35,406 nucleotides of DNA from Longimicrobium sp. GTDB taxonomy: Bacteria > Gemmatimonadota > Gemmatimonadetes > Longimicrobiales > Longimicrobiaceae. A program made the position numbers and the translations under genes. The DNA lies in contig DASUYB010000096.1 in assembly GCA_036377595.1 (NCBI GenBank), forward strand, positions 1 through 35,406. Direction: 5' to 3'. Under the pieces are notes generated by a model. The model worked only from the letters and a program-made list of their open reading frames with translations, was not told where the DNA came from and did not search any database. Shown here one piece after another: positions 1 to 35,406 of this stretch. Within the stretch, counting starts at the first letter, position 1, and every line of letters starts with the position of its first letter.

Positions 1-2
1 GG

Positions 3-1070
3 GCGACGTTCGTCCCCTTCAACGCCGTCAGCGAGGGCGTCCCCCGGCTGCGCGAGGTGGTGAAGGAGGCGGAGACGCGGCGGAAGGCCGGGCGGCGGAC
101 GCTGCTCTTCATCGACGAGATCCACCGGCTCAACAAGGGGCAGCAGGACTTCCTCCTCCCCTGGATCGAGTCCGGGCTGATGACGCTGGTGGGGGCGACG
201 ACGGAGCACCCCGCCTTCGAGATCAACGCCGCCGTCCTCTCCCGCTCGCGCGTCCTGGTCCTCGAGCCGCTGTCGGAGGAGGACGTCCGCGCGGTGGTGG
301 AGCGCTCTCTCTCCGATCCCGAGCGCGGGCTGGGGGGACGGGTGACGCTGGAGCCCGAGGCCGAGGACGTGCTCGTCCGCAACACCGGCGGCGACGCGCG
401 GCAGGCCATCACCGGGCTGGAGATCGCGGCGGGGCTGGTGGGCGGCGGCGGCGTGGTGACGGCGGACGCGGTGCGCGAGGCGCTGCAGCAGCGCACCGCG
501 CGCTACGACACCACGCTGGGCTACGAGATGCTGAGCGCGTTCCACAAGTCGCTCCGCAGCAGCTCGGGCTCCGGCGCGCTCTACTGGGCCATGCGGATGA
601 TCCAGAGCGGCGAGGACGCCAAGGTGCTCTTCCGCCGCCTGGTCGCCGCCGCGTACGAGGACGTGGGGCTCGCCGACCCGCAGGCGGGGATCGTGACGGT
701 GACGGCGATGCAGGCGTTCGAGCGGATGGGCCTTCCCGAGGGGCTTCTCCCCCTCTACAACGCGGTCCTCTACGTCGCCAACGCGCCCAAGTCGAACCGC
801 GCGTACCTGGCCGGCGGCGCGGCGGCCGAGGCGGCGCGGCAGCACCCGGACGCGCCGGTGCCGCTCCATCTCCGCAACGCGCCCACCTCGCTGATGAAGG
901 AGTGGGGATACGGCGAGGGCTACAAGTACGCGCACAACTACGAGGGCGGCGTCGTCGACCTGCAGTGCCTGCCCGACGAGATCGCGGACGAGCGCTTCTA
1001 CGAGCCCACCGACCGCGGCTACGAGGCGGAGATCGCGAAGCGGATGAAGGAGCGCGGCGATCCGGGGTGA
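3..1070 (+). CDS. rarA: Replication-associated recombination protein A (AAA+ ATPase), 5'-truncated by window edge
   Basis: This is the C-terminal 355 residues of a RarA/MgsA-type AAA+ ATPase, which acts at stalled replication forks; the full protein is usually about 430-450 residues. The reading frame is open from base 3, so the start and Walker A lie outside the window. Visible motifs are Walker B with the helicase-like LLFIDEIHR, the sensor-1 stretch GATTEHPAFEIN, and an arginine-finger region SRSRVLVLEPL. The C-terminal half carries the clamp-loader-like MgsA tetramerisation domain (DVGLADPQA, YLAGGAAAEAA, and a NYEGG motif near the end). It converges on the sugar dehydrogenase gene across a palindromic repeat. 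Family identity is secure. Confidence 0.95.
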   Translation, partial: ATFVPFNAVSEGVPRLREVVKEAETRRKAGRRTLLFIDEIHRLNKGQQDFLLPWIESGLMTLVGATTEHPAFEINAAVLSRSRVLVLEPLSEEDVRAVVERSLSDPERGLGGRVTLEPEAEDVLVRNTGGDARQAITGLEIAAGLVGGGGVVTADAVREALQQRTARYDTTLGYEMLSAFHKSLRSSSGSGALYWAMRMIQSGEDAKVLFRRLVAAAYEDVGLADPQAGIVTVTAMQAFERMGLPEGLLPLYNAVLYVANAPKSNRAYLAGGAAAEAARQHPDAPVPLHLRNAPTSLMKEWGYGEGYKYAHNYEGGVVDLQCLPDEIADERFYEPTDRGYEAEIAKRMKERGDPG

Positions 1071-1111
1071 CCGGGCGCGAGTCCGGACGGTCAGCCGATC
1101 CGAACGAACGA

Positions 1112-1194
1112 GGGATTCTCACGCGGAGACAGCGGAGACGCGGGGGAACGACGTGCTTTCCTCCGCGTCTCCGCGTCTCCGCGTGAGAAATCCC
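1112..1194. repeat. Long palindromic repeat between convergent genes (family 1, copy 1)
   Basis: Two arms built from CTCACGCGGAGAC-like units face each other, with flanking GGGATT and AATCCC ends, around a short GAACGACGTG centre. The arms pair with a few mismatches over roughly 35 bases. The element lies between the stops of rarA (+) and the sugar dehydrogenase gene (-), so it could act as a bidirectional terminator. A sister copy with the same CTCACGC ends is at 22068-22144, also between convergent genes. Confidence 0.8.
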
Positions 1195-1207
1195 GTCTCC
1201 GATGCCG

Positions 1208-2587
1208 TCACCGCGTCTTGGTGACCGGCGCAAGCGGGCGCAGGCGGAGGACGCGGCCGCTGGTGCCGGTGGGGCCCAGCGCCTGCGACACCATCACGTA
1301 CACCTCGCCGTCGCGGTCCTGCCCGAAGCCCTTCACGTACGAGCCCAGCGGCCGGCCGTCGATCAGCATCTCGCGCATGGTCCACAGCGCCAGCGTCCGC
1401 GGCGAGGCGGCGAACAGGCGGCCGCTGGGGCTGGTGAAGCTGGTGCCGAACCCGCCGAACAGGTACGTCCCCCGCAGCCCCGGCATCGACACCCCGCGGT
1501 ACACGTAGCCGCCCACCACCGCCAGTGCCAGTCCGCCGGCCGGGTTCCGGCTGTTCGCGAACTCGATCACCGGGTGGCGCAGCGGCTGCTCGGTGGCCAG
1601 GTCGACGTCCGGGCACTCTTCCGGCGCCTGGGTCGGATGCGCGGGGTCGAAGCAGTGCGTGCCCTCGCGCACGTTCCACCCGAAGTCGCCCTTCTTCACC
1701 ACCCGGCTGACCTCCTCCCACAGCTCCTGCCCGGCGTCGGCGGCCAGCAGCATGTGCTCGCCGGCCATGTCGAACGAGATGCGGTAGGGATTGCGGAAGC
1801 CGTACGCCCAGATCTCGTCGAGCCCCGGCACGTCCACGAACGGGTTGTCGGGGGGGATGGCGTACGGCTGGCCCTCGTCCACGTCGATGCGGAGGATGCT
1901 CCCCAGCAGGTTCCCGGCGACGTCCTGCCCGTTGCCGCCCTCGTTGGCGAGGTACCAGTCTTCCACGTGCCCCGGCCCCACGTCGTTCGCGTTGCCGCCG
2001 TCGCCGAGGGAGATGTACAGGTAGCCATCGAAGCCGAACGCCACCGAGCCCCCGTTGTGGTTCGGCTGCGGGTGGTCCACCTCCAGGATCACGCGCTCGG
2101 CCCCCCTCACCAGCCCCGTGGCCGGGTTCTCGGTGAACTCCGACACCACGTTGGTGTGGTCGTACCCCGCGGGCGCGCCGGCGCGCGGCGGCGCGGTGTA
2201 GAACACGAAGAAGCGTCCGTTGCGGGCGAAGTCGGGGTGGAAGGCCAGCCCCAGCAGCCCCCGCTCGTCGTACGCCGGCTGCAGCGGGGTGATGCGCGCG
2301 CGGAGGTCCAGGTACGGGATGGGGCGCGGGGTGCCGTCGGGGTCCAGCACCCGGATGGTGCCCGCCTGGTCCACCACGAAGCGGCGCGGATCGTCGCCGG
2401 GCGGCTGCACCAGCAGCACCGGCGACACCAGCCCCGTGGCCACCTCCTCGGCGCCGATGGGGATCGGCACGCCCAGCGGGCTGGGGCCCTCCGTGTCGCT
2501 GGGCACGTCGGGCATGATCAGCACCTCGCTGGTGCATGCGGCGAACGCGGCCAGCACGGCCAGGCCGCGGGCGGATCGATGGCGCAT
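1208..2587 (-). CDS. PQQ-dependent sugar dehydrogenase (glucose/sorbosone dehydrogenase family) lipoprotein
   Basis: This is a 459-residue exported protein of the soluble glucose/sorbosone dehydrogenase family, a six-bladed beta-propeller that oxidises sugars using PQQ. The N-terminus has a hydrophobic segment ending in FAAC (Cys18), a plausible lipobox. The body shows family hallmarks: FVVDQAGTIRVL, the HNGGSVAFGFDG stretch with the usual active-site His, LYISLGDGG, WAYGFRNPYRISFD and GGYVYRG near the C-terminus. It is transcribed towards rarA, and its start is divergent from the permease gene with a gap of 170 bases. The exact substrate cannot be told, and no PQQ biosynthesis genes are in the window. 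Confidence 0.88.
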   Translation of the reverse strand: MRHRSARGLAVLAAFAACTSEVLIMPDVPSDTEGPSPLGVPIPIGAEEVATGLVSPVLLVQPPGDDPRRFVVDQAGTIRVLDPDGTPRPIPYLDLRARITPLQPAYDERGLLGLAFHPDFARNGRFFVFYTAPPRAGAPAGYDHTNVVSEFTENPATGLVRGAERVILEVDHPQPNHNGGSVAFGFDGYLYISLGDGGNANDVGPGHVEDWYLANEGGNGQDVAGNLLGSILRIDVDEGQPYAIPPDNPFVDVPGLDEIWAYGFRNPYRISFDMAGEHMLLAADAGQELWEEVSRVVKKGDFGWNVREGTHCFDPAHPTQAPEECPDVDLATEQPLRHPVIEFANSRNPAGGLALAVVGGYVYRGVSMPGLRGTYLFGGFGTSFTSPSGRLFAASPRTLALWTMREMLIDGRPLGSYVKGFGQDRDGEVYVMVSQALGPTGTSGRVLRLRPLAPVTKTR

Positions 2588-2757
2588 GCGCCCTCCCCAT
2601 GGGCCGATGTGGTGGTCGTCAGGACGCCGCCCGGAACCCGTTTTCCGGGCCGCGCCCTTTCCGGTCGAACCTCTCCGTTTCGGCGGGGCGGGGTCTTGCC
2701 GTATCTTGGCCGGCCACCGTGCCTTGCATCGACCGCCGACCCGGGGGATCCGCCGCC

Positions 2758-4002
2758 GTGAGCCGGAACGCTTCGTCGTCCTCGCCGCTCCTCCTCCGCC
2801 TGGAGATCCGCCGCCTGTCGGACGCGTTCCGGCAGCCGCGGCCGGCGGCGTGGCTGGGTGCGCTGCTCCCGGCGGCGCTCGCGGCCGGCGCGCTCTGGCT
2901 GGCGGCCGACTCGGTGCGCCCGGACGTCTCCACCGGCGACGGGGTGATCCTGCTGGGGCTGCTCGCGTCCGGGCCAGTGGCGCTGCAGGCGTACACCCTC
3001 CTCTTCCGCCCGGCCGACGACGCCTTCCTGCGCCGGCTGGGGATCGACGCGCGGGCGCTGTTCGCCGTCCGCGCGCTCCGGCTTCTCCTGCTCGCGCTCG
3101 CGGTCGTCCTGGCGCTGATGATCCCCTTCATCGCCACTCGTCGACCGATCCTCGAGCCGCTGGGGATCGCGCTGGCGGCGGCGCTGGTGTCGTGGGCGGC
3201 GTCGCTGCTGACGCACGCGGACGCGGCGCGGCGGATCGCGGCGGGGATGCGGCCGCGGCTGCCGGGATCGCAGGGATTCGACATGGAGCTGGTGAAGGCG
3301 AGCGACCTGCTCTACGCGCCTCTCTGGCCGCTGATGGCGGGCGCCGCGGCCGCCACCTTCGCCGCCGCGCCGGTGGGGGCGATGCCGCTGCGGATCGCCG
3401 CCGTCGCGCTCGCCGCGGCGGCGATGGTGCCGCTGGCGATGCGGACGTTCGCGCGGGCGCTGCCGCGGTTCGCGCCGCACGCGGGCGAGCTGGCGTACGC
3501 CCCGCCGCCCGACGCGACCGGCGGCGAGCTGGTGATCGGACGGGGGATCGCGCGGGCGCTGCCGCGGCGCGCGCAGGCCGTCCGCGCGCGCGACGCGGTC
3601 GTGGTCGGCCGCCGCTACCGCTGGACGTCGCGGACGGCCTGGCCCGTGGCGATCGTGGCCGCGCTGGTGATCCTGCGCGCGGGCGGCGACGCCGCCGTGC
3701 GCACGTGGGTGACGCTCGCGTGCGGCGCGCTGCTCGTGGCGCAGGCCGCCGCGGTGGTGGCGCTCGGCCGCTCGGAGCGCGGGCGGACGCGGTGGATGGA
3801 CCGCGCGCTCGGCCTCCGCCCCGCCGACCGCCTGCTCGGGCGCTGGGCGACGGCGTTCGGGGTGGCGCTGGCCGTGGCGCTGCCGCTGGCCATCGCGTGG
3901 TGGATCGGGGTGGACGGCGGGCGGGGATGGATCTGGTTGGCGGCCGGGGCGGCGGCCGCGCTCGCCGCCTCGTCCGCGTCCCTGGCCGCGGCGGGGCGAT
4001 GA
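2758..4002 (+). CDS. Polytopic membrane protein, probable ABC transporter permease partner
   Basis: This 414-residue protein has many Ala/Leu/Val-rich membrane segments (for example around residues 30-55, 60-80, 105-130, 135-160, 195-235 and 290-400). I chose the GTG at 2758 because the reading MSRNASSS puts a short hydrophilic tail before the first helix; upstream in-frame sequence is non-coding in character. Its stop overlaps the start of an ABC ATPase gene (ATGA), so it is most likely the membrane subunit of that transporter. No conserved permease signature is recognisable, and the transported substrate is unknown. The assignment rests on topology and gene coupling rather than on a recognised domain. 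Confidence 0.72.
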   Translation: MSRNASSSSPLLLRLEIRRLSDAFRQPRPAAWLGALLPAALAAGALWLAADSVRPDVSTGDGVILLGLLASGPVALQAYTLLFRPADDAFLRRLGIDARALFAVRALRLLLLALAVVLALMIPFIATRRPILEPLGIALAAALVSWAASLLTHADAARRIAAGMRPRLPGSQGFDMELVKASDLLYAPLWPLMAGAAAATFAAAPVGAMPLRIAAVALAAAAMVPLAMRTFARALPRFAPHAGELAYAPPPDATGGELVIGRGIARALPRRAQAVRARDAVVVGRRYRWTSRTAWPVAIVAALVILRAGGDAAVRTWVTLACGALLVAQAAAVVALGRSERGRTRWMDRALGLRPADRLLGRWATAFGVALAVALPLAIAWWIGVDGGRGWIWLAAGAAAALAASSASLAAAGR

Positions 4003-4724
4003 TGGCGGAGCCGATGCCGCTGGAGGTGCGCGGGCTGGCGAAGAAGTACCGCCGTGGCGTGGTGCTGGGCGGGGTGACGTTCGACGTGCGCCCGGGCGAG
4101 GCGGTGGCGCTCGTCGGCCCCAACGGGGCGGGGAAGAGCACGCTGATCGGCTGCGTGACCGCCGACCGCCTGCCGAACGCGGGCACGGTGCGCATCTGCG
4201 GCGCCGACCCGTTCGCGGCGCCGGGGGAGGCGGCGGCGTGCCTGGGCTACGTTCCCGAGCAGCCCTTCCTCTATCCCGAGCTGAGCGTGGCCGAGCTGCT
4301 GCGCTTCGTGGCCGCCGCGCGCGGGCTGGACGACGCCGCGTCGGCGGCGGAGACGGCGCGGCTGCTGGCGCTGCTCGGCCTGGCCGGCGCGGAGTCCACC
4401 CTCTGCCGCGAGCTGTCGCAGGGGATGGGGAGGAAGACCGCCATCGCCGCCGCGCTCCTGCACCGCCCGCGGATGATCGTGCTGGACGAGGCGCTGAACG
4501 GCCTGGACCGCACCAGTGCCGAGCGCCTGGTCGCGGAGCTGGACGCGCGGCGGGGAGACGGCGCCGCGGTGCTCATCTCCAGCCATGACCTCGACTTCCT
4601 GGCGCGCTGGTGCACCCGCGGCATCCTCCTCCCCGGCAAGGCGCGCTGGCAGGAGCTGGAGGGTGACGAGTGGGAAGCGTGGCGGCGCGCGCCGGCGCTG
4701 GCGATCCCGGAGCGGGGCGACTGA
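3999..4724 (+). CDS. ABC transporter ATP-binding protein
   Basis: This is a 241-residue single-cassette ATPase. The Walker A motif GPNGAGKST (about residue 43), the Q-loop region YVPEQPFLYPELSV, the signature LSQGMGRK, Walker B MIVLDEALNGLD and the H-loop SSHDLDFL are all in order. The signature LSQGM rather than LSGGQ is typical of export-type ATPases of the CcmA/NatA group. The gene starts inside the stop of the preceding membrane protein, indicating translational coupling and a two-component exporter. The substrate is not evident. An alternative start is the next ATG, one codon downstream. Confidence 0.93.
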   Translation: MMAEPMPLEVRGLAKKYRRGVVLGGVTFDVRPGEAVALVGPNGAGKSTLIGCVTADRLPNAGTVRICGADPFAAPGEAAACLGYVPEQPFLYPELSVAELLRFVAAARGLDDAASAAETARLLALLGLAGAESTLCRELSQGMGRKTAIAAALLHRPRMIVLDEALNGLDRTSAERLVAELDARRGDGAAVLISSHDLDFLARWCTRGILLPGKARWQELEGDEWEAWRRAPALAIPERGD

Positions 4725-5086
4725 AGTCGCGGCAACAACTACACGAAGCCCGCCTTCGCGCCGCCTTCGCGGACTACCAGCCTCGGCACGGGCGGATGGT
4801 CCGGTGCTCGCGACGGTCATCGCGTCGCGTGCAACCTCGGGGTCGGGGCCTCGAGGCCGTGGCCGCGTGGAACTCTCCGGGTCGCATCGCGTCCACGCCG
4901 GTGGACAGCGTGGCGATTGGCGGCGAGGGAACCCTCTCGCGCCGCGGCCGTATCTTCCGCGCCAGCGCTGGACAATCCGCGGCTCGTCGCCGGCGGCCGG
5001 CGCGGCGGCACGGCTGTCGCAACGCAGACGGGCCTGGGCCGGGCCACGCGCCTGGCGAGCCACGCAACGGACGATGGAGTGAGACG
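4725..5086. other. Non-coding gap with a degenerate dispersed repeat
   Basis: About 360 bases lie between the ABC ATPase and the LEA14-like gene. The first 60 bases (about 4723-4780) resemble the dispersed repeat seen at 13656 and 19526: CGCGGCAACAACTACAC followed by GCCTTCGCGGACT. The remainder shows no convincing gene on either strand; the open frames here lack ribosome-binding sites and known motifs. The promoter of the LEA14-like gene should be in its right half, but I cannot point to a clear -35/-10 pair. Confidence 0.5.
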
Positions 5087-5581
5087 ATGCGACTTCGACT
5101 GACGGCCGCGGTGACGGCGGCGGCCCTGGCGGCTTCGGCGTGCAGCGGCGCCGTGCGGCGGCCCGACATCGAGCTGGAGGGCGTCACGCTGGGAAGCGTG
5201 GGGCTGTCGGGCGGCACGCTGGTGGCCAACATCCGCGTGCACAACCCCAACCGCTTCACGCTGCACGCCGAGGACCTGCGCTACCAGCTGTTCCTGCGCC
5301 GCGCCGGCGCCACCGGCGGCGACAGCACCTGGACGCGCTTCGCCGAGGGCACCTACGACGACACGCTGAACGTGCGCGCCGGGCAGACGCGCACCTTCGG
5401 CATCCCCATCTCGTTCAGCTTCGGACAGTTGGCGGGCGCGGGGCGGCAGCTGCTGGACTACGGCCGCGTGGACTACCGCGCGCAGGGCACCGTCGACGTG
5501 CACACCCCCGTCGGCACCCGCAACGTGCCCTTCCGGAAGACCGGCACCTTCATCATGGGCAGCACCACGCCGAGCCGTTGA
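5087..5581 (+). CDS. LEA14-like / WHy-domain lipoprotein
   Basis: This 164-residue protein begins with a signal peptide ending in ASAC (Cys19), so it is probably a lipoprotein. The rest matches the plan of LEA14/water-stress (WHy) domains: a beta-sandwich with the NIRVHNPNRFTL stretch (about residues 49-60), where an Asn-Pro follows a hydrophobic strand, then LRYQLFL and a closing strand. WHy proteins in bacteria are linked to desiccation or envelope stress, but the role here is inferred only. A perfect 12-bp terminator hairpin follows 23 bases after the stop. Its last 52 codons are duplicated at 6271-6426. Confidence 0.82.
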   Translation: MRLRLTAAVTAAALAASACSGAVRRPDIELEGVTLGSVGLSGGTLVANIRVHNPNRFTLHAEDLRYQLFLRRAGATGGDSTWTRFAEGTYDDTLNVRAGQTRTFGIPISFSFGQLAGAGRQLLDYGRVDYRAQGTVDVHTPVGTRNVPFRKTGTFIMGSTTPSR

Positions 5582-5604
5582 CGGCCATCAGGACATGACA
5601 AGTG

Positions 5605-5635
5605 GCGGGCGATCCGGGGGATTCGGATCGCCCGC
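5605..5635 (+). terminator. Rho-independent-type hairpin after the LEA14-like gene
   Basis: There is a perfect 12-bp stem (GCGGGCGATCCG with its complement) and a 7-base loop, followed by TGCCGTTTCAT. The T-tract is weak, as is common in high-GC genomes. Confidence 0.72.
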
Positions 5636-5794
5636 TGCCGTTTCATAAGCCGCGGCGCCGTCCGTGGCGCATCCGCGGGCGTGCCGTGGTACCCATCCGA
5701 CGCGGTCCAGCACGTTTGTCTGGTGTGGCGCATGAGTCCGCCGTAGCGTAGAAAGCCCACATTCAATGTCCCTACCTTGCCAGGAGAAACACAC

Positions 5795-6262
5795 ATGCCC
5801 GCGACCAAGCAGAACGTGATCGACGCGTTGGACGACGTCACCGAGCCCTCCACGGATGTCTTTCTTCTGGTCGGCGAGGGGAAACAGGTCTTCTGGTCGG
5901 CACCCGGGAGCGGTTCCGATGTCCAGAAGGCGAAGTTCCACGCCGAGTCGGACTTCCTGCGAGCGTTCGACCAGCGGGAGGTCGAGGAAGGGGAGATCGT
6001 GGAAGTCACGATCAAGTGGAGTCCCTGCGGCACCTGCGCCATGCGGCTGGTCGACCTGAGCCAGATTCTGCAACAACGCCAAGCGCTGTTGGAGGTCTAC
6101 TATCTGGATGTCTTTCATGGGAAGGGCGGAGGCGTGTTGGGCAGCCTTGATCCCTTCGATGTCCTCGCGGCCGCCGGTGTGAAGCTCGCTGCCTACGAGA
6201 CCACGCATGACGGTGCGTGGTGGAACGATGGCAAACGGATGTGGGCGCACAAGCTGGGGTAG
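5795..6262 (+). CDS. Small cytidine-deaminase-fold protein with AID/APOBEC-like zinc signature
   Basis: This 155-residue protein carries a complete zinc-deaminase signature: His49-Ala-Glu51, then 25 residues, then Pro77-Cys78-Gly-Thr-Cys81. His49, Cys78 and Cys81 would bind Zn and Glu51 would be the proton shuttle. The Cys motif is preceded by Trp-Ser (KWSPCGTC), as in the SWSPC of AID/APOBEC enzymes, and HAESDFL resembles their HAE/HVE..FL helix. Predicted order: two strands (about 21-40), HAE helix, strand ending at WSPC, helix 79-95, strand LLEVYYLDVF, then AAGVKLAAY and a Trp-rich tail, like the RAGVQIAIM strand of AID. ATG 5795 has AGGAG 8 bases upstream; a TTG at 5777 is possible. G+C is visibly lower (about 58-60%) than in its neighbours. 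There is no signal peptide or toxin-delivery domain. The substrate is unknown. Confidence 0.8.
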   Translation: MPATKQNVIDALDDVTEPSTDVFLLVGEGKQVFWSAPGSGSDVQKAKFHAESDFLRAFDQREVEEGEIVEVTIKWSPCGTCAMRLVDLSQILQQRQALLEVYYLDVFHGKGGGVLGSLDPFDVLAAAGVKLAAYETTHDGAWWNDGKRMWAHKLG

Positions 6263-6270
6263 TGGCTGCG

Positions 6271-6426
6271 GACCTCGCCGGCGCGGGGCGGCAGCTGCTC
6301 GACTACGGCCGCACTGCCTACCCCGCGCACGGCACCGTCGACGTGCACACCCCCGTCGGCACCCGCAACATGCCCTTCCGGAAGACCGGCACCTTCATCA
6401 TGGGCAGCACCAACTCCAGCTGCTGA
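6271..6426 (+). pseudogene. Truncated second copy of the LEA14-like gene (C-terminal 51 codons)
   Basis: The segment reads DLAGAGRQLLDYGR and ends GTFIMGSTNSSC, nearly identical to the C-terminus of the LEA14-like protein encoded at 5087-5581. Over this stretch the two DNAs are almost the same, with scattered mostly conservative changes. No signal peptide, N-terminal domain or ribosome-binding site remains. It begins 8 bases after the deaminase stop, so the deaminase gene lies between one complete and one decapitated LEA14 copy. It could be a relic of a tandem paralogue whose 5' end was replaced when the deaminase gene arrived. Confidence 0.8.
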
Positions 6427-6450
6427 TCGGCAAGGCAGGGAGATGGGTCG

Positions 6451-6483
6451 CGGCGGGCGGGCCGGGTATCGGCTCGCCTGCCG
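6451..6483 (+). terminator. Imperfect terminator-like hairpin after the LEA14 remnant
   Basis: GGCGGGCGGGCCG pairs with CGGCTCGCCTGCC with about two mismatches, followed by GCGTTTTCGT. It occupies the same position as the terminator of the intact copy and was probably inherited with the duplicated gene end. Confidence 0.5.
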
Positions 6484-6510
6484 CGTTTTCGTGCGACGGA
6501 GATCGGGACG

Positions 6511-6675
6511 GGCGGGTAAACCCGCGGCTGGAACATTGGGAAGCCTGCTTCGCAGGCTGCGGTGACGACTGCCGTGCGAACGGTGAGCATTCGTGCCGCC
6601 GCCTCGCCCGCGGGCAGTTGAAGCCTCGCGCAGTTTGCGAGGCTTTCCAATGTTCCAGCCGCGGCTTTAGCCGCC
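6511..6675. repeat. Large inverted repeat (family 2 variant)
   Basis: Two arms of about 35 bases, CCGCGGCTGGAACATTGG on the left and CCAATGTTCCAGCCGCGG on the right, flank a roughly 95-base centre that contains smaller hairpins (GCCTGCTTCGCAGGC and CCTCGCGCAGTTTGCGAGG). The outer ends resemble those of the repeat at 19526-19671 (CCGCGGCT...AGCCGCGGCTTNAGCCGC). It is non-coding and probably a dispersed, possibly transposase-mobilised, hairpin element. Confidence 0.75.
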
Positions 6676-6754
6676 CGTCACCGGGGGCGGCCGTCACCGA
6701 GGGCGGCCGTCACCCAAGGCGCCCCTCACCCAAGGCGCCCGTCACCGAAGGCGG
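6675..6754. repeat. Five tandem 16-bp units
   Basis: Five consecutive 16-base units of the type CCGTCACCGAGGGCGG run from 6675 to 6754. The third, fourth and fifth units vary at a few positions (CCCTCACCCAAGGCGC and similar). The array directly abuts the large inverted repeat and ends about 95 bases before the ABC-F start. It has no coding sense. Confidence 0.8.
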
Positions 6755-6849
6755 CCGGTCGTCGGCAGTCACCGGCCGGTCTGCCCACAATTCCCCGTCG
6801 ATCGTTAGATTACCCGCTCTTCGACATCGAAAATTCACCACGAGGCACG

Positions 6850-8790
<1,941 letters not shown>

Positions 8791-8819
8791 CGGGATCTCG
8801 CCCGACGCCGCGCGAAGTG

Positions 8820-8849
8820 GCCCGGCACGGTCGATCGGCCGTGCCGGGC
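8820..8849 (+). terminator. Terminator hairpin after the ABC-F gene
   Basis: A perfect 11-bp stem (GCCCGGCACGG and its complement) has an 8-base loop and is followed by TTCGCTT. It is nearly the same sequence as the hairpin at 9478-9512. Confidence 0.75.
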
Positions 8850-8933
8850 TTCGCTTGCGAGTGGCGCGATGTTATCAATCATGTCCGCCTGTGGACCGCT
8901 CGGGCGATCACCCACCACCACTCCGGAGACGCC

Positions 8934-9140
8934 ATGACGAAGATCAAGCTGAGCATCGAGAACCTGCGCATCGAGTCGTTCGACACCGCCGGCGCCGAGC
9001 GGGGGACCGGCACCATCTTCGGCAACGCGAAGACCCTGGACACCTGCACCGCCTGCCCGTCGGCGATCGACGCCTGTCCGTCTTCCCCGCCCGCCGCGAC
9101 GCTGCCGTGCAACGGCTGCGTCGGCACCGAGCTCTGCTGA
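8934..9140 (+). CDS. Pinensin-like RiPP precursor peptide 1
   Basis: This 68-residue peptide has a leader MTKIKLSIENLRIESFDT, which fits the pinensin-type class I lanthipeptide leader (a KxKLxxxxLxxESFxT pattern known from Bacteroidota and Longimicrobium). The C-terminal part (from about residue 35) holds six Cys with several Thr/Ser (DTCTACPS..DACPSS..LPCNGC..ELC), as expected for dehydration and thioether formation. The following peptide is a clear paralogue. No LanB/LanC-type enzyme or transporter is in the window, so any modifying enzymes would have to act in trans. The assignment to the pinensin family comes from the leader pattern; the chemistry is inferred. Confidence 0.78.
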   Translation: MTKIKLSIENLRIESFDTAGAERGTGTIFGNAKTLDTCTACPSAIDACPSSPPAATLPCNGCVGTELC

Positions 9141-9217
9141 ATCGCAGGCGATCGATGAAGTCTTCGCCCGTGGACAGGCCCCGGGCGCTCTCCCACCCAA
9201 ATCACTTCGGATTCGCC

Positions 9218-9442
9218 ATGATGAAGACCAAGCTGAGCATCGAGAGCCTGCACGTCGAATCGTTCGCCACCGCCTCCGCCGAGCGGGAGAAGGGCACGAT
9301 CTTCGGTAACGCGCAGTCCGTGGATACGTGCACCACCCCCTGCGGGTCGGCGATCGATGCCTGCCCCACCTCTCCGCACGCCCTGACGCCGTGCAACGGG
9401 TGTGTCGATACATCGGACTGCATCGATACCACGATGTGCTGA
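9218..9442 (+). CDS. Pinensin-like RiPP precursor peptide 2
   Basis: This 74-residue paralogue of the upstream peptide shares MKTKLSIESLHVESFAT, EREKGTIFGNAQSVDTC, the SAIDACP block and the LTPCNGCV block. The core has seven Cys with many Thr/Ser and an extra DTSDCIDTTMC tail. Two adjacent ATGs (9218 and 9221) are possible starts; I used the first. It lies 77 bases after peptide 1, with no terminator between them but a long hairpin after its own stop, so peptides 1 and 2 are probably co-transcribed. Confidence 0.78.
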   Translation: MMKTKLSIESLHVESFATASAEREKGTIFGNAQSVDTCTTPCGSAIDACPTSPHALTPCNGCVDTSDCIDTTMC

Positions 9443-9477
9443 GCCGCGGGCCGGCGTCGCCGATCTCCTGATCGATT

Positions 9478-9512
9478 GAAGCCCGGCACGGTCGCGGACC
9501 GTGCCGGGCTTC
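9478..9512 (+). terminator. Terminator hairpin after precursor peptide 2
   Basis: A 16-bp stem (GAAGCCCGGCACGGTC and its complement) has a 3-base loop, followed by ATTGAA. It separates the first precursor pair from the second pair. Confidence 0.78.
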
Positions 9513-9580
9513 ATTGAACGGCGAAAGGAAACCGGGCCGCGCGGCCGATTCCCCAATTTTGTCACTTGCGGCGCCTACAG

Positions 9581-9609
9581 TTGCACAATTTCAGACGTAT
9601 TATCATAAT
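9581..9609 (+). promoter_or_regulatory. Candidate sigma70-type promoter for precursor peptides 3 and 4
   Basis: TTGCAC (9581-9586) and CATAAT (9604-9609) are separated by 17 bases, inside a conspicuously AT-rich stretch of an otherwise GC-rich region. The ATG of peptide 3 is 40 bases downstream. No experimental support exists here. Confidence 0.5.
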
Positions 9610-9648
9610 CTAAATGTTTCCCTCCCACATCCACGAAAGTTCATCCCC

Positions 9649-9870
9649 ATGAAGAAGCTGAAGCTGGAGTCGCTGGACGTCACCTCGTTCGAGACCGCCC
9701 CGGCCGCCGTGGCGCGCGGCACCGTCGACGCCAACAGCGGCATCCATCCGGGCGGCCCCGTCGTCCTCGAGACGTACGACATCGAAGCCTGCGGCGACAC
9801 CCGGTACTTCGACTGCACCTTCGGGTGCTCGGTGAACACCAACTGCCCGAACGGCTGCATCGAGCTGTAG
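9649..9870 (+). CDS. Pinensin-like RiPP precursor peptide 3
   Basis: This 73-residue peptide starts MKKLKLESLDVTSFET, the same leader type as peptides 1 and 2 but a different subgroup shared with peptide 4. The C-terminal core has five Cys and aromatic residues (CGDTRYFDCTFGCS, then NCPNGC). The CGDTxYFDCTxGCS block is conserved in peptide 4, whereas the remaining tail differs. It has its own likely promoter at 9581-9609, and peptide 4 follows after 32 bases, indicating a bicistronic transcript. Confidence 0.78.
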   Translation: MKKLKLESLDVTSFETAPAAVARGTVDANSGIHPGGPVVLETYDIEACGDTRYFDCTFGCSVNTNCPNGCIEL

Positions 9871-9902
9871 CCCGGCTTTCACCCGAATCCCGAAGCATCC
9901 CC

Positions 9903-10166
9903 ATGAAGAAGCTGAAGCTGGAGTCGCTGGAGGTCACCTCGTTCCACACCTCCCCGTCCCCGTCCAGGGAGCGCGGCACGGTCGCCGCCAACTCCGACAT
10001 CAAGCCGAGCGGCCCGGTCACGCTCCAGACGTACAACATCGATATCTGCGGCGACACGCAGTACTTCGACTGCACGCTCGGCTGCTCGTACCTCACGTAC
10101 TGCACAACCTGCATGCAGGTAAGCTTCAACTGCGCGGTCGAGACCGCGGACTGCCCGCTCGGGTAG
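9903..10166 (+). CDS. Pinensin-like RiPP precursor peptide 4
   Basis: This 87-residue paralogue of peptide 3 has leader MKKLKLESLEVTSFHT, the conserved CGDTQYFDCTLGCS block and a longer tail with more Cys (YCTTCMQ, FNCAVETADC; seven Cys in all). It lies 32 bases after peptide 3 and ends before a perfect 17-bp hairpin. Like the others it lacks a neighbouring modification enzyme. Confidence 0.76.
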   Translation: MKKLKLESLEVTSFHTSPSPSRERGTVAANSDIKPSGPVTLQTYNIDICGDTQYFDCTLGCSYLTYCTTCMQVSFNCAVETADCPLG

Positions 10167-10194
10167 CCGCGCGGCCATCCACCCGTCCCGGAAA

Positions 10195-10232
10195 CACGGC
10201 GGGCCGGACTCACGCGAGTCCGGCCCGCCGTG
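10195..10232 (+). terminator. Strong terminator hairpin ending the precursor array
   Basis: A perfect 17-bp stem (CACGGCGGGCCGGACTC and its complement) has a 4-base loop ACGC, placed 28 bases after the stop of peptide 4. Confidence 0.78.
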
Positions 10233-10318
10233 CGGTGAAGGGTGTAGACTTTGTCAGCTAATACTCATCGGTTGGTGTCTCCTCCGTTCAGGAATGGCCC
10301 TCCAACCTGCGGATCTCG

Positions 10319-10585
10319 ATGAGCAAGCTTGATAAGTTGATCGAGAAGCTGCTAAGTGGAACGTCGGATGCGAACTTCTCGTTCAGCGAGTTGCGGTACA
10401 TCCTCCTGCACCTCGGGTTCGATGAGCGAATCCACGGGAGCCATCACGTGTACAGAAACGCGGAACGTCCGTCCGTGCGGGCTGTCCTCCAGCCCGATGG
10501 AAAAAACGCGAAGCCGTACCAGGTCGCTCAGGTCCGCGACGCGGTGCTGGAGTTGAACTCAGGAGGGGCAGATGGATCGGTATGA
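10319..10585 (+). CDS. hicA: HicA-family mRNA interferase toxin
   Basis: This 88-residue protein has the double-stranded-RNA-binding-like HicA fold: a helix, the strand-loop FSELRYILLHLGFDE, then GSHHVYRNAE, where the first His of GSHH is the family's catalytic residue, followed by a basic tail with LQPDGKNAKPYQVAQV. HicA toxins cleave mRNA and are held inactive by HicB. The gene overlaps the downstream hicB by 14 bases, the usual toxin-first order. At 88 residues it is slightly longer than the most compact HicA proteins. Confidence 0.88.
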   Translation: MSKLDKLIEKLLSGTSDANFSFSELRYILLHLGFDERIHGSHHVYRNAERPSVRAVLQPDGKNAKPYQVAQVRDAVLELNSGGADGSV

Positions 10586-10784
10586 GGTGATCATCTACTG
10601 GAGCGCCGCGGATGACGCTTTCATCGCCGCGGTGCCCGAGCTGAAGGGGTGCATGGCGCATGGCGCGACCCGCGAAGCTGCGCTTGCGAACGCCCAGGGT
10701 GCGATCGCCGCGTGGATCGCTACCGCCAGGGAGTTCGGCGATCCAATTCCGGAGGCGAAGGGGCGGACGCTGCTCGTGGCATGA
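10572..10784 (+). CDS. hicB: HicB-family antitoxin (short form)
   Basis: This 70-residue protein has the HicB partial RNase H-like fold: YEVIIYWSAADDAFIAAVPELKGCMAHGAT, then a helix EAALANAQGAIAAWI. A strong ribosome-binding site (AGGAGGGG) lies a few bases before the ATG, inside the 3' end of hicA. The protein ends soon after the fold, so it lacks the C-terminal helix-turn-helix or ribbon-helix-helix domain through which longer HicB proteins repress their own promoter. Autoregulation is therefore not expected from HicB alone. Confidence 0.87.
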   Translation: MDRYEVIIYWSAADDAFIAAVPELKGCMAHGATREAALANAQGAIAAWIATAREFGDPIPEAKGRTLLVA

Positions 10785-10809
10785 GCAGTCGCAGCCTGGA
10801 AATGCTGTC

Positions 10810-10840
10810 AGGCGCCGCTCCCAGCCTGGGAGCGGCGCCT
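10810..10840. terminator. Bidirectional terminator between hicB and the beta-propeller gene
   Basis: A near-perfect inverted repeat (AGGCGCCGCTCCCAG and its complement) sits between convergent stops at 10784 (+) and 10848 (-), followed by CGCCGTTTC on the plus strand. Confidence 0.75.
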
Positions 10841-10847
10841 CGCCGTT

Positions 10848-11837
10848 TCAGCGGCGGAAGAAGGTGGAGATGGCCATCCCATCCGGTGCCGCGCCCGTCG
10901 GCAGCATGCGGGAGACGGCGTTGAAGTGGAGGTCGACGACGGCGACCTGGCCCGTCCGCATCACGGGGACGTAGGCGGTGCGGCCGTCGGCGGAGAAGAC
11001 GGCGCCGCCCGGGGTGCCGGCGACGGGGATGGTGGTTTCGCGCATCGTGGCGGTGTCGATCACGCGCACGAGGTCGAGCTCGGGGGCGGGAATGACCGCC
11101 CGCCGCCCGTCGGGCGAGACGGCGACGCGGTAGGCGTGGCCCGGTGTGGCGATGGCGGCCACGCGCGCGCCGGTGGCGGTGTCGAACACGTACGTGCTGT
11201 CCAGCCCCATGCTCGCGGCCCAGATGCGGCGGCCGTCGGGCGTGAGCGCGGCACCCTCGGTGCCCGGCCCCACCTGGATGGTGCGGGTCGGGCTTTTCGT
11301 CCGCACGTCCAGCTCTGTCAGCGTGCCGGAGCCGACGTTGGCGGTCCAGACCTTCCCACCGCCGGGCGCAATCGCCAGAATGTGCGTGCCCGCCTGGTTC
11401 GTCGGCAGCACCGCGCGCAGCTCACCGCCCGGGAAGGCGACGAGGAGGACGGCGCGGCTCGTCTCCGACGTCACCGCGAGCAGGGAATCGCCGGGGAGGA
11501 AGGCGATGCCGTGCGGCCGGGTGTGCGGCGCCAGGTCGAGGCTGCGGACGGCGGTCTGCGTGGAGACGTCGACGACGGTGAGCGCATGGCCGACCGCCTC
11601 GCGGTTTCCGTAGTTGGTGGCCACGGCCCAGCGCCCGTCGCGGGTGACGGCCACCTCGTGCGGCGCGGGCGCGGAGGGGACGACCGCCAGCGTCCGCCCG
11701 GTGGCGATCTCGACCAGGTGCACGGTGGCGTCGCCCTGGTTGGCGACGACCAGCACGTCGCCGGTGGGCGGCGCGGCGGGCGTGGTGTCGGGCATCGCGG
11801 ACAGGGTAGCGGCGAGGAGCGGGATCAGCGTCAGCAT
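10848..11837 (-). CDS. YncE-like / YVTN-family beta-propeller protein, exported
   Basis: This protein of 329 residues (from ATG 11837) has a hydrophobic N-terminal signal (MLTLIPLLAATLSA) followed by about seven propeller blades. Repeated units carry the 40-residue YVTN pattern: VVANQGDATVHLVEIATGR, ALTPDGRRIWAAS, AVSPDGRRAVIPA, FSADGRTAYVPV. Such proteins are usually periplasmic and their ligands are mostly unknown. A TTG 51 bases further upstream (11888) would add an Arg-rich extension; I preferred the ATG because it places the signal peptide at the very start. It converges on hicB across a strong hairpin. Confidence 0.84.
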   Translation of the reverse strand: MLTLIPLLAATLSAMPDTTPAAPPTGDVLVVANQGDATVHLVEIATGRTLAVVPSAPAPHEVAVTRDGRWAVATNYGNREAVGHALTVVDVSTQTAVRSLDLAPHTRPHGIAFLPGDSLLAVTSETSRAVLLVAFPGGELRAVLPTNQAGTHILAIAPGGGKVWTANVGSGTLTELDVRTKSPTRTIQVGPGTEGAALTPDGRRIWAASMGLDSTYVFDTATGARVAAIATPGHAYRVAVSPDGRRAVIPAPELDLVRVIDTATMRETTIPVAGTPGGAVFSADGRTAYVPVMRTGQVAVVDLHFNAVSRMLPTGAAPDGMAISTFFRR

Positions 11838-11964
11838 CGGCGGCGCGGTGAGGGTGGGGCGACGGGAGCGCGGGAAGTATCGGCGCAAGCGACTGGCTGC
11901 GCGATGGCGGTGGTGCGAAACACGCGATCGGTGGCGCGGGATGCCTCCTGCGCGCCGCCTGCCT

Positions 11965-12102
11965 TCCCCCCACCCCCGGCCCCTCCCCCACGAGGGGGGA
12001 GGGATGGGGGAGGGGAGACCTCAGCGCAGGTACGGCGACGGCTTGCCACGCTGAGTTCTCCCCCGCCCCTGCGTAGCGGGGGAGGGGGCTGGGGGGAGGG
12101 GG
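11965..12102. repeat. GC-rich dispersed hairpin repeat (CCCCTCCCCC / GGGGGAGGGG type)
   Basis: Two adjacent hairpins built from C-runs and G-runs (CCCCTCCCCCACGAGGGGGGAGGG and CTCCCCCGCCCCTGCGTAGCGGGGGAG) fill much of the gap between the divergent beta-propeller and hflX genes. The G-runs could also form quadruplexes. A related but different C/G-run element is at 14276-14334. The rest of the 11838-12364 gap shows no convincing gene; a weak AT-richer stretch at 12310-12335 may hold the hflX promoter. Confidence 0.65.
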
Positions 12103-12364
12103 CCTGCCCGCGGCCGCGCGGATGTTCGCTTTTACACCTGCGTGAGGGATGCGCGCCCGGAGGGCCGGGAACCCGCCGCGCGTGCACCTTTGCGGCGGAT
12201 CCGCGGAGATGCCGGGCGTGGCGGGGGCCCGGCGCGGTTGGCAACAGTCGTATCGTTGCCTACCGCGCGCGCAGCCCGGCCCGGAGCGCAGCGGAGGGAC
12301 ACGCCCAGAACCGCAGTTTTCTTCGTTTGATGACGAACCGGAGGCGGCTATCAGCACGCGTGAG

Positions 12365-13633
12365 ATGATCGAGCTGGAGGTCCCGCGCGAGCGCGCGATC
12401 CTCGTCGGCGCGCCCAACAAGGGCGAGCCCGCGCAGGTGACCGACGAGCACCTGGAGGAGCTGGAGCGCCTGGCCGACACCGCCGGCGTGGACGTCGTCG
12501 GCCAGCTGGTGCAGCGCGTGGACAAGCCGCACCCGCGCCTGTACATCGGCGAGGGGAAGGCCGAGGAGCTGAAGGCGCAGGCCGCGATGGAGGCCGCGTC
12601 GCTGGTGATCTTCGACGACGAGCTCTCGCCGGCGCAGGGGCGCAACCTGGAGCAGGAGGTGGGCACGCGGGTGATGGACCGCGCGGAGCTCATCCTCGAC
12701 ATCTTCGCCACGCGCGCGCGCAGCGCCGAGGCCCGCGCGCAGGTGGAGCTGGCGCAGCTGCAGTACCTCCGCCCGCGGCTGACGCGGATGTGGGCGCACC
12801 TGTCGCGCATCCGCGGCGGCCCGGGGATGCGCGGCCCCGGCGAGACGCAGCTGGAGACGGACCGCCGGCTGATCGACATCCGCATCGCGCGGCTGAAGGA
12901 CGAGCTGGAGCGCGTGGCCCGCCACCGCGCCACCCAGCGCAAGAGCCGCGCGGGTGAGCTGCGCGTCTCGCTCGTCGGCTACACCAACGCGGGGAAGTCG
13001 TCGATCCTGCGCGGCCTCTCGGGCGCCGACGTGTTCGTGGAGGACCGCCTCTTCGCCACGCTCGACCCCACCACGCGCGCCGTCGAGGTGGGCGAGGGGT
13101 ACGAGGTGCTGCTGACCGACACGGTGGGGTTCATCCGCAAGCTGCCGCACCACCTGGTCGCCAGCTTCCGCGCCACGCTGGAGGAGGCGGCCGAGGCGGA
13201 CCTGCTGCTGCACGTGGTCGACAGCTCGCACCCCGGCTGGGAGGAGCAGAAGGAGGTCGTCGACCAGGTGCTGGCGGAGCTGGGGATGCGCGAGCAGCCG
13301 CAGATCCTCGTCTTCAACAAGGTCGACCGCCTGACGCACGGCGAGGAGGAGGCGCTCCGCCAGCGCAACCACGGCCGCCGCGCGATCTTCGTCTCCACCG
13401 TGGAGAAGGACGGCCTCGAGCCGCTGAAGGAGCTGCTGCGGGCGGAGGCGCGGCAGCTCCGCCCCGACGTGCGGGTGACGCTGCAGAGCGCGCAGGGCGC
13501 CATCCTGGCCGAGATCTACCGCGAGGGCGAGGTGCTGGAGCGCCAGGACGAGGGCGCCGAGATCCACCTCCGCGCGCGCTTGCCGAGCGCCACGCTGGGC
13601 CGGCTGCGCAGCCGCGGCGTGCGGGTGGAGTGA
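12365..13633 (+). CDS. hflX: GTPase HflX
   Basis: This 422-residue ribosome-associated GTPase splits stalled or hibernating ribosomes in known homologues. The N-terminal domain has the Gly-rich GEGKAEELK loop and RGGPGMRGPGETQLETDRR. The G domain shows G1 GYTNAGKSS, G3 DTVGF and G4 NKVD. I used ATG 12365 (MIELEVPRERA). Its nearest Shine-Dalgarno-like GGAGG is about 20 bases away and better spaced for an in-frame ATC at 12350, so the start is not certain; the long upstream open frame is non-coding in character. The gene stands alone, followed by repeat DNA. Confidence 0.95.
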   Translation: MIELEVPRERAILVGAPNKGEPAQVTDEHLEELERLADTAGVDVVGQLVQRVDKPHPRLYIGEGKAEELKAQAAMEAASLVIFDDELSPAQGRNLEQEVGTRVMDRAELILDIFATRARSAEARAQVELAQLQYLRPRLTRMWAHLSRIRGGPGMRGPGETQLETDRRLIDIRIARLKDELERVARHRATQRKSRAGELRVSLVGYTNAGKSSILRGLSGADVFVEDRLFATLDPTTRAVEVGEGYEVLLTDTVGFIRKLPHHLVASFRATLEEAAEADLLLHVVDSSHPGWEEQKEVVDQVLAELGMREQPQILVFNKVDRLTHGEEEALRQRNHGRRAIFVSTVEKDGLEPLKELLRAEARQLRPDVRVTLQSAQGAILAEIYREGEVLERQDEGAEIHLRARLPSATLGRLRSRGVRVE

Positions 13634-13655
13634 GTGCGATCCCGGCCCTCGTGAC

Positions 13656-13713
13656 GGGCGGATGAATCCGCGGTTCCGCGGCAACAACGGCCCGAAGTCC
13701 GCCTTCGCGGACT
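13656..13713. repeat. Dispersed repeat (family 2, half element)
   Basis: GGGCGGATGAATCCGCGG is followed by CGCGGCAACAACGGCCCG and the hairpin AGTCCGCCTTCGCGGACT. This is the left half of the palindromic element seen complete at 19526-19671. Confidence 0.72.
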
Positions 13714-13764
13714 CCCGTGGTGGCATTTCCGCGGAAGGCGGAGATCTCCGGGGACATTGATTCG

Positions 13765-14223
13765 ATGAGCGTCTGGAGCGATCCCGCGGCATGGGCGCAC
13801 GCCCGCGGTGAGGAGGGATGCGGCGTTTGCGCGCGCGGGGTGCCGGACGACTCGCTGGCGGTGCTCGAGTCGTGCTGGGTGGGGATGCCCGAGGACGGGC
13901 CGATGCGCGGCTACTGCTTCCTGATGCTCAGGCGCCACGCCGTCGAGCTGCACGACCTGAGCGCCGCCGAGGCCGCCGCGTTCATCCGCGACGCGCAGGC
14001 GGTCTCGCGGGCCGTGCAGGCGGTGACGGGCGCGGTGAAGATGAACTACGAGATCCACGGCAACACCGTGCCGCACCTGCACATGCACGTCTTCCCCCGT
14101 TACCCCGGCGACCCCTTCGAGGGCGCGCCGATCAACCCGCGCATCATCACCGCGCCGGTGTACGCCCCCGGCGAGTACGCGGCGATGCGGGCGCGCCTCC
14201 GGGACGCGCTCGCGAGGGGCTGA
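13765..14223 (+). CDS. HIT-family nucleotide-binding hydrolase
   Basis: This 152-residue protein has the histidine-triad motif HLHMHVFPRY (about residues 110-119), with the catalytic and binding His residues in H-x-H-x-H arrangement, preceded by NYEIHGNTVP. The N-terminal CGVCARG has spaced Cys that could bind zinc, as in some HIT proteins. HIT hydrolases act on nucleoside phosphoramidates or dinucleoside polyphosphates; the substrate here is not predictable. The ATG at 13765 was chosen because upstream codons derive from repeat DNA. Confidence 0.9.
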   Translation: MSVWSDPAAWAHARGEEGCGVCARGVPDDSLAVLESCWVGMPEDGPMRGYCFLMLRRHAVELHDLSAAEAAAFIRDAQAVSRAVQAVTGAVKMNYEIHGNTVPHLHMHVFPRYPGDPFEGAPINPRIITAPVYAPGEYAAMRARLRDALARG

Positions 14224-14275
14224 GGGATGACCGTCTGGCTCACGATCGAAGTAGCCGCGAGCGAAGCGAGCCCAG

Positions 14276-14334
14276 GTCCCTCCCCCAGTCGGTTTTGGGG
14301 GAGGGACAGGCGCGAAGCGCCAGGGAGAGGGCCC
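14276..14334. repeat. Dispersed GC-rich double-hairpin repeat
   Basis: The stem GTCCCTCCCCCA/TGGGGGAGGGAC (12 bp, 8-base loop) is followed by a small hairpin GGCGCGAAGCGCC and the tail AGGGAGAGGGCCC. It lies between the HIT gene and the DUF2520 gene and could serve as terminator. The same style of C/G-run element occurs at 11965-12102. Confidence 0.65.
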
Positions 14335-14381
14335 GCGGCGCACGCTTCCGAATCATTCTCCTCACCCGATCCCATCGTCCC

Positions 14382-15287
14382 TTGACGGCATCCTCTTCCG
14401 ACGCATCCCCTGACACGCGCGACCGGCTCTGGATCGTCGGCGCGGGGCGGCTGGGGCTCGCGCTCGGGCTGCGGTTGCGGCGCGCGGGAGCCGTCTCCGC
14501 GCTGACGTATTCGGGGCGAAGGGAGACGGCGCCGGAGCATCCGCTCTTCCGCGAAGCGAATCCCATCGCCCACTACCAGCGCGGGCTCGATCCCATCCCT
14601 TCCGACGCGACGGGGATGGTGATCGCGGTGCCGGACGACGCGATCGAGCGGGTGGTGGGCGAGCTCGCCGATCTCCATCTCCCCCAGGCGCTTCCTATCC
14701 TGCACGCGAGCGGGAGCCTTTCGTTGGACGTTCTTGCTCCTCTCGCCGGCCGCGGGCACTCCGTGGCGGGGATGCACGCGCTGGCCGCCATCGCCGACCC
14801 CGTCGAGGGCGCGGACCGGCTGCGCGGCGCCACCTTCGGCGTGGAAGGAGACGGCGCCGCGCGGACCTTGGCGGAACGTCTCGTCGCCGCGTGCGGCGGG
14901 CACGTGCTGGCGATCCGGCCGGGGGGCAAGGCGCTGTACCACGCGGCGGCCGTCTTCGCCTCCAACTACGCGGTCGCGCTCCTCTCCGTGGCCGAGCGGC
15001 TGATGGCGGAAGCCGGTATCCCCGCGGAAGATGCGCAGCCGGCGCTGGCCGCGCTGGCCGCCGGCGCGGTGGAGAACGTGGCCGCTCGTGGCCCCGCCGG
15101 CGCGCTCACCGGGCCCGTGCTACGCGGCGACGTGGCAACCGTCGAGCGGCACCTGTCGCGGTTGTCCGGTGCCGGCCGCGACCTATATTGTCTGCTCGGC
15201 CTGGAAGCACTGAAGCTGGCGGAAGCGCGCGGAACCGACCCCGCGGCGCTCGCCCGGCTGCGCGGACTCCTGGGGGATACGCGGTGA
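14382..15287 (+). CDS. Rossmann-fold DUF2520 oxidoreductase-like protein
   Basis: This protein of about 301 residues has an N-terminal NAD(P)-binding signature WIVGAGRLGLALGLRL (GxGxxG) and a C-terminal helical domain (ALAAIADP, GGKALYHAAAVFASNYAVAL, GPVLRGDVATVERHL). This combination is the DUF2520/Rossmann-like family, related to ketopantoate reductase and F420-dependent NADP reductase. The biochemical role of the family is not established here. TTG 14382 is the likely start, since no ATG precedes the Rossmann motif closely; it is uncertain. The stop overlaps the pdxJ start (GTGA), so the two are co-translated. Confidence 0.82.
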   Translation: MTASSSDASPDTRDRLWIVGAGRLGLALGLRLRRAGAVSALTYSGRRETAPEHPLFREANPIAHYQRGLDPIPSDATGMVIAVPDDAIERVVGELADLHLPQALPILHASGSLSLDVLAPLAGRGHSVAGMHALAAIADPVEGADRLRGATFGVEGDGAARTLAERLVAACGGHVLAIRPGGKALYHAAAVFASNYAVALLSVAERLMAEAGIPAEDAQPALAALAAGAVENVAARGPAGALTGPVLRGDVATVERHLSRLSGAGRDLYCLLGLEALKLAEARGTDPAALARLRGLLGDTR

Positions 15288-16012
15288 GGCTCTACGTCAA
15301 CATCGACCACGTGGCCACGGTCCGGCAGGCGCGCGGCACCGACGAGCCGGACCCGGTGCGCGCGGCCGTGCTCTGCGAGCTGGGCGGCGCCGACGGCATC
15401 ACCGTGCACCTCCGCGAGGACCGCCGCCACATCCAGGACCGCGACGTGGAGCTGCTGATGCGGACGGCCCGCACCGTCGTCAACCTGGAGCTGGCCGCCG
15501 CGTCGGACGTGCTCGCGCTGGCGGAACGGTGGCGGCCCCACCAGGCCACGCTCGTTCCCGAGCGGCGCGAGGAGGTGACGACGGAGGGCGGGATCGAGCT
15601 GCACAGCGAGGCCGCGCGTCGCTGGGTGGGCGACGCCGTCCGCCGGCTGAAGGACGCGGGGATCCGCACCTCGCTCTTCATCGACCCCGACGCCGACGCC
15701 GTCCGCGCCTCCGCCGACCTGGGCGCGGAGGCCGTCGAGCTGCACACCGGCGAGTACGCCAATACCCGCGGTGCCGAGCGCCAGGCGCAGCTCGCCCGGC
15801 TGCGGCGCGCGGCCGCGCTGGGGCGCTCCGTCGGCGTCGCCGTGCACGCGGGGCACGGGCTGACCTACGAGAACGTGACGCCCGTCGCCGCCGTCGAGGA
15901 GATCGAGGAGCTCAACATCGGCCACTCGATCGTCTCGCGCTCCGTCTTCACGGGGATCGAGCGCGCCACCCGCGAGATGGCGGAGATCGTCCGCCGCGCC
16001 CGCGCCCGCTGA
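15284..16012 (+). CDS. pdxJ: Pyridoxine 5'-phosphate synthase
   Basis: This 242-residue TIM-barrel enzyme condenses 1-deoxy-D-xylulose 5-phosphate with 3-amino-2-oxopropyl phosphate in DXP-dependent vitamin B6 synthesis. Motifs are the N-terminal LYVNIDHVATVRQARG, GADGITVHLREDRRHIQD, VPERREEVTTEGG and, near the end, the phosphate-binding HAGHGLTYENV and ELNIGHSIVSR. The length equals the family norm. The GTG start overlaps the previous stop. The next gene starts 26 bases downstream, so the block DUF2520-pdxJ-HPt-like-flippase-ispE reads as one operon. Confidence 0.97.
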   Translation: MRLYVNIDHVATVRQARGTDEPDPVRAAVLCELGGADGITVHLREDRRHIQDRDVELLMRTARTVVNLELAAASDVLALAERWRPHQATLVPERREEVTTEGGIELHSEAARRWVGDAVRRLKDAGIRTSLFIDPDADAVRASADLGAEAVELHTGEYANTRGAERQAQLARLRRAAALGRSVGVAVHAGHGLTYENVTPVAAVEEIEELNIGHSIVSRSVFTGIERATREMAEIVRRARAR

Positions 16013-16038
16013 TCTCCATCCCCCGACCCGACCACCCG

Positions 16039-17469
16039 ATGTCGCAACCGCTGAGCGAATACTTCGCGCGCGAGGCCGGCGAGTACCTGGACCGGCTGGA
16101 CGCGCTGCTGGCCCGCGACTCCGCGCCGGACCCGGTGGAGTTCTTCCGCCTTGCCCGCGGCGTGCGCGGCAGCGCGCAGATCGCCGGCGCCGAGCCGGTG
16201 GCGCGGGTGGCCGAGGGGATGGAAGACGCGGCCCGGTCGCTGCGTGACGGCGCGATCACCTGGAGCGACGACGTGCGCGAACGCGCGCGGCAGACGGCGG
16301 CCGATCTGCGTGCGCTGGTGGCCGCATCGGGGCGTTGGGGGGACGAGGAGGAGCGGCGCGCGGACGAGGCCACGGCGCGCTGGGAGGGCACCCGCGCCCG
16401 CCGCCGTGTCGAGGGGCAGCCCGCGGGGCAGATCTACGACTTCCTGCGGCGCGAGATCGACGGCGTGGTCTCGGAGCTCGACCGCGCGCTGGGCGAGCTG
16501 AAGCAGGATCCGGACGGGCGCGAGCCGCTGCGCGCCGTGCTCCGCCGCATGCGCCCGGTGCGCGGCGTGGCGGGGATGGACACCGTCAGCCCCGTGCTGG
16601 AGCTGCTGGAGGGGATCGAGGACGCGGCGCACGAGGTGCTGGGCCGCACCACGCCCATCCAGTCGCGCGAGACGGCGCTGCTGGCCGCCGGCCGCGACGC
16701 GCTCCGCGCCGCCGGGTCGGCGCTGGAGCGCGGCGGCGATGTCGGCGCCACGCCCGAGCTGGAGCGCTTCCGCGAGGCGCGCGACGGGCTGGAGAGCGCG
16801 GGCGAGCCGGTGGACGCGGGCGTCGTTCCCGTCGCGTCGCTCTTCTACGACGACGCGGGGCCGCACGTGGTGTCGTCGCCGATGGCGCCCGCGGGTGGCT
16901 CGGAAGGCGCGGGGACGCTGGCGGGCGACGTCGAGAGCTTCCTGCGCATCGAGGCGACCGGGTTCCTGGACCGCGCGGAGGGGCTGGTCGCCAGCCTGGC
17001 CGCGCGGCCGGGTCGCTTCGCCCGCATCGCGCGCGACCTGGCGGACATCGCCCGCGGGGTGGGCGAGCTGGCGGTGACGTACGGGATGACGGCGATCGCC
17101 TCCGCGGCCGAGGACGCGGCGATCCGCATCTCCCAGGCGGGGACGGCGGACGAGGCGCGCGGCGCGCTGTCGCGGCTCCGCTCCTCCCTCCCCGGCGCCG
17201 CGCCGGCGGCGGAGAGCGTGCCCGCGGCGGCGGAAGCCGAGCGCACCGCACCCGCCGCCGAGGCGCCGGCCGCGGCGGACGGCACGGTGCCGATCGAGGC
17301 GCTGGAGTACGACCCCGACGACGCGCTGGCCGAGGCGCTGCGGATGCGCGACCGGCTGACCGCGCTGGCCGCCGCCAGTCCCAACGGCGCCGCGCTGGCC
17401 GAGGCGCTCGACGAGCTGTTCGGGCTGGTGGCGCTGGGCGCCGAACGCCGGAGCGCCGTCGCCGGATGA
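16039..17469 (+). CDS. Protein with three degenerate HPt-like domains
   Basis: This 476-residue soluble protein has three helical segments resembling histidine phosphotransfer (HPt) domains. HPt domains carry HxxKG, with the His phosphorylated. Here the positions read RGVRG (residues 40-44, followed by SAQIAG), RPVRG (172-176, followed by VAGM) and DIARG (336-340). In all three the His is replaced by Arg or Asp and the Lys by Arg, while surrounding hydrophobic patterns and following Gly-containing stretches remain. Ala/Pro-rich linkers separate the parts (about 255-290 and 385-415). It may be a non-phosphorylatable scaffold; that is inference. It overlaps the next gene by 4 bases (ATGA). Confidence 0.7.
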   Translation: MSQPLSEYFAREAGEYLDRLDALLARDSAPDPVEFFRLARGVRGSAQIAGAEPVARVAEGMEDAARSLRDGAITWSDDVRERARQTAADLRALVAASGRWGDEEERRADEATARWEGTRARRRVEGQPAGQIYDFLRREIDGVVSELDRALGELKQDPDGREPLRAVLRRMRPVRGVAGMDTVSPVLELLEGIEDAAHEVLGRTTPIQSRETALLAAGRDALRAAGSALERGGDVGATPELERFREARDGLESAGEPVDAGVVPVASLFYDDAGPHVVSSPMAPAGGSEGAGTLAGDVESFLRIEATGFLDRAEGLVASLAARPGRFARIARDLADIARGVGELAVTYGMTAIASAAEDAAIRISQAGTADEARGALSRLRSSLPGAAPAAESVPAAAEAERTAPAAEAPAAADGTVPIEALEYDPDDALAEALRMRDRLTALAAASPNGAALAEALDELFGLVALGAERRSAVAG

Positions 17470-18620
17470 AGCACCGCCTCAGGCTCGCCGCCTCGCTGGC
17501 GGTGACCGCGTTCTTCCTCTGGCTCGCGCTGCGCGGGGTCGACTGGTCCGAGGTCTGGGCCAACCTGCGCGGCGCGAACCCGCTCTGGCTGGCGCTTTCC
17601 ATCCTCGTGGCGACCCTTTCGATCCACGTGCGCGCACTGCGCTGGAAGGTGCTGCTCGAGCCGGTGGACCCGCACGTCGCTTGGGCACCGCGCGTTGCCG
17701 GGACGGCAGTGGGGATGGCGGCCAACAACCTCATCCCCGCGCGCGTCGGCGAGATCGTGCGGGGCGTCGTGGCCGCGCGCCTGGCGAAGCTGCCGTTCAG
17801 CGCCGTCCTGGCCTCGCTCGTGGTCGAGCGCGTGCTGGACGGGCTGGCCACGGTCGGCTTCCTCTTCGCGGTGATGGCGTGGCCCGGCTTCCCGCACCCC
17901 GAGCAGGCGGGCTTCGTCCTCGGTGCCGTGCGTATCATGGCGGCGGCGATGGCGGTGGTGGGGGCGGGGCTGATCGCGCTGGCGGTGATGCCCGCGCGCT
18001 CGGTGGCGCTGGCGGAGCGGGTGATCGGCGGCATCCTCCCGCGGCGCCTGCGCGGCCCCGTGATCGCGCGGCTGGAGGAGTTCATCGCCGGCCTCGCGGT
18101 GCTGCGCAATCCCCGCCTGCTGGCGCTCTCCGTCGGCTGGGCCGTCGCGCAGTGGCTGTTCATCCCCCTCTCCATCTTCTTCGGCTTCAAGGCGTTCGGG
18201 ATCACCGAGCCGGGGTACGTGGGCGCCGTGTTCCTGCAGTGCGCCATCAACCTCGCCGTCTCCGTCCCGAGCTCTCCCGGCTTCTTCGGGCCGCTGGAGT
18301 ATGCCGCGACGAAGGGGCTGGGGCTGTGGGGCGTGGACCAGGCGCGCGCCGTCTCCTTCGCCATCGGCTACCACCTGGGCGGCTTCACCACGGTGACGCT
18401 GCTGGGGCTGTGGTACGTGCAGCGGCTGGACCTGAGCTGGCGCGAGCTGATCGGCACCGCGGAGAAGGGCGGGGCAGGGGATGAGGAGCCGCCCGCCGCG
18501 AAGTCGGTTGGTGCTTCGGGAGATGAGAAGACGGCGGAGGTGAAGCCGGTCGGCCCGGGGGATGAGAGGCGGGGCGATGGCGATGCAGCCGCGGCCGCTA
18601 CGGAGCGACGCCGTGCCTGA
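17466..18620 (+). CDS. Lysylphosphatidylglycerol synthetase/flippase-like integral membrane protein (UPF0104 type)
   Basis: This 384-residue protein has about eight membrane segments. Features typical of the UPF0104/LPG-synthetase transmembrane (TIGR00374-like) family are HVRALRWKVLLEP early on, NNLIPARVGEIVRG (about residues 87-100), SLVVERVLDG, and SVPSSPGFFGPLEYA near the C-terminus. Members are thought to flip or handle lipids; the substrate here is unknown. The C-terminal 50 residues are a charged, Glu/Lys/Gly-rich, probably disordered cytoplasmic tail. It starts within the stop of the HPt-like gene and overlaps ispE by 8 bases. Confidence 0.87.
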   Translation: MKHRLRLAASLAVTAFFLWLALRGVDWSEVWANLRGANPLWLALSILVATLSIHVRALRWKVLLEPVDPHVAWAPRVAGTAVGMAANNLIPARVGEIVRGVVAARLAKLPFSAVLASLVVERVLDGLATVGFLFAVMAWPGFPHPEQAGFVLGAVRIMAAAMAVVGAGLIALAVMPARSVALAERVIGGILPRRLRGPVIARLEEFIAGLAVLRNPRLLALSVGWAVAQWLFIPLSIFFGFKAFGITEPGYVGAVFLQCAINLAVSVPSSPGFFGPLEYAATKGLGLWGVDQARAVSFAIGYHLGGFTTVTLLGLWYVQRLDLSWRELIGTAEKGGAGDEEPPAAKSVGASGDEKTAEVKPVGPGDERRGDGDAAAAATERRRA

Positions 18621-19497
18621 CCGCGTGGCGGTGGCCGCGCCGGCGAAGGTGAACCTGCGCCTGTGCATCCTGGCCCGCGAGGAAGGCGGCTACCACGCGC
18701 TGGAGACGGTGTTCTGCGCGCTCTCGCTGGCCGACGAGGTGGCGGTGGCGCGGGGGGACCGGGGGATCCGGCTGTGGATGGAGGGCGGGATCGACGTCGG
18801 GCCGCCGGAGCAGAACCTCGCCGTGCGCGCGGCCGGCCGATTCTACGCGGAGATCGGCGAATCTCCCGCGATCGATCTCCATCTCACCAAGCGCATTCCC
18901 GCCGCGGCCGGGCTGGGCGGCGGCAGCTCCGATGCGGCCGCCGTCCTTCGCGCGCTCAACGCGCTCCACGGCGATCTGCTCCCGCGCGAGACGCTGCTGC
19001 AGCTGGGGATCGAGCTCGGCGCCGACGTCCCCTTCTTCCTCTGCGGGTCACCGCTTGCGCTCGCCTGGGGCCGCGGTGAGCGGCTGATGCCGCTGCCTCC
19101 ACTCCCCCCGCGCTCCGTCCTCGTCGCCCACCCCGGCGAGGCGATGTCCACCGCCGACGCCTTCCGCGAAGTCGCCGCCCTCCGCGGCGGCAGCTACGAG
19201 CCGCGCGCGAGCCTCATCGATCCCGCGGCGCTCGCCAGCTGGGACGCCGTCGCCGCGCTGGCGGTTAACGACTTCGAGCCTGTCGTCACGCACCGCATCC
19301 CCATCCTCCGCGACGCGCTGGCGGCGATGCGCGCATCCGGCGCCCGCATCGCCCTCCTCGCCGGCAGCGGCTCCTCCCTCTTCGGCATCTTCGACGACAT
19401 CACCACGCGCGATGCAGCGGCCACGCAGCTGGAGGAGTTGGGGATGAGAGCTTGGCGGGCGGAGACGCTGGCGGAGATGGCGGTGCCGCAGCGGTAG
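18613..19497 (+). CDS. ispE: 4-diphosphocytidyl-2-C-methyl-D-erythritol kinase
   Basis: This 294-residue GHMP kinase of the MEP isoprenoid pathway has the substrate-binding AAPAKVNLRLCIL with its catalytic Lys, ATP-binding PAAAGLGGGSSDAAAVLRALN, the catalytic-Asp region GADVPFFLCGSPLA, and the C-terminal GIALLAGSGSSLFG-type motif (ALLAGSGSSLFG). I chose GTG 18613 because GGAG lies 7 bases upstream and the protein then begins just before the conserved strand. ATGs at 18562 and 18577 would add up to 17 residues. It overlaps the preceding gene and closes the operon before 350 bases of repeat DNA. Confidence 0.95.
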   Translation: MPDRVAVAAPAKVNLRLCILAREEGGYHALETVFCALSLADEVAVARGDRGIRLWMEGGIDVGPPEQNLAVRAAGRFYAEIGESPAIDLHLTKRIPAAAGLGGGSSDAAAVLRALNALHGDLLPRETLLQLGIELGADVPFFLCGSPLALAWGRGERLMPLPPLPPRSVLVAHPGEAMSTADAFREVAALRGGSYEPRASLIDPAALASWDAVAALAVNDFEPVVTHRIPILRDALAAMRASGARIALLAGSGSSLFGIFDDITTRDAAATQLEELGMRAWRAETLAEMAVPQR

Positions 19498-19525
19498 TAG
19501 GCGGTGGCGGAGAATCGTCGCGGTA

Positions 19526-19671
19526 TGCGAGTGAACTCGCGGCTACAACGACACACAGTCCGCCTTCGCGGACTCGCGAGACGCGGGTTCCGGCACATTC
19601 GCATGCATCGCGCTGAGTTGAAGTCCGCGAAGGCGGACTGCGTGTGGTTGTAGCCGCGGCTTCAGCCGCAT
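19526..19671. repeat. Complete palindromic dispersed repeat (family 2)
   Basis: The left arm runs ATGCGAGTGAACTCGCGGCT, then ACAACGACACACAGTCCGCC. The right arm ends GCGTGTGGTTGTAGCCGCGG, then CTTCAGCCGCAT. Near the centre are inverted copies of AGTCCGCCTTCGCGGACT. Half copies occur at 4723-4780 and 13656-13713, and a diverged full copy at 6511-6675. The remaining bases up to 19849 are C-rich with no gene; the patatin promoter must lie there but is not obvious. Confidence 0.78.
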
Positions 19672-19849
19672 ACTTCCCCCTCCGCCCCCCTCCACCCTCC
19701 GCCTCCCCGCCCGCTCCACCTCCTCGACTCTGATCTTCCCGCAGCCATTCCCGCGGACGCCGGGGGGATGCTCCCGACTTGCGCCAACTCGCTGCGGTGC
19801 CGATGTTTGGGGTGGATTCCCACCCCGCACCCCCGGCCGCGCTCCTCCC

Positions 19850-22063
19850 ATGCAGTCCTCCGCACCCCCAACCCCTGACGTGGGCGCCGCCATCCGCTCG
19901 GCACCGCTGTTCGCGGACGTCGCGGCGGAGACGCTCGACGCGCTGACCGCCGCCGCCATCCCCGTCACCCTGGCGGATGGAGAGGACGTGTTCTCGGCGC
20001 CCGCGACGGACGGGCTCTTCGTGGTTGTCGACGGGCACCTGGACGCGGTGGAGGAGGGGGGGCAGGCGCTGCGCTGGCTGGGCGCGGGCGAGGTGTTCGA
20101 CCGGCAGCAGACGCTGGCCGGCGTCACCCGCAACGTGCTGGTGCGCGCCGCGGGCGCGGCCACGGTGGCGCGCATCCCCTGCGGCGTGGCGGACACGATG
20201 GAGGCGGCCGATCCCGCGCTGGCGGTGGCCGTCACCCGGATGCACGCGCGGCAGCTCCTCTGCCGCCTGGCGCCGGTGCTGGGCGCGCTCGACGCGCGGC
20301 TGCTGGACGACGTGGAGAAGGCCGCCGACTGGAAGTACCTCAACCGCGGCGACGTGCTGTTCGAGCAGGGCGACTCCGCGCAGGGGCTGTACTTCGTGGT
20401 CAGCGGCCGCCTCCTGGTCGAGCACATCGACCGCGACGGCGTCGCGCGCCCCATCGGCGAGGCGGGGCGCGGGCAGAGCATGGGCGAGATGGCGTTCTTC
20501 ACCGGCGCGCCGCGCTCGGCCCGCGCCAGCGCCATCCGCGACAGCGTCTTAGTCGAGTTCACCAACGCCGAGTTCGATTCGCTCGTCTCCACCCGCCCGC
20601 AGCTGATGCGGCACGTGGCGGCCGGCCTGGTGGAGCGGCTGAACCGGGCGAACGCGCACGAAGCGGGGACGCGCGTGACCAACCTGGCCGTGCTCCCGGC
20701 CAGCCCGGGCGCGCCGGTGTCGGCCTTCTGCGACCGGCTGGCCGAGGCGCTGGGCGCGTTCGGCCCCGTGCTCCGCCTCTCGGCCGCCACGGTCGACCAG
20801 CTCGCGGGCGAGGCGGGGATGGCGCAGGCGCCCGAGGAGTCGCCCGAGAGCGCGCGGCTGCTGGCGTGGATCGAGGCGCGCGAGGCGTCGCATCGCTTCC
20901 TCGTCTTCGAGGCCGACGCGGAACCGACGGCGTGGACGCGCCGCTGCCTGCACCAGGCCGACCGCGTGGTCCTCCTGGCCCGCGCCGACGAGGACCCCGC
21001 GCCCGGCCCGCTGGAGCGCGCGCTCCTCAACCATCCCCGCCGGGTGACGGACGCGAAGCAGTGGCTCGTCCTCGTCCACCCCGAGCGAGCGCACCGGCTG
21101 CCGGAGGGAACGCGCCGGTGGCTCGACGGCCGCAACGTCGAGCATCACCACCACCTGCGCTGGGGGCACGCGGGCGACCTGGGGCGGCTGGCGCGGCATC
21201 TCGCGGGACGCGCGGTCGCGCTCGTGCTGGGCGGCGGCGGGGCGCGCGGCTTCGCGCACATCGGCATCTACCGCGCGCTGCGCGAGGCGGGCGTGCCGAT
21301 CGACCTGGTCGCGGGCACCAGCATGGGCGCCTCCATCGCCGCGCAGATCGCGATGGGATGGAGCCCCGACAAGCTGGAGACGATGAACCGGCGCGTGTGG
21401 GTCCGCATCCGCCCGCACAAGGTGTACACGCTGCCGCTGATCTCCATCATCTCCACCCGCAAGAGCGACCGGGTGGGGCGGATGCTGTACGGCACCACCG
21501 ACATCGAGGACCTGTGGACGCCGTATTTCTGCATCTCCAGCAACCTGAGCACGGCGGAGATGATGATCCACCGGCGCGGCTCGCTGCTGTGGGCCGCGAC
21601 GGCCAGCGCGTCGCTCCCCGGCGCCGCCCAGCCGGTGCTGCACCAGGGCCAGCTCCTGTGCGACGGCGCGCTGCTGAACAACCTTCCCGCCGACGTGGCG
21701 CGGCGGATGGGGTGCGGGACGGTGATCGCCGCCGAGGTGTCGGTGGAGGAGGACCAGCAGTTCGTCTGCGACCGCATCCCCCGGCCGATGGAGATCGTGC
21801 GCGACCGGCTGTTCCGCCGCAACAAGATCAAGTTCCCATCGCTGATGGAGATCGCCCTGCGCGCGTCGATGCTGCACAGCACGCGCGGCGAGCGCGAGGC
21901 CATCGACGCCTGCGACTTCGCGCTGCGCCCGCCCATCGACGCCTTCCGCCTGATGGACTTCGACGCGATGGAAGCGCTGGTGAAGGTGGGCTACGAGCAC
22001 GCGCGCCAGGAGGTGGGCGCCTGGGTCGCCGCCGGCGCGCTCGACGGGCTGGGGATTAGATAG
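19850..22063 (+). CDS. Patatin-like phospholipase with N-terminal cyclic-nucleotide-binding domains (NTE family)
   Basis: This 737-residue protein is built like neuropathy target esterase. There are two cNMP-binding-type beta-roll domains (about residues 15-120 and 145-265; the second has the better-preserved GDVLFEQGDSAQGLYFVVSGRL and MGEMAFFTGAPRSA), a linker region of about 190 residues, then a patatin domain from about 460. The patatin domain has the oxyanion hole GGGGARGFAH, the nucleophile GTSMGAS and the dyad Asp in CDGALLNNLP. It should hydrolyse phospholipids or lysophospholipids, perhaps under nucleotide control. The first cNMP domain is degenerate. It converges on the DUF488 gene across a long palindrome. 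Confidence 0.9.
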   Translation: MQSSAPPTPDVGAAIRSAPLFADVAAETLDALTAAAIPVTLADGEDVFSAPATDGLFVVVDGHLDAVEEGGQALRWLGAGEVFDRQQTLAGVTRNVLVRAAGAATVARIPCGVADTMEAADPALAVAVTRMHARQLLCRLAPVLGALDARLLDDVEKAADWKYLNRGDVLFEQGDSAQGLYFVVSGRLLVEHIDRDGVARPIGEAGRGQSMGEMAFFTGAPRSARASAIRDSVLVEFTNAEFDSLVSTRPQLMRHVAAGLVERLNRANAHEAGTRVTNLAVLPASPGAPVSAFCDRLAEALGAFGPVLRLSAATVDQLAGEAGMAQAPEESPESARLLAWIEAREASHRFLVFEADAEPTAWTRRCLHQADRVVLLARADEDPAPGPLERALLNHPRRVTDAKQWLVLVHPERAHRLPEGTRRWLDGRNVEHHHHLRWGHAGDLGRLARHLAGRAVALVLGGGGARGFAHIGIYRALREAGVPIDLVAGTSMGASIAAQIAMGWSPDKLETMNRRVWVRIRPHKVYTLPLISIISTRKSDRVGRMLYGTTDIEDLWTPYFCISSNLSTAEMMIHRRGSLLWAATASASLPGAAQPVLHQGQLLCDGALLNNLPADVARRMGCGTVIAAEVSVEEDQQFVCDRIPRPMEIVRDRLFRRNKIKFPSLMEIALRASMLHSTRGEREAIDACDFALRPPIDAFRLMDFDAMEALVKVGYEHARQEVGAWVAAGALDGLGIR

Positions 22064-22067
22064 AAGA

Positions 22068-22144
22068 AATCTCACGCAGAGGAGCAGAGGCAGCAGAGGA
22101 CTGATGCGAAGTCCTCTGCTGCCTCTGCTTCTCTGCGTGAGATT
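22068..22144. repeat. Long palindromic repeat between convergent genes (family 1, copy 2)
   Basis: Two 34-base arms (22068-22101 and 22111-22144), starting AATCTCACGCAGAGGAGCAG and ending CTCTGCGTGAGATT, pair with a single mismatch around a 9-base loop. It lies between the stops of the patatin-like gene (+) and the DUF488 gene (-). The outer CTCACGC(A/G)GAG is shared with the element at 1112-1194. Confidence 0.85.
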
Positions 22145-22152
22145 ATCTGTTT

Positions 22153-22608
22153 TCAGTCCGCCGGCGCGGGATGGAGATGGTCGGCGCGCACGGGCACGAG
22201 CTCGTGCAGCGCCTCGGCCACCATGCTGCGGTGGCAGTGCGCCGGGTCGGCCTCGAAGCATAGCAGGCAGACGCGGCGGCCGGCGCGCACCATGTCCGCG
22301 AGCGACTCCATCGCCACCTGCGCGTCCGTCGTCGCCAGGTGCTCGGTGAAGATGCGGCGCAGCTCGTCGAAGCGCCCGCTCCGCGCCGCCGCGCGCCCGT
22401 CCGCGGGGGTGCCGAGCGGGCGCAGGTGCACGTAGTCGATCCCCGCCTCGCCCAGGTGCGCGGCGAGCTGGTTCTTGGAGAAGCCAGGCCGGCGCGAGCT
22501 GGTCACCGCGCGCACGTCCGCCACCAACTCCACCTTCGCGTCGCGCAGCGCCGCCAGGAAGCGCGGCATCGTCGCCCCCTCGTATCCGATCGTGGCGATC
22601 GTCTTCAT
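22153..22608 (-). CDS. DUF488 family protein
   Basis: This 151-residue protein has the DUF488 pattern: the N-terminal IATIGYEGATMPRFLAALR, VADVRAVTSSRRPGFSK, IDYVHLRPLGTP, then VCLLCFEADPAHCHRSMVAE with the characteristic CFE...HCHR. The function of the family is not well established. I used ATG 22608, which has GAGGGA just upstream and starts right at the conserved strand; a longer open frame upstream is in non-coding sequence. It is divergent from the lasso operon. Confidence 0.88.
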   Translation of the reverse strand: MKTIATIGYEGATMPRFLAALRDAKVELVADVRAVTSSRRPGFSKNQLAAHLGEAGIDYVHLRPLGTPADGRAAARSGRFDELRRIFTEHLATTDAQVAMESLADMVRAGRRVCLLCFEADPAHCHRSMVAEALHELVPVRADHLHPAPAD

Positions 22609-22722
22609 GAATCCCTCATTTGTCGGGTCCGTCCCGCCGGCAGCCCAGCCGCCGTGCGCATCCTCGCCCGGCCGGCTCCGGCCCGCAAGCCTCCCCGCTC
22701 CCGACAAGAGTACAAAGGTCCG

Positions 22723-22750
22723 GTTGTGTGTGCATCAGAATTATCATATC
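22723..22750 (+). promoter_or_regulatory. Candidate promoter of the lasso operon
   Basis: An AT-rich island (ATTATCATATC) about 85 bases upstream of the first lasso gene follows GTTGTG with about 16-base spacing to CATATC. The ATTATCATA core also occurs in the promoter of the pinensin-like pair (9599-9607). It is a weak match, given as a candidate only. Confidence 0.3.
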
Positions 22751-22831
22751 CTCTCATCTGCAACGTAGCACCCGCCGTTTTCAGTCCATTTCACGGAGAC
22801 CGGGAATGCTCACCTTGACCGCTTCGAGAGT

Positions 22832-23146
22832 ATGATCGGCTGGTTCAGGAAACATCGCGACGGCGTGGCGGCAGTCCCTTTGGATACTCTGTACCGAAGA
22901 AACGATCACGTTGTGGCCGCACAGGAGGGTGACCGGACCGTTCTTCTCGATCCCGTCCAGGGCGAGTACTTCGGGCTGGACGAGGTGGGGACGCGGATCT
23001 GGGCGCTGCTTCCCGAGCATCCCACCGCCGCCGCGCTCGCGGACCGACTGTTCGACGAGTACGACGCCCCGCGCGAGACGCTGGCGGGAGACGCCGCGCG
23101 CCTTCTCGGCCAGCTCGCGGCGATGAAGCTGGTGGTACGCGCGTGA
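22832..23146 (+). CDS. Lasso peptide biosynthesis PqqD-like RRE protein (B1)
   Basis: This 104-residue protein has the PqqD/RiPP-recognition-element fold: LYRRNDHVVAAQEGDRTVLL, then DPVQGEYFGLDEVGTRIWALL, then helices containing LADRLFDEYDAP. In lasso systems this protein binds the precursor leader and delivers it to the B2 protease. It is the first gene of B1-B2-C, overlapping B2 by a GTGA junction. The N-terminal 17 residues (basic, MIGWFRKHRDG) precede the usual domain start; a TTG at 22880 would remove them. A 9-codon open frame (22806-22835) overlaps its ATG. Confidence 0.88.
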   Translation: MIGWFRKHRDGVAAVPLDTLYRRNDHVVAAQEGDRTVLLDPVQGEYFGLDEVGTRIWALLPEHPTAAALADRLFDEYDAPRETLAGDAARLLGQLAAMKLVVRA

Positions 23147-23532
23147 GCGTGCCCTCAGTGGCGCGTTGCGCGCTGGCGCTGCTGGTCGTGCGCGGGTGGC
23201 TCAAGGCGCGCGGCTTCGGGCCCACGGTGGCGCGCTGGCGGCGCCTCGGCGAGCGGGCGACCGGCGCCGGCCTCACGCCGGACGAGGTGGAGCGCGCGGC
23301 CTGGCACGTGGCCGTGGCGGCGGCGTTCTTCCCCGGGCGGGCGGTGTGCCTGGAGCAGTCGCTCGCGCTGTACGTGCTGCTGCGCCGCCGCGGCGTCCCC
23401 GCGGAGCTGCGGCTGGGCGTGCAGGTCTACCCGTTCTACGCGCACGCCTGGGTGGAGCTTGGCGGCCGGCCCGTGAACGAGGACCAGGAGACGGTGGAGA
23501 AGTTCCGCCTTCTTCCGCAGGTGGCGGTGTGA
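23143..23532 (+). CDS. Lasso peptide leader protease, transglutaminase-like (B2)
   Basis: This 129-residue protein has the lasso B2 pattern. The catalytic Cys69 is in GRAVCLEQSLALYVLLRRRG, His101 in FYAHAWVELGGRP and Asp114 in VNED form the Cys-His-Asp triad of transglutaminase-like proteases. It removes the precursor leader, exposing Gly1 for ring closure. It starts (GTG) within the B1 stop and ends within the C start, so the three proteins are translationally coupled. The length matches stand-alone B2 proteins of split-B lasso systems. Confidence 0.92.
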   Translation: MSVPSVARCALALLVVRGWLKARGFGPTVARWRRLGERATGAGLTPDEVERAAWHVAVAAAFFPGRAVCLEQSLALYVLLRRRGVPAELRLGVQVYPFYAHAWVELGGRPVNEDQETVEKFRLLPQVAV

Positions 23533-25376
23533 GCCGCTTTGCCTGCGCCGCCGCGGCGCCGGGAGCGGAGATTCCGCCCGCACTCCGGCCTCGACTGGCG
23601 GCGGGGATCGCCGCGCCCGGAAACGCCGCCGGCGCGCTGGACGGCGACGGGTTCTCCGCGATCGCGAGCACGGAGGCCGACGCGCTGCGTCCGCTCCTCG
23701 CCCGCCGCGGCGCGCTGCTGGCCGCGGGTGACGTGCGCCTGGACAACCGCGCGGAGGTGGCTTCGTGGGGCGGCGTCCGCGCGGACGGCAGCTCCGACCT
23801 GGAGATCGTGCTCGCGGCGCACGCGGCCCGCGGCGCGAAGTGCCTGGACGGCGTGCTGGGCGATTTCTCCATCGTGCTGTGGGATGGAGATCACCGGACG
23901 CTGACGGCGCTGCGCGACCCGTTCGGAGTGAAGCCGCTCTTCTTCTCCCGCCAGGGCGACGTCCTTCTCCTCTCTTCCCGCGCGGCGGCGCTGGCGCGCG
24001 AGGGGGATCTCGACGAGGAGTGGATCGCCGACTTCCTCGTCGGTGGCATCGGCCCGCGCGACCGCACGGTGTGGGCGGGCGTGCAGTCCGTCGTCCCCGG
24101 CGAGGCGCTGGCCTGGCGCGACGGGAATCTCACGCGCCGCCGCTTCTGGTCCGCGGCCGATTTCGCGCCGGCGGCGGCCGTAGACGAGCGCGCGGCGACG
24201 GACACCTTCCGCGATCTGCTCGAGGAGGCGGTGCGCGTCCGGATGGAGGGCGGCGTCCCCATCTGGTCGCAGCTTTCCGGCGGGCTCGATTCGTCGTCCG
24301 TCGTCTCCGTCGCGCAGACGCTCGCCGCCGCGGGGAGGGGGCCGGCGATCGCCGGCACGGTGACGCTGGTGGAGACGCTGGGCGACGGCGACGAGCGCAA
24401 GTACTCGGACGTGGTCGTCCAGCGCTGGGGGCTGCGCAACGAGACGGTGGTCGACCCTTGGGCGTGGCAGGACGACGGGTTGCCGGCGGAGCGGACGGAC
24501 GAGCCGCGCGCGCACTTCCCGTTCTGGGCGCGCGACCGGGCGATGGTGGCCGCCGTGCGCCGCGCCGGCGGCCGGGTGCTCCTCTCGGGCCAGGGACCGG
24601 ACCACTACCTCACCGGCAACCTGGGCCACGTCACCGACCTCGTCGCCACCGGCCACCTCCGCAGGGCCATGCGCGAGCTGGTGCGCCACGCCGTCGCCGA
24701 GCGGCAGTCGTTCTGGACCGGGCTCGGGCGCCACGCGATCCATCCCTTCCTCCCCACCTGGCTGAAGCTGCGCCGGGCGCGTCCCCACGAACAGCTCCCG
24801 CGGTGGCTCGATCCGGGCTTCGTGCGGCGGATGGAGATCGCCCGGCGGCTGCCGATGGTGCGCGGGCTGGCCGCGCCGCGCGGGGGGAGCTTCTTCGCGC
24901 ACCAGGTGGCGTCGGAGCTGGACGGATTGTCGGGGATGCTGGAGCGCGGGCCATTCCAGGAGGGGATCGAGATGCGCTATCCCTTCCTGCATCGCCCGCT
25001 GGTGGAGCACTCGCTCCGCCTGCCGCCGGGGATGCGCGTCCGCCCCGGCGCGGGGAAGCACGTCCTGCGCGAGGCGATGCGCGGCATCCTTCCCGAGGAG
25101 ATCCGCACGCGCCGCGGCAAGGGCGGCATCGACGCGCGCCTGCTGTGGGCGCTGCACCGCGAGCGGGCGCGGCTCGACCACCTCCTGCGCGACCCGGAGA
25201 TCGCGCGGCGCGGCTGGGTGCGCGCCGACGCGCTCCGCGCCGCCACCGAGCAGGCGCGCCAGGGCGAGGTGAAGAGCCTGCCGTTCCTGCTCTGCTCGCT
25301 GTCGCTGGAAACCTGGCTGTCGGTGCGCGCGGGGCGCTGGGAAGCGTCCGCGTCCTCGCCCGCCGCGGCGGCCTGA
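23529..25376 (+). CDS. Lasso peptide macrolactam synthetase, asparagine-synthetase-like (C)
   Basis: This 615-residue protein has an N-terminal glutaminase-like domain (LDNR at 71-74, GDFSIVLWD at 111-119, RDPFGVKPLFF from 129) and a C-terminal synthetase domain with the pyrophosphatase loop SGGLDSS (residues 250-256). It activates the Glu8 side chain as an AMP ester and closes the amide with Gly1. Like other lasso cyclases, it lacks the N-terminal nucleophile Cys of true asparagine synthetases (it begins MSRFAC, with no Cys2). The GTG start overlaps the B2 stop. A perfect 9-bp hairpin follows 10 bases after the stop, before the precursors. Confidence 0.93.
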   Translation: MSRFACAAAAPGAEIPPALRPRLAAGIAAPGNAAGALDGDGFSAIASTEADALRPLLARRGALLAAGDVRLDNRAEVASWGGVRADGSSDLEIVLAAHAARGAKCLDGVLGDFSIVLWDGDHRTLTALRDPFGVKPLFFSRQGDVLLLSSRAAALAREGDLDEEWIADFLVGGIGPRDRTVWAGVQSVVPGEALAWRDGNLTRRRFWSAADFAPAAAVDERAATDTFRDLLEEAVRVRMEGGVPIWSQLSGGLDSSSVVSVAQTLAAAGRGPAIAGTVTLVETLGDGDERKYSDVVVQRWGLRNETVVDPWAWQDDGLPAERTDEPRAHFPFWARDRAMVAAVRRAGGRVLLSGQGPDHYLTGNLGHVTDLVATGHLRRAMRELVRHAVAERQSFWTGLGRHAIHPFLPTWLKLRRARPHEQLPRWLDPGFVRRMEIARRLPMVRGLAAPRGGSFFAHQVASELDGLSGMLERGPFQEGIEMRYPFLHRPLVEHSLRLPPGMRVRPGAGKHVLREAMRGILPEEIRTRRGKGGIDARLLWALHRERARLDHLLRDPEIARRGWVRADALRAATEQARQGEVKSLPFLLCSLSLETWLSVRAGRWEASASSPAAAA

Positions 25377-25386
25377 CCCGAGTTTC

Positions 25387-25409
25387 GCCGGCGGAAACCG
25401 TCCGCCGGC
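25387..25409 (+). terminator. Hairpin between the cyclase gene and precursor 1
   Basis: A perfect 9-bp stem (GCCGGCGGA/TCCGCCGGC) has a 5-base loop, starting 10 bases after the cyclase stop. There is no T-tract, so it may be an RNA-processing or attenuation element rather than a full terminator. Confidence 0.55.
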
Positions 25410-25470
25410 ACGGGCGGGCGTCACGGCGGCGCCTGCCGATATCCACACCCTTGCTGGGAGAAGCAGACCG

Positions 25471-25587
25471 ATGAAGAAGACGTACACGACCCCGACCGTC
25501 GTGAAGCACGGCAACGCCGTGGCCGTGACCCTCGGGAACTTCGGTTGGGCGCTCGAGCTCATCAACTGGCGCATCGGCCTCCCCTGA
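25471..25587 (+). CDS. Lasso peptide precursor 1 (A1)
   Basis: This 38-residue precursor has a leader that fits the lasso consensus YxxPxLxxxGxxxxxTx: Tyr5, Pro8, Val10, Gly14 and Thr20 at position -2. The predicted core starts at Gly22 and reads GNFGWALELINWRIGLP (17 residues), with an isopeptide bond expected between Gly1 and Glu8 (Glu29 of the precursor). The loop and tail keep LINWR, shared with precursor 2. GGAG lies 10 bases before the ATG. The core sequence is read directly; the cleavage site and ring are inferred from the family rule. No Cys is present, so this would be a class II lasso peptide. Confidence 0.88.
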   Translation: MKKTYTTPTVVKHGNAVAVTLGNFGWALELINWRIGLP

Positions 25588-25641
25588 GCGGGTGATCCGC
25601 GGGTTCGTGCCGGCGGGTCCGCGAGATGGGCTCGCCGGCAG

Positions 25642-25666
25642 GGCAGGCGCCGCGGCGGCGCCTGCC
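25642..25666 (+). terminator. Hairpin between precursors 1 and 2
   Basis: A perfect 11-bp stem (GGCAGGCGCCG/CGGCGCCTGCC) has a 3-base loop, located 34 bases before the ATG of precursor 2. There is no T-tract. Confidence 0.55.
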
Positions 25667-25699
25667 GGCATCCACGCCCATGCTGGGAGAAGCAGACCG

Positions 25700-25810
25700 A
25701 TGAAGAAGACGTACTCGACCCCGATCCTGGTGAAGCACGGCAACGCCGTGGCCGTGACCCTCGGGCGGGGCAGCCAGCTGCTCGAGCTCATCAACTGGCG
25801 CGCACACTGA
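25700..25810 (+). CDS. Lasso peptide precursor 2 (A2)
   Basis: This 36-residue precursor has a leader differing from precursor 1 only at residues 6, 9 and 10 (Tyr5, Pro8, Gly14 and Thr20 kept). The predicted core is GRGSQLLELINWRAH (15 residues), with Gly1-Glu8 ring closure. Compared with precursor 1, core positions 2-6 change from NFGWA to RGSQL, while LELINWR is identical and the tail is shorter, ending Ala-His. The ribosome-binding site and 60 bases upstream are nearly the same as for precursor 1. An open frame extends upstream but lacks a ribosome-binding site. Confidence 0.88.
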   Translation: MKKTYSTPILVKHGNAVAVTLGRGSQLLELINWRAH

Positions 25811-25820
25811 GCCAGATGCC

Positions 25821-25855
25821 GGCCGGCGAGCCCTCCGCGTGGGGGCTCGCCGGCC
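25821..25855 (+). terminator. Hairpin between precursors 2 and 3
   Basis: A perfect 13-bp stem (GGCCGGCGAGCCC and its complement) has a 9-base loop, 11 bases after the stop of precursor 2. It is the strongest of the intra-operon hairpins. Confidence 0.65.
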
Positions 25856-25939
25856 CGGGTCCGGTCGGCGGACTGGCCGCAGCGCACACGATCCCCCACC
25901 ATCCGGGGATACACCCCCGGCGGAGAAAGCGAGGAGCGC

Positions 25940-26071
25940 ATGGACAAGAAGCCCTATGTTCCGCCCCAGATCACCAGGCACGGCAACGCGGTGCAGATGA
26001 CCGCAGGCGAGCACGGCCGCGCGCTGGAGCTCATCAACTTCCGCCCGGGCCCGCCGTTTCCGCGCCCGTAG
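25940..26071 (+). CDS. Lasso peptide precursor 3 (A3), divergent with Pro-rich tail
   Basis: This 43-residue precursor keeps the lasso leader rule (Tyr6, Pro9, Gly15, Thr21 at -2) and the HGNAV block of the other two leaders. The core is predicted from Gly23: GEHGRALELINFR followed by an eight-residue tail GPPFPRP-like and rich in Pro. Glu8 of the core (Glu30) is the likely ring acceptor; the Glu at core position 2 is too close. LELIN(F)R is conserved. A good ribosome-binding site (GAGGAG) precedes the ATG. It lies outside the 229-bp duplication and is the oldest or independently acquired copy. Confidence 0.86.
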   Translation: MDKKPYVPPQITRHGNAVQMTAGEHGRALELINFRPGPPFPRP

Positions 26072-26171
26072 ACGACAGGTAGGGCCTCTGTAGCACCGAT
26101 CAGCGTGCACGGCCGAAGATCCGCCGACCGGACCGCTGGAGCCAAGCGCTGAAGACCATACTCAAACGATC

Positions 26172-26199
26172 GGGGCGAGACCGTTCGCGGTCCCGCCCC
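26172..26199 (+). terminator. Terminator hairpin ending the lasso operon
   Basis: GGGGCGAGACC pairs with GGTCCCGCCCC with one mismatch around GTTCGC, followed by CTCGTCGTT. It lies 100 bases after the stop of precursor 3. The bases between show no gene. Confidence 0.65.
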
Positions 26200-26311
26200 C
26201 TCGTCGTTCCAGCGCGCATCCGGACCCGCCGCCGGTTGATTTCAGGCCGATCCGGAGATACCTTTACTCGCCTTCCGCTCCCGTAAGTCGTTCGGAGCCG
26301 GAGGGATGCGA

Positions 26312-26382
26312 TGCCCCCTGGTGTAATGGCAGCACAAAGGTCTTTGGAACCTTTGGTGGAGGTTCGAATCCTCCGGGGGCAA
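26312..26382 (+). tRNA. tRNA-Gln (anticodon TTG)
   Basis: The acceptor arms TGCCCCC (26312-26318) and GGGGGCA (26375-26381) pair fully. The anticodon stem AAGGT/ACCTT encloses the loop CTTTGGA, giving anticodon TTG (glutamine). The T-arm GGAGGTTCGAATCCTCC is canonical. No encoded CCA follows. It stands at the edge of the AT-richer island and is a typical type of site for integration. Confidence 0.95.
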
Positions 26383-26460
26383 CTTTATTAGCGATTCTTC
26401 GCGGTAGCACAGCGAGTGTGAGGGGCAGGAGAATTTCGGCCCCAAATAATTGGCGCTAAA

Positions 26461-27981
26461 CTATGGCTCCTTATTAGGCGGTCTTTGTTTTCTTTCGCGT
26501 ACACGCTTGATCACGGGCAAAAGGTCCTTTCTCACCTGCTCCCAAGCAACCGATCTGGGATTCGTCTCCGCGATGCTGCTGTACTTCGATGCCAGCCGCT
26601 GAAGCTTTCCAAGATGCGGATCTTCGTCCGCGGCGCACGGTTCTAGTTTCACGCAGACGATCTCTACCTCACCAACTTCCCACCGTTCCCGGGCACGCCT
26701 AAGTTCGGGGTTTCTTATATAGGTACTCACCAATGACCTTTGACTAGCAATAAACAGAAAGATATCCATCTCTTCAAGGCGCCGCCGAATCTCCTCGTCC
26801 CATTCATCGCCTGCGATCAGCCGCTTGTCTAGCCATGGTACCAACCCATGGTGCTGCTCGAGAACACCGAGCGTCGCGTCCAGTCGCTGAAGCTGCCGTT
26901 CGTCCTTGTGTGCATAGCTCACAAAAATGCGCACAGGCACCGGGGCGGTGGTCGGATCACGGTTAATCGCGCGAGATTCTGCGGGTTCCAACTTGTCGAG
27001 TTCGAGAGGGACATTCACTTCTGCCGTTCCATCTGGCCGGATTGGCAGCTTTTTCATCGGTATTTCGGGTTCTTCGATTTCGCGCAGTGCTTTAACTCCG
27101 ATCCAACTCTCGGCCGCACCCGTTAGCTCCAACTCTTCGACAGGTGCCATCTTCATCTCGCCGTGCAACGCCTCCAATTCACGGCGCACCATGGTCACTA
27201 GCACTTGTCGTGTGTCGTTGTCGCCTCCGAGGACAAAAACGTCAAGCTCGGGCCTATCCGACTCTTCACGGATAAGCGCCGACGCTTCTCCATGGCGCAG
27301 TACGACACCATGACGCCAATGCGGAGCTCCCTCGCTCAAGGCGTGCGTGCGGACGATAAAACGGGGTAGTAACCCTGGCGGAAGCACCTCGTAGCTGTAG
27401 CGTAGGCGAACGGGTGCCTCCTCCCAAGGTTCTGCCATTTCCGGTTCGAATTCCGGAAGAAGCTCTGGCACAAGATAGCGCTTGGCCGGTACTCCCGGCT
27501 CCCCTTCTTCTTCGCTGGCAAAGCAGAGCTGGAACGCGCGCATAAGTTCAAGTATGAACGGGTGCGTCTCAGCCGGATAGTCACGCGCCTTGACCACTCT
27601 TTGAGCCTCGGCCTCCTCCAGCACGCGCGGCATAGTGCTGACCGCGAGTTGCCCGTTGTTCTCTGCCACTGAGGGCGATCTGATAACCGCGTATACGCCG
27701 CCGGTCACCCATCTAGGATTCAGCACGCGAGTATCGTGGAGCCGTGGGTCCTTCCCGAAGTAAAGCGCTAAGCCGAGGGCGTGCAGGATTCCTGCGAGGT
27801 CCGCCTGTGCGTCTGGATCTGTCTCGCCGTTCTCGTTGCAAAGCTCGGCGTAGCGTCCATAAGGAAGGAAGTTGTCGCTCATTCCAGCGACATGGTTCTT
27901 AATGGCGCGCCAACGATCGGGAAACGGGAGCCAAACGTCTGGCATTTGTTCGTCTACAGTTTGCGAAATTGAACTTCGCAA
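26461..27981 (-). CDS. C-terminal half of a split ROCO protein: COR and TIR domains
   Basis: The 506 codons continue the ROCO protein that starts at 28975 but in another frame. The frame is open from about 28095, and the first usable start is TTG 27981. Sequence just upstream in this frame (ending STDALYGDGIDSLR) is the end of a Ras-like domain, so a complete gene once spanned both parts. COR-like sequence covers about residues 15-300 (WLPFPDRWRAIKNH, LNPRWVTGGVYAVI, LLPRFIVRTH). A TIR domain begins at about 349 (RIFVSYAHKDE), with SLVSTYIRNPELRRA, where Glu426 is at the place of the NADase catalytic Glu. Whether this half is still expressed is unknown. Confidence 0.8.
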   Translation of the reverse strand: MRSSISQTVDEQMPDVWLPFPDRWRAIKNHVAGMSDNFLPYGRYAELCNENGETDPDAQADLAGILHALGLALYFGKDPRLHDTRVLNPRWVTGGVYAVIRSPSVAENNGQLAVSTMPRVLEEAEAQRVVKARDYPAETHPFILELMRAFQLCFASEEEGEPGVPAKRYLVPELLPEFEPEMAEPWEEAPVRLRYSYEVLPPGLLPRFIVRTHALSEGAPHWRHGVVLRHGEASALIREESDRPELDVFVLGGDNDTRQVLVTMVRRELEALHGEMKMAPVEELELTGAAESWIGVKALREIEEPEIPMKKLPIRPDGTAEVNVPLELDKLEPAESRAINRDPTTAPVPVRIFVSYAHKDERQLQRLDATLGVLEQHHGLVPWLDKRLIAGDEWDEEIRRRLEEMDIFLFIASQRSLVSTYIRNPELRRARERWEVGEVEIVCVKLEPCAADEDPHLGKLQRLASKYSSIAETNPRSVAWEQVRKDLLPVIKRVRERKQRPPNKEP

Positions 27982-28060
27982 ACTGTCGATCCCATCACCG
28001 TACAGCGCATCCGTTGAGATAAAATCTACAATGAATGGAAATTTTCTGCGTAGTTTTACT

Positions 28061-28975
28061 TCATCGACCTTTCCAGCGCCGACCTCGACTCCAGTTCATG
28101 ACTACAATTACCGGTGAACCATCCCCTTGCGTCTCAATCAGCTTCAACCAGTATTCCGCGTCGCGCTGAGCCAGTCCGGTTCGCGGCTCCAACACTAACA
28201 CATAGAGACTACGCTCGGTGAGGAAAAACTGATGGGTTGAGTGAAGTATCTCCTGTCCGCCGAAATCCCAGGCCCGCGTACGCACTGAACCACGCGGACA
28301 TTCGAGCACGAACTCGCGAATTGCAATTGAATGGGTCTCTTCTTCGTTCCTGCGCGGTATCTCACCCGCGAGCAGCTTTACCAGCGTGGTTTTTCCCGCT
28401 TTTCCACGTCCTACCAAAAGGAGTTTCAACTCGAGAAGTGGCCAGCCCTTCTTCCCGCGCGACTCGAAATAATAACTAAGAATTTCACCAGGCCGTTGGG
28501 TACTGAGGACGCTCTCTGGAATATTTAGAGCAGGGTTTCCGCGGAGTTGCAGCACAGAAAGGCGGGACATAGTACGAAGCGATTCTGGTAACGTCTCAAG
28601 CTCGTTCCTCTCAAGCAGCAACCACTCCGCGGGACTGGCGGCGATACCTCTCGGCAAATTTCTCAGCAGATTCATGCTCAAATCCAACACCCGAGCCGGA
28701 ATTTCTCCGATCCATGAGGGTAATGAACTGAGGCCGTTTCCAGCTAGACTGAGGACTTCAACATTACGAATCTCTCGCAAACTGTTTGGGACCGAGCGGA
28801 GTCCCAGTCGCGCGAGGTCAAGAACCCGAAGTTGCACACCGCCGATACGATAAGACTGAACCCAAAACCCTGTAGGTCGTTCACCAGATTTCCATGCCGC
28901 GATCCGCTCCTCCGCAATCTGCTCCGGGGAGCGTGTATCTCTTACTTTCACTCTGCGATTGGATTTCTTTCCCAT
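28061..28975 (-). CDS. N-terminal half of a split ROCO protein: LRR and Roc GTPase domains
   Basis: The 304 codons encode about five leucine-rich repeats (residues 48-155; LRVLDLARLGLRSVP, VEVLSLAGNGLSSLP) and a Roc GTPase domain with P-loop GRGKAGKTT (189-197) and G3 DFGGQE (237-242). The frame runs into a stop right after VIVVMNW, where the G4 motif NKxD is expected; the Lys is missing and the frame shifts between 28064 and 28095. The following frame continues the domain. This is a frameshift by net +1 or -2 in a once-continuous LRR-Roc-COR-TIR gene, so likely a pseudogene unless it is a sequencing error. Confidence 0.8.
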   Translation of the reverse strand: MGKKSNRRVKVRDTRSPEQIAEERIAAWKSGERPTGFWVQSYRIGGVQLRVLDLARLGLRSVPNSLREIRNVEVLSLAGNGLSSLPSWIGEIPARVLDLSMNLLRNLPRGIAASPAEWLLLERNELETLPESLRTMSRLSVLQLRGNPALNIPESVLSTQRPGEILSYYFESRGKKGWPLLELKLLLVGRGKAGKTTLVKLLAGEIPRRNEEETHSIAIREFVLECPRGSVRTRAWDFGGQEILHSTHQFFLTERSLYVLVLEPRTGLAQRDAEYWLKLIETQGDGSPVIVVMNWSRGRRWKGR

Positions 28976-29181
28976 AGCGATTTTGTCCTAAGGCTCCGAG
29001 AGAGGTTCCCTAAATCGTGTGTGAATCACGACGCGGAGCGGTCAAAGGCTGGGGACGGGCGAAGCCTCGCTGAGATGCTACACATTTTCGCGCTTTCGAT
29101 CAAGCGTGAGACAGCAGTCCAGCAATCTCCGGTTGAGTAGCGCTCTCCTCTGGATTCCGCTGTCCGGATATCGGATGATCC

Positions 29182-29859
29182 TCACGCCTTCCCGCGCAGT
29201 CCGTCGACCCACTCGCGCGTCGCCTCGCCCATCTCGGCGAGGACCTGGGGGTCGGTGCGGCCGGAGGACTTCAGCACGTGGAAGGAGTGGTCGGCGCCTT
29301 CCAGCCAGTGCATCCGCCACTCCGTCTTCACCGTCTGCAGCGCGCGCTCCATCAGGTCGCGGCGGCAGAGCTCGTCGCGCGTGCCGTTGAAGCAGAGCAC
29401 GGGCACGGTGATGTTCGGCAGGTGCGCGTCGCGCAGCTTTTCCGGCTGGCCGGCCGGGTGGAGGGGATAGGCGAGGAGAAGGAGCCCGTCGCAATCGAAC
29501 CCCTCCGCCGCCAGCATCGACGCCGCGCGCCCGCCCATCGACCGCCCGCCGATCACCATCACCTCCGGCTTCAGCTCCTCGCGCGTCCGCTCCACCACGG
29601 CGCGGACGCACTGCATCAGCGCGGGCATCGGGTCGGGGCGTCCCGATCCCCGTTCCTTGTAGAGGAAGTTGAAGCGGACCAGGCTCAGCCCCCGCGCGAG
29701 GAAGGCGTCGCGCGCCTTGAGCATGGCGCCGTCGCCCATGTGGCCGCCCGCGCCGTGCGCGCAGACGAACACCACGCCCGGGTCGCCGCCCTCCGCCGCG
29801 TCGTGGACCGCCGCCGTCTCCGCGTCGCCAACGGCGACGCGCCAGGTGGCGGCGCTCAC
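29182..29859 (-). CDS. Alpha/beta hydrolase of the KANL3/Tex30-like family
   Basis: This 225-residue cytoplasmic protein has VVFVCAHGAGGHM (oxyanion region), nucleophile elbow GGRSMGGRAAS, Asp in FNGTRDELC and His in EGADHSFHVL, giving a Ser-Asp-His triad. The GTG start overlaps the stop of the amylase gene (GTGA), so it is the second gene of that operon. The natural substrate is unknown; relatives are often annotated as dienelactone hydrolase-like. An in-frame open region continues far upstream in the amylase gene but is a shadow. Confidence 0.88.
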   Translation of the reverse strand: MSAATWRVAVGDAETAAVHDAAEGGDPGVVFVCAHGAGGHMGDGAMLKARDAFLARGLSLVRFNFLYKERGSGRPDPMPALMQCVRAVVERTREELKPEVMVIGGRSMGGRAASMLAAEGFDCDGLLLLAYPLHPAGQPEKLRDAHLPNITVPVLCFNGTRDELCRRDLMERALQTVKTEWRMHWLEGADHSFHVLKSSGRTDPQVLAEMGEATREWVDGLRGKA

Positions 29860-31277
29860 CGCACCAGCACCCGCCAGCCGTGCGCGGGAACGTCCAGCGT
29901 TCCCGTGGCGGCCAGCTGCACCGGCGCGCGGCCGAACCAGTCGCTGTAGCTCCCCGGCCGCGGCAGCCCCTGGTAGGTGACGTGCGCGGGCAGGTCGCCG
30001 AAGTTCACCGCGACCAGCACCGTGTTCGACTCGAGCGTGCGCGTGTAGGCGTACACGCGGCCGCCGCCGTCCGTCTGCAGCTTCACCTGCGGCGCGCCCC
30101 ACGGCCCGTTGGCGAGCGCGGGCTGCGTGTGCTTCAGCTCCAGCATCCGCGCGTAGAAGTCCGCCAGCGACGGCCCATTCCAGTTCACCGTGTCCTTGTC
30201 GAAGAACCGCAGCCGCCGGTTCAGGCTGGCCTCCTGGCCGGTGTAGAGCAGCGGCATCCCGTTCTCCGCCGTGGAGCTCAGCACGAACGCGGGGAGGTGG
30301 TTGGCGCCCATGCGCTCGAACTCGGTGCCGTTCCAGCTGTTCTCGTCGTGGTTGCTGGTGAAGTACATCCGGTAGGCCCCGCGGCCGTAGCGCGTCTCCT
30401 GCCGCGCGAAGTAGTCGTCCAGCTCGGCGGTCGTCTTCTTCGCCTGCGCGATCTCGTTCAGCAGGTGGTGCAGCTCCCAGCCGTAGGTCATGTCGAACGC
30501 GGCGTGCATCTCCGGGCTCTCCGCCTCGGCCAGGAGGAAGAGGTCCGGGCGCACGGCCTTGAGCGCCGTCCTGGCCTGCATCCAGAAGTCCATCGGCACG
30601 CCGCCGGCCACGTCGCAGCGGAAGCCGTCGATCCCCATCCGCTCCACCCACCAGCGCATCTCGCCGATCATGGCCTGGCGCATGGCCTGGCTGTCGTAGT
30701 TCAGCTCGGCCACGTCGGTCCAGTCCGTCTCGCGCCCCTCGTTGTCGCGCGCGTTGGAGATGGTGCCGTCGGCGCGGTGCACGTACCAGTCGGGGTGCGC
30801 GGCGATCCACTCGTGGTCGTGCGCGGTGTGGTTCGCGACCCAATCGAGGATGACCTTCATCCCCTGCGCGTGCGCGGCGTCGACCAGCGCGTGGAAGTCC
30901 GCCTCGCTGCCGTGCTCGGGGTTGGTCGCGGTGTAGTCGCGGATCGCGTAGTAGCTCCCCAGCGGGCCCTTGCGATTCTTCATCCCGATCGGCTGCACCG
31001 GCATCAGCCAGAGGATGTCCACCCCCATCCGCTTCAGCCGCGGGAGATGCCGCTGGAACGCGGCGAAGGTCCCCTCCGGCGTGTACTGGCGGACGTTCAC
31101 CTCGTAGATGTTCGCGGCGCGCGACCACGAGGGGTGGAAGGTGGTGTCCTCGTTCGGAACCAGCCGCGCGTTGATGGAGGGCGGCGTGGCCGCGGCCGAG
31201 CCGTACGCCGCGGGGCCCGGCGCCGCGCAGGCGGAAAGGGCGAGCGCCGCGGCCGCCAGGAAGGGAAGCGTCCTCAT
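29856..31277 (-). CDS. Alpha-amylase family (GH13) lipoprotein
   Basis: This 473-residue exported glycoside hydrolase has a signal peptide MRTLPFLAAAALALSAC with a lipobox (LSAC). Its barrel has the GH13 conserved regions: WLMPVQPIG, DWVANHT (region I), GFRCDVAGG with the nucleophile Asp (region II), LLAEAES with the acid/base Glu (region III) and TSNHDEN (region IV). A small C-terminal beta domain ends the protein (GTLDVPAHGWRVLVR). It should hydrolyse alpha-glucans outside the inner membrane. ATG 31277 is preferred; a GTG at 31307 would add ten residues ahead of the signal. Confidence 0.93.
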   Translation of the reverse strand: MRTLPFLAAAALALSACAAPGPAAYGSAAATPPSINARLVPNEDTTFHPSWSRAANIYEVNVRQYTPEGTFAAFQRHLPRLKRMGVDILWLMPVQPIGMKNRKGPLGSYYAIRDYTATNPEHGSEADFHALVDAAHAQGMKVILDWVANHTAHDHEWIAAHPDWYVHRADGTISNARDNEGRETDWTDVAELNYDSQAMRQAMIGEMRWWVERMGIDGFRCDVAGGVPMDFWMQARTALKAVRPDLFLLAEAESPEMHAAFDMTYGWELHHLLNEIAQAKKTTAELDDYFARQETRYGRGAYRMYFTSNHDENSWNGTEFERMGANHLPAFVLSSTAENGMPLLYTGQEASLNRRLRFFDKDTVNWNGPSLADFYARMLELKHTQPALANGPWGAPQVKLQTDGGGRVYAYTRTLESNTVLVAVNFGDLPAHVTYQGLPRPGSYSDWFGRAPVQLAATGTLDVPAHGWRVLVR

Positions 31278-31923
31278 CGGGAGATGAACGGCTCGGGGGA
31301 TCGGCACGCCGCCACGGGATGGGCCGCGGCGGCGGGTGATTCGGGTGATGGGGATAGCCTACGTCCGAGCGGGCGGCGGGGCCAGTCCGCCGCCCGGGGA
31401 TGCACGCGAAAGGCTGGGGGATGTCGATCCTCCCGTCCCGGCAGGCCAGCCGCCTCGACCGAGGAAGCCGCGCCCGCATCCCGGGGCGAGGGCGGCATCG
31501 ACGCTGGATGAATGCTCACGGTCTACCCCTCGCTCCCGCGCGAGGCGAGGCCGCGCGTGCCGCCCCGGCATCCTCAACTGCGTCATCAGGATGGCGCCGG
31601 GCGGGCGCGCGAGCGCGTCCCCTCCTCCCGTGCTGGACAGGGGATCTCCCTCTCCGATTCACGCGATCGCGATCTGTCGGAAATTTCCGACAGATCACGA
31701 TCCGCTGGCGCGGCGCACCCGCGGCCCTCCATGCCGGGGATCCGCGGAGAGGCCGCGTGTGCACCGCAAACCATCTCCTGATGACGCAGTTGACGGCGGT
31801 GGCGGGTCGCGCTGGAGGAGCGGCACGGACGATCTGCGTGCGAGAACGCGGCCGGCATCCATGGCCGGCCGCTCGCGGCGCGGGTTGGAGCCAAGCCGGT
31901 GGAGATTGCGATCGGGGACGAGG
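31278..31923. other. Gap without a recognisable gene
   Basis: About 645 bases lie upstream of the amylase gene and behind the hypothetical gene at 31924. Open frames on both strands here are long only because stops are rare in high-GC DNA; none has a ribosome-binding site, conserved motif or plausible composition. The notable structure is the long palindrome at 31665-31702. The amylase promoter must lie in the left part. Confidence 0.5.
31665..31702. promoter_or_regulatory. Long palindrome, possible operator or bidirectional terminator
   Basis: GATCTGTCGGAAATTTCCGA continues as CAGATC (31671-31696) and is a perfect 26-base palindrome centred on AAATTT. With one mismatch it extends to 38 bases (GATCGC...ACGATC). 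It has no spacer loop, which favours a dimeric-protein binding site over a terminator, but no regulator gene is adjacent. Confidence 0.5.
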
Positions 31924-32505
31924 CTACTTCGCCGCGGAGTCGCCGGCGGACGCGGCGCACCACCGGTCGCGCTCCTTCCAGTCGGTGAAGCGGTGCGGCT
32001 CGGCGGACGGATGCACCTCGATTCCCGTGCCCGCCACCACCCCGCGCGCGATCGCCGCGGACCAGCGGATGTCGCGGGCGCCCTCGCGTGCCCGGTCTTC
32101 GGCGGGACCGAGCCGGTGCGGGGCCCCGAGGTAGCCGTAGCCGACGTCCAGCGAGCACGACGGGCCGCGGTTCAGCCGCACGTCGGCCTGGTAGATCGCC
32201 GCCGGGCCGGAGAGCGAGTCGGCGCCGGGCGGAAACTCGCGGGCACGGCCGAGCGTATACACCGCGAAACCATTGCACCGCGCGGTCGGTGGCGGGCTGG
32301 ACCACCAGTGCCGCGCCCGCTCGCCGCCCTTCGTGAAGCGGTACGGCGGCAGGTCGATCGCGGCCGGGAGCGCGAAGGCGCTGTCGGGGCAGCGCGACAG
32401 CGGGTAGCGGTCGTACGCGTCCACGGCCCCCCAGCAGTCGAACTGCGCGCCGAGCAGCAGCAGCGACGCGCCGCAGAGGAGCGCGGCCTTCCGGGCGACG
32501 GTCAT
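31924..32505 (-). CDS. Hypothetical secreted protein
   Basis: This 193-residue protein has an N-terminal signal-like helix (MTVARKAALLCGASLLLLGA). I do not recognise a family. The mature part has five to six Cys, several Trp and the motifs YLGAPHRLGPAEDRAREGARD and EVHPSAEPHRFTDWKERDRW; the Cys may form disulfides. It is divergent from the DUF305 gene across 200 bases. The ATG 32505 begins immediately before the hydrophobic core. The base composition matches the host. Confidence 0.6.
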   Translation of the reverse strand: MTVARKAALLCGASLLLLGAQFDCWGAVDAYDRYPLSRCPDSAFALPAAIDLPPYRFTKGGERARHWWSSPPPTARCNGFAVYTLGRAREFPPGADSLSGPAAIYQADVRLNRGPSCSLDVGYGYLGAPHRLGPAEDRAREGARDIRWSAAIARGVVAGTGIEVHPSAEPHRFTDWKERDRWCAASAGDSAAK

Positions 32506-32704
32506 CGCATTTCGTCTCGTGGAGATCCGCGCCGCCGGTGCTAACGATGCAGCAGGCCAGCGGGTCTTGTCCGCGGCGCCGCCGCGCGCGCGGGCGAAGG
32601 TGAAAAACGACGGGCTTGCCAACCGGTTCCGGCGTGCTAGTATCGAACGCTCACACACGATCGACCCGGGGCCCTCCCCCCGGGCGCAGGAGCTCGAATC
32701 CCGA

Positions 32705-33349
32705 ATGACTTCCGTGCTCTTTCGCTCCGTGACCGCGGCGCTGCTGGCGGCGCTGTTCTGCGCCGCGCCCGCCGCCGCGCAGGACCACCACCACGGCGCC
32801 GCCGCGCCCCCCGCGCCCGGCGACACCGCGCGCTGGACGAAGGCCGACGCCGACTTCATGTCGGGGATGATCGGCCACCACGCGCAGGCCATCGCCATGT
32901 CGCGGCTGGCGCCCACGCACGGGGCGAGCGCGACGGTGCAGAACCTGGCCTCGCGCATCATCAACGCGCAGCAGGACGAGATCCGCACCATGCAGCTCTG
33001 GCTGCGCGACCGCCGCCAGCCCGTGCCCGAGGCCGTCGCCGGGCCCATGCGGATGACGATGAACGGCGTGGAGCACGAGATGCTGATGCCGGGGATGCTG
33101 ACCCCCGCGCAGATGCAGGAGCTCGACGCCGCGCGCGGGCGCGACTTCGACCGGCTGTTCCTGACCTACATGATCCAGCACCACCGCGGCGCCGTCTCCA
33201 TGGTGCAGCAGCTCTTCTCCAGCTGGGGCGCCGGGCAGGACGAGACCGTGTTCAAGTTCGCCAGCGACGTCAACGTCGACCAGACCACCGAGATCGCGCG
33301 CATGCAGCGGATGCTCGCCGACCTCATCTTCGCGACCCCCTCTCCCTGA
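32705..33349 (+). CDS. DUF305 domain exported protein with His-rich N-terminus
   Basis: This 214-residue protein has a cleavable signal peptide (ending AAPAAAQ) followed by DHHHG. The helical DUF305 domain carries two His pairs in similar contexts, MSGMIGHHAQAIAMSRLA and YMIQHHRGAVSMVQQL, plus many Met, which suggests metal binding; the family is often found near copper or metal-resistance genes. The biochemical role is unknown. It is followed after 56 bases by the LVIVD protein gene, likely in one transcript. Confidence 0.88.
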   Translation: MTSVLFRSVTAALLAALFCAAPAAAQDHHHGAAAPPAPGDTARWTKADADFMSGMIGHHAQAIAMSRLAPTHGASATVQNLASRIINAQQDEIRTMQLWLRDRRQPVPEAVAGPMRMTMNGVEHEMLMPGMLTPAQMQELDAARGRDFDRLFLTYMIQHHRGAVSMVQQLFSSWGAGQDETVFKFASDVNVDQTTEIARMQRMLADLIFATPSP

Positions 33350-33405
33350 GCACCGTGCAGCAGCAACACGTCCGTCAACGATCCCCCCTCTCCGAGGAAT
33401 CCGCC

Positions 33406-35352
33406 ATGCACTTCCTGTCCCGTCCGCGCGCGTGGGCGCTGGCCCTGGCGCTGTCGTCCGCGGCGGCGCTGGCCCCCGCCGCCGCGCAGGCGCCCAACCC
33501 CGACCCGCGCATCGGCCTGCGCGCCGGGCTGCACGACGCCGGCGAGGCCGTGTGGAACCTGCGCGTGCTGTCGAAGACGCCGCCGCCGCCCGACTTCGTG
33601 GGCAAGACCAACTCCGACCTGGCGTTCACCGGCCGCTACGCCATCCAGGGGAACTACAACGGCTGGCAGATCTGGGACATCTCCAACCCCGCCCGGCCCG
33701 CGCTGAAGACGGCGTACGTCTGCCCGGCCTCGCAGAGCGACGTGTCGGTGTACCGCAACCTGCTCTTCATCTCCGGCGAGGGGCTGACCGGGCGGCTGGA
33801 CTGCGGCATCCAGGGCGTGCAGGACACCGTCAGCCGCGACCGGCTGCGCGGGCTGCGCATCTTCGACATCAGCGACATCGAGCACCCGCGCAACGTGGGC
33901 AACGTGCAGACCTGCCGCGGCTCGCACACGCACACGGTGCTGGCGGACCCCAAGGACCCCGAGAACGTCTACGTCTACATCTCCGGCTCGGCCGGCGTGC
34001 GCTCGCCCAACGAGCTGGCCGGGTGCGTGCGCGCGGCGCCCAACGAGGACCCCAACTCGGCGCTCTTCCGCATCGAGGTGATCAAGGTTCCCGTGGCGCA
34101 CCCCGAGCAGGCGGCCATCGTCAGCTCGCCGCGCATCTTCAACGACCTGGCCGCCCCGCCGCGCCACGGCGACTCGCCGGCCGACGTGGCCGAGGCGGCG
34201 CGCGTGGCCGCGGCGGCGCGCGCCCGCGGCGCCTACACCGTGCGGGTGTTCGGCAGCGAGCGGGTGGCGCCCCCCGAGTTCGTCAACCCGCTGCTCGACA
34301 GCATCGTGAAGGCGCGCGGCGGGACGGGCGCGGCCACGGCGGCCGACAGCGCGGCGCTGCGCGGCTCCATCCAGGCGATCGTGGACCGCATGTTCGGCGA
34401 CCAGCAGGCGCGCCGCACCGGGCCCACGCAGTGCCACGACATCACCGTGTACCCGGCGATGGGGCTGGCCGGCGGCGCCTGCGAGGGCTACGGGATGCTG
34501 CTGGACATCCGCGACCCGGCGCACCCGGTGCGCATCGCGGCGGTGGCCGACAGCAACTTCTCGTACTGGCACTCGGCCACGTTCAACAACGACGCCAGCA
34601 AGATCCTGTTCAGCGACGAGTGGGGCGGCGGCGGGCAGGCCAAGTGCCGCGCCAGCGACCGGCACGAGTGGGGCGCCGACGCGATCTTCACCATCGCCGA
34701 CCGCCGGCAGATGAACTTCCAGAGCTACTACAAGATGCCGGCGCCGCAGACCTCGGCCGAGAACTGCGTGGCGCACAACGGCTCGCTGATCCCCATCCCG
34801 GGTCGCGACGTGATGGTGCAGGCGTGGTACCAGGGCGGGATCTCGGTGTTCGACTGGACCGACGCCGCGCACCCGAAGGAGATCGCCTTCTTCGACCGCG
34901 GGCCGGTCGACAGCACGCGCATCGCGGGCGGCGGGTCGTGGTCGGTGTACTGGTACAACGGGGTGATGGTGAGCTCCGAGATCTCGCGCGGGCTCGACAT
35001 CTTCGAGCTGACGCCCAGTGCGTTCCTGTCGCAGAACGAGATCGACGCGGCCAAGACGGTGCACGTCGACTACCTGAACACGCAGGGGCAGCCGCACTAC
35101 GTGTGGCCCGCGTCGTTCGCGCTGGCCCGCGCCTACGTGGACCAGCTGGAGCGCTCGCACGGGCTGACGGCGGCGCGCGTGGGCACGGTGCGGCAGGCGC
35201 TGCAGCGCGCCGAGTCGGCGTCGGGCGCGGCGCGGCGCACGGCCCTCACCACGCTGGCGACGCAGATCACCGGCTACGCCGCCGGCTCCAGCGACGCCGC
35301 GAAGGTGCGCACGCTGGCCGGCGCGGTGCGGGACCTGGCCGGCGCGCGCTGA
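33406..35352 (+). CDS. LVIVD-repeat beta-propeller exported protein
   Basis: This 648-residue protein has a signal peptide (ending APAAAQA). Repeats of the LVIVD type are visible: GNYNGWQIWDISNPARPALK, RGLRIFDISDIEHPRNVGNV, GYGMLLDIRDPAHPVRIAAV and GGISVFDWTDAAHPKEIAFF. Each is a beta strand followed by D-I/W-x-x-P, forming a propeller. Cys residues are paired around the domain and His-rich loops (SHTHTV, SYWHSATF) are present. A C-terminal helical extension (about 560-648) follows. The function of the family is not established. ATG 33406 has GAGGA upstream; a GTG at 33355 would add 17 residues. The last 54 bases of the window hold nothing recognisable. Confidence 0.9.
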   Translation: MHFLSRPRAWALALALSSAAALAPAAAQAPNPDPRIGLRAGLHDAGEAVWNLRVLSKTPPPPDFVGKTNSDLAFTGRYAIQGNYNGWQIWDISNPARPALKTAYVCPASQSDVSVYRNLLFISGEGLTGRLDCGIQGVQDTVSRDRLRGLRIFDISDIEHPRNVGNVQTCRGSHTHTVLADPKDPENVYVYISGSAGVRSPNELAGCVRAAPNEDPNSALFRIEVIKVPVAHPEQAAIVSSPRIFNDLAAPPRHGDSPADVAEAARVAAAARARGAYTVRVFGSERVAPPEFVNPLLDSIVKARGGTGAATAADSAALRGSIQAIVDRMFGDQQARRTGPTQCHDITVYPAMGLAGGACEGYGMLLDIRDPAHPVRIAAVADSNFSYWHSATFNNDASKILFSDEWGGGGQAKCRASDRHEWGADAIFTIADRRQMNFQSYYKMPAPQTSAENCVAHNGSLIPIPGRDVMVQAWYQGGISVFDWTDAAHPKEIAFFDRGPVDSTRIAGGGSWSVYWYNGVMVSSEISRGLDIFELTPSAFLSQNEIDAAKTVHVDYLNTQGQPHYVWPASFALARAYVDQLERSHGLTAARVGTVRQALQRAESASGAARRTALTTLATQITGYAAGSSDAAKVRTLAGAVRDLAGAR

Positions 35353-35406
35353 CACGCTCGTAGCGGACGGAATACCGGCGCCGGCGCGTGCATCCTCGCA
35401 CGCGCC

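Follow-up and report, generated by a model that had tools for sequence, protein, structure and literature searches.

A predicted three-precursor class II lasso peptide cluster without a local exporter in Longimicrobium sp.

Analysis of a contig from Longimicrobium sp. revealed a gene cluster whose sequence is best read as a class II lasso peptide cluster with three precursors and without a local exporter, isopeptidase or tailoring kinase. The window analyzed here is the whole 35.4-kb contig, which belongs to a genome of 7.2 Mb in 208 contigs. The reading builds on gene content, motifs, clade-wide architecture and the pattern of variation between related precursors, all of which were observed directly. 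Together they make it highly probable that the locus is an ordinary split-B lasso operon yielding three class II lasso peptides.

Biosynthetic enzymes and precursor genes

The cluster is encoded on the forward strand and starts with B1 (positions 22832 to 23146), the gene for an RRE of 104 amino acids with the PqqD fold, i.e., a leader-binding protein. B1 passed the Pfam cut-off for PqqD (E = 2.3e-16), so that the RRE component of a split-B lasso cluster is present; it also matched the lasso_PqqD families of NCBIfam, but below their cut-offs. In a search of the PDB with a B1 profile, the best matches were TbiB1 (5v1u; E = 2.9e-21) and TfuB1 (6jx3; E = 1.5e-14). The second gene, B2 (23143 to 23532), encodes a transglutaminase-like cysteine protease of 129 amino acids, the putative leader peptidase, which scored 99.4 bits (E = 2e-28) against lasso_biosyn_B2 (NF033537), well above the cut-off of 33. 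Its profile had no match in the PDB.

The third gene, C (23529 to 25376, GTG start), encodes an Asn-synthetase-like protein of 615 amino acids with Asn_synthase (Pfam, E = 3.2e-43) and GATase_7 domains and an SGGLDSS motif at residue 250, which represents the macrolactam cyclase of a split-B lasso cluster and aligns with the cyclases of its clade. The best NCBIfam match was the lasso cyclase family NF033535 (E = 4.1e-66), whose strict, exception-type cut-off was not reached because C is too divergent for it. All plasmid matches of C showed less than 60% identity, with at most 29% among the matches listed. While a scan of the genome contigs with the single sequence detected no relatives of C, an alignment-based scan yielded six loci. 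The genes overlap by GTGA at 23143 (B1/B2) and 23529 (B2/C). An earlier note, made from the sequence alone, had already given this gene order with the same coordinates and junctions, the SGGLDSS motif and the identity of B1 as an RRE; our gene calls and profile searches agree on every one of these points.

Closer examination of B2 led to a different assignment of the catalytic triad. Cys69 and His101 are invariant in the aligned B2 proteins of the clade, and Glu113 is nearly so: the position 12 residues after the histidine holds Glu in 11 of 13 clade proteins, Asp in one (L042) and Ala in another (L117). In B2 proteins from outside the clade, this position is most often Asp (11/26). The next residue, Asp114 in this cluster, varies freely. 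Since the usual triad of lasso leader peptidases is Cys-His-Asp (PMC11420955, PMC7533575), the aligned acid is Glu113 and Asp114 is not conserved, the clade enzymes, judged by sequence alignment, most likely use Cys69-His101-Glu113. Thus, two members of the previously suggested triad Cys69-His101-Asp114 were retained and the third, although present, was replaced. An acidic third residue is typical of the lasso B2 family rather than its defining feature.

Three precursor genes follow C on the same strand (given as leader / core): A1 at 25471 to 25587 (MKKTYTTPTVVKHGNAVAVTL / GNFGWALELINWRIGLP), A2 at 25700 to 25810 (MKKTYSTPILVKHGNAVAVTL / GRGSQLLELINWRAH) and A3 at 25940 to 26071 (MDKKPYVPPQITRHGNAVQMTA / GEHGRALELINFRPGPPFPRP). 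Searching the 7.2-Mb genome with a precursor profile returned exactly these three matches, all in the cluster (E = 9e-23 for A3, and 3e-20 and 2e-17). Among the NCBIfam lasso precursor families, A1 exceeded the cut-off of lasso_leader_L3 (NF033521; 22.1 bits, cut-off 19), while A2 and A3 reached none. The leaders conform to KKxYxxP...G.....T, and all three precursors combine the YxxP leader with Thr(-2), Gly1 and, within the expected range of Asp or Glu at positions 7 to 9, Glu8. The cores of 17, 15 and 21 residues (A1, A2 and A3, respectively) contain no cysteine, and the products are therefore assigned to class II. Three precursors with YxxP...G.....T leaders and Glu at core position 8, giving class II products of these lengths, are also what the earlier note had described.

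The three residues Thr(-2), Gly1 and Glu8 recur in 14/14 precursors of the family, including the outlier G018. Among 13 family precursors, G1, E8 and I10 never vary and an aromatic residue always occupies position 12; G4 and R13 are kept in 11/13 each and N11 in 9/13. The three cores in the window share LELIN(W/F)R, as claimed before, but this motif does not begin just after the ring, as L7 and E8 lie within it. Its supposedly unusual strictness likewise holds only among the three paralogues: with all 13 family precursors compared, what remains is the looser E8-x-I10-N-(F/W)-R13, and the motif is lost in G018 and more distant members.

Clade-wide architecture, genomic setting and export genes

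In a cyclase tree, C falls into a clade of 14 rows with support of 100/100, whose members come from the host family, one further family of its order, and two additional families of the class. Clade relatives share the order B1-B2-C-A, with the precursors directly 3' of C in every case where they were detected together with their cyclase. They number from one to four: G003, G018, G031, G041 and G033 have one each, G009 has two, the window and G001 have three, and G014 has at least four, with copies at the end of another contig. The 3' position of the precursors and the missing exporter are thus common to a well-supported clade and are probably not accidents of assembly.

An ABC exporter gene was detected neither within 14 kb upstream nor within 9 kb downstream of the cluster. 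The nearest ABC genes lie 15 to 19 kb upstream and encode an ABC-F protein (6850 to 8790) and an ABC ATPase paired with a permease-like protein (about 2758 to 4724). The latter pair was considered as an exporter and rejected, being 18.5 kb away and having no relative by the cluster in G003, G001, G018 or G009. Relatives of two ABC exporters from this genome were absent near the cluster in all 14 clade loci, several of which are cut by contig ends. Counted by hand in loci with about 3 kb or more on both flanks, an exporter within 5 kb was present in 0/6 clade loci vs 8/12 other lasso loci (Fisher P = 0.013), a rough test as the genomes are related. Since exporter relatives are absent near the cluster across the clade loci, it is probably a property of the clade, not an assembly gap, that no exporter is encoded locally.

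The isopeptidase family NF033523 had no match above its cut-off in the whole genome, and the weak matches resembled those in control genomes. An alpha/beta hydrolase at 29182 to 29865 was discarded as a candidate, as it belongs to Abhydrolase_11 and lies beyond a tRNA and other genes. The claims of the earlier note that no ABC transporter, isopeptidase or kinase lies nearby therefore stand, the last in that no tailoring kinase belongs to the cluster in its best reading. The genome search for a transporter acting in trans, which the note had proposed, returned 12 PF00664-type ABC exporter matches elsewhere. Given these matches and the missing isopeptidase, export in trans by one of the encoded ABC exporters would be possible.

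In the window and in its close relative G003, the cluster is flanked by a DUF488 gene upstream and a tRNA-Gln gene downstream, and these shared flanks suggest one inherited locus within the genus. The setting is different in G001 and G018, so the cluster has also moved. There (L088, L089) it lies near a shared block of proteins that begin like trigger factor (tig), ClpP and ClpX, named by eye; this neighborhood may be coincidental or may hint at a target related to Clp. In a sister family (f2; L052, L054, L116), the cluster is found near a menaquinone biosynthesis gene (VitK2_biosynth), and in L052 and L054 a response regulator and kinase-like pair lies upstream of it.

The intergenic regions between the precursor genes harbor potential RNA structures on the forward strand. 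Two GC-rich hairpins were found between A1 and A2 (25608 to 25666; z = -3.5 for the whole intergenic region), and a long perfect hairpin between A2 and A3 (25821 to 25855) gave a weak signal (z = -1.8). GC-rich hairpins also occur in the C-A1 gap (z = -2.4) and in one gap of G001 (z = -2.3); two further stretches gave no such signal. That they affect transcript stability or attenuation is no more than a guess. A promoter and terminator scan, which is uninformative for this phylum, found neither.

Some other genes also drew attention. A protein of 155 amino acids (5795 to 6259, forward strand) with HAE and SPCGTC motifs matches AID/APOBEC-like deaminases (SNAD4, E = 2.8e-8; APOBEC3, E = 2.6e-7), which is unexpected on a bacterial contig; no recognized toxin or phage gene adjoins it. 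Two tandem small proteins (9649 to 9867 and 9903 to 10163, forward strand) start with MKKLKLESL(D/E)VTSF and weakly match the pinensin leader NF038180 (E = 7e-4, below the cut-off). They are possible lanthipeptide-like precursors, and no modification enzyme for them was recognized within the window. On the reverse strand, by the tRNA-Gln gene (26461 to 28975), adjacent LRR-Roc (28061 to 28975) and COR-TIR (26461 to 27981) frames have the appearance of a single LRR-Roc-COR-TIR (ROCO) protein interrupted by a frameshift, unless they are a genuine pair of genes. Elsewhere in the genome, a second PqqD and transglutaminase-like pair (L059, G000:C5:30000-42149, at about 9984 to 10703), also present in relatives, has no lasso cyclase detected nearby and is perhaps a different RiPP system.

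Ring variation among tandem precursors

A1 and A2 arose by tandem duplication, as 125 nt comprising the leader and upstream DNA are 91% identical. Their differences are unevenly spread: the leaders differ at 4/63 nt and codons L7 to R13 at 0/21 nt, while ring codons 2 to 6 (25537 to 25551 in A1, 25766 to 25780 in A2) differ at 11/15 nt between nearly identical flanks (Fisher P = 2e-8, only indicative because the stretch was chosen after inspection). The variable ring positions 2 to 6 of the earlier note are thereby borne out at the nucleotide level. Close paralogues in two other genomes lean the same way, with 7/60 leader and 10/18 ring nucleotides differing in G001 and 6/60 and 8/18 in G014.

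The A3 type shows the opposite picture. Its core ring is nearly the same in two congeneric species, and G001 (GEHGRTLEFINFRPG) as well as G014, which belongs to another genus (GNHGRALELINFRPG), have near-identical cores. G003 encodes only an A3-type precursor and does not have the A1/A2 duplication; relative to this counterpart, 11/60 leader nucleotides of A3 have changed vs 0/18 in ring codons 2 to 7, so the A3 product looks preserved. Taken together with the ring changes between paralogues, this points to one product conserved across species and to lineage-specific copies that would diversify the ring. The best explanation is that the single shared cyclase handles a loop and plug that stay fixed, and that the ring face is free to change. 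Selection or recombination may drive the ring pattern, which is seen in few copies.

Predicted pathway, rival explanations and relation to known lasso peptides

From the cluster we infer the enzymology, threading, export route and role of the variable ring as follows. B1 would bind the KKxYxxP leader, and B2 would cleave after residue -1, one past Thr(-2), by means of Cys69-His101-Glu113. C would then use ATP to adenylate Glu8 and link it with Gly1, closing the ring around a tail that is already threaded. The predicted products of 17, 15 and 21 residues would have monoisotopic masses of 1937.03, 1730.93 and 2338.25, respectively. The shared E8-L-I10-N-(W/F)12-R13 most likely forms the loop and plug, the part that the one cyclase must fold, and ring residues 2 to 6 would be the variable, target-facing part. 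Export would most likely proceed through a general ABC exporter encoded elsewhere.

The observation is not due to chance. The scores of C below the strict cut-off of NF033535 and of A2 and A3 below all NCBIfam precursor cut-offs count against the lasso assignment. PqqD/transglutaminase loci with no cyclase detected nearby are present in this genome (C5) and in related ones, and the cluster might be a different PqqD and transglutaminase RiPP system that includes an Asn-synthetase-like enzyme. With B2 above the lasso equivalog cut-off and precursors bearing every lasso hallmark, we consider this extremely improbable. It is also unlikely, though far less so, that A3, as the most conserved precursor, is the only true substrate and A1 and A2 are decaying duplicates, or that the enzymes make unthreaded branched-cyclic peptides. 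The restriction of G003 to the A3 type and the divergent rings of A1 and A2 would fit such decay, which would not have spared the features that both copies keep: an uninterrupted frame preceded by GGGAG resembling a ribosome-binding site, the residues Thr(-2), Gly1 and Glu8, and identical L7 to R13 codons. The paralogues in G001 and G014, which lean to the same pattern, argue in the same direction.

Lasso products that stayed in the cell, e.g., as regulators, would also explain why ABC exporter relatives are missing around the cluster in the DNA covered for all 14 clade loci, the 0/6 vs 8/12 count and the clade-wide lack of an isopeptidase. We give this a small chance, as any of the 12 PF00664-type exporters could act in trans and a diversifying ring is more in keeping with a target outside the cell. 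A more far-reaching version of the preferred reading, the split-B operon for three lasso peptides, is offered tentatively and may well not hold: an exporter-free Gemmatimonadota lasso system with a Cys-His-Glu peptidase, in which diversity comes from changes confined to ring codons 2 to 6 of tandem copies, gene conversion or selection holds both leader and loop/plug (E8-L-I-N-(F/W)-R) constant, and a natural scaffold for swapping the ring face results.

Both multi-precursor lasso clusters and clusters that lack a D gene are well known (PMC7549694, PMC9266682, PMC12670498). Caulosegnins I to III, caulonodins I to III and xanthomonins I and II from Proteobacteria are likewise class II peptides with several precursors per enzyme set (PMC7549694). 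Their clusters differ from the one described here in a fused instead of a split B protein, and the core sequences are unrelated. In these proteobacterial clusters, the precursors precede the enzymes. Many exporter-less proteobacterial clusters carry an isopeptidase (PMC7549694), the defining gene (NF033523) of isopeptidase-type clusters, for which no match above the cut-off exists anywhere in this genome; mcjD-type clusters encode their own ABC exporter, which is also missing here. The Tbi (TbiB1, PDB 5v1u/5v1v) and Tfu/fusilassin (TfuB1, PDB 6jx3) systems share the separate RRE and peptidase and the YxxP leader, in contrast to which the present cluster has its precursors 3' of C, no exporter, and a peptidase triad whose third residue is probably Glu rather than Asp.

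The ring pattern G1-x-x-G4-x-x-x-E8 of microcin J25-type RNA polymerase inhibitors is matched by 11/13 family precursors. Differences are that position 9 is Leu or Phe here, that the tails are unlike, and that there is no mcjD-like exporter. The A1 leader matches lasso_cyano (NF033528) and lasso_leader_L3, the latter above the cut-off, with the cores outside the match; A2 and A3 remain below both cut-offs. Text searches of the literature for the core strings of A1 to A3 and for lasso peptides in Longimicrobia returned no paper, and papers naming lasso peptides along with Gemmatimonad- words appeared, from titles and abstracts, to give them no more than a passing mention. The absence of the core strings from the literature searched agrees with the earlier view that the cores match no named lasso peptide, and no characterized lasso peptide from Gemmatimonadota was found in it. 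The three peptides hence appear undescribed, whereas their kind, i.e., lasso peptides from multi-precursor, exporter-less clusters, is already known.

With this cluster, the phylum Gemmatimonadota gains a coherent lasso peptide family that appears not to have been described before. Its paralogues suggest that the cyclase tolerates change at ring positions 2 to 7, but not at G1, E8, I10 and mostly R13, a pattern useful to lasso engineering, and the clade-wide lack of an exporter offers a clean case for how lasso peptides leave the cell.
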